From a bacterium (lineage in GTDB: Bacteria; Auribacterota; UBA3054; JAAYZF01): DNA of 46,042 nt. Made by a program: the position numbers and the translations under genes. Each line of letters starts with the position of its first letter. Positions within the stretch are counted from its first letter, which is position 1. Shown piece after piece: positions 1-46,042 of this stretch. Location of the stretch: contig JAAYZF010000130.1 of NCBI GenBank assembly GCA_012514975.1, forward strand, positions 1-46,042, read 5' to 3'. Under the pieces are notes generated by a model, which saw nothing but the letters and a program-made list of their open reading frames with translations, was not told the origin of the DNA and did not search any database.

Positions 1-370
1 GCAGGGCGATGCCGGTGTAGACGAAGTGATTTTTCCCCTGGAGGGCGCGGAGCATGCGGTGCGCGTCAGCCATATCAGCCGGTTTGCCGAACAGGGCGCG
101 TCCGCAGTAGACGAGTGTATCGGCGCCGAGCACGATGCCGGTGCGGAGTCGCGAGCCCGCGGCTGCAGCTTTCTGCCTGGCATGCTGCATGACGAGCGCG
201 CTGGGCGCGCTGTGCGCATTGTTATGCTCGGCGTAGTCGCTCTTGACGGCGCGGAAAGGCACGCGGAGCATCTCGAGCATCTCGCGCCGGCGCGGCGACG
301 CAGAGGCGAGGACGAGATCAAGTCGCTTGTTGTCCACGCGGGAGGCCTGTGAAGAGTGAAGCGCCGTCAT
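1..370 (-). CDS. maf: Maf-family nucleoside triphosphate pyrophosphatase (C-terminus cut by window edge)
   Basis: The minus strand is open from an ATG at 370-368 to the window edge, giving 123 residues of a protein that continues outside. Seen: the N-terminal LASASPRRREML motif (about residues 22-33), then GADTLVYCGRALFGKPAD and a TG motif near the edge. These are the order and spacing of the Maf/HAM1-like fold, where the SxSPRR loop and the Asp of GADT bind the nucleotide and metal. Maf proteins hydrolyse non-canonical or modified NTPs to NMP and pyrophosphate in the cytoplasm (house-cleaning, with a historical link to septum formation). The start overlaps the TGA of the ROK gene (TGATG), which argues for translational coupling in an rnc-ROK-maf operon. 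The family assignment is secure; which subfamily (dTTP/UTP or m7GTP) cannot be told from the fragment. Confidence 0.93.
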   Translation of the reverse strand, partial: MTALHSSQASRVDNKRLDLVLASASPRRREMLEMLRVPFRAVKSDYAEHNNAHSAPSALVMQHARQKAAAAGSRLRTGIVLGADTLVYCGRALFGKPADMADAHRMLRALQGKNHFVYTGIAL

Positions 371-1338
371 CAGTCGCGGTCGGTGCCGTCGAGCCATTGC
401 CATGCGAGGCGGGCGGCGCCGAGGATGCCCGCGTTATCGCCCAGCTTGGAGACGCGGATGGTGATGAGCGGTGTGAGCTCGGGCGGCTGGTAATACCGGT
501 CAAGTTCGTTGTGGAAGGGATCGAGGAAGACCTTCCCCGCCTTCATCAATCCGCCGCCGATGACAAAAACGTCGGGGTCGAATATCTGCATGAGGTTCCA
601 TACGACAAGCGCGAGGCAGCGCGCGGCGTCATCAAGGAGCCTGCGGCAGAGGTGGTCGCCCTTGGCGCCTTCCTCGATGATGTCCTTGGCCGAGATGTCT
701 TTGCGGCCGGCGAGGGCGCTGGGGACGCCAATGCGGAGGTAGTGGTGGACGCGGCGGACCATGGCGCCGGGGGCGGTGTAGACCTCGACGCAGCCGTAGT
801 TGCCGCACGTGCAGGGCTCGCCATTGGGCACGACGATCACGTGGCCGAACTCGGCGGCGCGGCCGAGCGCGCCGCGCATGACGCGGCCATTGATGACGAT
901 GCCGCCGCCGAGGCCCGTGCCGAGCGCGATCGAGAGCTGGCAGCGCGACCCTTTGCCCGCGCCGATCCAGTTCTCGCCGAGGGCGATGAGGTTGACGTCG
1001 TTGTCAATCGCCGCGGGCACGCCCGTCCATTCGGTCACCAGCGGCCCGACAGGCGTGCCCGTCCATCCTGGAATATGGGCCTGCATGTAGCGGATAATGC
1101 CGTCGCGATGGTTGATCGAGCCGGGCGAGCCGATGCCGACGGCGGCGATGGGGTGTGCGGTGCGCAGCTCGTCGATGACGGCCTTGAGCGTTTCGAGCAG
1201 CGCGCCGCGCCCCTCGGCCGCATGCGACGGCCGGTGCGTCATGCCGGTGATGTTCCCCTCGCGGTCAACGAGCCCGCCGCGGACGTTTGTGCCGCCGATG
1301 TCGATTGCGGCGACCATGTGCTTCCTGGACCGTGTCAT
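370..1338 (-). CDS. ROK-family sugar kinase (glucokinase-like)
   Basis: A 322-residue protein of normal ROK length. Seen: the phosphate-binding IDIGGTN motif at residues 12-18, the IDNDVN stretch holding the likely catalytic Asp (about D114), the GTGLGGG loop (about 140-146), and the ROK zinc signature with H166 and C176, C178 and C183 (CxCGxxGC). ROK enzymes with this zinc site phosphorylate hexoses or N-acetylhexosamines with ATP; glucose is the default guess, and nothing here fixes the substrate. No DNA-binding N-terminus is present, so it is a kinase and not a ROK repressor. The start at 1338 overlaps the rnc stop (ATGA). An alternative ATG at 1317 has a better-placed AGGAAG ribosome site, so the true start could be seven codons later. 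Confidence 0.93.
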   Translation of the reverse strand: MTRSRKHMVAAIDIGGTNVRGGLVDREGNITGMTHRPSHAAEGRGALLETLKAVIDELRTAHPIAAVGIGSPGSINHRDGIIRYMQAHIPGWTGTPVGPLVTEWTGVPAAIDNDVNLIALGENWIGAGKGSRCQLSIALGTGLGGGIVINGRVMRGALGRAAEFGHVIVVPNGEPCTCGNYGCVEVYTAPGAMVRRVHHYLRIGVPSALAGRKDISAKDIIEEGAKGDHLCRRLLDDAARCLALVVWNLMQIFDPDVFVIGGGLMKAGKVFLDPFHNELDRYYQPPELTPLITIRVSKLGDNAGILGAARLAWQWLDGTDRD

Positions 1339-2159
1339 ATCAAATCCCGTTTATGTTCCTGTGCGAGAAGGACGAGCGCGGTGCGCGCCGCGTTCATCTC
1401 GGCCTCCTTCTTCGATGCCCCGTCACCCGCGGCAAGCACCCGGCCGGCAAGGCGGACTTCGACGCTGAACTGCTTGGTATGCTCCGGCCCCGAGACGGCG
1501 ACGACGACATACTGGGGCTGGTCGCCGAAGCGGTCGTACGCTTCCTGCTGGAGCGCGTTCTTGTAGTTGATCTGCGCCTTGTCCTCGTCAACCGTGCGCA
1601 GCTTGACGGCGAAGGCGGCGAGGACGAACGTGTTCGCCGCCGCGAACCCGCCGTCAAGATAGATCGCGCCGACAAGCGCCTCGAACGCGTCGGCCAGCAG
1701 CGCCGCGCGCCCGCGCCCGCCACTCGCATCCTCGCCGCAGCCGAGCAGAAGATAATACCCGATATCCATCTCCTGCGCAAGTTCGGACAGATTCGACTCG
1801 CTGACAAGCCACGAGCGCATCAGCGACAGCTCGCCCTCGCGCCGCTCAGGAAAGAAACGGAACAGATGCTCGGCAAGAATGACGCCAAGCACCGCGTCGC
1901 CGAGGAACTCGAGCCGCTCGTTGTGGCGCATGCCGCTGCGCGGATTCTCGTTCATGTAGGACGAGTGGGTAAGCGCCTTGAACAGCAGACGCTTGCTGCG
2001 GAATGCATACCCGATCCTTCTCTCGAGCAACGCCATCCGCTCGAGGCACGATTCGCACGGCTCGGCAAGGTACGCGTACGCGTCCTCCGCGCCGGCTTCA
2101 TCGGCCGGGAGTGCGGGAACGTCGCGCTGGATGTCGTCTGGCTCGTCCATGGATGTCAT
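1335..2159 (-). CDS. rnc: Ribonuclease III
   Basis: A 274-residue protein from the ATG at 2159; a second in-frame ATG lies at 2150. The reading frame stays open further upstream into the valS tail, but that part is low-complexity shadow and not family-like. Seen: the RNase III signature NERLEFLGDAVLG (about residues 80-92), the second metal-binding segment DAFEALVGAIYLDGG, and a C-terminal double-stranded RNA-binding domain ending in a KKEAEMNAARTAL helix. It is expected to cleave double-stranded RNA during rRNA maturation and mRNA turnover. The first 35 residues are an acidic extension not typical of the family. It lies 25 bp after valS and overlaps the ROK start by four bases, so the three are probably co-transcribed. 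Confidence 0.95.
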   Translation of the reverse strand: MTSMDEPDDIQRDVPALPADEAGAEDAYAYLAEPCESCLERMALLERRIGYAFRSKRLLFKALTHSSYMNENPRSGMRHNERLEFLGDAVLGVILAEHLFRFFPERREGELSLMRSWLVSESNLSELAQEMDIGYYLLLGCGEDASGGRGRAALLADAFEALVGAIYLDGGFAAANTFVLAAFAVKLRTVDEDKAQINYKNALQQEAYDRFGDQPQYVVVAVSGPEHTKQFSVEVRLAGRVLAAGDGASKKEAEMNAARTALVLLAQEHKRDLI

Positions 2160-2184
2160 TGATGGCCAAGGCCGCCCGGCGTCA

Positions 2185-5115
2185 TCACGCGGCGCCGCCG
2201 GCGAAGAAGGCGAGCATCTGGCGCAGCTTCGCCGCGCGCTCCTGCGCCTCGGCGAGCTTCGCCTGCTCCTTCTCGACCACGGTGGCCGGAGCGCTCGAGG
2301 TGAACTTCCCGTTCGCGAGTTTGCGTTGCTGCGCGGCGATGTAGCCCTCGACTTCGCCAAGCTGCTTCGTCATGCGCTGCGCCTCGGCCTTCAGGTCGAA
2401 CGCCCCGTCGAGGAACATGAAGATTGTGGCCGTCTTCGTCATCTGGCCCGGCAGCGGATGGGCGGCGGTGAACGCCGGGTCGACCGTGATCTCGGACGCC
2501 TGGAGCAGGCGGCTCATGGTGTCGCTCTCGCCGGCGAGGAACCGCGCAAGCTCGTCCGCCGCGGGTTTGACGGCGAAGCGGACCTTCGCGCCCGGCGGCA
2601 CGTTGTATTCGCTGCGCAGCATGCGGCCGAGGGAGATGAGCTCGTACTTCGCGTGCACCAGCTCGAGCAGCGCGGGCGCGCAGAATCCGCGCTGCACCTC
2701 CGGCCATGCGGCGCGGATCAGCAGCGATGGCGCGGCGAGCCCGAGCGTCTCGTGGAGCAGCCGCCACAGTTCCTCGGACTCGAAGGGCATGACGGGGTGG
2801 AGCAGCCGCAGGGCGGTCTGGAGCACGCAGGCGAGAACGGTCTGCACGCGCCGTTTCGCCCCCGCGTCGCCGCCGTAGAGCGCCGGCTTCGCCGCTTCGA
2901 CGTACCAGTCGCAGAACTCGTTCCACATGAACTCGTAGAGCCCGCGCGCATACTCGTGGAAGCGAAATTCCTCGAGCGCGTTGGTCGCGGCGATCGTCTG
3001 CGCGGCGAGCCGCTCAAGAATCCAGGCGTCATCGGCGCCAAGGCCGTGCATGGCGGACTGGGGATCGCGGAGCTGGCCCGCGAGCTCGCGCGGCGAGAGC
3101 ACTGGCACGCCCGGTTCGAGGTTCATGAGGACGAACCGGCTGGCATTCCATATCTTGTTGGCGAAATTCCTGCCGAACTCGAATTTCTCGCTGGTGAGAA
3201 GGGCAAGGCCCGTCTCCCGCTGCACCGCCTCGCCCGCCCAGCGCGTTGCCATCGGTTTCTTGCAATGCGGGCACGGGAGCGTCTTCGCCGTCATGTTGTT
3301 CGCCGTCTGCGGCGTGTTCGCGCCGCAGTGCGGGCACTTGTACTGGACGGGCATGCGGACGTCCTGCGTTTCGGTGGCCATTGCGGCGAGCGAGAAGCGC
3401 AGTGCGTCGGCGCCGTACTGGTCGATGATGTCCTGCGGGTCGACGCCATTGCCTTTTGACTTCGACATTGTCTGGCCCTGGCCGTCGAGGATTTTCACAT
3501 GGATGGGCACGTGCGTGAAGGGGACGTTGCCCGTGTTGTACAGTCCCGTCATCACCATGCGGGCGACCCAGAGGGTGATGATGTCGCGCGAGGTGATGAG
3601 CACGCTGGTCGGGTACCAGCGTTTCAGCTCGGGCGTCTGCTCGGGCCAGCCGAGGGTCGAGTGCGGCCAGAGGGCGGAGCTGAACCACGTATCGAGCACG
3701 TCCGGGTCCTGCTCGATCGTGATGCCCGGCACGGCGTCCGCGCGGAGGTCCTCGGTCTGCGAGCAGACGAGCCATTGCCCGTATTCGCCATCCCAGCGCC
3801 ACGAGACGTCCTTGCGCCCGGCGAACGCCGATTTGAGCGCCGCCTCGTCGCAGCCGCGTGCATACCAGATCGGGATGCGATGGCCCCACCAGAGCTGGCG
3901 GCTGATCGGCCAGTCGCGCTTCTCGGAGAGCCAGTCAAGGTACATCTTCGCATAGCGCGGGGGATGGAACTCGACGCGGCCCTGCGTCACCGCGTCCATC
4001 GCCAGTTGCGCCAGCTCGCCCATGGTGACGAACCACTGGTCGGAGAGATAGGGTTCGATCGGCGTCTTCGAGCGGTCTGAATGGCCGACCTGTGTTTCAT
4101 ACGGCTCGATTTTCGCGACAAGGCCGAGCTGTTCGAGCGCCTCGACGACCGCCTTGCGCGCCTTGGCGCGTTCCATGCCGGCGAAGGCGCCGCCGTTCTC
4201 GTTGATCGTGCCGTCGGGATTGAGTATGTTGATCATCGGGAGGTTGTGGCGCAGCGCGCACGCATAGTCGTTCGGGTCGTGCGCCGGCGTGACTTTGACG
4301 CAGCCGGTGCCGAAGGTCATGTCGACGAGTTCGCCGTCGGCGATGATGGGAATCTCGCGGTTGGCCAGCGGGAGGAGGGCGGTCTTGCCGACGAGATGCG
4401 TGTAGCGCGGATCGTCGGGATGGACGGCGACGGCGGTGTCGCCGAGCATTGTTTCTGGGCGGGTGGTGGCGATGAGGAGGCGCTCGGCGGAGTCTTTGAC
4501 CGGATACCAGTAATACCAGAGGTGGCCGCGGACGGTCTCGTGGTAGATTTCGTCGTCCGAGACGGCGGTCTGGAGGTGGGCGTCCCAGTTGACGAGCCGT
4601 TTGCCGCGGTAGATCAGCCCGTCGGCGAACATTTTGAAGAAGGTGTGGCGCACGGCGCGCGCGCACTGGTCGTCGAGGGTGAAGCGCGTGCGCCGCCAGT
4701 CGCACGAGCAGCCCATGAGCTTGAGCTGTTCGACGATGCGGTCTCCGAACCTTTGTTTCCAGTCCCAGATGCGCTGGACGAGGCCTTCGCGTCCGATGTC
4801 GTGGCGTGTCTTGCCTTCCTCCTCGATGAGTTTCTTCTCGACGACGGCCTGGGTGGCGATGCCGGCGTGGTCGATGCCGGGCATCCAGAGGGTGTTCTCG
4901 CCGAGCATGCGGTGATAGCGGATCAGGATGTCCTGTAGGGTGTTGTTGATGGCATGGCCGAGGTGGAGCGCGCCGGTGACGTTGGGCGGCGGGATGACGA
5001 TGCAGAAGGGGTTGCCGGTTGCGTCGGGGCTTGCATTGAACGCGCCGGCTGCTTCCCACGCGGCGTAGGTGGTTTTCTCGATTGCGGCCGGGTCGTATTG
5101 TTTCGCGATGTCCAT
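2185..5115 (-). CDS. valS: Valyl-tRNA synthetase with a zinc-ribbon-like insertion
   Basis: A 976-residue class Ia aminoacyl-tRNA synthetase. Seen: the HIGH-type motif as HLGHA near residue 49, the KMSKS motif as MSKSKGNG near residue 547, the WNASRFV segment that opens the anticodon-binding domain, and a C-terminal coiled-coil arm rich in Lys, Glu and Gln (last 70 residues or so), as usual for ValRS. Oddity: between the catalytic core and the anticodon domain (about residues 590-620, bases 3250-3350) there are two CPHC-type knuckles (CPHCG and CPHCK), forming a likely zinc ribbon that I do not expect in E. coli-type ValRS. It charges tRNA-Val in the cytoplasm. It follows the AbiEii-type gene by 27 bp. 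Confidence 0.97.
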   Translation of the reverse strand: MDIAKQYDPAAIEKTTYAAWEAAGAFNASPDATGNPFCIVIPPPNVTGALHLGHAINNTLQDILIRYHRMLGENTLWMPGIDHAGIATQAVVEKKLIEEEGKTRHDIGREGLVQRIWDWKQRFGDRIVEQLKLMGCSCDWRRTRFTLDDQCARAVRHTFFKMFADGLIYRGKRLVNWDAHLQTAVSDDEIYHETVRGHLWYYWYPVKDSAERLLIATTRPETMLGDTAVAVHPDDPRYTHLVGKTALLPLANREIPIIADGELVDMTFGTGCVKVTPAHDPNDYACALRHNLPMINILNPDGTINENGGAFAGMERAKARKAVVEALEQLGLVAKIEPYETQVGHSDRSKTPIEPYLSDQWFVTMGELAQLAMDAVTQGRVEFHPPRYAKMYLDWLSEKRDWPISRQLWWGHRIPIWYARGCDEAALKSAFAGRKDVSWRWDGEYGQWLVCSQTEDLRADAVPGITIEQDPDVLDTWFSSALWPHSTLGWPEQTPELKRWYPTSVLITSRDIITLWVARMVMTGLYNTGNVPFTHVPIHVKILDGQGQTMSKSKGNGVDPQDIIDQYGADALRFSLAAMATETQDVRMPVQYKCPHCGANTPQTANNMTAKTLPCPHCKKPMATRWAGEAVQRETGLALLTSEKFEFGRNFANKIWNASRFVLMNLEPGVPVLSPRELAGQLRDPQSAMHGLGADDAWILERLAAQTIAATNALEEFRFHEYARGLYEFMWNEFCDWYVEAAKPALYGGDAGAKRRVQTVLACVLQTALRLLHPVMPFESEELWRLLHETLGLAAPSLLIRAAWPEVQRGFCAPALLELVHAKYELISLGRMLRSEYNVPPGAKVRFAVKPAADELARFLAGESDTMSRLLQASEITVDPAFTAAHPLPGQMTKTATIFMFLDGAFDLKAEAQRMTKQLGEVEGYIAAQQRKLANGKFTSSAPATVVEKEQAKLAEAQERAAKLRQMLAFFAGGAA

Positions 5116-5142
5116 GGGGCTCTTGTGGAAGGAGGATGGCGG

Positions 5143-5814
5143 TTACGCTGTGGTCGCATCTGGCAGGATCGATGCAACAAGCTTGTTGATCGTATTCTCC
5201 TTGAAGGCGAGAAGCTCGTCAAGCGTCACCGGCTTGACAAGGAAATCGGGAACAGCGGTGATCGACAACTGCTCGATGGAGTAGGCGAGCGACTCCGCGG
5301 CCATTCCCCCATCCTTGCGCTGCGCCCTGGGAAGGAACGACAGAGTGTCATAGCCGGCACGATCAAGAAACAGCAGATCGATGAAATCCTTCATGGCGCT
5401 GCGCCCAAGCATGGCACACAGCTTGTTGGCCATGATATCCTCTATTGAGTCGACACGTGTGTCTCCGCACGAGGCAACCGGCGCCAGGCGAGCCGGCACG
5501 TCTCTCGCGCTGTGGATGGTGAGCGGTCCGGAAGACATTTCGGCCTCGAAGTGCTTGAAGTAATGCGTCGTGCGGATGCCGCGCACGGCTATGCCCAGCG
5601 CGTCGGCTGTGTCTGACAGGACGACATCGAGGTGCTCGAACGCGTCTGCATCCTGCGTGAACAGGTCGAGATCGATCGAGGTACGGTGCCCGAGGTAGAA
5701 GCCCGCAAGCGCCGTGCCACCTGTCAGGTAGAACTCCGACGTCAGCCGGAAGAACGCGTTAAGAAACGCGTCCTGGTCCCGCGTGAGAATCTGTGGTTGT
5801 CTTGAGCAGATCAT
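5143..5814 (-). CDS. AbiEii-type nucleotidyltransferase (putative toxin)
   Basis: A 223-residue protein. The frame is open upstream, but the ATG at 5814 is chosen because family similarity begins there and a GGTGGG stretch precedes it. Seen: the nucleotidyltransferase core with GGTAL at about residues 32-36, the R-T-S-I-D-L-D-L-F segment with the metal-binding Asp pair D48 and D50, and a downstream NKLCAMLGRSAMKDFIDL-type segment, the K-D/D-L signature of the AbiEii/AbiGii toxin family. Family members transfer nucleotides, often to tRNA or related acceptors, and act as toxins in phage defence or toxin-antitoxin pairs. The partner here is not AbiEi but the small upstream protein, whose gene it overlaps by 56 bases. 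Toxicity is inferred from the family, not shown. Confidence 0.85.
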   Translation of the reverse strand: MICSRQPQILTRDQDAFLNAFFRLTSEFYLTGGTALAGFYLGHRTSIDLDLFTQDADAFEHLDVVLSDTADALGIAVRGIRTTHYFKHFEAEMSSGPLTIHSARDVPARLAPVASCGDTRVDSIEDIMANKLCAMLGRSAMKDFIDLLFLDRAGYDTLSFLPRAQRKDGGMAAESLAYSIEQLSITAVPDFLVKPVTLDELLAFKENTINKLVASILPDATTA

Positions 5815-6082
5815 TACTGACCCACCGGTTATACAGGAATTCCCACATGCCCCTGTGCCAGCCAAGCCGTGCAAACAGCGCATCGCGATGGCGCAGAAGG
5901 TCCGCGGGCGATATGAACTGCCAGACGTCCTCGACACGTGCGTCGCGCATCACCTTTGCCATCAGGTCAATGCGGCGCGCCGCCGGGGCGGTCGCAAGCA
6001 GGCGTCGAATCTCTCCTGCCGTGAGGCGCTCGTCCCACATGAAGTAGGGCACATCCGCATCGCTGAACGTATGTGTACTCAT
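5759..6082 (-). CDS. Small partner protein of the AbiEii-type nucleotidyltransferase (putative antitoxin)
   Basis: A 107-residue protein with a start four bases after the cimA stop. Seen: a YFMWDE opening, an LTAGEIRRLL helix, a RIDLMAKVMRDARVEDVWQF segment, then a Trp/Arg-rich C-terminus. Small proteins with this FWD...(L/I)R.IL...A.I(L/M).DAR.EDVW layout are, from memory, regularly found directly upstream of AbiEii-type nucleotidyltransferases. I know no firm named function; an antitoxin role is inferred only from size, order and the 56-base overlap with the downstream gene. It contains no helix-turn-helix of the AbiEi kind that I can recognise. The last ten residues or so lie in the overlap and may be poorly conserved. 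Confidence 0.7.
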   Translation of the reverse strand: MSTHTFSDADVPYFMWDERLTAGEIRRLLATAPAARRIDLMAKVMRDARVEDVWQFISPADLLRHRDALFARLGWHRGMWEFLYNRWVSNDLLKTTTDSHAGPGRVS

Positions 6083-6086
6083 GGCC

Positions 6087-7703
6087 CTATTCCTTGCGCG
6101 AACGTCTGGCTGTGGTCTTCTTCGTCCGCGCGTCCTTCATCAGCTTGTACTCGATCGAGTCGATGACGGCTTCGTACGAGGCCTCGATGATGTTCGTCGA
6201 GACGCCCACGGTGCCCCACGTGTTCATTCCGTCGGCCGACTCGACGAGCACGCGCACCTTTGACGCGGTGCCTTTCAGGCCCTTGGCGGAGAGGACGCGC
6301 ACTTTGTAGTCGATCAGCTCGACCTGTTCGAGCTGCGGGAAGAACGGGCGGAGCGCCTTGCGCAACGCCGTATCGAGCGCGTTGACCGGGCCGTCGCCCT
6401 CGGCTGCCGTGTGCTCCTCGACGCCGAGCACGCGCACTTTCACCGTCGCCTCGGAGACGATGGCGCCGTCGCGCACCTCATCGATGACGCGGAAGCCGAG
6501 CACCTCGAACGACGGCGCGAATTTCCCGAGCGTCCGCTTGATCAACAGCTCGAAACTCGCGTCAGCGGCCTCGTATTCGTAGCCCGCATGGTCGCGCTTC
6601 TTCACTTCCTCGATCACGGCGGCCACCTTGTCGGGCTGGCTGTCAAGGTCGATGCCGAACTCGCGCGCCTTGTAGAGCACATTCGACTGCCCGCTCTGCT
6701 CCGAGATGAGCACGCGGCGCCGGTTGCCCACCTGCCCGGGCTCGATGTGCTCGTACGTCCGCGCGTTGCGCTGCACGGCGCTGACATGGATGCCGCCCTT
6801 GTGGGCAAACGCGCTCATGCCCGTGTACGGCTGGCGATGGTTGTACGGCAGGTTGGCCAGCTCGTTCACGTACTTGCTCACCTCGGTAAGCTGGTCAAGG
6901 TGGACGGCGCAGGCGCGCTGCATCTTGAGCACGAGGCCCGGCAGGATCGACGTCAGGTCCGCATTGCCGCACCGCTCGCCGCACCCGTTGATCGTGCCCT
7001 GGACGTGCGTGGCGCCCGCGGCGACGCCCATGAGCGCGTTCGCCGCGCCGCACCCGGCATCGTTGTGGGGATGGATGCCGACCACCGCGCCCGGGAAGCG
7101 CGTGCAGACGGCCCTGGTGATCTCGAACGCTTCCATCGGCGTGCTCCCGCCGTTCGTGTCGCACAGCACGAGCGCGCTCGCGCCCGCGTCGCGCGCGGCA
7201 TCGAGCACGGCAAGGGCATACCCGGGATCGTCCTTGTACCCGTCGAAGAAATGCTCGGCGTCGAAGATGACTTCCCGCGCGTGGCTCTTGAGGAACGCGA
7301 CCGAGTCGCGCACCATCTCGAGATTCGTCTCGGGGCTGACGCGGAGCGCATCGCGCACGTGGAGCAGCCAGCTCTTGCCGAAGATGGTGGTGACCGGCGC
7401 CTTCGAGGCGACGAGGGCCAGCAGGTTCGGGTCGTCGCCGGCGGCGTTCTTCGCGCGGCGCGTCGAGCCGAAGGCGGCGATGCGCGCATGCACAAGCTTC
7501 TCGGCGCGGATGCGCTCGAAGAAATCGATGTCCTTCTGGTTCGAGTACGGCCAGCCGCCCTCGATGTAGTCGACGCCGAACGCGTCGAGCCGCTTGGCGA
7601 TGAGCACCTTGTCCATGCTCGAGAAATTGACGCCCTCGCCCTGCGACCCGTCGCGCAGGGTGGTGTCGTAGATGTATACCCGTTTGTCAGTCCGGTTCTT
7701 CAT
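6087..7703 (-). CDS. cimA: (R)-citramalate synthase
   Basis: A 538-residue protein in the alpha-isopropylmalate synthase/citramalate synthase family. Seen: DTTLRDGSQGEGV near the N-terminus (metal and substrate site), the TIM-barrel segments DTNGG and HPHNDAGCG (metal-binding His-x-His), NGCGERCGN, and a C-terminal LeuA-type regulatory domain ending near SYEAVIDSIEY. This long form with GEGVNFS and the EGGWPYSN segment matches the CimA subfamily rather than LeuA. It condenses pyruvate and acetyl-CoA to citramalate, the threonine-independent route to 2-oxobutanoate and isoleucine, and is probably feedback-inhibited through its C-terminal domain. The ATG at 7703 is preferred; the open frame upstream only translates the inverted repeat. 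Confidence 0.92.
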   Translation of the reverse strand: MKNRTDKRVYIYDTTLRDGSQGEGVNFSSMDKVLIAKRLDAFGVDYIEGGWPYSNQKDIDFFERIRAEKLVHARIAAFGSTRRAKNAAGDDPNLLALVASKAPVTTIFGKSWLLHVRDALRVSPETNLEMVRDSVAFLKSHAREVIFDAEHFFDGYKDDPGYALAVLDAARDAGASALVLCDTNGGSTPMEAFEITRAVCTRFPGAVVGIHPHNDAGCGAANALMGVAAGATHVQGTINGCGERCGNADLTSILPGLVLKMQRACAVHLDQLTEVSKYVNELANLPYNHRQPYTGMSAFAHKGGIHVSAVQRNARTYEHIEPGQVGNRRRVLISEQSGQSNVLYKAREFGIDLDSQPDKVAAVIEEVKKRDHAGYEYEAADASFELLIKRTLGKFAPSFEVLGFRVIDEVRDGAIVSEATVKVRVLGVEEHTAAEGDGPVNALDTALRKALRPFFPQLEQVELIDYKVRVLSAKGLKGTASKVRVLVESADGMNTWGTVGVSTNIIEASYEAVIDSIEYKLMKDARTKKTTARRSRKE

Positions 7704-7710
7704 GGTGTCA

Positions 7711-7742
7711 TTTCCAATTGCCGATTGCCGATTGCCGATTGA
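7711..7742. repeat. Left arm of inverted repeat, tandem ATTGCCG units
   Basis: Reads TTTCCAATTGCCGATTGCCG and continues with two more ATTGCCG units. It is the inverted partner of the array at 8157-8188 and lies 8 bases upstream of the cimA ATG. Confidence 0.85.
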
Positions 7743-7762
7743 GTGTGGCGGCAACACGGCTA

Positions 7763-8110
7763 CTATCCTTTTGCAGTAATCCTGGACGCTGCCATTATTC
7801 GCGTCAATTCCTCCGCTTCCTTGAGCAAATCACTGACCTTCCGCTTCTCGAGCAGCGATGCCTCGATGATCATCTCCAGCCAATACGCGCTCTCGTCCGC
7901 CTCCTCCTCAACAATACCTATCTTTGCGACAAACTCCGCTCTGCTTCTCGCGCGGCATGCAGCCCTGTAGTTCGCCCCGACCGCTGTGCCGCATCGTACA
8001 AGCTGCCCCCCGATCGCCCGCCCTGCAGACGTATCGGGCAATGCATCAACCAGTCTGATTATCCTGAGCCCAAACCACTTCGTTCGCGTCAGAAGCTCGT
8101 CTTTTCTCAT
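7763..8110 (-). CDS. Four-helix bundle protein (23S rRNA intervening-sequence protein family)
   Basis: A 115-residue protein from the ATG at 8110, which has an AAGG ribosome site seven bases upstream. Seen: the family pattern IGGQLVRCGTAVGANYRAA, SRAEFVAKIGIVEEEADESAYWLE and a C-terminal LLKEAEELTRIMAA helix. This is the small helical protein first known from intervening sequences of 23S rRNA genes and often found free-standing in diverse bacteria; its biochemical role is unclear, with nucleic-acid binding suspected. Here it is not in an rRNA gene but between apgM and cimA, on their strand, inside an inverted-repeat frame that suggests insertion. An upstream in-frame ATG at 8170 would start inside the repeat and is rejected. 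Confidence 0.9.
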   Translation of the reverse strand: MRKDELLTRTKWFGLRIIRLVDALPDTSAGRAIGGQLVRCGTAVGANYRAACRARSRAEFVAKIGIVEEEADESAYWLEMIIEASLLEKRKVSDLLKEAEELTRIMAASRITAKG

Positions 8111-8156
8111 GCGTGCCTTCGCACTATGGCCATGCGGCCTGTTAGTCATCCCCAAG

Positions 8157-8188
8157 TCGGCAATCGGCAATTGGCAATCGGCAATTCC
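8157..8188. repeat. Right arm of inverted repeat, CGGCAAT units
   Basis: Reads TCGGCAATCGGCAATTGGCA followed by another ATCGGCAATT unit. Its reverse complement matches the array at 7711-7742. It ends one base before the apgM stop codon (8190-8192). Confidence 0.85.
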
Positions 8189-8189
8189 A

Positions 8190-9413
8190 TCATTCCGTCG
8201 TCCTCTTCATCCACTCGATCAGCCCGAGCCCCGTCATCGTGTTCCACGGGCTGTTGCGCGCGGCGGGCTCGCTGAACGCGGCCATGCTGCCGTCGGGCGC
8301 GATGCCGCTGCCGCAGACTGCGAACGGCACCTTCTCGCGCACGTGCGTCTTCACATCGAGCGGTGTCGGATGGTCTGGCAGCACGACGAGCGCATGGCGC
8401 GGGTACTCTCGCGCGGCGCGCCACACGGGGCCGACGATCTCGCGGTCGAAGTTCTCGATCGCGCGGATTTTCTCGTCGAGCTCGCCGTTGTGCCCTGCTT
8501 CGTCAGGCGCCTCGACGTGGACGACGACGAAGTCGTGATCCGCGAGCATCCGGACTGCCGCGCCGGCCTTTCCCGCGTAGTTCGTGTCATAGTAGCCTGT
8601 CGCGCCAGGCACCTCAGGCACGTCGAGCCCGGCAAGGCGGGCGATGCCGCGTATGAGGTCGACGGCGGTGATAGCGGCGCCTGTTTCGATGCCGAAGCGT
8701 TGGGCGAACGTGGGCAGGGCGGGGCTCGTGCCATGGCCCCAGAGCCAGACGGCGTTGGCCTCGCCATTGCCCGCCGCGCGCTGCGCGCATGCGGCCGGGT
8801 CGCTCTGCAGGAACGCATTGACGTCCGCCATCAACTGACGGACGAAGGCGCTGCCCGGGCCGGCAGGCAGGTGCGGCGCCCACGGCTGCTCGCTGATGTC
8901 ATGCGGCGGCGTGGCCTTCAGGCCCGTGCCATCGGCGCCCAGGAGGCGTTCCGGCACGACAAGCAGGTGCCGGTAGCTCACGCCCGGGTGGAACCGCACG
9001 CCCTCGCGGCCGAACTTGGCGTCGATCATCGCGATGTACTTCGCGGCGTCCGCGGTCCTGATGTTCCCGCCGCTGTAGCTGGCCATGCGGCCATCGCGCA
9101 GCGTGACGAGGTTGCAGCGGAAGCAGACGTCGCCGGGTTCGAGCGCGATGCCAAGCGCGGCAGCCTCGAGCGGTCCGCGGCCCGTGTAGTACTTCTTCGG
9201 ATCGTAGCCAAGGACGGACATGATGGCGATGTCGCTGCCCGGCTTGAGCCCCTCGGCCACAGTCTCGATCAGGCCGCCGCGGCCCGCGCGGGCAATGGCG
9301 TCCATGTTCGGACATGCGGCCGCTTCGAGCGGCGTCCTGCCGCCGAGCGCGGGGACGGGATGGTCGGCCATGCCGTCACCGATGAGCATGATGATCCTTG
9401 CGCGCTGCGCCAT
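8190..9413 (-). CDS. apgM: Archaeal-type cofactor-independent phosphoglycerate mutase
   Basis: A 407-residue protein of the alkaline-phosphatase superfamily. Seen: an N-terminal MLIGDGMAD metal-binding segment, LGGRTPLEAAACPNMDAIA, the characteristic FRCNLVTL segment, and C-terminal metal ligands in HVEAPDEAGHNGE and LPDHPTPLDVKTH. This is the aPGM subfamily, which interconverts 3- and 2-phosphoglycerate in glycolysis and gluconeogenesis without 2,3-bisphosphoglycerate and needs Mn or a similar divalent metal. The ATG at 9413 begins the family homology; the frame runs further upstream across a putative promoter (TATAAT at 9449-9444), so the longer version is rejected. It heads the minus-strand block ending in maf. 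Confidence 0.92.
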   Translation of the reverse strand: MAQRARIIMLIGDGMADHPVPALGGRTPLEAAACPNMDAIARAGRGGLIETVAEGLKPGSDIAIMSVLGYDPKKYYTGRGPLEAAALGIALEPGDVCFRCNLVTLRDGRMASYSGGNIRTADAAKYIAMIDAKFGREGVRFHPGVSYRHLLVVPERLLGADGTGLKATPPHDISEQPWAPHLPAGPGSAFVRQLMADVNAFLQSDPAACAQRAAGNGEANAVWLWGHGTSPALPTFAQRFGIETGAAITAVDLIRGIARLAGLDVPEVPGATGYYDTNYAGKAGAAVRMLADHDFVVVHVEAPDEAGHNGELDEKIRAIENFDREIVGPVWRAAREYPRHALVVLPDHPTPLDVKTHVREKVPFAVCGSGIAPDGSMAAFSEPAARNSPWNTMTGLGLIEWMKRTTE

Positions 9414-9443
9414 GGGTGTCCGTGTGGTTACCGGCAACGTAGT

Positions 9444-9449
9444 ATTATA
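9444..9449 (-). promoter_or_regulatory. Putative -10 box of the apgM promoter
   Basis: The minus strand reads TATAAT here, 30 bases before the apgM ATG at 9413. No good -35 is visible at 16-18 bases (ATGCAA is the closest), so this may be an activated promoter. Confidence 0.5.
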
Positions 9450-9479
9450 CTCAAAGCCGCCCGATTTTGCATGCCCCGC

Positions 9480-9511
9480 GCATTTCCCGCTGCTGGCGAC
9501 GCGGGAAATGC
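9480..9511. promoter_or_regulatory. 11-bp perfect inverted repeat upstream of apgM
   Basis: GCATTTCCCGC (9480-9490) and GCGGGAAATGC (9501-9511) form a perfect 11-bp dyad with a 10-base spacer. It lies just upstream of the apgM -10/-35 region and has no T-run on either strand. It may be an operator or an RNA hairpin past the upstream terminator. Confidence 0.5.
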
Positions 9512-9527
9512 GGGAGGCGCTGCCCTG

Positions 9528-9566
9528 CAAAGAAAACGGCGGCCGGGTCACCGGTCGCCGTGTTTC
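9528..9566 (-). terminator. Rho-independent terminator of the small transcription unit
   Basis: A stem between 9536-9546 and 9551-9561 (ACGGCGGCCGG with CCGGTCGCCGT, one G-U pair) is closed by a 4-base loop. It is followed on the minus strand by TTTTCTTT. It lies 20 bases after the stop of the 30-codon reading frame and separates it from apgM. Confidence 0.85.
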
Positions 9567-9586
9567 ATTGCCTGTTCAGTGTGTGC

Positions 9587-9679
9587 TCAGGCGGAGGCCG
9601 ATGACAGAAGGATGCGCGATCCTACAATCACGAGATGCAGGATGGCGATCACGGCAATCTGTACCGGCGTTCCGTTCAT
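9587..9679 (-). CDS. Possible 30-residue hydrophobic small protein (or sRNA)
   Basis: The reading frame encodes 30 residues: MNGTPVQ, a hydrophobic run IAVIAILHLVIVG, then SRILLSSASA. It would be a single short membrane segment with a positive residue after it. The support is transcriptional: a TTGACA-17-TATACT promoter places the start near 9697, and a strong terminator lies just after the stop, giving a transcript of about 170 bases. The ribosome site is weak (GGAT only), so the RNA may instead be non-coding. I do not recognise a family; a degenerate SecG-like piece was considered without support. Confidence 0.45.
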   Translation of the reverse strand: MNGTPVQIAVIAILHLVIVGSRILLSSASA

Positions 9680-9703
9680 GGCAGACAATCCAATCAACAC
9701 AAA

Positions 9704-9732
9704 AGTATACGATTAAGGTGTGGTCTTGTCAA
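9704..9732 (-). promoter_or_regulatory. Consensus sigma-70 promoter of the small transcription unit
   Basis: On the minus strand: -35 TTGACA (9732-9727), a 17-base spacer and -10 TATACT (9709-9704). The predicted start is near 9697, about 18 bases before the 30-codon frame. Confidence 0.8.
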
Positions 9733-9747
9733 GGAGGCGTGCCGTTA

Positions 9748-9765
9748 ATGCTCACAATTGAGCAT
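9748..9765. promoter_or_regulatory. Palindromic operator candidate between divergent units
   Basis: ATGCTCA-CAAT-TGAGCAT is a perfect 7-4-7 inverted repeat. It lies 16 bases upstream of the -35 of the minus-strand promoter and about 65 bases before the exbB start, well placed for a regulator of either unit. No clear -35/-10 pair was found for exbB itself. Confidence 0.5.
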
Positions 9766-9831
9766 CCGATTGACTGGATGTGATTGATTATGCTACCCTC
9801 TTGGTCCGTAATAGCCTCCATGGAGCACGCA

Positions 9832-10677
9832 ATGAACATGTATGCACTTCCAAGGGCGGCACAGACCGCGCGCCGCTGTGTTTTCTTCGCACTCGTGACC
9901 GCCGCCACGCTCGGCCCGGCGCCGGCCGCGCGGGCGGAGGACGCGGCGGTAACGAACGATGCGCAGCCGGCCTCCGTGACGAACGCCGAGGCTGCCGTGG
10001 GCGCGCAGGCGGACGAGAAGGTTGTCAAGGGCGTATCGTTCATGGAGAGGCTGCAGCAGGGCGGATACACGATGTTCTTCCTGCTCTTCGCATCGGTCGT
10101 GGCCGTCACGTTCTCGATCGAGCGCGCGGTGCACTTGCGGCGCAAGGCGGTCTATCCGGACGGGCTGGCCGAGCAGGCAGACGAGCTGTGGAGCCGGCGG
10201 CGCTACGACGACATCTACGCGCTGTGCGACCGGTACCCGAGCACGCTGGCGACGATTATCAGGGCATTCGTGCGGCATCGCAACTGCCCGTCGTCGGAGC
10301 TGTCGGTGCTGGCGGGCGACATCGCGGGGCGGGACATGCGGGCGCATTTGCAGAAGGCGTATCCGATCGCGGTGGCGGCGACGGTTTCGCCGTTGCTCGG
10401 GCTGTTCGGCATGGTGATCGGGATGATCGAGGCATTCGAGATCGTCGCCATTGCCGGGTCTCTTGGCGATGCATCGCTGCTGGCAGGGAGCATATCGAAG
10501 GCGCTGGTGACGACGGCGGCGGGGCTGGTGATCGCCATTCCGGCGCTGTCGGCGTATCATTTTTTCAAGAGCAGGACGAACTCGCTTGCCATGGGGCTGG
10601 AGGGTGTGGTGAACGAGCTGTTGAGCACGTGGTTCATGGACAAGGCTGATGACACAGCGGAGCGCGCGCGGCAATGA
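9832..10677 (+). CDS. exbB: MotA/TolQ/ExbB proton channel family protein with signal peptide
   Basis: A 281-residue protein. The ATG at 9832 has GGAG six bases upstream; ATGs at 9784 and 9820 are less likely. Seen: a signal-peptide-like N-terminus with cleavage after AARA, a periplasmic Ala-rich stretch, a first membrane segment (GGYTMFFLLFASVVAVTFSIERA), a cytoplasmic loop, and the C-terminal pair of membrane segments with AATVSPLLGLFGMVIGMIEAF and TTAAGLVIAIPAL, the conserved core of the family. With ExbD it forms an inner-membrane motor using the proton gradient to energise a partner. The gene overlaps exbD by four bases (ATGA). The partner is not a recognisable TonB in this operon. Confidence 0.9.
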   Translation: MNMYALPRAAQTARRCVFFALVTAATLGPAPAARAEDAAVTNDAQPASVTNAEAAVGAQADEKVVKGVSFMERLQQGGYTMFFLLFASVVAVTFSIERAVHLRRKAVYPDGLAEQADELWSRRRYDDIYALCDRYPSTLATIIRAFVRHRNCPSSELSVLAGDIAGRDMRAHLQKAYPIAVAATVSPLLGLFGMVIGMIEAFEIVAIAGSLGDASLLAGSISKALVTTAAGLVIAIPALSAYHFFKSRTNSLAMGLEGVVNELLSTWFMDKADDTAERARQ

Positions 10678-11099
10678 AAGTGGACCTGCGGGATGACGAA
10701 GGGCTCGAGGTGCAGATGGCGCCGTTGATCGACTGCGTCTTCCTGCTGCTGATCTTCTTTCTCGTGGCCACCACGCTGAAGAAGATCAACGAGGAGCTCC
10801 CGCTCGTGCTGCCCGAGTCGAAGGCGGCGATCCAGGTGCAGGAGCCCGACCAGTTCATCGTCATCGCGATCGATGAGAACCAGAACATCTATGTCGACGG
10901 CACGCCCGTGTCGATCGGGCTGCTGCAGAACGATCTGCGGGCCAGGAGCCAGGCGACGCCGGAGATGAAAGTGCGGCTTGATGTCGATCACGCCGTGCCG
11001 TTCCAGCGCGTCATGCAACTCCTCGACATCCTCCAATTCGAAGGGCTTAAGAATGTCGGCATCAACACCCATCAGGAACGCTTCGAGCCGCTGCGGTAG
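10674..11099 (+). CDS. exbD: ExbD/TolR family biopolymer transport protein
   Basis: A 141-residue protein of usual length. Seen: a short cytoplasmic N-terminus, the MAPLIDCVFLLLIFFLVATT membrane helix (about residues 15-34) with the conserved proton-carrying Asp at D20, and a periplasmic domain with IVIAIDENQNIYVDG and an LDVDHAVPFQRVMQLLD segment. It works with ExbB as the proton-driven motor subunit. Its start is coupled to exbB by an ATGA overlap, and its last 47 bases overlap the start of the coiled-coil gene. Confidence 0.93.
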   Translation: MKVDLRDDEGLEVQMAPLIDCVFLLLIFFLVATTLKKINEELPLVLPESKAAIQVQEPDQFIVIAIDENQNIYVDGTPVSIGLLQNDLRARSQATPEMKVRLDVDHAVPFQRVMQLLDILQFEGLKNVGINTHQERFEPLR

Positions 11100-12375
11100 C
11101 AGGCTGACGCGCGCGAAGCAGGGCCCGTTCTGGGGAATCTCGATCGCGGTGCACTGCATCGTGCTGGGCGCATTGGTCATCGCGTTCCCCGTGCGCGAAA
11201 TCGTGTTCAGGCGCGATGCGCCCCGCGAGCCCGAGATCATCACCCGCGGCGACGCGCTCCAGGAGATCATCGATGCCATCCGCGACCGCACGGCCGAGCG
11301 GCTGCGCGGGCGCGTCGCCCTGCTCGAACAGGGGCAGGACCGCATGGCACAGAATTTCCAGATCATCAACACCCACTTTCTCCCGTTCGCCGACCAGCAG
11401 CGCGCCACGGCACGCGCGCGGCTCGACGAGTGCATCCGGCAGGCGCTCGACAGGCAGAAGGCGCTCGCCGATGCGCTGCGCGCCGCGCAGGCCTCGCACA
11501 ACCCCCTTCCCGCGGTGGAAGCCGCGCGCGCCGACATGCCAAGGATTCTTACGGCGCAGGACGAAATCCGCCGCGGCATCATTCTTCTCGACCTGCAGAA
11601 GGATGCCCTTGCCACGCAGCAGAATGCCGCGCAGGAAGCGCAGATCAGCGCAAACCAGTTCATCCGCTGGCTCGACGATGCCGTGCTCACCATCCAGCAA
11701 CGCGCCGAGCCGCTGCGATCTCTCAGGAAGGAACTCGAAGACCTCGAACTCTCGCTTCCCGGGCTCGAGGACGCCGAACGCTCCGCGTTCGCCGCGGCCA
11801 CGAACGCGGAAGCGCGTGTGCGCCTCTGCGACCAGCAGCGCAGGGACACCGAGCGCCTCATCCGCGCCGCACAGGACGACGCGCGCAGACTCAAGGCGCA
11901 GCAGGACAAGCTCGAGCGATCACTCAGGGAGGCGAACCAGCAGGCGAAACAGCGGAAGAAAGGCGCGGCGCCCGACACCGCGAAGATCGAGGCGCTCACG
12001 CGAGGCATCGACGACGCCGTCGCCGGACAGAAACAGGCCAAAGCCCGCCTTGACAGCCTCAAGCAGCAGGAGAGCGGTCTGAAAACGCAGCGCGGCACGC
12101 TGGAGAACACCGCCGCGGAACTGAAGAGAACCGCAGCCAAAGCCCGCGACGAAAGCAGAAATGCGCTCCGCACCGCCGAGGACATGCGCAAGAGGGCCGA
12201 GCGCGACGAAGCCGACCTGGCACGTACGGTAACGAACCGCGCCAGCCTCCTCGTCACGTCGTGCAACATCCAGTCCGGCGCATACGCAGCACAGCAACGC
12301 GTCGTCGAGCGCATACGCGAGCTGCTTGCCGGGGGCACGAACGCCGGCACACAAGCCGGCACCGCACGCCAATGA
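11053..12375 (+). CDS. Membrane-anchored coiled-coil protein in the TonB position of an ExbB-ExbD operon
   Basis: A 440-residue protein; the ATG at 11053 has AAGGG seven bases upstream and overlaps the exbD end. Seen: a short basic N-terminus, one membrane helix beginning at WGISIAVHCIVLGALVIAF (about residues 26-44), which resembles the N-terminal anchor of TonB proteins, then about 370 residues rich in Gln, Arg, Glu, Ala and Leu with heptad-like spacing, predicted periplasmic coiled coil. No TonB C-terminal fold or proline-rich spacer is seen. It is likely a partner driven by or scaffolding the ExbBD motor; I know no named family. The stop overlaps the next start (ATGA). Confidence 0.75.
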   Translation: MSASTPIRNASSRCGSRLTRAKQGPFWGISIAVHCIVLGALVIAFPVREIVFRRDAPREPEIITRGDALQEIIDAIRDRTAERLRGRVALLEQGQDRMAQNFQIINTHFLPFADQQRATARARLDECIRQALDRQKALADALRAAQASHNPLPAVEAARADMPRILTAQDEIRRGIILLDLQKDALATQQNAAQEAQISANQFIRWLDDAVLTIQQRAEPLRSLRKELEDLELSLPGLEDAERSAFAAATNAEARVRLCDQQRRDTERLIRAAQDDARRLKAQQDKLERSLREANQQAKQRKKGAAPDTAKIEALTRGIDDAVAGQKQAKARLDSLKQQESGLKTQRGTLENTAAELKRTAAKARDESRNALRTAEDMRKRAERDEADLARTVTNRASLLVTSCNIQSGAYAAQQRVVERIRELLAGGTNAGTQAGTARQ

Positions 12376-13628
12376 AGCCACTCCGCCACATCCTGCTGCT
12401 TTCCGCGGCGCTGCTCGCGCCCGGCGCGCCCGCTGTGCTCGCGGCTGCCGAAGCGGCGGACGCCAGCGCCGCCGCGCCCGCGAACGATCAGCATCTGGGC
12501 AGCGACATCGTCGGCATCTACGATACCGCCGTGGCGAATCTCGAACAGATATGCGACGATTACCGCCGCATCAAGGCCATCCAGCAGGCGAAGCAGCTCG
12601 ATATCCCGTATGATGAAGCATACAGGAACATCTCGTCCGTGATGCCGGTGCTCGATCCGGTCGACGCGCCGCTCCTGCGCCGCGCCATTCGCCACCCGGA
12701 CGACATTGCGACGCACAAGCATGCGGTCGAGAAAGTCGAGACCCAGATCGAGATGATGATCGATCTTGCCGCGAAGCTGCTCGAGGAGATCGAGGTGATC
12801 CAGGTCAGGCTGCTTGACGGCGGCGAGATGGCGAAGAGGCCGGAGGCCACGCTCGAGGAGATCGTGCAGAAGCCCGAGTACGACCCCGATGAAGTCATCG
12901 AGATCGCGCAGGTGCGGGAGGGCAGCCCGGCCTTCGCCCAGCTCGAGGAGCTCGCCAAAGACGACGAGAAACAGCAGTTCAAAGACCTGACGCCCCTGAT
13001 GCACGAGCTGATGCCGGACATCAAGGACCTGACGAAGGAGACGCAGGAGGGCGAGGAACGGCCGCGCGACCTGTTCCGCAGCTCGGACAATCCGGCCGCA
13101 CTCATGCGCATCACGGACCCGGAGGCGCCGCACACGTTCGGCCGCAAGATCGGCGACGGCGGCGCGCCGGTCGAGTGGCTCTTCGTCAACTCGTGGTACA
13201 CCATCGGCCCGTTCCCGAATCCCATGCGCATCAACATCCATACCAAGTTCCCGCCCGAGACGGTGGTTGATCTTGCCGCAACCTACGTCGGCAAGGACGG
13301 CCGGCTCCTGAGATGGGAATGGGAACAGAGCGGCGTGCCAATGGTGCAGCCATCCGCGCCCGACCAGTACGGCGTCTACTACGCCTACACGGAAATCTCG
13401 TGCGACCGGCCGATGGATCTGTGGGTGGCGGTCGGCAGCGACGACAAGGCGAATGTCTGGCTCAACGGCATGCCCATCTGGGTGAGCAGCGACCGGTTGA
13501 AGGGCTGGCGCGTGAACGAGGGATTCCGCAAGGTGACCTTCCGCCGCGGCATCAACAAGGTGCTGTATCGCGTGGAGAACGGCTGGCTGAACATCGGGTT
13601 CTCGATGGCCATCCGCGTCGCGCCGTGA
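12372..13628 (+). CDS. Exported protein with C-terminal beta-sandwich (carbohydrate-binding-like) domain
   Basis: A 418-residue protein with a signal peptide (MKPLRHILLLSAALLAPG, cleavage near AVLAAAEA). The middle (about residues 45-240) is helical and acidic. The C-terminal part (about 270-418) has the beta-rich pattern WLFVNSWYTIGPFPNP, DLWVAVGSDDKANVWLNG and INKVLYRVENGWLNIGFSMAIR. That pattern is shared with the small jelly-roll or PA14-like modules that precede glycoside hydrolases and other surface proteins in PVC bacteria. Its start overlaps the coiled-coil gene (ATGA), and the operon continues to the rhamnosidase. A role in sensing or binding saccharide at the periplasm is inference. 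Confidence 0.65.
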   Translation: MKPLRHILLLSAALLAPGAPAVLAAAEAADASAAAPANDQHLGSDIVGIYDTAVANLEQICDDYRRIKAIQQAKQLDIPYDEAYRNISSVMPVLDPVDAPLLRRAIRHPDDIATHKHAVEKVETQIEMMIDLAAKLLEEIEVIQVRLLDGGEMAKRPEATLEEIVQKPEYDPDEVIEIAQVREGSPAFAQLEELAKDDEKQQFKDLTPLMHELMPDIKDLTKETQEGEERPRDLFRSSDNPAALMRITDPEAPHTFGRKIGDGGAPVEWLFVNSWYTIGPFPNPMRINIHTKFPPETVVDLAATYVGKDGRLLRWEWEQSGVPMVQPSAPDQYGVYYAYTEISCDRPMDLWVAVGSDDKANVWLNGMPIWVSSDRLKGWRVNEGFRKVTFRRGINKVLYRVENGWLNIGFSMAIRVAP

Positions 13629-13693
13629 CGGAGAGCGGGAGATTCGTTCGCAGCCGCAGGGGCGTGTCCCTGCAACACTGGACAACACACATC

Positions 13694-16033
13694 ATGACCG
13701 GATCACTTCCCCGCGCGCAATGGCTTCGCTGGGCCGGACAAGGGCCGCAGCCGGCCGTTGCCGCGTATGCCGTGCGGTTCGCGGTCGCGGAGGCGCTTTC
13801 CGCGCGACTGCACGTCGCCGCTGATGAATGGTGCGAATTGTACCTTGACGGCACGCCGCTCGGAAGGATGCCTGACCGCGGCGACGCGGTCCGCTGGTTC
13901 TATACCACCGTCGATCTTACCCTGTCGGAAGGAACTCACGTCCTCGCGGCACGCGTGTGGGCGCTGGGCGCTCACGCGCCCGCGCCGGTGATGAGCATCC
14001 GGCCGGGCCTGTGGGTGGCCACGGACGCGGACTCTCCGCTCGGTCCGCAGGTGCGGACGGGCGAAGCCGTGTGGCGCTGCAAGGCGCTCGATGGGTTCGC
14101 ATTCGGCGACAAGCCGTCATGGTCGATGGGCGCAGTAAGCCCTATGACGTTCGACGGCGCAGTGTATGATTGGAGCTGGGCCAGCGGGCCGGCCGACGGC
14201 TGGAACCTGGCGCGGGCGGAAGATGACGCGCGCCTTCTCCAGCCGACGTCGCTGCCGCCGATGTATCGCGCCGACCGTGCCGCGGGCACGGCGATCCACG
14301 CGGACGATGCCGGGCTTGACGATGCACGCTCTTCGCCGCTCGGCAAGGCGGCAACCCGCTGCGACGGGCAGCGCGAATGGCAGCGCCTTTCAGACGGCCA
14401 CGCGCTTCATGTCCCGGCGAACGCGCGACGGCGCGCGGTGTTCGACCTGGGCGAGTATGTCTGCGCGTTTTCCCGCATGGTCGCGCGCGGCGGTGATGGG
14501 GCCGTCGTCCGCATGGCGTGGGCGGAGGCGTTGCGCACCAAGCCGTTCTCCGGCCAGACGCACGAAGGCGACTGGGGCAACAAGACCCACCGCGACCGCG
14601 TGGACGGCATGTACTTCCACGGCATCGGCGACACATGGCGCATGGCCGGCGGCGGCACGCCCCGCGCGTTCGAGTCGTACTGGTGGCGCCCGGGCAGGTT
14701 CATCGAGGTCGTGGTCGAAACCGCCGCAGCCCCCCTGGTCATCGAGCGGCTGTCGCTCCGCGAAACACGCTATCCGCTCGAGCTCGACGGCATGGTGACA
14801 TGTGATGACGAGGAGATCAACGAATCGTTGCGCCTTGGTGTGCGCGCGCTGCAGATGTGCGCCCACGACACGTACATGGACTGCCCGTACTACGAGCAGC
14901 AGCAGTGGGTCGGTGACATGCGGCCGCAGATCCTGTGCGGCTACGTGATGACACTCGATGACCGGCTGCCGCGGCAGGCAATGCGTCTCGCATGCGACTC
15001 CGCGGACGAAGGGGGGCTGACCAGGGCATGCTATCCGAACCGGGGACGTTGCGTCATTCCTTCATTCTGCCTGTGGCTCGTGACGACGCTGCACGATTAC
15101 GCGCGCTGGCGGGGCGATCGCGCGTATGTGGCGGAGCAGATGCCCGCGATGCGCGCACTCATGCAGCGCCTTTGCAGAGACCGCGCGGATGATGGGCTGA
15201 TGCGCTGGCCGGGGAATGAATGGAACTACTACGACTGGGTTGACGGATGGGAACGCGGCATACCGCCCCACCGCGCCGACGGCGTCAATGGATTGTACAA
15301 CTGGCAGATCGTCTACACACTCGACCGCCTGGCCGAGTTGGAGGCGTGGCTCGGCGCCACGGGCGAAGCCGATGCCGCACGAGCCCTTGCGGACGATCTG
15401 TCCAAACGGTGTCTCGGATTGTTCTGGGACGATGCGCGCGGCGCCATGGCCGACGATCCCGCGCGCACGCGGTTCTCCCAGCATACGCAGAGCATTGCCG
15501 TGTTGACGGGCCGCCTGCCAGGCGCCATGACGCAGCGCATCGGCGACACGCTTGCCGAGGACAGCGGCTTGACGCGCTGCAACCTGTTCTTCACGCATTA
15601 CCTGTTCGAAGCCTTTGCACAGCTCGGAAGAATCGATCTCCTGCACGCATACCTCATGCCGTGGCGCGGCATGGTGCGCGGCGGTGTGCGCACGACGTTC
15701 GAGTGCTGGCCGCAGGACAGGGAGAAAGGCCTTCGTGCGCTCCCGCCGATCGACGCAGCCTTCACTCGGTCGGACTGCCATGCGTGGTCCGCGCACCCGC
15801 TCTATCACCTCGTGGCAAGCGTCGCGGGCATTCAACCGGCCGGCTTCGGCTTCGAGCGCGTGCGGATAATGCCCCGGCTCGGTCCGTTCCGCCGCATCCG
15901 TGTTGAAGTGCCCCATCCCAAGGGGACGATGGCCGCGGAGTTCGAGCAGGATGGCCGCGGGAATCTTTCCGGCAATGTGAGACTGCCGGAAGGCCTCGAG
16001 GCTGAGTACCCCGCCGGCACGCCCTGGAGATGA
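13694..16033 (+). CDS. Alpha-L-rhamnosidase-like glycoside hydrolase (GH78 type)
   Basis: A 779-residue protein from the ATG at 13694; the open frame upstream is a shadow of the previous gene. Seen: an N-terminal beta-sandwich (about 25-100) with CELYLDGTPLGR and GTHVLAARVWALG, then a second jelly-roll, then the (alpha/alpha)6 catalytic domain with DTYMDCPYYEQQQWVGDMRPQ (residues 392-412). In GH78 the Glu of the CPxxE motif (E401 here) is the catalytic acid; the usual CPQRE is replaced by CPYYE. A NEWNYYDWVDGW segment follows, and a C-terminal beta domain ends the protein. No signal peptide is visible, so it probably acts in the cytoplasm on imported oligosaccharides. The next gene starts 12 bases later. 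Confidence 0.85.
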   Translation: MTGSLPRAQWLRWAGQGPQPAVAAYAVRFAVAEALSARLHVAADEWCELYLDGTPLGRMPDRGDAVRWFYTTVDLTLSEGTHVLAARVWALGAHAPAPVMSIRPGLWVATDADSPLGPQVRTGEAVWRCKALDGFAFGDKPSWSMGAVSPMTFDGAVYDWSWASGPADGWNLARAEDDARLLQPTSLPPMYRADRAAGTAIHADDAGLDDARSSPLGKAATRCDGQREWQRLSDGHALHVPANARRRAVFDLGEYVCAFSRMVARGGDGAVVRMAWAEALRTKPFSGQTHEGDWGNKTHRDRVDGMYFHGIGDTWRMAGGGTPRAFESYWWRPGRFIEVVVETAAAPLVIERLSLRETRYPLELDGMVTCDDEEINESLRLGVRALQMCAHDTYMDCPYYEQQQWVGDMRPQILCGYVMTLDDRLPRQAMRLACDSADEGGLTRACYPNRGRCVIPSFCLWLVTTLHDYARWRGDRAYVAEQMPAMRALMQRLCRDRADDGLMRWPGNEWNYYDWVDGWERGIPPHRADGVNGLYNWQIVYTLDRLAELEAWLGATGEADAARALADDLSKRCLGLFWDDARGAMADDPARTRFSQHTQSIAVLTGRLPGAMTQRIGDTLAEDSGLTRCNLFFTHYLFEAFAQLGRIDLLHAYLMPWRGMVRGGVRTTFECWPQDREKGLRALPPIDAAFTRSDCHAWSAHPLYHLVASVAGIQPAGFGFERVRIMPRLGPFRRIRVEVPHPKGTMAAEFEQDGRGNLSGNVRLPEGLEAEYPAGTPWR

Positions 16034-16045
16034 ACGGAGAACGCA

Positions 16046-17299
16046 ATGAGCGACCAGCAGAAACACGGTAACGGCGCCAAACCGCCCAGCGGCCATGGGA
16101 TACGCACGCTGCTGCTCGTTCCCGAACTGCTTGCGGACGCACGTTCACGCGCACAGCGGCATGCGCTCGCACCGCCCGAGGCGGACGGGCTGCGTGCGCT
16201 GGTTGCGGAAGCGGATGCGTCCCTGCCCGTGCAGCCGCCGTCCGTCATGGACAAGAAGCACACGCCGCCGACAGGCGACAAGCACGATTACTTCTCTCTC
16301 GGCATCTACCTCTGGCCCAATCCCGGCACGCCCGACAAGCTGCCGTACGTCTCGCGCGATGGGGAGATCAACCCCGAGGTGGCAGACTATGACCGGCCGG
16401 GCATGCTGCGGATGCACCGTGCGGTTGAGGCGCTGGCGCTTGCGTGGGCGTTCACGGGTGACGAGCGCTATGCGGCGAAGGCGGCTGCGTTCCTCCGCGT
16501 ATGGTTCACGGACCCGGCCACGCGGATGAACCCGAACATGCTGTTCGCGCAGTACATTCCGGGCAGCGGCGGGTTCCGCACGGCATTCCCGCCGCGCTGG
16601 GTGGAGGGCAGGGACGGCAAGGGCGTCTACGTGTCGTTCGGCGGCGTCATCGAAGGCAGCTCGCTTCCCCTGCTGTTCGATGTCGTTGAGATGCTGAAGT
16701 CATCAACGGCGTGGACGGCACATGATGATGAGCTGCTGCGCGGATGGGCGCGTGAATTCATGCAGTGGCTGCTGACACACCAGCACGGCAAGGACGAGGC
16801 GGGCTGCCCGAACAACCACGCGGTCTGGTACTGTGTCCAGATCGCCAGTTACGCTCTTCTGTGCGGCGATCTCGAGGTGGCGCGCGACATCCTGGAGAAC
16901 CGCGTGCCCTCGCTTATGAGCCGGCAGATCGAGCCCGACGGTTCCATGCCGCACGAGGTCAGCCGCGCCGTCGGCCTTCACTACGTCCTGTTCACGCTCA
17001 ACGCCTTTGCCAATCTTGCCCTGATGGGCGAACGCATCGGCGTCGATCTCTGGCGGTGCCGGACAGCGGATGGCCGGTCGCTCAAGGCGGCCATTGACTG
17101 GGCCGTGCCCTACCTCGCCGGAGAGCCCTGGCCGTACCGTCCGTTCGTCAAGCCCTTCGATTTCGCAACGGGCATTCCACTTCTTGCCGCGGCGGCGCAC
17201 CGGTTGCGCGAACAACGCTATGCCGATGCGCGGGCAAGAGTGCCGCGCGCGGAAGGCACGGGCGTAATGGCACTGCTGTACCCTTCCATGGTCCTCTGA
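16046..17299 (+). CDS. Alginate-lyase-domain protein (PL5/PL38-like polysaccharide lyase)
   Basis: A 417-residue protein with CGGAG eight bases before the ATG. Seen: the family opening KHDYFSLGIYLWPNPGTPDK and SRDGEINPEV, a helical (alpha/alpha) toroid, NMLFAQYIPG, an NNHAVWYC segment (Asn-His pair of the active centre), a DGSMPHEVSR segment and a C-terminal PFDFATGIPLLAAAA stretch. This is the alginate lyase domain that includes PL5 mannuronate lyases and PL38 glucuronan lyases; the substrate is a uronic-acid polymer but cannot be fixed by eye. No signal peptide is visible. It is the last gene of the ExbBD-rhamnosidase operon and pairs well with the rhamnosidase for attack on rhamnose/uronate polysaccharides. 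Confidence 0.8.
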   Translation: MSDQQKHGNGAKPPSGHGIRTLLLVPELLADARSRAQRHALAPPEADGLRALVAEADASLPVQPPSVMDKKHTPPTGDKHDYFSLGIYLWPNPGTPDKLPYVSRDGEINPEVADYDRPGMLRMHRAVEALALAWAFTGDERYAAKAAAFLRVWFTDPATRMNPNMLFAQYIPGSGGFRTAFPPRWVEGRDGKGVYVSFGGVIEGSSLPLLFDVVEMLKSSTAWTAHDDELLRGWAREFMQWLLTHQHGKDEAGCPNNHAVWYCVQIASYALLCGDLEVARDILENRVPSLMSRQIEPDGSMPHEVSRAVGLHYVLFTLNAFANLALMGERIGVDLWRCRTADGRSLKAAIDWAVPYLAGEPWPYRPFVKPFDFATGIPLLAAAAHRLREQRYADARARVPRAEGTGVMALLYPSMVL

Positions 17300-17442
17300 A
17301 GAAGTGACGCTGCAGACGGGCGACTGGCGCCATGCCGCGCCTCGGCGAGTGGTGTGTGCCAGGGGGGAAAAGCCCGGCCTGGATGGCTGGGTTGGAATGT
17401 GCCCGCCATGCATGCCTGACAGGCAGCAGATGCACAGGCTGG

Positions 17443-18630
17443 TCACGCCTCGGGCGTGTTCTTCAACTGCTCGATCAGCGCCCGCGCGTCATCGGCGTCG
17501 TGTGCAGCCACAAGAAGCTCGCCAAAACCCTCCCGGGCAACATAGACGCCGTCGTACGCCTTGTCGTAGAACGAACGGATGGCGCAGGAAATCCCCGCGG
17601 ACTCAAGGTACGTCTGCCATTCGATTGCCTGCTGTTCGGACGCGGCGAGCGCAACGCTGACAAGATTCCCGTCATCCGCGGCACCGGAGCCCGGCTGCGC
17701 GCGGGCGGTCTCCTCGACGGCAGGCGCTGCCGGCTCAGCGGCGCAGTTGTCTTGAGCGGACGGTTCTGCGGAGGCCGGGGCGCCAGCGGCAGAGGCGCTC
17801 GCGGCGCTCGTTGCCGGCTCCACGGGAGGTGGCGGCGCGGAAGATGATGACGAGGCAGGTGTGGGCGGTCCGGCGTGTTCCTCCTTGTCCTGCTGCGTGA
17901 TGCCGGCGGCGAACCAAAGGCTTGCCTCGAAAAGGAGGTAGAGCGGGACGCCCATGAGGAACATGGTGAAGATGTCGGGCGGGGAGAACACGGCCGCGAT
18001 GATCGCGATGATGACTATCATGACCCGGCGGTTGCGTGCCAGGGTGTCGCGCGGCACGATGCCGGTTTTCATGAGGAAGATGAGAACGAGAGGCGTCTGG
18101 AACACGAGGCCCGACGCGATGAGCCAGAACGAGGCGAACCCGATGTAGTTCTTCAGCGTGATCTGGTCGACGAGGAAGTCGCTTCTGAACTGCATGAAGA
18201 ACCGGAGCGACAGCGGGATCATGACGAAATAGGCGAAGAGCAGCCCGGCGACGAACAGGCCCACTGACGCGCCCCAGAGGCGGTTGACCCAGTGCTTTTC
18301 GTGGTCATAGAGGGCAGGCGAGACGAATCTCCAGATCTGGTGCGCCACGTAGGGCAGCACGACGATGAAGCCCGCGACGAGCGAGAGTTTGAGCTGGATG
18401 AGAAACGGCTCGGTGGGGCTGAGAAACGTCAGGTGCTCGACCGATGCGCGCACAGGATGGACGAGCAGGCGGAGCCAGAGCTCCTGGAAGGGTAGGGCCG
18501 CGACCGCGCCGAGCGCGATGGCAACAATCGAATGGAGCAGGCACGTCCGGAGATCGTCGAGATGCTCGACGATCGTCTTGGGCGGATCGTTCAGCCGGCG
18601 CGGCTCATCACTTGGTGTCGGATTTGCCAT
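17443..18630 (-). CDS. tatC: TatC twin-arginine translocase subunit fused to a C-terminal DUF2007-like domain
   Basis: A 395-residue protein, against about 250 for normal TatC. Seen: the TatC N-terminus (IVEHLDDLRTCLLHS), SPTEPFLIQLKLSLVAGFIVVLPY, FVSPALYDHEKHW, six membrane segments and the late VFSPPDIFTMFLMG segment. An Ala/Ser/Pro/Glu-rich linker of about 75 residues follows, then a compact C-terminal domain (about the last 70 residues: SEQQAIEWQTYLESAGISCAI ... LLVAAHDADDARALIEQL) with the DUF2007 layout. TatC recognises twin-arginine signal peptides; the cytoplasmic tail could be regulatory. The start overlaps tatA; in-frame ATGs at 18645 and 18651 are possible alternatives. Confidence 0.9.
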   Translation of the reverse strand: MANPTPSDEPRRLNDPPKTIVEHLDDLRTCLLHSIVAIALGAVAALPFQELWLRLLVHPVRASVEHLTFLSPTEPFLIQLKLSLVAGFIVVLPYVAHQIWRFVSPALYDHEKHWVNRLWGASVGLFVAGLLFAYFVMIPLSLRFFMQFRSDFLVDQITLKNYIGFASFWLIASGLVFQTPLVLIFLMKTGIVPRDTLARNRRVMIVIIAIIAAVFSPPDIFTMFLMGVPLYLLFEASLWFAAGITQQDKEEHAGPPTPASSSSSAPPPPVEPATSAASASAAGAPASAEPSAQDNCAAEPAAPAVEETARAQPGSGAADDGNLVSVALAASEQQAIEWQTYLESAGISCAIRSFYDKAYDGVYVAREGFGELLVAAHDADDARALIEQLKNTPEA

Positions 18631-18808
18631 CGGGCTTCTGCTCATGATCATCCGACGTCACGTCCGACTCGATCTCCTTCAGGGATTTCTTGAATTCCCT
18701 GATGGACTTGCCGACTGACCTGGCGAGGTCGGGCAGACGTTTCGAGCCGAACAGCAGCAGGATGATGATGAATATCGCGCCGATTTCCCACCAACTGAGA
18801 CTTCCCAT
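18608..18808 (-). CDS. tatA: TatA/E twin-arginine translocase pore subunit
   Basis: A 66-residue protein with the full TatA layout: short N-terminus MGSLSWWEIG, membrane helix (about 8-20), the FGSKRLPDLARSVGKSI hinge and amphipathic helix, and a charged tail ending KPDGKSDTK. It polymerises to form the Tat channel with TatC, whose gene overlaps its last 23 bases. It lies 72 bases downstream of tRNA-Leu on the same strand with no terminator obvious between them, so it may share the strong tRNA promoter. No tatB is seen, consistent with a minimal TatA-TatC system. Confidence 0.93.
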   Translation of the reverse strand: MGSLSWWEIGAIFIIILLLFGSKRLPDLARSVGKSIREFKKSLKEIESDVTSDDHEQKPDGKSDTK

Positions 18809-18880
18809 GACGCACCTCGTAGTGGCAAGGCTGTTTGCGTGGTATGGGCGGGTACGGCGTTCCGTCCCGCCGGAAAAGAT

Positions 18881-18966
18881 TGGTGCGCGAGGGGAGACTT
18901 GAACTCCCATGGGTTTTGCCCACTAGCACCTCAAGCTAGCGTGTCTACCAATTCCACCACCCGCGC
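18881..18966 (-). tRNA. tRNA-Leu (anticodon GAG)
   Basis: 86 bases. The acceptor stem GCGCGGG pairs with CTCGCGC (one G-U). The anticodon arm is CTAGC-TTGAGGT-GCTAG with anticodon GAG. A long variable arm (TGGG/CCCA) and a GGGAG-TTCAAGT-CTCCC T-arm follow. The 3' ACCA is encoded. The long variable arm and anticodon identify a type II leucine tRNA reading CUC and CUU. Confidence 0.97.
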
Positions 18967-19001
18967 AACTGGACTTCGGGCCTATGTGTACCGCAGTTAC
19001 G

Positions 19002-19030
19002 ATTATAGCCTATCGCGCGCGGCTTGTCAA
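19002..19030 (-). promoter_or_regulatory. Perfect consensus promoter of tRNA-Leu (and perhaps tatAC)
   Basis: On the minus strand: -35 TTGACA (19030-19025), a 17-base spacer and -10 TATAAT (19007-19002), 35 bases before the mature tRNA 5' end at 18966. This is a full sigma-70 consensus. Confidence 0.9.
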
Positions 19031-19079
19031 CGGTATGGCGGCGTGTGAGGCCTTGAGCGCGGGCGGCGGCCGTGCGCCG

Positions 19080-21572
19080 TCACCGCATGCCCCGCGTCCA
19101 GTTCCGCCGCAACGCCGGCAGCAGGGCAAGAAGAAGCGCGACCCACACGGGTTCCGGCACAAGGATGACGTCGTTGCCCACCGGTTGCGTGCCTGTAGCG
19201 GCGCGATTGACGGGCACGCACTGGCTCATCCCGTCAGCGTGGATCATCACGTGGTCGCACCCCCCGGGCACGCGCACGGAGAAGAAGCCTGAACGGCTGA
19301 GGGCGCCCAGCACAAGGCTGTCCGTTCCCGCGGCGCGGGCCGCGCGGGCCGCGACAGGCGCCTCGATGACGCCGTCCGCCGGCGCCGTGCCGCTGACGGC
19401 CGAGACAACCGAGCCGCAGAGGTACACCTCGCCGCCGTCGATGAACACGTCGGCCATGCCGCCATCCGCCGTGTTGGTCAGCACCGTTGTCGTCGAACGA
19501 TACCCATCGGCCTCGGCGACGAGCACATGGGTCGGTGCGCCTGGCGCATCGGTCTCGGGCGGCGGGAGGGCGGTGAAGGCGAAGATGCCGTTGGCATCGG
19601 CGATCGCCTGCCGGGCGCCGAACCAGACGCGCGCGCCTGCGACGGGCACGTGCGCGCCGCGCGAGCGAACGGTGCCGGAGAGGGCCACCGTGGCATTGGT
19701 CTGGCGGAGCGTATGGACGTCGGTCAGGACAGTGTGATTGATCTGTGCGGGTGTCCTGCGGACGCAACGGGACGTCCAGCCGTCTTTCATGAACACGAGG
19801 TAGTGGCTGCCTTCTTCAGCCTCATCGACCGGCCATGCCTTGGGTATGCGGCCGAACGAGTATCCGCCCGCCTCGTTGCATTCCGCCGCGATGCGCGCGC
19901 CGCGAATCAGCAGGATGACGGAGGCGCCGGGGACGCCGCTTGACATCTTCGCCGCGTCAACCAGCCAGCCGCCGTAGGCGTACGTGGTCACCGGAAAGAG
20001 GAACGGGTAATGCACGCCCGACGTGGTGCTCGCTGATGTCGAGAAGTAGTAGTTCGACAGCTCGTGCTCCTGGAGGTTCACGGTGCGCTGGAGCTGCACG
20101 GAGCAGAGCGCGCCCGTGGGCCGGTCGAGGTGCAGCCAGCCGTCGCCATCCGAGCGTGTCGCCAGCGTGTCGTCGGGCGCGCCAAAGGCGTTGGTGTTGC
20201 CTGGATAGCCGGCGGTGGCATACGCGCCCCAGACGGGCAGAGGCGCCTGGAAGCCTTCGGCCATGGCGGCGCCGCGGATGCCGGGAACAGTGATCGCCAC
20301 CGTGGCCGGCGCGCTGCGGTGCCGGCCGTTGTTGGCAATGACGGAGAAGCGATAGACTCCGGGCACGGCAAGCGGCCCGAGCGCGAGCTCGCTGTTCGTG
20401 GCGGCTGCGGGCGCGGGAATGACCGACAGCGGGTTTTCAGGGCTTTCATGCCATTCGACAGCAAGCGGCCCGGGACCGGCGTCAGGATCTGACGGCAACG
20501 CGCGAAGGCTGACATCGTGCATGGGCATGCGATGTGCATCAAACGACTGGCCGGGCGCCCATGCGCTCCATGCGCCGTTGGTCCGCCAGGCGGCCAGCAC
20601 GGCCGGCGGCTGGTTCGAGACAATCAACCCGGCGACAGCCTGCGCGCTGAGCGGCGCGTTGAACGTGCCTTCAGCCCCTGTCCACGTGTCGGAGACAATG
20701 CAGACGATGTAGCTGTCATGCGTCTCGGCGAAGACGAACGTTGCCGTCGGCGACGCGCTTGCCGGGGTAAACGGCCCGTCGGGCGGGTTGAACTGCCAGG
20801 AGAAGACGAACTGCTCCTGCGGATTTGGGTCGGACGCAGTTGCCCAGACCGTCACCGTGCCGCCGGGCGTGACGAGGTACGGGCCGTTCGCGTTCACACG
20901 CGGCGGCGAGTTCCACACCTGGAAACGGCGCCATGTGTCGATGCTGGTGCGCCCATGCTCATCCTTTGAGACGAGGGACAAGTCGATGTCGGCAGGTTCC
21001 TTGAAGGTCGTGTGTGCGGAAGGGCCCGTACCGAGGGCCTGGGACTCCGGAGGCGCCGAGTCGTTGTAGTTCGTCACCCAGTACAGCGTGCCGCCCCACC
21101 CGGCGCTGAGCCGCGCGTCCAGGTGGTACGGCAGGCCGGCGAATGCGCGCGGCGCGCCGCTTATGACGGGATGGAGCGTGGCGACACCCTCGACAACGGC
21201 GGCCACGACGAACGATGTCTCTGACACTCCGCCGCCGGCAACGATCACCATGCCTGTGTACGTGCCAAGCGCCGCCAGCACATCGCGCCGGATGGTCACG
21301 GGCACGGTGTTCGGCGCCGTGCCGAGCACGATGCCGTTTGTCGCTTCGAGCACGAACCATGGCGCGGCCGCGCCGAACGCCGCCGACGCGTTCCACGCAA
21401 TGCCGGTCGGGGACGGCGTGGTGACCGTGCACGCGCTGGTGAGATTGCTGACGCCGGCGTCGATGAGCGGCGGGAGGAGACTGAGCTTGCCCGCCGCGGC
21501 CGTGCGGGAGACGGCCCAGACTGCCATCGGCAGCAGGGCGGCACGCAGGATGTGTATGCGGATTCGTTTCAT
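19080..21572 (-). CDS. PEP-CTERM surface protein (shorter paralogue)
   Basis: An 830-residue exported protein from the ATG at 21572, one base after the CHAT gene stop. Seen: an N-terminal signal peptide (MKRIRIHILRAALLPMAVWA), Ig- or PKD-like beta repeats with NGPYLVTPGGTVTVWA, two or three carboxypeptidase-regulatory-like modules (SGTVRSRGAHVPVAGARVWF), and a C-terminal sorting tail VPEPVWVALLLALLPALRR: VPEP motif, hydrophobic helix, arginines. PEP-CTERM proteins are processed by an exosortase, which is not in this window, and then displayed or released. The C-terminal half is recognisably homologous to that of the 25017-28022 protein (VPG..G...EGF..PLPVWG; GGEV.L.G). The most distal gene of the cassette. 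Confidence 0.85.
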   Translation of the reverse strand: MKRIRIHILRAALLPMAVWAVSRTAAAGKLSLLPPLIDAGVSNLTSACTVTTPSPTGIAWNASAAFGAAAPWFVLEATNGIVLGTAPNTVPVTIRRDVLAALGTYTGMVIVAGGGVSETSFVVAAVVEGVATLHPVISGAPRAFAGLPYHLDARLSAGWGGTLYWVTNYNDSAPPESQALGTGPSAHTTFKEPADIDLSLVSKDEHGRTSIDTWRRFQVWNSPPRVNANGPYLVTPGGTVTVWATASDPNPQEQFVFSWQFNPPDGPFTPASASPTATFVFAETHDSYIVCIVSDTWTGAEGTFNAPLSAQAVAGLIVSNQPPAVLAAWRTNGAWSAWAPGQSFDAHRMPMHDVSLRALPSDPDAGPGPLAVEWHESPENPLSVIPAPAAATNSELALGPLAVPGVYRFSVIANNGRHRSAPATVAITVPGIRGAAMAEGFQAPLPVWGAYATAGYPGNTNAFGAPDDTLATRSDGDGWLHLDRPTGALCSVQLQRTVNLQEHELSNYYFSTSASTTSGVHYPFLFPVTTYAYGGWLVDAAKMSSGVPGASVILLIRGARIAAECNEAGGYSFGRIPKAWPVDEAEEGSHYLVFMKDGWTSRCVRRTPAQINHTVLTDVHTLRQTNATVALSGTVRSRGAHVPVAGARVWFGARQAIADANGIFAFTALPPPETDAPGAPTHVLVAEADGYRSTTTVLTNTADGGMADVFIDGGEVYLCGSVVSAVSGTAPADGVIEAPVAARAARAAGTDSLVLGALSRSGFFSVRVPGGCDHVMIHADGMSQCVPVNRAATGTQPVGNDVILVPEPVWVALLLALLPALRRNWTRGMR

Positions 21573-21573
21573 G

Positions 21574-24500
21574 TCAACGCCATTCCCCAAGGAGAACGAA
21601 GCCGGCCCAGAACGCCGGATGGGTGAACCGCCTGTCGGACCTGAGGGCGCGTTTCGCCTGGTTGAGCGCCGCAAGCGTGTTGGTCGCGCCAAGTCCGGCG
21701 TAATACTCGCGGACGAGAGTGGTGGTGCTGGCATCCTCGAGGTTCCACAGCGCGGCCGTCACGCGCGTCGTGCCGGCATGGAAGAAGGCGCGCGCAAGTG
21801 CCGAGATGCCGTGCGCGTACTCGCGCTGGTCAACATAGCCGGTGAAGCAGGCTGAGAGGGTGACCATGTCGGCATTCATGCGCAGGCCCATGATCTCGCG
21901 CGCGGCGAGGAAGCCGTCATCGCTGTCGTCGCCGTAGAGCGAGAGCACGAGGCAGGGCTCCGGGATGCCGCGCACGTCGCCGGGCAGCAGCGCGTGCGTG
22001 GCGAAATGGACATAGCGGTTGCTGAGCAGCGCGCCGGTGGCGCTCAACGACTTCAGTGCGCTTTCGCGCGCGTCAGCGCCGACGAAGACGCTGACCGGCG
22101 TTCTGCGCGTCCGCAGCAGGCCGGCGATGCCCTCCACTTCCCTCCGCGACGACGGCAGCGGCACGATCAGCGTCAGTTCCTTGTCAGGGATGAACATGGC
22201 CGCGGGATCCGCGCCGCGCATGCGCAGGCCCGAGCGCATCGCGAGAGGCGCGAGCGCGCCTTCGCCGCCGGCGCCTGTGCCGGCGTACTGGCGCGGCGTC
22301 ACCACGGGGTCGCCGAACAGGACCGCGCCCGTGCCCGAGTGCGCAGCAGTGATGCGCGCCTCATCGTTTTCCCGTATCTGGCGCAGCACACGGGCCGATG
22401 GCACGTACGCAACGGGCACTGAGTCGCCCAGGTAGTCGAGCGCGGCGAACGTGGCGCCTGTGCGCGAGCGGAGGAGCGCGTCAAAGGGGATGGTGGCCAG
22501 GCAATCGTGCGGGATGACGTAGACAGCCGTGCACTTCGAGAGATCGCGGCCGGCAAGAAGCGGCGCCACGACATCGGCATACAATCCGGCGGCGCACTGG
22601 ACGTACGCGTTCATTGGCGCCGTGGTTGCGCCAGGTGTCAGCACGTCGCGGAACGCGGCCACGCGCCGGCGCAGCGCAGCCCGGCCAGGTGCGAGGGCAT
22701 GGAAGCGTGCTTCGTCCTTCGTGATCGCGCAGGCGTAGAGGCCGTTCTGCCCAACCCAATAGCAGAGCGCAAGCTCGCCGGGCGCCAGCACTGTGCTCTG
22801 AAACGCGGCGAGGTCGAGCCGGGCAGGCTGGCAGAGCGATGCATAGCGCGGATAGCGCACCGCGAACTCGGCACGGAGTGCCCGCAACTGCGCGCGGAGC
22901 GGCGCAAGGGCGAGTTCCGCCTGCGTGGCATCGAGTGCGGCGCCCGGCGCATCACCGCGCAGGGCGGTCGCGTCCTTCCTCGCCTCGAGCAGGTGTGTCT
23001 CGCCGTCGAGGCTGGCGAGTCTCCCGGCATCAGCGCGGGAGAGGCCTGCGCGCTGGGCAGCATCGAGGTCCACCAGCTCATCGAGCATCTCCCGCGCGCG
23101 CGCAGTTTCCATCGCGGCAAAGGCGAGCGCGGCGTCCGCGGACGGCGCGGCGCGGCGCGGCCGCCGCGCGGCAACGGCGGCCAGCGTGTCCGCACACAAC
23201 GTCTCCATGTCCGCGTTCATCCGCTCGCGCAACGCCGCCGGGCCGGCCGCGGCGAATGCGCCGTCAAGCACGCGCAACGCGCGGACGTACAGGGCGACCG
23301 CATGGCCGGTGTTGCCCTTGCGCGCCGCGCATGCAGCCACGCGCGCAAGTGCGTCCGCCGTGTCCGGGTGGAGTGGCCCGAGCGCCGCTCCGCGGATGTG
23401 GAGCGCTTCTTTGTACGCCTGTTCCGCAAGGTGTTTGCTTCCCTGCAGCAGGAAGGCATCACCCAGGCACTGAATGGTCGCCGCGACATCGGGATGGCGC
23501 GGGCCAAGGACACGTTCCTGCAAGGCGCGCGCCCGGAGGGCAAGGGCGCTGCCGGCCGCGCCGTTGCTCAGCGCGCACTGCACAGCCGCCATGCGGCAGA
23601 GCACGCGCGCCACGGCGGGGTGGTTCGTACCGAGCGACGCCTCGAGGATGGCCAGTGCCGCTTCATGCTCCCGCGCCGCGTCCGCGTAACGCCCCTGATC
23701 CTCGTACAGCCGGGCGAGGCTGCCGCGCGATTCGCCGACGGCGCGATGGGCGGGCCCGAACACGTGTGTCCGGATGGCCAGCGCCCGCAGGTACAATGTT
23801 TCCGCCTCGGCGTACTTCCCCTGCCGGCGGCAGAATGCGGCGAAATCGTTGAGCGTCGAGGCAACGGCGGGGTGATTGCTGCCGTGCGCCTGCTCGCACG
23901 CCTGAACTGCGACGGCATACTGGTCTTCAGCGTCGGCATAGCGGCCCAGGGCCGCGTATACGCCGGCGAGATTGCGCGACACGGTGGCCACGCGCGGATG
24001 CCGCGGCCCGAGCGTGTTCGTGTAGACATCAAGCGCCTCAAGGTACAAGCGGAGCGCCTCATCATACCTGCCGCCGTCGTGGCACAGGACCGCCATGTCG
24101 TTGATCGTCGCCGCGGTGTCCAGGTCGCGGCCGCCGAGGTGCTCGCGGCGCAGCGACAGCGCGCGGCCGTACTCCGTGCGCGCTGGCGCATAGTGCCCCG
24201 TGTCGGCGAGAAGGAAGGCCAGATTGTTCCGCAGGACGGCTTCGTCAAGGACGTTCGACCCGGCGGCGGCCGCGGAGATCCCTTCCAGAAACAGCCCTTC
24301 CGCAATGGCGTGGTTGCCCAGGATGCGTTCGATCTCGGCAAGATTGTTGATGGACTGGGCGACAAGCGCGCTCTCCGGCGGCAGTGCTGCGCGACGGATA
24401 TCGAGCGCGGCCCGATGGTGTCTCCGCGCGCGAGGGTATGCGCCCAAGTGGCGGCAGACTTCGCCAAGGTTGTTGAGGCACGTCGCCACGCGCAAGTCGT

Positions 24501-24978
24501 CCGCCAAACCCTCCGCGCGGTAGATCGCGGTGGCACGCTCGAGCAACGGCTCGGCCTCGGCATAGCGCCCCTGGTTGACGCGCAGCGAGGCAAGGTTGTT
24601 CAGCGCCTGCGCAACGCCCGGGTCCTCCGCGCCAGTCGCTTGCTCGCGCACACGGAGCACGCGCAGCAGCAGCGGCTCGGCCTCGGCATAGCGGTGCGTG
24701 AGCACGTACAGCGAACCGAGGATGTTGAGGCAGACCGCAGTGTTCGTGCCGTCGCCGCCGTAGAGCGCGGTGGCCGCTTCGACTGCGCGCTGTGCAGGCT
24801 CGATCGCCTCCTGGTAGCGCCCGGCGGCGAAGCAGGCGTTGACTTCGGTGTAGAGCTCGTCCAGCGCATCGGTCTCCGCCCCCGCCGCGCACAACGCGAG
24901 CATGCAGAGCGGCAGCGCGCGCTTCAGCCCTGCATGGAAGCCGCGCCGGCAGAGAAAAAGTACCCGGATGCGCGTCAT
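21574..24978 (-). CDS. Exported TPR-CHAT protein (caspase-like protease domain)
   Basis: An 1134-residue protein. Seen: a signal-peptide-like N-terminus (hydrophobic stretch LPLCMLALCAAGAE, about residues 22-35), then about a dozen TPR units of 42-residue spacing of the kinesin-light-chain type (repeated RYAEAEPLL...A...HP.VA..LNNLA), then a CHAT domain (about 740-1134). The catalytic pair is present: H995 in HFATHA and C1044 in LSACFTG. CHAT domains are caspase/separase-like cysteine peptidases. Most characterised bacterial ones are cytoplasmic; an exported one between two PEP-CTERM proteins is unusual and suggests that it trims surface proteins. That substrate is inference. Confidence 0.9.
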   Translation of the reverse strand: MTRIRVLFLCRRGFHAGLKRALPLCMLALCAAGAETDALDELYTEVNACFAAGRYQEAIEPAQRAVEAATALYGGDGTNTAVCLNILGSLYVLTHRYAEAEPLLLRVLRVREQATGAEDPGVAQALNNLASLRVNQGRYAEAEPLLERATAIYRAEGLADDLRVATCLNNLGEVCRHLGAYPRARRHHRAALDIRRAALPPESALVAQSINNLAEIERILGNHAIAEGLFLEGISAAAAGSNVLDEAVLRNNLAFLLADTGHYAPARTEYGRALSLRREHLGGRDLDTAATINDMAVLCHDGGRYDEALRLYLEALDVYTNTLGPRHPRVATVSRNLAGVYAALGRYADAEDQYAVAVQACEQAHGSNHPAVASTLNDFAAFCRRQGKYAEAETLYLRALAIRTHVFGPAHRAVGESRGSLARLYEDQGRYADAAREHEAALAILEASLGTNHPAVARVLCRMAAVQCALSNGAAGSALALRARALQERVLGPRHPDVAATIQCLGDAFLLQGSKHLAEQAYKEALHIRGAALGPLHPDTADALARVAACAARKGNTGHAVALYVRALRVLDGAFAAAGPAALRERMNADMETLCADTLAAVAARRPRRAAPSADAALAFAAMETARAREMLDELVDLDAAQRAGLSRADAGRLASLDGETHLLEARKDATALRGDAPGAALDATQAELALAPLRAQLRALRAEFAVRYPRYASLCQPARLDLAAFQSTVLAPGELALCYWVGQNGLYACAITKDEARFHALAPGRAALRRRVAAFRDVLTPGATTAPMNAYVQCAAGLYADVVAPLLAGRDLSKCTAVYVIPHDCLATIPFDALLRSRTGATFAALDYLGDSVPVAYVPSARVLRQIRENDEARITAAHSGTGAVLFGDPVVTPRQYAGTGAGGEGALAPLAMRSGLRMRGADPAAMFIPDKELTLIVPLPSSRREVEGIAGLLRTRRTPVSVFVGADARESALKSLSATGALLSNRYVHFATHALLPGDVRGIPEPCLVLSLYGDDSDDGFLAAREIMGLRMNADMVTLSACFTGYVDQREYAHGISALARAFFHAGTTRVTAALWNLEDASTTTLVREYYAGLGATNTLAALNQAKRALRSDRRFTHPAFWAGFVLLGEWR

Positions 24979-25016
24979 GATACCGTGAACGGTCGCGCGT
25001 GTTGCGCTGGACAGGT

Positions 25017-28000
25017 TCAGCGCCGGCAGCGCCGCAGACGCCTTAAGCCCGGCAGGCCAAGCGCCAGGCCGCCAAGCCAGCCGGCCGGCTCGGGAATCGG
25101 CAGGATGATGTCACGCTTCGTGTGGTCATTCACATCGACCGTCACCGTGACCGGCTCGAAATCAGGCGAGGAAACAACGTAGGAGCGTGTGCCTTTGGCA
25201 ACCATCACATCGTAGTAGCCTGCGCCCGAGGCGGCGGTACCCGGCACCGGCATCCGGCCGGCCGCCCACGCGCCGCGCACAGACGCCTGTACGCTGTCGA
25301 CCATTACCGATGCATTCGTGACCGGGATGCCGTTGATGTCGTAGATCTGCCCGTAGACACTCACTTCGCCGCCGTGGATCACGAGATCAAGATTCGTGGT
25401 GCCGGACAACAGGTTGATATCGCCCACCATCGTACGCGTGAACCCGTCCCTGGCCAGCACGACAAGATACTCCCCGTCCGGCACGGCCAGCGGGCCGAAC
25501 GTGCCGTCGCCTGCCGTCACCGCCGACCACCCATTGCCAAAGTCCACCGTCACGTCTGCCACGGGCAGCCCGGACAACTGGCCGCGGACAGTGCCATGCA
25601 CCTCCGCGTTCCCCGCCGACGGCTGGACAGCGATCACTTCGCTGTTCATGTTCATGTTCAGCCGCATGGCACGCACGACGCTGCGCCAGCCGGCCTTCTG
25701 CACACGGACAAGATACTCGTCTCCATCAAGCGGCCAGCTCTCCGGCACCATGCCGTAGCCGAACGCGCCGATGGCATCCGCCTGGACGGGCATGCCGTTG
25801 CCGATAAGCAGCTCCGTCTGCGCATAGGGCAGGCCGACGTACGCGGCAGGCGTGCCCGTAACGATCTGGCCGGCATAGATGTAGCAGGTTGGCAGCAGGT
25901 AGACGTTCTTCGAGTATCGCCCGCCGGGGTCAATATCGATTGTCACATTCTGCCGGTCAAAACGCCGTTTCAACTCGGCAACCTGCGGCCCGGCGCCGGC
26001 ATCAACCAGGAATGCTCCACTGCGGTCCGTGCGGCCCATGTGCGCGTTGCCGGTAAATGTGTTGGTCACCGTCACCTCGACGCCCCACAGGGGCACTCTG
26101 CCTGCAAAGCCCTCGCAGATGACTTGGCCATGCCATCCTGGCACGCGCACGACAAGCGTTGCAAGCGCACTCAGGTACTCCCCGTCGAAAACGGCCAGAT
26201 GGAACCTGTAAGTGCCAGGCTTGTTCAGCGGGTCTGTGGTGACAACCGGATCGTGGAGCCTGCCGGCGGGTATCGCGGGTTTCTGCGGATTGGCAACATC
26301 CTCCCGCCAGTCGAAATAGAGCACCGGATTCGGCTTCATGTCGGGATCGCTCGATGCGCTGCCGTCGAGCGTCACTGTGCAGCCCAGCCCCGGGAGATTT
26401 GTGCTGGCCGCTCCGGAGCCTGCAAGCACCGCGCGCGCCGCGGGTGGTGCGTTGGCCGGATCTATCAGTACGGTCGCCGTGTCCGAGCCGGCCGCGCCAT
26501 GCTGGTCGCGCACCTCGCACGCGGCAACGTAGCTGCCGGCAGCGGCATAGGTGTGTGCGATGACGAAGAGGTTCGACCACGGCGTATCCCAGACCGCGTC
26601 TCCGTCGAAGTTCCAGCGGCATTCATGCGTGTCATGGATGCCCGGGTCGGATACAAGCGCCGCCAGGAACGTGTTGGTGCCTGCGCGGCCGCTGTACGGC
26701 CCGCCAAGCTCGACCGTGGGCGCCACGTTGTACACCGTGAGCAGCGTGCTGTCGGAGGCGGTGTGCGGCGGGCTGTTGCTGTCGCGGACAGTCAGCGTAA
26801 CGTCGCAGACGCCTGCGTCGTATGTATCTGTATAGGTAAAGGCCGCGTTGCTGCTGTCGTAGGGCGTGGCGAAGCCGGCGCCCACTTCCCACCGGTACTG
26901 CAGGCCCTGCCCGAAGGAGCCGACCGCGGTAAACGCCGCAGGCGTTCCCTGGTCGACCACATACGGGCCATTTGCCTCCGCGCAGGCCAGGTTGCCCGCG
27001 GTCGCCTCGACCGTCGCCGTGATGACGATCTTTCCGCCTGTAGACGGCGTGATTGTCACAAAGCCCTCGTACGTGCCGGGAACGAGGGAAGAGCGGTTGG
27101 CAAGGAGGAGCACGCCCACGTTGTCCATGGCGACAGTGCCGCCCGGCGGCCACACGGAGAGCCACGATCCGCCCTGGCTGACGGCGGTGGTGAAGCCGTA
27201 TGAGCCGGCGCCCGCGTTGCCGCAATAGGCAAACCGCGTCGAGTGGTTCGTCGAGAAATCAAGATGCGTCGGCCAGACCGTCGGGACGGGAAGGGGGTCG
27301 GCGCCACTGTAGGCATCCAGGGCAACTTCCTCGGGCGTCAGCACCCGGTCCCAGATCTTCACCTCGTCTACTTGTCCTTGGAGATAGCCCCAGCCCCACG
27401 AATTGAAACCGCCGATTGTGACCTGTTCGTCGTTCGTGATGATCGTTGCCGTCGGCCAGTTGGTCTCCGCGCAGGCAAGCCCGTTGGTGTAGACAATTAA
27501 CGATAGAGGCGTCATGCAAACGGCGATATGGGTCCATGCGGTACGCCCTATGCGTGGTGCGTCTATCGAGTACTCAGAACTGCCGCTGCCGTTCGCTACC
27601 GCCACATAGATGCCGTTATCCGGAATCAGGTGAACGTACCATCCGGAAAAGCGGTTCAACCACTTGCCGAGCACCCGGTTCATGCCACTCGGAGCGTCGG
27701 AAGTCGGTGTCTTGAGCCAGAGGCTCACCGTTGCATTTGAGCTGCTGAACGCTTCATGGTGCGGCACTGATATGTAGTCGTCCAGCCCGTCGAAGCTGAA
27801 GCATCCGCCTTTTACGCCCGCCGGGCTCCACGTGGCGCCGAAGTTCGTGCCGGCATGCCCGTGGCCGGTCGCATCATGCACGGTTGACGACGGGGTGTCA
27901 AAAGGCCAATGTGCAATGAGCCCCTGCGACAGGTCCCCCTCCGCGCTCGCCGCGGCAAGAAGCCACACGCCAAGGCCTGTGACCGCACATGCCGTACCCC

Positions 28001-28022
28001 GCCCGCATCTGAGTATCCCCAT
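25017..28022 (-). CDS. Large PEP-CTERM surface protein with LamG, BACON/Ig-like and PKD domains
   Basis: A 1001-residue protein. The ATG at 28022 has GAGG five bases upstream and is preferred to 28046. Seen: a signal peptide; a LamG/concanavalin-like domain (about 35-240: LIAHWPFDTPSSTVHDATG, FDGLDDYISVPH, QVDEVKIWDRVLTPEEV); a BACON-like domain (WPTHLDFSTNHSTRFAY, GGSWLSVWPPGG); PKD repeats (ANGPYVVDQGTPAAFTAVGS, GGPYSGRAG); regulatory-like beta modules; and a C-terminal PEP-CTERM tail (PIPEPAGWLGGLALGLPGLRR). It is a likely saccharide- or surface-binding adhesin displayed through an exosortase system. CHAT follows after 38 bases. Its C-terminal half resembles that of the 19080-21572 protein. 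Confidence 0.87.
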   Translation of the reverse strand: MGILRCGRGTACAVTGLGVWLLAAASAEGDLSQGLIAHWPFDTPSSTVHDATGHGHAGTNFGATWSPAGVKGGCFSFDGLDDYISVPHHEAFSSSNATVSLWLKTPTSDAPSGMNRVLGKWLNRFSGWYVHLIPDNGIYVAVANGSGSSEYSIDAPRIGRTAWTHIAVCMTPLSLIVYTNGLACAETNWPTATIITNDEQVTIGGFNSWGWGYLQGQVDEVKIWDRVLTPEEVALDAYSGADPLPVPTVWPTHLDFSTNHSTRFAYCGNAGAGSYGFTTAVSQGGSWLSVWPPGGTVAMDNVGVLLLANRSSLVPGTYEGFVTITPSTGGKIVITATVEATAGNLACAEANGPYVVDQGTPAAFTAVGSFGQGLQYRWEVGAGFATPYDSSNAAFTYTDTYDAGVCDVTLTVRDSNSPPHTASDSTLLTVYNVAPTVELGGPYSGRAGTNTFLAALVSDPGIHDTHECRWNFDGDAVWDTPWSNLFVIAHTYAAAGSYVAACEVRDQHGAAGSDTATVLIDPANAPPAARAVLAGSGAASTNLPGLGCTVTLDGSASSDPDMKPNPVLYFDWREDVANPQKPAIPAGRLHDPVVTTDPLNKPGTYRFHLAVFDGEYLSALATLVVRVPGWHGQVICEGFAGRVPLWGVEVTVTNTFTGNAHMGRTDRSGAFLVDAGAGPQVAELKRRFDRQNVTIDIDPGGRYSKNVYLLPTCYIYAGQIVTGTPAAYVGLPYAQTELLIGNGMPVQADAIGAFGYGMVPESWPLDGDEYLVRVQKAGWRSVVRAMRLNMNMNSEVIAVQPSAGNAEVHGTVRGQLSGLPVADVTVDFGNGWSAVTAGDGTFGPLAVPDGEYLVVLARDGFTRTMVGDINLLSGTTNLDLVIHGGEVSVYGQIYDINGIPVTNASVMVDSVQASVRGAWAAGRMPVPGTAASGAGYYDVMVAKGTRSYVVSSPDFEPVTVTVDVNDHTKRDIILPIPEPAGWLGGLALGLPGLRRLRRCRR

Positions 28023-28133
28023 GGCAACCTCGTGTGTTGCGTACAAAACGGAACGGACGGCACGCGCTAATCAACGGTGCCGGCCGGCCTCCCTCGCGCA
28101 AACGTCATCGCTCACATATGCTGATCCAACTCG

Positions 28134-28640
28134 TCAGTTAACTGCGTCACCGGGTGACGCATTCGTTGCGCCTGCCGGTTCGTTCGTTTCCGTGCAAGGG
28201 GCATGCACACCGCGGAATACAAGCGGCGCAGTCTCGTCGCCCCTGTTGCTGCCCGGCCGCGCGTCCATGCCATGCCAGCATGCGAAATACAGCGCGGCCA
28301 TGCAAAGGCATGCGGCTGCTGCCACGGCCGCAATGCCCCATGGCCGCCTGATCGAGTGTATCACGCCCTGCGTTGCCAGAACCACCTGCTGGAACAGGGG
28401 AACCCGGGGAATCCCCAGCGAATCCGCCGGCGCAGCCTCAAGCGCCCGCACCAGCTCCGCCACGTCAGGACGGGCGCTGCACAGGGCCGCAAGGCGCTCT
28501 TCCTCGTCAGGCGTGCTGACGCCCTCGACATGCCGGCTGACGAGCAGATAATCGACTCCCTCGATGTGCGAGGCCGTTGCCCGTTCCCTGGCTGATGCAA
28601 AGAGCCTGTCAAGCCTGCTCTGTACCGTTTTGTCGTCCAT
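28134..28640 (-). CDS. Putative anti-sigma factor, single-pass membrane protein
   Basis: A 168-residue protein from the ATG at 28640. Seen: a cytoplasmic N-terminal half (about 1-95: DDKTVQSRLDRLFASARE, DYLLVSRHVEGVSTPDEEERL, a ratio of charged residues typical of sigma-binding domains), one membrane helix (about 111-132: WGIAAVAAAACLCMAALYF), and a short periplasmic tail. No ZAS (HxxxCxxC) zinc motif is present, so it is not a ZAS-type anti-sigma. It directly follows the sigma gene (81-base gap), the usual order. The role is inferred from position and topology. Confidence 0.7.
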   Translation of the reverse strand: MDDKTVQSRLDRLFASARERATASHIEGVDYLLVSRHVEGVSTPDEEERLAALCSARPDVAELVRALEAAPADSLGIPRVPLFQQVVLATQGVIHSIRRPWGIAAVAAAACLCMAALYFACWHGMDARPGSNRGDETAPLVFRGVHAPCTETNEPAGATNASPGDAVN

Positions 28641-28721
28641 GATCAACCTTCCTTGGCTGCTATATCCTCTCTCATAAGTATATACGCACGCCAAGGGGAT
28701 TTGGTGCACGAAACCGGCAGG

Positions 28722-29336
28722 TCAGTCTGTCAGACACCGCCGCAACTTCGCATGAACAGCCCTTAATTCACGGTTTATCTGGAGGCGGCTGCGCCGCAGA
28801 ATCGCGCCGATTTCGCCCTGGGTGAGCCGGTCATAGTGATATAGCTTCACGAGCAGCTTCTCATGGGAATCAAGACGGTCCAGCGCCGCCGCAAGTGCCC
28901 GCTCGTCCTCCGCAAGGCACACTTGCTCCGCCACCGACACCGTGAAGCCCTCGTCGGCGGCGATGCCGTGCGTCAGGGTGTCAGCAGGGCTGCCGAGAAG
29001 TGCGGGCCGGGCTGCGCGCCGACGCATCCGGTCGATGAGCATGTGGCGGAAGACCACGGAAAGAAAGGTCGTGAGACACACGCTGCCATCATACCGGCTG
29101 AGCACGCCGGCATCGCCGGGCGCGGCGCCCATGAGCCTGACGACGAAATCCGAGAACACGTCGTCCAGTTCCTCAGGGCAGTTGTGCTGCTGTGCAAGAA
29201 TGGCGCACATGGGGCGGACGCGGCGGAGCAGCGCCGTCCATGCCCGGTTGTCGCGGCGCACGCACGCCTTCGAGAGACGCAAGTCCTCGGGATGGCGAAC
29301 GGGGTGCGTCGCATGTTCACCGCTGCTCACACTCAT
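28722..29336 (-). CDS. ECF-type RNA polymerase sigma factor
   Basis: A 204-residue protein with AGGA eight bases before the ATG at 29336. Seen: sigma region 2 (about 20-110: LSKACVRRDNRAWTALLRRV, EELDDVFSDFVVRL, LTTFLSVVFRHMLIDRMRRR) and region 4 (about 145-204: LDRLDSHEKLLVKLYHYD, LTQGEIGAILRRSRLQINREL), with the regions 2 and 4 only that define ECF sigma factors. The linker is longer than in simple ECFs. Layout resembles the Rhodopirellula/Verrucomicrobium-type ECF group. It probably directs transcription of the downstream surface-protein genes and perhaps itself. Confidence 0.88.
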   Translation of the reverse strand: MSVSSGEHATHPVRHPEDLRLSKACVRRDNRAWTALLRRVRPMCAILAQQHNCPEELDDVFSDFVVRLMGAAPGDAGVLSRYDGSVCLTTFLSVVFRHMLIDRMRRRAARPALLGSPADTLTHGIAADEGFTVSVAEQVCLAEDERALAAALDRLDSHEKLLVKLYHYDRLTQGEIGAILRRSRLQINRELRAVHAKLRRCLTD

Positions 29337-29368
29337 CCATGACGTCCTGCAACATACAGCGCTTTACA

Positions 29369-29392
29369 CGGCGGCCGTAAGCACAGCCGCCG
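29369..29392 (-). other. Hairpin in the sigma-gene 5' leader
   Basis: CGGCGGC and GCCGCCG arms (29369-29375 and 29386-29392) form a 7-bp stem with a 10-base loop within the predicted 113-base leader of the sigma gene. No T-run follows. Function unknown. Confidence 0.4.
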
Positions 29393-29455
29393 CATGCGTG
29401 TCCCCTGTCCGTCATCGAATGTGTCTGTCGAGTGGCGCTCGTCTGACGCGTTCCC

Positions 29456-29484
29456 ATGATAGCACTTTCGGCCGTGCACGTCAA
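29456..29484 (-). promoter_or_regulatory. Promoter of the ECF sigma operon
   Basis: On the minus strand: -35 TTGACG (29484-29479), 17-base spacer, -10 TATCAT (29461-29456). The predicted start near 29449 leaves a leader of about 113 bases before the sigma ATG. It looks like a housekeeping promoter, not an ECF-type one. Confidence 0.65.
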
Positions 29485-29529
29485 GATGCCGCGATGAATC
29501 TGTCTGGGCGGGCGTGATCGGGCACGCAT

Positions 29530-29558
29530 TTGCGTTTCCGGGGTGCTTTTGGTATACT
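29530..29558 (+). promoter_or_regulatory. Promoter of the rplY-pth-rpsF-rpsR-rplI operon
   Basis: -35 TTGCGT (29530-29535), 17-base spacer, -10 TATACT (29553-29558). The start near 29565 leaves a structured leader of about 160 bases. Confidence 0.65.
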
Positions 29559-29570
29559 GAGTGCCGATGC

Positions 29571-29636
29571 GATGACGCACCCCTCACGGGCGCCGGTTGC
29601 GCATGGGACGCAACCTGAATGAACCGAGGCGTCATC
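29571..29636 (+). ncRNA. Structured 5' leader element upstream of rplY (candidate ribosomal-protein autoregulatory RNA)
   Basis: The outer stem is GATGACGC (29571-29578) with GCGTCATC (29629-29636). Inside it is a perfect 7-bp hairpin GGTTGCG/CGCAACC (29595-29601, 29609-29615). The 3' internal strand carries an unpaired GAACCGAG just before the outer stem. An unpaired CCG beside such a stem recalls the S6:S18 leader recognised by the rpsF/rpsR products, and both genes lie in this operon. That match is from memory and is tentative. Confidence 0.4.
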
Positions 29637-29674
29637 AAGCACACAGTTGATAAGGAATCTGACGCATGTATGTT

Positions 29675-29701
29675 GCGTGCGGCGCTCCGTGCGCCGCGCG
29701 T
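29675..29701 (+). other. GC-rich hairpin just upstream of rplY
   Basis: GCGGCGC (29679-29685) and GCGCCGC (29691-29697) form a perfect 7-bp core that extends outward by wobble pairs. It ends 13 bases before the AGGA ribosome site of rplY and could affect access to it. No T-run follows. Confidence 0.4.
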
Positions 29702-29726
29702 CTAACCGCCATCAGGAATGCCTGTC

Positions 29727-30425
29727 ATGGAACAAGCAGCTATTGCAGCCCAATTGCGCAAGGAAACCGGGACGAGCGCGTGCCGCCGCCTGCGCCGCAG
29801 CGACCGCATCCCCGCCGTGCTCTACGGACGCGGGAATGTCAAGAACCTGTCCGTCCAGTCGCGCGACTTCGTCACCTTCATGCATCACCTTCGCTCCGAG
29901 CACGCCGTGGTGCAGCTCGCCGTGGAGAACGAAGGCGCCAGCCTTAACGTCCTCATCAAGGACATCCAGCGCAGCAAGGTCACTCACGACATCATTCATG
30001 TCGATTTCCTCGAAGTCGACCTCGAACAGGTCGTCACCATCAGCGTGCCGCTCGAATTCCAGGGCGAGCCGGACGGCGTGAAGAATTTCGGCGGCGTGCT
30101 CGAACCGCTGCTCCGCGACGTCGAAGTCCAGTGCAAGGCGAAGGAAATCCCCGACCTCGTTACGGTCGACGTGTCGGCCCTGCGCATTCACGACGTCATC
30201 CATATCAGCGAGCTGCCGCAGATGCAGGGCGTCGTCTACACGGGCGACCCGGGCACGCCGGTGGTGACCGTTGCGCCGCCGACAGTCATCGCCGAGCCGA
30301 CGCCGGCAGCAGAAGGCGCCGCGCCGGCCGAGCCGGTCGAACCGGAAGTCATTGGCCGCGCGAAGAAGGAAGAAGAGGAGGAAGAGGAAGGCGCCGCCAA
30401 GGAAGAGAAGAAGGAGAAGAAGTGA
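29727..30425 (+). CDS. rplY: Ribosomal protein L25 (CTC family)
   Basis: A 232-residue protein. The ATG at 29727 has AGGA nine bases upstream; the ATG at 29718 is too close to it. Seen: the L25 N-terminal 5S rRNA-binding domain (GTSACRRLRRSDRIPAVLYG, about 15-35), DIIHVDFLEVDL near the end of that domain, the second beta domain of the CTC/TL5 form (PLEFQGEPDGVKNFGG, IPDLVTVDVSALRIHD), and a long Ala/Pro then Glu/Lys-rich tail. It binds 5S rRNA in the large subunit. Its stop overlaps the GTG start of pth. Confidence 0.93.
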   Translation: MEQAAIAAQLRKETGTSACRRLRRSDRIPAVLYGRGNVKNLSVQSRDFVTFMHHLRSEHAVVQLAVENEGASLNVLIKDIQRSKVTHDIIHVDFLEVDLEQVVTISVPLEFQGEPDGVKNFGGVLEPLLRDVEVQCKAKEIPDLVTVDVSALRIHDVIHISELPQMQGVVYTGDPGTPVVTVAPPTVIAEPTPAAEGAAPAEPVEPEVIGRAKKEEEEEEEGAAKEEKKEKK

Positions 30426-30991
30426 TCCGTTGGGTGGTTGGCCTGGGCAACCCGGGACGCGCCTATGCCGGCACGCGGCATAACATGGGGTTCCGCGTTC
30501 TCGATGAGCTTGCCCGGCGCGCTGCCACCCGATGGCACAAAGGGCTCTTTCGCAACTACTGGTGGTGCGAGATCAACGACCCGCGACCCGCATTCTGCTG
30601 CAAGCCGGCAACGTACATGAACCGCAGCGGCGAAGCAGTCAGGGCCGTGATGGCCAAACGCGGGTACGGGCCGGATGACGTGCTCGTGGTGTGCGACGAC
30701 GTCAGCCTTCCGCTGGGCGCCCTGCGCCTGCGCCCCGGCGGCAGCGCAGGCGGGCACAACGGCCTCAAATCGATCATCGCCGCCACTGGCACCGACCGCT
30801 TCGCGCGTCTGCGCCTCGGCGTCGGCCAGCCCGAGGGAGGGCTGGTGGCATACGTCCTCAGCGCGTTCAGGCCGGACGAGCAGCCGCTGGCGGAGAAACT
30901 TGTGGCCGCGGGCGCGGATGCCGTGCGTCTCGCCCTCTCGGAAACATGGGAAACAGCAGTCAGAAACATAAACAGGAGGATACAGCTGTGA
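30422..30991 (+). CDS. pth: Peptidyl-tRNA hydrolase
   Basis: A 189-residue protein with a GTG start at 30422, inside the rplY stop (GTGA). Seen: VGLGNPGRAYAGTRHNMGF (catalytic His in TRHN, about residue 20), KPATYMNRSG, and DDVSLPLGALRLRPGGSAGGHNGLKSI (catalytic Asp and the GGHNG loop). It releases peptides from prematurely dissociated peptidyl-tRNA. The rplY-pth order is common in bacteria. Its stop again overlaps the GTG start of rpsF. Confidence 0.96.
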   Translation: MIRWVVGLGNPGRAYAGTRHNMGFRVLDELARRAATRWHKGLFRNYWWCEINDPRPAFCCKPATYMNRSGEAVRAVMAKRGYGPDDVLVVCDDVSLPLGALRLRPGGSAGGHNGLKSIIAATGTDRFARLRLGVGQPEGGLVAYVLSAFRPDEQPLAEKLVAAGADAVRLALSETWETAVRNINRRIQL

Positions 30992-31272
30992 AGACCTACG
31001 AAGGATTGTTCATCATCGAGCCGGATGCGGCAAGCGAACGCTTTGACCAGGTCAAGACCGCCCTGGCGCAGGATATCGAACGGTACAAGGGCAGCGTGAC
31101 CAAGGCCGAGGAGCTCGGGCAGAGCACCTTGAGCTACCCGATCAAACACTGCACCGAAGGCTTCTACTACCTGCTCGAGTTCACGGTCGACCCGGCTGCG
31201 CTGACGGACATCCGCAACCGCTACCGGCTGAACAGCGACGTGCTGCGCTGCCTGATCACGGCGCGCGGCTAA
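30988..31272 (+). CDS. rpsF: Ribosomal protein S6
   Basis: A 94-residue protein with a GTG start at 30988 and a strong AGGAGGA ribosome site seven bases upstream. Seen: KTYEGLFIIEPDA, a helical KTALAQDIERYKG, then GQSTLSYPIKHCTEGFYYLLEF and LNSDVLRCLIT, the full S6 ferredoxin-like fold. It binds 16S rRNA with S18. The lipoprotein gene separates it from rpsR, where other bacteria often have ssb or priB. Confidence 0.95.
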   Translation: MKTYEGLFIIEPDAASERFDQVKTALAQDIERYKGSVTKAEELGQSTLSYPIKHCTEGFYYLLEFTVDPAALTDIRNRYRLNSDVLRCLITARG

Positions 31273-31291
31273 TCCCAACGTGCGAGGCCTC

Positions 31292-32074
31292 ATGAACCCC
31301 CTGGCATCTCTCGTGCCGTGTGCAGGGCTGGCGCTCGCGCTGCTCCCGCTCGCCGGGTGTTCGTCCTACACCTACCAGGCGCAGGAATGGCGCGTCACAG
31401 CCGTCGGCGACGACGCCCAGGTCAGCGTTCGCTACACCGGCATCGGCGCCGCCACCACCAACCCGGTCGAACGCGCAGAAGCGCTTGACAAGGTGGAACA
31501 GCTGGCCGCGGATGTCCATCCGTCCAGCCCGCTCACGCCGTCTCTCAGGAACGTCACCCGCAAAGTGTACGTCGAGGGCAATTCGCTGATCATCGAGGAG
31601 ACCGGCACGCGGAGCAATCCGCTCTCGTGGCTCCAGCAGCTCAACATGGCGAACGACCTCTCGGTGCGCAGCGAGCACATCGTGCTCAAGGACATCGGCG
31701 AAGACCGCATCGTCCTTGCCAGCAATGGCCGCGTGCTGGATGAGGATACCTACACCCGCCTCTTCCGGAACACCAGGATGCCCGTCAACCTCGGCACCGA
31801 TACACGCTGGATGCGCGAAGGCGAAACGCGCCCGGACGAGATCGCCCAGGATGAAACGCTCCAGGTGATCGTCTGGCCGCGCGAAGCGCGGATGTTCTAC
31901 TGGAAACTCAGCTCGCCGTCGTACAAGGACTACCGCCCCTGGTATTCATTGGCGCCGGATTACCTCGCGCACAGACAGGTGCATGCCGCGGTTGACACAC
32001 CGCCGGCCGAGGACGAAGGCGAACCGCCGGCCGGAACTGCCGCCGGGGCGCCCGCGCCCGCCACCGCACAATAA
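31292..32074 (+). CDS. Putative lipoprotein inside the rpsF-rpsR operon
   Basis: A 260-residue protein. The ATG at 31292 has GAGG four bases upstream; a GTG at 31280 is an alternative. Seen: a lipoprotein signal peptide with lipobox LAGC (Cys about residue 23), then a soluble domain with [51 protein letters not shown]-like beta strands and a [12 protein letters not shown] segment, and an Ala/Pro-rich C-terminus. I recognise no family. It is probably outer- or inner-membrane-anchored and facing the periplasm. It sits between two ribosomal protein genes that normally flank ssb or priB, which is unusual. Confidence 0.8.
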
Positions 32075-32106
32075 TCAACCGTTTAATCACTGACCATCAG
32101 CTTTCC

Positions 32107-32355
32107 ATGGCTACACAATCACGACCACGCCGCCTCGAACGCAGTTGCGCCTTCTGCGAAGACAAATCGCTGAAGATAGACTACAAGAACACCGAACAGC
32201 TCAAAGCCTACGTCTCCGATTACGGCCGGATCACTCCGCGCTACCTCAACGGGAACTGCGCGCGCCACCAGCGCATGATCTCAAAGGCCATCAAGCTCGC
32301 CCGTTTCATGGCGCTGCTTCCGTACGTCGGTTCACTGTCGGGCGACGAGCAATAA
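32107..32355 (+). CDS. rpsR: Ribosomal protein S18
   Basis: An 82-residue protein of normal size. Seen: SCAFCED (CxxC), [34 protein letters not shown] and the [14 protein letters not shown] tail. CxxC together with CARH gives four potential zinc ligands, the zinc-bound (C+) form of S18. It binds S6 and 16S rRNA in the platform of the small subunit. Confidence 0.95.
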
Positions 32356-32365
32356 GGAGCCATCC

Positions 32366-32809
32366 ATGGACGTCATTCTTCGTCACGACATACCCAAGTT
32401 GGGCAAGGCCGGCCAGGCGGTCAAAGTCGCCCCCGGCTATGCCAGAAACTACCTCCTGCCAAAGGGGCTTGCCGAGGCAGCCAGCAAGGAGAATCTCGCG
32501 CGCATCGAAGCCGAGCTCCGCCGCCGCGTCGTCGCGGAGGCAAAGGAGCGCGAGGAATGCCAGGTCCTCGCCACCCGCCTCGCCGAAATCTCCGTCACGA
32601 TCCCGCGCAAAGCCGGTGAGGACGACAAGCTCTACGGCTCCGTCACGAACGCCGACATCGCCAAGGCGCTCGAAGCGGAAGGCGTGGTGATCGACCGGCG
32701 GAAGATCGTCGTCGAGCCCGCCATCAAGCAGCTCGGCGTCTTCTCGGTCAGCGTTGCACTGCACGCGGAGATCACTGCCACCGTCCGTGTCTGGGTGGTG
32801 CGCGAGTAG
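32366..32809 (+). CDS. rplI: Ribosomal protein L9
   Basis: A 147-residue protein with AAGGAG six bases upstream of the ATG. Seen: MDVILRHDIPKLGKAGQAVKVAPGYARNYLLPKGLA (N-terminal domain), the long connecting helix rich in Ala/Glu/Arg, and a C-terminal domain with KLYGSVTNADIAKALEAEG and a V-x-V-x-HAEI strand. It binds domain V of 23S rRNA at the base of the L1 stalk. rpsR-rplI-dnaB is a widespread gene order. Confidence 0.97.
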   Translation: MDVILRHDIPKLGKAGQAVKVAPGYARNYLLPKGLAEAASKENLARIEAELRRRVVAEAKEREECQVLATRLAEISVTIPRKAGEDDKLYGSVTNADIAKALEAEGVVIDRRKIVVEPAIKQLGVFSVSVALHAEITATVRVWVVRE

Positions 32810-32830
32810 CCCCTGCTGTCCGCGGCGGTC

Positions 32831-34240
32831 ATGTGCGCTGAAGCGACAAATGCCCCCTCGCCGGCCTCGCCGGCCGACCGCGTCCCGCCGAGCAATCTTG
32901 CGGCGGAGCGCAGCGTGCTCGGCTCGGTCCTCATCGACGACAAGTCGCTGTCCGTCGTCATGGACCAGCTCCGCGAGGATGCGTTCTACACGCCCGCCCA
33001 CCGCCTCATCTTCCGCGCCGTCCGCCAGCTCTTTGACAACAGGCAGGCCGTCGACCTCGTCACGCTCACCAATGCCCTCCAGTCCCAGGGCACGCTCGAA
33101 CAGTCAGGCGGCGCGGCGTACCTGACGGAGCTGTCCGACGCAGTCCCCACCACCGCCAACATCGACCACTACGTCAAGATCGTCGTCGACAAGTGGCTCA
33201 CGCGCGAGCTCATCCGCACAACGCGCGAAGTCTACGAGGACTGCTTCAGCACGGAGGTCGAGACCGAGGACCTGTTCGAGTCCGCCGAGCAACGGATTTT
33301 CCGCATCGCCCAGATGCGTTCCCGGCAGGATTTCATGGACCTCAAGGACATGATCCTCCCGGTGTTCGACGAGCTCGAGAAGCTGTCGAAGAAGGGCGGC
33401 ATCGTCACGGGCGTCGGCACGGGCTTCAACCGCCTCAACGAGCTGACCACCGGGCTCCATGGCTCCGAGCTGATTATCATCGCCGCGCGTCCCTCGATGG
33501 GCAAGACGGCCTTTGCGCTCAATGTCGCCGAGCACGTCGCGCTCGAAGAAAACAAGGCCGTTGCCATCTTCTCCCTCGAGATGAGCGCCAAACAGCTCGT
33601 CATGCGCCTCCTCGCCTCGCGCGGCCGCGTCGATGGCCAGCACCTCCGCCGCGGCGACCTCAGCAACCCCGACTGGGCCGGGCTGATGCAGGCGGCCAGC
33701 ATCCTCAAGAAGGCGAACATCTACATCGATGCATCGCCCCAGCTCACCCCGCTCGAAATCCGCGCGCGCTGCCGCCGCCTCAAGAGCGAGAATCCCAACC
33801 TCGCCCTCGTCGTCGTCGATTACATCCAGCTCATGGACGCACGCGGCATCGGCCGCGAGATCGACAGCCGTGAAAAGGAGATCGCCTATATCTCCCGCTC
33901 GCTCAAACACATGGCCATCGAGCTCGATCTCCCCGTCATCGCCCTCTCGCAGCTCAACCGCGAGGCCGAACGGGGCCGCGGCGACAAACCAGCGCGCCCA
34001 CAGCTCAGCCAGCTCCGCGAATCAGGCGCAATCGAGCAGGATGCCGACGTCGTCATCCTCCTCTACCGCCCCAGTTACTATTTCAAAGACCCGAAATACG
34101 CCGACCGCGCAGATATCATCCTCGCAAAACAACGCAACGGCCCCACCGGCACCGTCGTCCTCCAGTTCCTCGACCGCTTCGCACGGTTCCAGGACCCGCC
34201 GCAAGGCTATATGGATCAGTTCGCGGACGAGGACCTCTAG
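32831..34240 (+). CDS. dnaB: Replicative DNA helicase DnaB
   Basis: A 469-residue protein of normal length with no intein. Seen: the N-terminal primase-binding domain (NLAAERSVLGSVLIDD, DFDPADAHRLIFRAVRQLF-type segment), the Walker A ARPSMGKTA loop near residue 221, the Walker B and H3 region VVVDYIQLMDARG, and the C-terminal RESGAIEQDADVVILLYRP segment. It unwinds DNA at the replication fork. It ends 4 bases before the GGAATRAT repeat tract. Confidence 0.97.
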   Translation: MCAEATNAPSPASPADRVPPSNLAAERSVLGSVLIDDKSLSVVMDQLREDAFYTPAHRLIFRAVRQLFDNRQAVDLVTLTNALQSQGTLEQSGGAAYLTELSDAVPTTANIDHYVKIVVDKWLTRELIRTTREVYEDCFSTEVETEDLFESAEQRIFRIAQMRSRQDFMDLKDMILPVFDELEKLSKKGGIVTGVGTGFNRLNELTTGLHGSELIIIAARPSMGKTAFALNVAEHVALEENKAVAIFSLEMSAKQLVMRLLASRGRVDGQHLRRGDLSNPDWAGLMQAASILKKANIYIDASPQLTPLEIRARCRRLKSENPNLALVVVDYIQLMDARGIGREIDSREKEIAYISRSLKHMAIELDLPVIALSQLNREAERGRGDKPARPQLSQLRESGAIEQDADVVILLYRPSYYFKDPKYADRADIILAKQRNGPTGTVVLQFLDRFARFQDPPQGYMDQFADEDL

Positions 34241-34244
34241 AAAT

Positions 34245-34316
34245 GGAATGATGGAATAATGGAATAATGGAATAATGGAATAATGGAATGATGGAATGAT
34301 GGAATGATGGAATGAG
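34245..34316. repeat. Nine-copy 8-bp tandem repeat (GGAATRAT)
   Basis: Nine direct copies in register with no spacers: GGAATGAT, four of GGAATAAT, three of GGAATGAT and a final GGAATGAG, immediately downstream of dnaB. It is AT-rich in a GC-rich window. Likely slippage-prone; no promoter is evident in it. Confidence 0.95.
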
Positions 34317-34371
34317 TGGATGGCTGGGTGGCCGGGTGGTTGATAACGGTCATCCCGCTCCCCCAAGTTTC

Positions 34372-34399
34372 AAATGTTAAATGTCAAATGTCAGATGTC
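34372..34399. repeat. Four-copy 7-bp tandem repeat (AAATGTC)
   Basis: AAATGTT, AAATGTC, AAATGTC and AGATGTC in register, 29 bases upstream of the metK ATG. With the 8-bp tract it fills most of the dnaB-metK gap. Confidence 0.9.
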
Positions 34400-34427
34400 A
34401 TATACCCGAACCCTCACTCCCCGACCC

Positions 34428-35597
34428 ATGAAAAACAAGCTCTTCACCTCCGAAGCAGTCTCAATGGGCCACCCGGACAAAGTGGCCGACCAGATCAGCG
34501 ATGGCGTCCTTGATGCGGTGCTGAAGCAGGACCCGCGCGGGCGCGTCGCCTGCGAGACCCTCTGCACCACCGGTCTCGTCGTCATCGCCGGCGAGATCAC
34601 CACGTCTGCCGAGCTCAACTTCACTGACATCGCCCGCCAGACAATCGCCGATATCGGCTACACCGACCCGACGCTCGGGTTCAGCGCCGACTCGTGCGGC
34701 ATCGTCGTGGCCGTCAAGGGCCAGTCGCCCGACATCAGCCAGGGCGTCACCGCCGGCCAGGGCCTTCACAAGGAACAGGGCGCCGGCGACCAGGGCATGA
34801 TGTTCGGCTACGCATGCAATGAAACGCCCGAGCTGATGCCCATGCCCATCATGCATGCGCGCCGCATTCTCAACGAGCTCGCGCGCCAGCGCTTCACGAA
34901 ACGCATCCCATGGCTGCGCCCAGACAGCAAATCGCAGGTCACCATCGAGTACGATGCGAAGAACCGCCCGGTCCGCGTCCACACCGTCGTCGTCTCCACC
35001 CAGCACGATCCGAGCGTGAAACACGCAAAGATCGCGAAGGACGTCATCGACAAAGTCGTGCGCAAAGTCATCCCCGCCCGCCTGCTCGACAGGAACACCA
35101 TCTTCCACATCAACCCCACCGGCCGCTTCGTCATCGGCGGGCCGCATGGCGACTCGGGCCTCACGGGCCGCAAGATCATCGTCGACACGTACGGCGGCAG
35201 CGGGCGGCACGGCGGCGGCGCGTTCTCCGGCAAAGACCCGAGCAAGGTCGACCGCAGCGCGGCGTACATGATGCGCTACATCGCGAAGAACATCGTCGCC
35301 GCAAAAATCGCCGCGCGATGCGAAGTGCAGGTCGCCTATGCGATCGGTGTCGCACGCCCGATCTCGGTCAGTGTCGACACCTTTGGCACGGGCGTCCTTG
35401 ACGACGTGAGGATCGCCGCGTCGATCGAAAAGGTCTTCGACCTCCGCCCGGCGGCGATCATCAGCGATCTGAAGCTGCTCCGGCCGATCTATGTGAAGAC
35501 CGCCCGGTACGGCCATTTCGGCATCAACGACCCCGACTACACGTGGGAAAAAACCGACAAGACCGCTGCCCTGCGCAAGGCGCTCGGCCTGAAGTAA
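34428..35597 (+). CDS. metK: S-adenosylmethionine synthetase
   Basis: A 389-residue protein. The ATG at 34428 opens the family; the frame upstream only translates the repeats. Seen: [18 protein letters not shown] (catalytic His), [24 protein letters not shown] and the phosphate loop [20 protein letters not shown]. It makes S-adenosylmethionine from methionine and ATP. No SAM-riboswitch-like structure is visible in the leader; a perfect terminator follows 27 bases after the stop. Confidence 0.97.
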
Positions 35598-35624
35598 CCG
35601 TACCCAACGCAGTTATCGCACATC

Positions 35625-35660
35625 AAGCCCCGCTGGACACCTGTCCAGCGGGGCTTCTTC
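35625..35660 (+). terminator. Rho-independent terminator after metK
   Basis: A perfect 15-bp stem AAGCCCCGCTGGACA / TGTCCAGCGGGGCTT (35625-35639 and 35642-35656) with a 2-base loop, followed by CTTC. The T-run is short but the hairpin is very stable. Confidence 0.85.
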
Positions 35661-35883
35661 ATGCCTAGGTGAGTGGCCGAGGCTGTGCCTTGGTAAGTGA
35701 AAGTCCCCGGGCCCTCGGACCGCACGGAAGCCGTGGGCGTGAACCGTGGCGCGGAATGCCATTCCGCGTCTACGTGAGCGGCGGCCGTTCATGGATGCGT
35801 ACGCTGCTGCTTCATGGCGCGTCCCGTCCACGCCTTCGGCGGGTGCCCCAAATCTGTTGCGCCGCCGTGTGCGCAACGGATTT

Positions 35884-35908
35884 GCAGCGCAGTTGCGCCT
35901 CGCGCTGC
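35884..35908 (+). promoter_or_regulatory. Operator-like inverted repeat centred on the uxaE -35
   Basis: GCAGCGC (35884-35890) and GCGCTGC (35902-35908) form a perfect 7-11-7 inverted repeat. The -35 TTGCGC lies in its spacer, so a bound regulator would block the promoter. A uronate-responsive repressor is plausible. Confidence 0.5.
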
Positions 35909-35921
35909 GAAACCGTATAAT
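35893..35921 (+). promoter_or_regulatory. uxaE promoter giving a predicted leaderless mRNA
   Basis: -35 TTGCGC (35893-35898), 17-base spacer, -10 TATAAT (35916-35921). Only CTCCGC separates the -10 from the ATG at 35928, so transcription should start at or next to the start codon. Confidence 0.7.
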
Positions 35922-35927
35922 CTCCGC

Positions 35928-37181
35928 ATGGAACTGTCACGCTTCTCGATTGGCACAGGCGACCGGTTCGGCAGGCAGGGCGTTGCGCAATTGCGTGCGC
36001 TCGAGCAGGCCGCCGAAGCAGGCATCGCCGTCACTCCCGTGTGGAACAAATCCTTCCGTGAACACTCGATCATCGGCACCTCGCCGCGCGATACCCGTGC
36101 AGCGGCTGATGCTGCCGTGCGCGCGGCCGGGTGGAACAAACCATACCGCGTTGATGCCGATCATATTAACTTGAAGAACGTCGACGGTTTCATCGACAGT
36201 TGCGATTTCTTCACCATCGATGTCGCCGAGTCGATCGGCGCGCCGGCCAGTGATGCAGCGCGTGCCGCGTTCACAAATGCGTGCCGGCCGCTGCTGGGCA
36301 CGCACCAGCTCAGCGGCATTGACAAGCCGTTCGTCATCGATGAACCGGCCGTCAAACGGATCGCCGCGCGCTATGCGGCCGCATGCGCTGAAGCTGCGCG
36401 GATTTTCCGGCATGTCCACGCGCGCAATCCCGGCGGATTCATCACCGAAGTGTCAATGGACGAATGCGCCGACCCGCAGACACCACTCGAGCTGTTGATG
36501 ATCCTCGCCGCGCTTGCTGCGCACAAGGTACCTGCGCAGACCATCGCGCCGAAGTTCACCGGCCGGTTCAACAAGGGTGTTGACTATGCCGGCGACGTTG
36601 CGCAGTTCGCGCGTGAGTTCTCCGACGATGTTGCCGTGGCCGCGTATGCAGTGAAAGCCTTCGGCCTGCCTGATTCGCTGAAGCTCAGCGTCCACTCGGG
36701 CAGCGACAAATTTTCGCTCTATCCGCACATCAAACAGCGCCTCGGGAATACCGGCGCGGGCGTCCATCTGAAGACCGCGGGCACGACGTGGCTCGAAGAG
36801 ATCACCGGGCTCGCCGAGGCGGGCGGAGACGGGCTTGTGATCGCGAAGGAAGTGTACACGAAGGCCCTCGGGCGCTTTGACGAGCTGTGCAAGCCGTACG
36901 CGACGGTGATCGACATTGACCGGGCAAAACTGCCTGCGCCGGCCGTGGTGCAGCGCTGGACGGCCGGGCAGTTTGTGGCGGCGGTGGCGCATGAGCCGGG
37001 ATGCGTGGGATTCAATGCGAATGTGCGGCAGTTGCTGCACGTGGGATACAAGGTGGCGGCGGAGATGGGCGCGCGGTTCCTCGATGCGCTCGCGGCGAAC
37101 GAGGCGGTGATCGGCAGGCGCGTCACGGACAATCTCTACCGCAAGCACCTCCTGTCAGTTTTCCCGAAGCGGCAAGACTGA
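35928..37181 (+). CDS. uxaE: Tagaturonate epimerase family protein
   Basis: A 417-residue protein. The ATG at 35928 directly follows the -10 box; the frame upstream is non-family. Seen: the N-terminal MELSRFSIGTGDRFGRQG, VTPVWNKSFREHSIIGT, the DADHINLKNVDGFID segment with metal-type His/Asp, KPFVIDEPAVK, the TIAPKFTGRFNKGVDYAGD segment and SVHSGSDKFSLYPHI. This is the UxaE family that interconverts D-tagaturonate and D-fructuronate in galacturonate/glucuronate breakdown. It complements the uronate-lyase gene at 16046. No ribosome site is present, in line with a leaderless mRNA. Confidence 0.88.
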   Translation: MELSRFSIGTGDRFGRQGVAQLRALEQAAEAGIAVTPVWNKSFREHSIIGTSPRDTRAAADAAVRAAGWNKPYRVDADHINLKNVDGFIDSCDFFTIDVAESIGAPASDAARAAFTNACRPLLGTHQLSGIDKPFVIDEPAVKRIAARYAAACAEAARIFRHVHARNPGGFITEVSMDECADPQTPLELLMILAALAAHKVPAQTIAPKFTGRFNKGVDYAGDVAQFAREFSDDVAVAAYAVKAFGLPDSLKLSVHSGSDKFSLYPHIKQRLGNTGAGVHLKTAGTTWLEEITGLAEAGGDGLVIAKEVYTKALGRFDELCKPYATVIDIDRAKLPAPAVVQRWTAGQFVAAVAHEPGCVGFNANVRQLLHVGYKVAAEMGARFLDALAANEAVIGRRVTDNLYRKHLLSVFPKRQD

Positions 37182-37197
37182 AGAGCCAGAGTGGCTG

Positions 37198-37214
37198 ATC
37201 CCGCAGGGCGGGAT
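37198..37214 (+). other. Hairpin between uxaE and the GH26-like gene
   Basis: ATCCCGC-AGG-GCGGGAT, a perfect 7-bp stem with a 3-base loop, 16 bases after the uxaE stop. No T-run follows, so it is more likely a processing or attenuation hairpin than a terminator. Confidence 0.4.
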
Positions 37215-37231
37215 TGGCAAGTACGGGCCGC

Positions 37232-38296
37232 ATGCAACAGGTAGCTGCAAGCCTTCTCTCCATCTTCCTGTGCGGATGGTGCTGTGCGCAAGCGCCCATT
37301 GAACCGCCGCCGGCAGGGTACTACTACCATGGTGTCTATCCCGGCGGGGTGACGGGCGAAGAGGACGACATCACGCCCGCTGGCGTGGCTTCGTATGAGT
37401 CGCACGCCGGGAAGCGCGTCGCATGGGTATATTTCTCGCACAACTGGTATCGCGACAGGTCGTTTCCGCTTGCGACGGCATCATGGATCAGCGCATCCGG
37501 GAGCGTGCCGTTCGTGCGGCTGATGCTGCGCGACAGCGCGCGGCAGGACAGGCGCAACCATGTGTTCACGCTCAAGCGCCTGCTCAAGGGCGTGTTTGAC
37601 GAAGACCTGCGCGCCTGGGCGCGGTCAGCGCGTGATTTCTCCGCGCCGCTCATCGCCGAGTTCGGCACGGAGGTCAACGGCCGCTGGTTTCCGTGGAACG
37701 GCCGCTGGAATGGCCGCGGCAGGAAAAAGGGGTACGGCGACCCCACCGAGCCCAACGGCCCTGAACGCTTCCGGGACGCATACCGCCACATCGTCGATCT
37801 TGCCCGCAGCGAGGGGGCGACGAATGTTCTCTGGGTCTTTCATGTCAACAATGAGGACTGGCCTGCAGTCTCGTGGAACCGGTTCGAGAACTACTATCCC
37901 GGCGACGACTACATCGACTGGCTGGGCGTCAGCGTCTACGGCGCGCAGACGCCGCGCGAAGACGCATGGCCGCTGTTCCGCCCGCTGATGGATGCCGTGT
38001 ACCCGCGTCTGGCGGCTCTCAGCTCGAACAAGCCGGTCGCGCTGCTCGAGTTCGGCGCGTGCAGGAACAACCCGCTGGGCGACCAGGCCGCGTGGGCAGA
38101 CGCAGCGCTCAGCGACATCCTGGCCAGCCGCTGGCCGCGGCTGCTCGGCTTCTCGTGGTGGAATGAATGGTGGCAGAACGACAACAACCCCGCGCATGAC
38201 ACGACAATGCGCCTCGAGGACAACCCGGCGCTGTCAAACGTGTTCAGAACGCTCGTGGGCGGCTCGACGAACGTCCTGGAGGATCTCATCCGGTAG
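37232..38296 (+). CDS. Exported GH26-like glycoside hydrolase
   Basis: A 354-residue protein with a signal peptide (MQQVAASLLSIFLCGWCCAQ). The ATG at 37232 is used; a TTG at 37214 is unlikely. Seen: an (alpha/beta)8-barrel pattern with FSHNWYRDRSFP, IAEFGTEVNGRWFPWNG (E147 as likely acid/base, as in the HE-NG-W motif of GH26), LWVFHVNNEDW, DDYIDWLGVSVYG and VALLEFGACRNNP (nucleophile Glu). GH26 enzymes cut beta-mannan and related glucans. It is 50 bases after uxaE on the same strand and converges with the methyltransferase 21 bases later. Confidence 0.78.
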   Translation: MQQVAASLLSIFLCGWCCAQAPIEPPPAGYYYHGVYPGGVTGEEDDITPAGVASYESHAGKRVAWVYFSHNWYRDRSFPLATASWISASGSVPFVRLMLRDSARQDRRNHVFTLKRLLKGVFDEDLRAWARSARDFSAPLIAEFGTEVNGRWFPWNGRWNGRGRKKGYGDPTEPNGPERFRDAYRHIVDLARSEGATNVLWVFHVNNEDWPAVSWNRFENYYPGDDYIDWLGVSVYGAQTPREDAWPLFRPLMDAVYPRLAALSSNKPVALLEFGACRNNPLGDQAAWADAALSDILASRWPRLLGFSWWNEWWQNDNNPAHDTTMRLEDNPALSNVFRTLVGGSTNVLEDLIR

Positions 38297-38317
38297 CGAA
38301 ACGGCCGCAGCAGCGCG

Positions 38318-38977
38318 CTACTTTTTCACTCCTGCCGCGCAGAGATAGCCGTGCGAATTCTTGACGACCTCGAACCAGTCGAAGCCGGCCGCTTTGCACA
38401 GGCCTTCGATCTGTTCCTTTGAATAGTCGTAGATGGGGCACTTCTTGATGAGGTAATAGCGGATGCGGCGCTGGATGCTCCACGGGAACGTGAAGCGCGG
38501 GAATGACGCGACAAAGACGCGCGGCTTGAGCGATGCGGCCTTGTTGAACAGTGGCGCGGGGTCTTTGATGTAGTCGAACAGACCCAGCGCGAGCACCACG
38601 TCAAACGTTTCCGTGAACTCGTGTGCAAGCACATCGCCCTGGATGAACGTGCATTGCCCTGCCACACCCATCTGCCTGGCGATATTCCTGGAGAACTCGA
38701 TCATTGACGGTGCGAAATCGATGCCCGTGACGCGCCGCGCGCCGCGTTTTGCGCATTCGATGCTGTAGCGCGCCGTGCCGCAGCCGATATCGAGCACGGA
38801 TGCGCCGGTGAGATCGCCGCATTTCTCGAACGTGAAGGCATAGCGCTCGTAGAGCCCTTTGCGGAGCGCCTTGTTGACGCGGTACATGAAGCCGTGTTCA
38901 TGCGAGTACAGCGCGTCCCATTCCTTGGGCACCTTGTCGAAGTAGGATTGCGCGCCGGGGTTTTCAGGCGTGGTCAT
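38318..38977 (-). CDS. Class I SAM-dependent methyltransferase
   Basis: A 219-residue protein from the ATG at 38977. Seen: motif I VLDIGCGTARYSIE, the acidic loop VTGIDFAPSMIEFS, GDVLAHEF and ALGLFDYIKDP (motif IV region), and a C-terminal IEGLCKAAGFDWFEV. The N-terminus YFDKVPKEWDALYSHE fits small-molecule or saccharide methylases. The start overlaps the deacetylase end by 14 bases, so the two are co-translated. Substrate unknown; a role in decorating an exopolysaccharide is inferred from the neighbour. Confidence 0.85.
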   Translation of the reverse strand: MTTPENPGAQSYFDKVPKEWDALYSHEHGFMYRVNKALRKGLYERYAFTFEKCGDLTGASVLDIGCGTARYSIECAKRGARRVTGIDFAPSMIEFSRNIARQMGVAGQCTFIQGDVLAHEFTETFDVVLALGLFDYIKDPAPLFNKAASLKPRVFVASFPRFTFPWSIQRRIRYYLIKKCPIYDYSKEQIEGLCKAAGFDWFEVVKNSHGYLCAAGVKK

Positions 38978-39827
38978 CGAATGCCTCGCGGATCGACGTA
39001 AAGGGAAAACCGCCGAGCAGGCGGGCGAACTTGCCGCGCATGCTCGAACGGAACATGTTCTGCGTGAGCTCGTCCCTGCGCGACTTGAGCCAGCCGAACG
39101 GGGATGAACCGCGGCGATGACGCAGCCGGGCCTCGCCGAATTCGTAGGGATGGCAATAGGCGACGAACGGCATGCCCTCGGCATTCACCGCGCGCACGGC
39201 CCAGCGGATCACCGGGTACGGCATCAGGCGGAAATACCCGCCGCCGGAGACGGGCCAGTTGCGCCCCGCATGCCGCACGGTCGACAAGGGCAGCTCGATC
39301 AGCGTGCCTGACGGGCACGTCACGCGCACCGCGCCGCGCGGAAAGCCCGGCACGCCATAGCGCGCACCGGCGATCGGGAACACGCTGCTGTCATACTTCA
39401 TTTCCAGGCTGGCCATGACGTCGAACGCCCAGTACGTCTGCTCGACGAGGCTGAAGACAGGCGCGCGGAATGACACGACGGGCGCGCCGGTGATGTTGCC
39501 GAGCACGGCGAGCGCGCGGCTGAGCTCTTCCTTGAGCGCCGCGGGCGTCATCCGCTGAAGAGGGGTGTGGCGCAGGCCATGCGAGCCGATTTCATGGCCG
39601 CGGGCAGCGATGTCGCGGACCAGGCCGGGTGTGCGCTCGGCGACATAGCCGACGACGAAGAACGTCGCCCTGGCCCCGTGCTCGTCGAACAGGTCGAGCA
39701 GGTAGCGCGTCGCATTCTCGTAGGGCACATGATACCAGTTCTCGACGTCCACGGTGAGGATGTTGCGAAGCGAGCCGCCGCCGGTCGGCAGCGGCTCGAG
39801 CGAGAAGGCTGTGGAAGCCGTGTTCAT
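38964..39827 (-). CDS. Polysaccharide deacetylase, PEP-CTERM-locus (DUF3473) subfamily
   Basis: A 287-residue protein. Seen: LTVDVENWYH (catalytic Asp27, Glu29), TFFVVGYVAERTPGLVRDIAARGHEIGSHGLRHTPL (zinc His pair), SFRAPVF and a C-terminal DUF3473-like tail (FVAYCHPYEFG, TSIREAF). This subfamily is tied to exopolysaccharide loci of PEP-CTERM/exosortase organisms and removes N- or O-acetyl groups from polysaccharide. It fits the PEP-CTERM surface proteins in this genome. It starts 18 bases after the DAHP synthase stop. Confidence 0.88.
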   Translation of the reverse strand: MNTASTAFSLEPLPTGGGSLRNILTVDVENWYHVPYENATRYLLDLFDEHGARATFFVVGYVAERTPGLVRDIAARGHEIGSHGLRHTPLQRMTPAALKEELSRALAVLGNITGAPVVSFRAPVFSLVEQTYWAFDVMASLEMKYDSSVFPIAGARYGVPGFPRGAVRVTCPSGTLIELPLSTVRHAGRNWPVSGGGYFRLMPYPVIRWAVRAVNAEGMPFVAYCHPYEFGEARLRHRRGSSPFGWLKSRRDELTQNMFRSSMRGKFARLLGGFPFTSIREAFDDHA

Positions 39828-39845
39828 TGCGCGGGGTGGATCACC

Positions 39846-40862
39846 TCAGATCTCGCGGCCCACTGCCGCCGCAACCGAGCGCAACGAGTCCATCAGCTCG
39901 GCGAATGCCGCGGGCGTGAGCGACTGTGAGCCGTCTGACCATGCCTCGTGCGGATCGGGGTGCACTTCAACCATGATGCCGTCGCACCCGGCGGCGACGG
40001 CCGCGCGCGCCATGTCGGGCACGAACGACGCATGGCCGGTGCCGTGGCTCGGGTCGACGATGACAGGCAGGCTGGATTCCTGCTTCAGCGCGGGGACGGC
40101 GCTCAGGTCGAGCGTGTTGCGTGTCAGCGTCTCGAAGGTGCGGATGCCGCGCTCGCAGAGAATCACGTCAAGATTGCCCTGCGCCATGATGTACTCGGCC
40201 GACATGAGCCATTCATGGACGGTGCTGGCGAGCCCGCGCTTCAGCATCACCGGCTTGCGCGTCTGGCCGACGGCTTTGAGCAGGTCGAAGTTCTGCATGT
40301 TCCGCGTGCCGATCTGGAGCACGTCGGCATAGTCGGCGACGAGTGGGAGCACGCTTTCCTTCATCACCTCGGTGACGATCGGCAGGCCGGTCTTCTCGCG
40401 CGCCGCGGCGAGCATTTTCAGCCCCTCCTCCTCGAGGCCCTGGAAACTGTACGGCGATGTCCGCGGCTTGTACGCGCCGCCGCGCAGGAGGGTTGCACCG
40501 GCCTGTTTCACAGCCTCGGCCGTGGCGATGATCTGCTCATGGCTCTCGACCGAGCACGGGCCGGCGATCACCGGCAGCTTCATTCCGCCGAACACGACGC
40601 CGGGCGCAACGGTGACGGGCGTCTTCTTCCGCAGCTCGAGCCCGGCCAGCTTGTACGGCTTGAGGATGGGGATGACGCGCTCGACGCCCGGCGACGTCTC
40701 GAGCTGCTGCAGCCGGGCCTTGCCGCGTTCATCGCCGATGGCGCCTATGACGGTGCGCTCGACGCCGAAGATGGGATGCGTCTGGTATCCCATCGATTCG
40801 ATCTCCTTCATCACGTCGTCGATCTCGCGCCGCGAGGCGCCTTTTTGCATGACAATGATCAT
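39846..40862 (-). CDS. aroF: 3-deoxy-7-phosphoheptulonate (DAHP) synthase, type I beta with FLD domain
   Basis: A 338-residue protein. Seen: the N-terminal ferredoxin-like regulatory domain ([20 protein letters not shown], about 1-70) and the TIM barrel with [37 protein letters not shown] and [11 protein letters not shown]. It condenses phosphoenolpyruvate and erythrose-4-phosphate, the first step of the shikimate pathway, and the FLD domain usually mediates feedback by aromatic amino acids. It follows the lipoprotein gene by 41 bases and precedes the deacetylase. Confidence 0.95.
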
Positions 40863-40903
40863 GAACGCATCGTATTCGGGTTATCACTGCACAGCGCGCA
40901 GGT

Positions 40904-41335
40904 TCAGTACTCCATGGCGCCGACAGCGTTGAGCGCGTTGCGCCGTGGCCTGCCCTCATCGTCCATATGCCACACGTCGTCAATGAACCACCGCTTGCGC
41001 AACGACAGGTCCATCCGGAGCGGCCAGTCGATCACCGTCTCGTCCCGCAGGTCGAAGCGGACGCGGACGTCCACATGCGCCCTGTCAGGCGTGACGATCT
41101 CCCCGGCGCCGACGGCGAAGGAGGTGCTCTTGACCATCTGGCGGTGGTAGAAGACGAGGTCCTGGCGGTTCGAGTACAACTCCTGGATGGCCGGGCCGGT
41201 GTACTGGAGCGCCTGCTCGTACTTCTTGGCTTCGAGCGCATCGAGGCATTCCTGCACGACGCGGGCAGGCGGCGGCGGCTCGCACGCGGCAAGGAGGAAG
41301 GCAGCCATCAACGCAGTCGAAGCGACCTTTATCAT
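40904..41335 (-). CDS. Small lipoprotein with NTF2-like fold, apparently leaderless
   Basis: A 143-residue protein. Seen: a lipobox (LLAAC, Cys about residue 18), then ARVVQECLDALEAKKYEQALQYTGP and a beta-rich half with VDVRVRFDLRDETVIDWPLRMDLSL and W-F-I-D-D-V-W. This is the layout of DUF4878-type lipoproteins. The -10 (TACAAT) ends at 41342, six bases before the ATG at 41335, so transcription should start at the A of the ATG. Function unknown; it heads the aroF-deacetylase-methyltransferase run. Confidence 0.8.
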   Translation of the reverse strand: MIKVASTALMAAFLLAACEPPPPARVVQECLDALEAKKYEQALQYTGPAIQELYSNRQDLVFYHRQMVKSTSFAVGAGEIVTPDRAHVDVRVRFDLRDETVIDWPLRMDLSLRKRWFIDDVWHMDDEGRPRRNALNAVGAMEY

Positions 41336-41341
41336 GCGGAT

Positions 41342-41370
41342 ATTGTAGCAGAGCAGGCGGATTGTGTCAA
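41342..41370 (-). promoter_or_regulatory. Consensus promoter giving a leaderless lipoprotein mRNA
   Basis: On the minus strand: -35 TTGACA (41370-41365), 17-base spacer, -10 TACAAT (41347-41342), then ATCCGC and the ATG at 41335. Same geometry as the uxaE promoter. Confidence 0.85.
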
Positions 41371-41419
41371 AGGGGTTCCGTTGCCCGGTTCCGTCGCCGG
41401 GACCGGGGTTGCGGCGCGG

Positions 41420-42322
41420 CTACGCGAACGCAACGACGCCGTCGATCGACGCGGTGTCCGTAAGGGCCATGAGCAGCCGGTCGATCCCCAGCGCCATGCC
41501 CGCGCAGGGCGGGAGGGAACGCAGTGCGTTCATGAACGCGGCGGGCCAGGGATACGGGTCCTTGCCCTGGCGGATGCGGGCGTCCTGTTCGGCGTGTAGG
41601 GTGCGTTCCTGGAGGGCGGGATCGGCGATCTCGGTGCAGCCGTTGGCGATCTCGAGGCCGGCGATGTAAAGCTCGAGCCGTTCGGCGCGGGCGGGGCGTT
41701 CCTGCGTTCGTTTCGCCATGGGGCAGAAGCACGAGGGGTAGTCGTGGAGAAACGCGGGCCGCCGGAGCCCAAGGCGCGGCTCGACGCGTTCGACCAGCGC
41801 GGCATCAAAGACGAAGGCGTCCGGCTCGTCAGCCAGCTCGATGCCGGCGTGCGTTCTGAACGCGTCGTCAACGGCGATGAACTCCGGCATGCCGCGCAGC
41901 ATGACGGTGTTGCCGCGGCAGGAAGCCGGCTCGGGCAGGCCGAGCGCATCGGCGGCAGCCTTGAGCAGCCCGTGCGCGTCGGCGGCGAGATCGCGGTAAT
42001 CGGCGCCCGTGCGGTACCATTCGAGCATGGTGAACTCGGGAAGGTGGCGCGCGCCGCGTTCGCCGAGCCGGAAACATTTCGACACCTGGAATATCCTGTC
42101 GAAACCGGCGGCGAGAAGCTGCTTCATGTGCACTTCGGGCGACGGGGCGAGGTAGCGGTCGCCCACGGGCGGCGCGTCGATGAAGCGCTCGGGGATCGGC
42201 TCGTCAACGAGGCATGGCGTCTCGACTTCCATGAACCCGCCGGCGGCGAAGAACGAACGAACCGCGCCCAGAAGCCGAGCGCGGCGTTCGAGAATTTCAT
42301 GCGTTGCGGCCAGGGAGCGCAC
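41420..42322 (-). CDS. epmA: EF-P lysine lysyltransferase (EpmA, class II LysRS-like)
   Basis: A 300-residue protein with a GTG start at 42322, 13 bases after the efp stop. Seen: class II motif 2 (SKCFRLGERGARHLPEFTMLEWY), the LEIANGCTEI segment and motif 3 (GMALGIDRLLMAL). No N-terminal anticodon-binding OB domain is present, which separates it from lysyl-tRNA synthetase and identifies EpmA/GenX/PoxA. It attaches a lysine to the conserved Lys of EF-P. Its neighbour is efp itself; the partner aminomutase EpmB is not in this window. Confidence 0.93.
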   Translation of the reverse strand: MRSLAATHEILERRARLLGAVRSFFAAGGFMEVETPCLVDEPIPERFIDAPPVGDRYLAPSPEVHMKQLLAAGFDRIFQVSKCFRLGERGARHLPEFTMLEWYRTGADYRDLAADAHGLLKAAADALGLPEPASCRGNTVMLRGMPEFIAVDDAFRTHAGIELADEPDAFVFDAALVERVEPRLGLRRPAFLHDYPSCFCPMAKRTQERPARAERLELYIAGLEIANGCTEIADPALQERTLHAEQDARIRQGKDPYPWPAAFMNALRSLPPCAGMALGIDRLLMALTDTASIDGVVAFA

Positions 42323-42335
42323 GGATGCCGCCGTG

Positions 42336-42899
42336 TTAGCGCTTTACGCGCTCGACGTATTCGCTGGTGCGCGTATCCACCTTGATCCACTCGCCTTCGT
42401 TGATGAACAGCGGCACCTGCACTTCGAGCCCGTTCTCGAGCTTCGCGGGCTTGGTCACGTTCGTCGCCGTGTCGCCGCGCACACCGGGGTCGGACTGCAC
42501 GATCTTGAGCACGACGAACGGCGGGAGCTGCACGTCGATGATCCGCTCGCCAAACAGGAGGACATCGACCTTCATGTTCGGCATGAGGTAGTACTTCTTG
42601 TCCCCCATCACCTCGTCTTCGGCAAGGTAGTTCTCGAACGTGTCCGGGTCCATGAAGCAGAAGTGATGGCCGTCGACATAGAGGAATTCCATCGCCTTGG
42701 ACACCGTGTCAGCGGCATCGAACTTGTCGCCTGAGCGGTACGAGCGGTCGAGGTTCGAGCCGGTGATGAGGTTCTTCATGCGCATGCGGTAGATGGCCTG
42801 GCCTTTGCCCGGCTTGGCGAACTCGTAGTCGGTGATCAGGTACGGCTCGCCGTCGATCTGGACTTTCATGCCCTTCTTGAGTTGTCCCACTTCATACAT
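42336..42899 (-). CDS. efp: Elongation factor P
   Basis: A 187-residue protein from the ATG at 42899; a GTG three codons upstream is less likely. Seen: KOW-like domain I with DYEFAKPGKGQAIYRMRMKNLITG, where K32 in KPGKGQA is the residue modified by EpmA, then two OB-fold domains with VDGHHFCFMDPDTFENY and the C-terminal FINEGEWIKVDTRTSEYVERV. It rescues ribosomes stalled at polyproline. Loop sequence and the adjacent epmA argue for the beta-lysylated form. Confidence 0.97.
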   Translation of the reverse strand: MYEVGQLKKGMKVQIDGEPYLITDYEFAKPGKGQAIYRMRMKNLITGSNLDRSYRSGDKFDAADTVSKAMEFLYVDGHHFCFMDPDTFENYLAEDEVMGDKKYYLMPNMKVDVLLFGERIIDVQLPPFVVLKIVQSDPGVRGDTATNVTKPAKLENGLEVQVPLFINEGEWIKVDTRTSEYVERVKR

Positions 42900-42969
42900 A
42901 ACAAACACTCGTTGCTTCGCGTTATCTGGCGTTCCCCGTCAATTGCAGGGTATCATTTACAGAAGCATT

Positions 42970-42998
42970 AGTATATGAAATCACGCGGTTTTATGCAA
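42970..42998 (-). promoter_or_regulatory. efp promoter
   Basis: On the minus strand: -35 TTGCAT (42998-42993), 17-base spacer, -10 TATACT (42975-42970). The start near 42963 leaves a leader of about 64 bases. The -35 overlaps the stop codon of the upstream hydrolase gene (42991-42993). Confidence 0.7.
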
Positions 42999-44175
42999 CT
43001 TTCTCCCGTGAGAGAAACGCATGGATGCGCTCGCACGCCGCATCGTTCATGAAGTCTGCGTGCTTGAGCCCCTGTTCGAGCACGAGATCGCAGGTGTTGC
43101 CATGTTCTTTCATGGCCTGCGCGAACGCGCGCACGCTGTCAACAGGGATGAACTCATCCGCGGTGCCAAGGAAGAGGAGACACGGCGGCATTCCCTGGCG
43201 GATGTGGTGATGCGGCGAGAGCTGCACGTCGTCGCACGCGCCTCGCAGCACATAATGGAACCAGTTGTCGCGCAACGGGTCCACGCACGGCGCGATCAGC
43301 ACCGTCGCCCCGGGCCGCGCGCTGAGACGCGTGTCGGCGGAGGGCTCCTCGATGCCGTCAATGCAGGCAAGACACGCGGCAAGATGGCCGCCGGCGGACC
43401 AGCCCGCGGCGGTGACGCGCGCGGGGTCGATGCCCCATTCCTCCGCATGAGCCCTGAGCCAGCGGATGGCGGCGCGTGCATCGTGGAGGCCATCGAGCGG
43501 CGTGTCGTTCGAGCGGCCCTTTATGCGGTACTCGAACGACGCAGCGACGAAGCCTCTGGCCGCGAAGAACCGGCAGAATGGGAAGAACTGCTCGGGAGTG
43601 CCGTCGTACCACCCGCCGCCAAAGAGGAAACAGATGGCGGGCCGCAGCGCGCCGGACGTTGCGGCAGGCATGAACACGTGCGCGTTGAGAACGCCGCGGG
43701 CGGTATCGCGGTATGCGAACACCTGGTGGCCGGCATTGGCCCGCCTGGCCCCGTCAATCTGCCCAAGCAGTTCCGCTCTCTGCGCCGCATCGGTGCACCG
43801 CGCGCGGAACAATGCGGCAAGCGGCTCACAGCCGTACGTGCCGAACGTGCGGAGATGCTCGCGCATGATGAGGCAGAGGGCGTAGTCGCGAATCTGCGCG
43901 TCGGGAAAGGCGAGTGCGAGCTCCATTTTGCGCATGGTGAAGCAGAAATCAGTGGCGGCATGCGGCTGTACCTCGAGATCATGCTTTGCCTGCATGTCGA
44001 GATAGACGGCGAGGAAGGCGCGGTACACATCGCCGGCCAGCAGGCGCGCATCGTCGAACGGCACGCGCGGCGCAGCGTCGTGGAATCCGGCGGGAAAGCG
44101 GTACGGGCTCCGCTGCTTCAGCGCGGTCTCGAACGGCTGCCGCCAGTAGCTGATGGCGCGTGTGAATTCATCCAT
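42991..44175 (-). CDS. Alpha/beta hydrolase (esterase or acyl-hydrolase-like)
   Basis: A 394-residue protein from the ATG at 44175, seven bases after the upstream gene stop; the long open frame further upstream is a shadow. Seen: a helical N-terminal cap (about 1-160) not common in simple esterases, the oxyanion loop FLFGGGWYDGTPEQF, the nucleophile GWSAGGHLAA, and the acid/His positions in GTADEFIPVD and GLKHADFMND. This is the BD-FAE/acetyl-xylan-esterase style fold. No signal peptide is visible. Beside a glycosidase it probably removes acyl groups from a plant or algal glycan. Confidence 0.85.
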   Translation of the reverse strand: MDEFTRAISYWRQPFETALKQRSPYRFPAGFHDAAPRVPFDDARLLAGDVYRAFLAVYLDMQAKHDLEVQPHAATDFCFTMRKMELALAFPDAQIRDYALCLIMREHLRTFGTYGCEPLAALFRARCTDAAQRAELLGQIDGARRANAGHQVFAYRDTARGVLNAHVFMPAATSGALRPAICFLFGGGWYDGTPEQFFPFCRFFAARGFVAASFEYRIKGRSNDTPLDGLHDARAAIRWLRAHAEEWGIDPARVTAAGWSAGGHLAACLACIDGIEEPSADTRLSARPGATVLIAPCVDPLRDNWFHYVLRGACDDVQLSPHHHIRQGMPPCLLFLGTADEFIPVDSVRAFAQAMKEHGNTCDLVLEQGLKHADFMNDAACERIHAFLSREKVA

Positions 44176-44182
44176 TGGTCGC

Positions 44183-46042
44183 TCAGCGCACGATGGTGAA
44201 GTACGTGTCTTCCGGCAGCGGCACGCTCGCGCCGGCGTCGCCGGCGGCAATCGCGGCCGGCGGGCCCTGCGGATAGCCGTAGAGGTCGAGCGGCTGCGCG
44301 TTGACGACGGAACGCGTGCGGAAGGTGATCGTGCCATGCACGCGCGCGATCTCGAACGGTTGGTGGCCCATATTGTCAATGCGGCGCGCGCCGGGCGGCA
44401 GCGCGATGGTCTGCGTTTTGCCGCCCTGTGCGACCTGGACCATCGTGCCCGCGGGCAGCACGGGGGCGTTCCAGCCGGACAGATGCGCATCGGTGACTGC
44501 CTGGACAAGTATGCGCGGAGCTTTTGCCAGGGGCGTGCCGTCAAGCGAGATCACGAGCACGGCGGCGAGATCGTTGTGGCAGTCAATGGTGACATCCGCC
44601 AGCTCGATCTTCTTTGCCGCGGCAAGCAGTCCCACTGCGCCCTGCGCGCACGGTGTATTGATGGTGAGAAGCTGCCTTCCCCAGTCGAGGGCAAGTTCGC
44701 CGGTGATGCTGCGCACGGTCTTATTCGAGCGGTTGATGCACGACTCGAGCACGTTGGTATCGATCGTCGTTTCAGCGGGCTCGCCGATCGAGTACTCGAT
44801 GGCGCCTACCTGGAACGCAAGCGGGTCGGCGCCGCCGGGCAGCGGTGCGCCGGCCGGGTCGACCGTCTTTTTCTCGTCGTCGCCGAAATGGTAGAGCGGG
44901 TCGCCGTTCTGTATGTCGAGGATTGGCGGGAATTGCTTGGCGGCATAGGAGGATACAGGACGTTGATACGAGACGACCACCGGCGCTTCGCGCACGCAGC
45001 CATTGCGGAACAGCAGGGACGCGCCGGGGAACTGCCCCATGATCTGCGGCCAGTTGTGGTTGAACTTGTTGATGGTGCCGCCGCCCATGTTGTTGCCGTA
45101 CCCGTTCCATTCGACCTGGAGCCATGTGATCTGGTCGAAATCCTGCAGCGATCCGTATGCCGCGGCGGCAAGCTGGCCTTCGAGCGCGAAGCGGTTGGGC
45201 CCGGGAAGCCCCATCTCGGTGCAGATCATCGGCACGGCCCTCATGCGCTTGTAGTTGGTGGGTATCAGGCGCGGATTGGCGAGCACGGACCCGTCGGCGA
45301 AGTAATCTCCCGGGCCGATGCGATAGCCGGAGAGGCTTCGGTTGCGCGGGTTGAGGTGGAAGGAAGCCGAGTACTGATGATACCCGATGCAGTCGGTGCC
45401 GGGCGGCAGGGTGGCGTAGCGTGCAAGGTCGTTCAGCAGCGCCGCATCGCACGGCGCCCAGTCGCCCCCGAGGATGAGTCCCTTGTAGCCGCACTCCTCC
45501 TTGATGAACCGGGCGATTTCACCGTTGTACTCGCGTTCGAGCTGCGTGACGAACTCGATGAGGTCGCCGGCATAGCGGTTCATGGCGGGGCTCATCCATT
45601 TGAGCGCCTCGCGCACCATGAACCACGACTCGATGGGGCGGAGCATCGCGGCATCGCCGGCGCCCTCGAAGACATTCGTGCGCTCGACCGCGCTGAGCTG
45701 CCATGCGGCGGCGGCATTGTCGAGCGAGCCGTGTTTGCCGCGGACGAACGCGGTGAACTGCGCGCGCAGCTCGCGCCAGCGGACGGCGTCGCAGCAGTTC
45801 GAGCTGAGCCCGTGGAAAAACAGGTTCTCTTCGTTCTGCAGCTCGATGATGTTCACCGCCGGGTCGTCGGCAAGAGCGACGCCGGTGTAGGGATTCGTCG
45901 TGGTAAGAATCTGGCGGTACCATCCCTTGGCAAGCTCCTGCAAGTCCTTGCACCAGTAGAACGGTTTGCCGCTGCCGACGTACCCGGGCACTTTGGGGTT
46001 GTTCACCACGCGCCAGTGGCCCTGAATCCACCACGGGCAGTA
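44183..46042 (-). CDS. Clan GH-A-like glycoside hydrolase (N-terminus beyond the window)
   Basis: The frame is open from the window edge (YCPWWIQGHWRVVNNPKVPG) to a stop at 44183, at least 619 residues. Seen: barrel segments of a beta-glycosidase: WYRQILTTTNPYTG, NIIELQNEENLFF (the NE pair of the acid/base strand), DCIGYHQYSAS, MICTEMGLPGPNRF (likely nucleophile Glu in CTEMG) and QVEWNGYGNN, then a C-terminal beta-sandwich of about 200 residues. Family number cannot be settled by eye (GH5- or GH2/GH42-like clan members fit). Paired with the downstream hydrolase in one transcript. Confidence 0.75.
   Translation of the reverse strand, partial: YCPWWIQGHWRVVNNPKVPGYVGSGKPFYWCKDLQELAKGWYRQILTTTNPYTGVALADDPAVNIIELQNEENLFFHGLSSNCCDAVRWRELRAQFTAFVRGKHGSLDNAAAAWQLSAVERTNVFEGAGDAAMLRPIESWFMVREALKWMSPAMNRYAGDLIEFVTQLEREYNGEIARFIKEECGYKGLILGGDWAPCDAALLNDLARYATLPPGTDCIGYHQYSASFHLNPRNRSLSGYRIGPGDYFADGSVLANPRLIPTNYKRMRAVPMICTEMGLPGPNRFALEGQLAAAAYGSLQDFDQITWLQVEWNGYGNNMGGGTINKFNHNWPQIMGQFPGASLLFRNGCVREAPVVVSYQRPVSSYAAKQFPPILDIQNGDPLYHFGDDEKKTVDPAGAPLPGGADPLAFQVGAIEYSIGEPAETTIDTNVLESCINRSNKTVRSITGELALDWGRQLLTINTPCAQGAVGLLAAAKKIELADVTIDCHNDLAAVLVISLDGTPLAKAPRILVQAVTDAHLSGWNAPVLPAGTMVQVAQGGKTQTIALPPGARRIDNMGHQPFEIARVHGTITFRTRSVVNAQPLDLYGYPQGPPAAIAAGDAGASVPLPEDTYFTIVR

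Follow-up and report, generated by a model that had tools for sequence, protein, structure and literature searches.

An ECF sigma factor, a putative membrane anti-sigma factor and an exported-looking TPR-CHAT peptidase as the recurrent core of a five-gene bacterial cassette that may serve envelope signalling

As judged from sequence and gene order, the conserved core of the five-gene cassette located in the 46,042-nucleotide stretch of DNA analysed (the window) is predicted to comprise an ECF sigma factor, a membrane anti-sigma factor and an exported TPR-CHAT peptidase, rather than all five genes. We consider the chances to be evenly balanced that this core constitutes an envelope-facing signalling module in which the exported TPR-CHAT protein cuts the outer tail of the anti-sigma factor, so releasing the sigma factor. 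Of the roles suggested by an earlier sequence-only reading of the cassette, a sensing or signalling unit with an exported CHAT protein has emerged as the best reading: the link between sigma factor, anti-sigma factor and CHAT is real and, because it recurs elsewhere, more than a product of chance. However, the accompanying proposal that the five genes form one unit did not hold for a conserved unit, since a relative of the core (genome G009) is a triad devoid of PEP genes, while relatives of the two PEP-CTERM proteins, PEP1 and PEP2, occur without CHAT (contigs G000:C399 and G001:C338).

All five open reading frames lie collinearly on the minus strand in the order sigma factor, protein in the anti-sigma position, PEP1, TPR-CHAT and PEP2, and re-examination of their positions and domains confirmed those originally assigned (Table 1). 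The cassette is flanked on one side by divergent rplY/pth genes, and on the other by tRNA-Leu (18966-18881) followed by tatA and tatC. A gap of 111 nt separates the anti-sigma gene from PEP1, and the gene for PEP2 begins, as previously recorded, a single base after the CHAT stop codon (TGA-C-ATG). The sequence-only reading had proposed a check of gene order in other genomes: the full five-gene order was absent from every other genome searched, the source genomes being draft MAGs with short contigs, whereas the sigma/anti-sigma/CHAT core recurred. Among the genes read (about 15 to 34 kb) no Cas-like genes, CRISPR array or Cas7-11/gRAMP were detected beside TPR-CHAT, and PADLOC returned no defence-system match except for one generic TPR hit.

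Table 1. Principal features of the cassette, with positions given for the window.
Feature	Coordinates	Strand	Remarks
Sigma-70-like promoter TTGACG-17-TATCAT, TG ahead of -10, 5' of sigma gene	29456..29484	-	
ECF-type sigma factor, 204 aa, regions 2 and 4	28722..29336	-	TIGR02937 70.5 bits (cut-off 42.9), PF04545
Putative membrane anti-sigma factor, 191 aa, one TM, short disordered outer tail	28134..28709	-	Alternative ATG 28640
Anti-sigma transmembrane helix, ORF residues about 126-144	28278..28334	-	TM 2.28
FRGV motif in extracytoplasmic tail, candidate cleavage site	28206..28217	-	[FL]RG[VA] in peptidase-linked relatives
PEP1, PEP-CTERM surface protein, LamG (Laminin_G_3) + PKD + CarboxypepD_reg	25017..28022	-	Start ATG 28022
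Exported-looking TPR-CHAT peptidase	21574..24978	-	CHAT PF12770 155 bits (cut-off 24), TPR arrays
Catalytic His995 codon (HFATHA)	21994..21996	-	Invariant in six aligned sequences
Catalytic Cys1044 codon (LSACFTG)	21847..21849	-	Invariant in six aligned sequences
PEP2, PEP-CTERM protein, PEP1 paralogue (30% identity), weak CarboxypepD_reg only	19080..21572	-	Start ATG 21572

The His995/Cys1044 dyad of the peptidase proved to be intact, as had been claimed. Its N-terminus, KRALPLCMLALCAAGA, is signal-peptide-like as assessed by hydropathy rather than by SignalP, an outcome in keeping with the predicted export, and relatives of the protein have clear signal peptides. A structural model of the CHAT half found its best match in the Craspase TPR-CHAT structure 7y84 (Csx29; E 8e-9); HMMER gave no sequence match between the CHAT protein and the Craspase chains, and an identification with Csx29 by sequence was consequently discarded, although the fold agrees. 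To our knowledge, the CHAT peptidases of known role are cytoplasmic and serve in CRISPR defence.

Three CHAT genes are present in the window genome. At the locus of one of these, L035 (G000:C298, 7933-13677), and at that of its relative, L036 (G001:C403, 2-5522), the exported TPR-CHAT gene comes immediately after a gene pair encoding a membrane-bound histidine kinase and a regulator of the NtrC type, so that on sequence grounds this peptidase subfamily would have a second type of transducer as partner; PrsK/PrsR was considered as an identity for this pair and rejected on best scores that fell under the curated cut-offs.

A search of 384 genomes placed the sigma factor in a small subfamily of which five members were found, those of the window, G009, G001:C491 and G000:C7 scoring 295-311 bits and the next sigma factor 82 bits, with the G004:C91 member present as a fragment. 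Four of the five were linked to a clan CD peptidase from one of two different families (CHAT and C14), and the linked gene thus appears to switch family yet remain a clan CD peptidase. Sigma-70-like promoters equivalent to that of the window lie 5' of the sigma relatives in G000:C7 (9/12) and G009 (12/12), and the suggestion of a unit under the control of this sigma factor consequently found no support. Nothing convincing as an ECF-type promoter was seen ahead of PEP1 in the 111-nt gap, which was inspected by eye without motif statistics. The idea of a single regulon is weakened both by the sigma-70-like promoter and by the failure to find relatives that carry the PEP genes as well.

The protein in the anti-sigma position gave no Pfam hit, and its single TM and lack of HxxxCxxC zinc ligands substantiate its earlier description as a non-ZAS single-pass membrane protein. 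An AF2 model built from five sequences (mean pLDDT 66) comprised a confident N-terminal helical domain (helices 3-69), a TM at 100-124 (counted from ATG 28640) and, thereafter, a disordered tail. Six of the eight PDB matches to this model were the anti-sigma factors RslA or RsiW, all with E>1, and hhalign comparison with distant zinc-finger anti-sigma factors aligned the right region weakly, with a probability of 7%; the protein is thus weakly assigned as an anti-sigma factor by sequence. The HxxxCxxC motif, absent from both the window and G009 proteins, is present at most distant ECF/CHAT loci, and the zf-HC2 model was passed only by the G000:C7 paralogue of the window protein. The anti-sigma family profile found no Csx30 chain among solved structures and no other convincing relative, and the candidacies of Csx30 and of other proteins of solved structure as homologues were accordingly dropped.

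Inspection of the outer tails revealed FRGV in the window, LRGV in G009, LRGA in G001:C491 and FRGA in G004:C91, such that the motif [FL]RG[VA] occurs in all four peptidase-linked tails of the subfamily, with per-tail shuffle chances of 0.001-0.01, and is missing from the peptidase-less G000:C7 paralogue. As a candidate cleavage site the motif is a lead rather than proof, because it was spotted post hoc and the four tails are kin. Arg-specific cleavage is known elsewhere in clan CD, for example in separase and the metacaspases; we know of no requirement for Arg in Csx29. The tail at a distant exported-CHAT locus, L186, also contains LRGA.

In both PEP1 and PEP2 the C-terminal tail combines the PEP motif with a hydrophobic stretch and clustered Arg residues. 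Neither protein appeared in the TIGR02595 results, which extended to E 1; both pass a PEP/hydrophobic/basic rule that was passed by 25 of 1832 called ORFs, all in loci of the same phylum. The window genome encodes one exosortase (118.8 bits; cut-off 25.7) and dozens of other PEP-CTERM proteins. A PEP1 relative of 50% identity is carried by G001:C338, a 7.8-kb contig without CHAT or sigma factor. At L160 (G000:C399) PEP1-like and PEP2-like genes are adjacent without an intervening CHAT gene, one TAG lying within the frame of the latter, and at L039 (G001:C172) a PEP-CTERM gene precedes an exported TPR gene interrupted by the contig end. Compared in this way, the PEP-CTERM proteins look lineage-specific rather than a conserved element of the sigma/CHAT group.

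The core arrangement was found again at L038 of G009, a genome from another family of the same order, and there consists of a sigma factor, a 161-aa membrane protein and a TPR-CHAT protein with a clear signal peptide, without any PEP-CTERM gene. Several LpoB-like lipoprotein genes were noted by eye 3' of the CHAT gene at this locus (G009:C2, 3305-5939). At L161 (G001:C491, 8029-11322) the ECF sigma gene is followed by one whose single polypeptide product joins an anti-sigma-like N-terminus to a TM, a caspase domain of family C14 (PF00656, 44.8 bits) and FG-GAP repeats, while at G004:C91 a frameshifted remnant survives together with a decayed caspase-like gene. The 9.5-kb contig G000:C7 bears sigma and anti-sigma genes and no peptidase; here (L159, 4399-9339) the close sigma paralogue and its zf-HC2 anti-sigma factor are followed by genes for a BamA-like protein and a lipoprotein, possibly as an outer-membrane stress regulon.

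A domain-wide survey was based on a CHAT search over the 384 genomes, from which 80 loci were read from the top of the score-ordered list, and not at random, to give 75 full-length CHAT genes. Using an ECF profile built for the survey and a neighbour distance of up to 1.5 kb, an ECF sigma gene was located upstream on the same strand of 18 of these 75 genes, the other placements being downstream on the same strand (5), downstream on the opposite strand (4) and upstream on the opposite strand (0). Of 450 further genes in these loci, 18 had an ECF sigma gene in the equivalent upstream placement; in a mostly alphaproteobacterial set, none of 70 CHAT genes did. On the CHAT tree the ECF link was scattered, with 19 changes of which at least 11 were forced, and is therefore either recurrent or ancient and often lost; as read from gene context, the sigma/CHAT pairing is widespread. 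Export had initially been regarded as exceptional for a CHAT protein, but most of those sampled have a hydrophobic N-terminus by a crude rule, exported-looking proteins being in the majority (86 of 129) even without sigma neighbours. Across 17 loci, classified by hydropathy and by hand, exported CHAT proteins coincided with anti-sigma factors bearing a TM and cytoplasmic ones with TM-less counterparts (Spearman 0.84), a match that comes down to two independent changes in the CHAT phylogeny and is thus not independent evidence.

Individual loci in the survey displayed further arrangements. At L217 (G177:C120, 7896-12010) a distant ECF sigma gene is followed, 12 nt on, by a gene whose product unites two zinc-finger motifs, a TM (142-160) and TPR-CHAT in one chain, a fusion which places the peptidase on the outer side. 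Locus L191 encodes a sigma factor, a zinc-finger/TM anti-sigma factor, an exported CHAT protein and a 1498-aa exported protein that parallels the surface proteins of the window, and at L202 (G250:C253, 7146-17832) the whole sigma/anti-sigma/exported TPR-CHAT set is duplicated in tandem. Loci L042 (8608-13531) and L225 (5708-11099) each encode an ECF sigma factor, a zinc-finger protein and a cytoplasmic TPR-CHAT protein, followed by a subtilase, and at the distant loci L211 and L213 an exported CHAT gene lies directly after the sigma gene with no anti-sigma gene seen.

In the signalling module proposed above, the ECF sigma factor would be held at the membrane by the single-pass anti-sigma factor, while the exported TPR-CHAT protein would sense a ligand or damage via its kinesin-light-chain-like TPR array. 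Once activated, the peptidase would then cut the anti-sigma factor in its outer tail, which is short and disordered, probably at or near [FL]RG[VA], and the remaining stump would be finished by an intramembrane site 2 protease, thereby freeing the sigma factor; a site-2-type M50 peptidase is present (203 bits). PEP1 and PEP2 would be lineage-specific additions serving as monitored ligands or surface partners, or simply as co-expressed products. The genes, their domains, the catalytic dyad, the recurrent grouping of sigma factor, anti-sigma factor and peptidase, the fusions and the shared motif are direct observations, whereas we infer the localisation of the CHAT protein, the cutting and its site, the signal and the regulon of the module. 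In favour of cutting we count the G009 triad, the change of linked peptidase family within the sigma subfamily, the orientation bias of the survey, the fusions, the tail motif, the M50 peptidase and the fold match to Csx29, itself a protease acting on a sigma inhibitor. The 3 kb of PEP1 lying between the anti-sigma and CHAT genes in the window count against cutting, as do the lack of a visible anti-sigma gene at L211 and L213 and the weak assignment of the anti-sigma factor by sequence.

An opposite assignment of roles would make the peptidase an output, controlled by the sigma factor as an exported effector, such as an envelope suicide or defence peptidase, with the anti-sigma factor regulated by other means. 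ECF sigma factors often regulate neighbouring genes, and the TPR-CHAT genes behind the histidine kinase/NtrC pairs of C298 and G001:C403 occupy an output-like position; we nevertheless judge this explanation unlikely, if far from negligible, as PADLOC gave no defence match beyond the generic TPR hit and the fusions of peptidase and anti-sigma factor at L217 and G001:C491 are difficult to reconcile with a peptidase that is purely an output. It is because these fusions place the peptidase outside, on the anti-sigma polypeptide itself, that an input role in anti-sigma cutting is preferred.

The location of the CHAT gene between two paralogous PEP-CTERM genes, with the TGA-C-ATG junction, could instead indicate that the peptidase matures or sheds both flanking proteins and that the sigma factor turns the set on, an arrangement to which the PEP-CTERM gene ahead of the exported TPR gene at L039 would also conform. 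Such surface processing is improbable given that the G009 triad manages without PEP-CTERM proteins, that relatives of PEP1 and PEP2 have no CHAT gene nearby, and that in a genome with dozens of PEP-CTERM proteins and one exosortase a dedicated processor would be unnecessary. There is, finally, a very slight prospect that the sigma and anti-sigma genes, with their own promoter and the 111-nt gap beyond them, and the PEP1-CHAT-PEP2 genes are two independent units in a chance neighbourhood, a view countered by recurrence in G009, by recurrence across phyla with an orientation bias, and by the fusions.

The preferred reading, signalling through anti-sigma cutting, has precedents, and although no name had been known for such a system, three related ones have been described. 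In Craspase, part of type III-E CRISPR, the TPR-CHAT protein Csx29 cuts Csx30, an inhibitor of the ECF sigma factor CASP-sigma (PMC10028731). In the window, too, a TPR-CHAT peptidase is encoded together with an ECF sigma factor and a putative inhibitor of it, and Csx29 was the closest match to the modelled fold of the CHAT half; however, Craspase is cytoplasmic and RNA-activated, whereas the window peptidase has a signal-peptide-like N-terminus, the putative inhibitor spans the membrane and no CRISPR genes were seen alongside. The same logic of protease, anti-sigma factor and ECF sigma factor applies to CalpL, which cuts CalpT to free CalpS (PMC11417357), but CalpL is a Lon-SAVED protease, activated by cyclic oligoadenylate, in a type III CRISPR system. 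ECF54 sigma factors have CHAT, subtilase and carboxypeptidase-domain proteins in their gene context (PMC8999054), a context resembling the CHAT gene near the window sigma factor, the subtilases of L042 and L225, and the CarboxypepD_reg domains of PEP1 and PEP2; unlike the window, with its putative membrane anti-sigma factor, they are described without one, proteolysis being proposed to control the sigma factor itself (PMC8999054).

Successive cutting of a membrane anti-sigma factor outside and then within the membrane, as proposed here, would resemble DegS/RseA/RpoE and RsiW-type proteolysis, in which the site-1 protease is DegS (a PDZ serine protease) or another enzyme not of the caspase fold. 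With PEP-CTERM/exosortase systems the cassette shares its two PEP-CTERM proteins and the exosortase of its genome, but these proteins are not conserved within the sigma/CHAT group. The sigma/anti-sigma/CHAT logic is already known in the cytoplasm and exported CHAT proteins are common, so export as such is not the novelty; a literature search, mostly of open papers, yielded no description of an exported CHAT protein acting with an anti-sigma factor.

By extension, the window may exemplify a widespread, unnamed class of signalling across the membrane, whose ECF anti-sigma factors are cut at site 1, after the Arg of the [FL]RG[VA] tail motif, by an exported peptidase of the caspase fold, be it CHAT or a C14 enzyme that has taken its place. 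This would amount to caspase-triggered intramembrane proteolysis in bacteria, with Craspase as its CRISPR-captured cytoplasmic counterpart, and we offer it tentatively, as a possibility more likely to fail than to hold. Both the RG motif and the natural fusions offer ready ways of testing the cutting idea. If it is correct, the exported TPR-CHAT proteins, a very large family so far without explanation, would gain a function, caspase-like enzymes would take their place beside proteases of the DegS type in sensing at the envelope, and the odd sigma arm of Craspase would acquire an evolutionary context.
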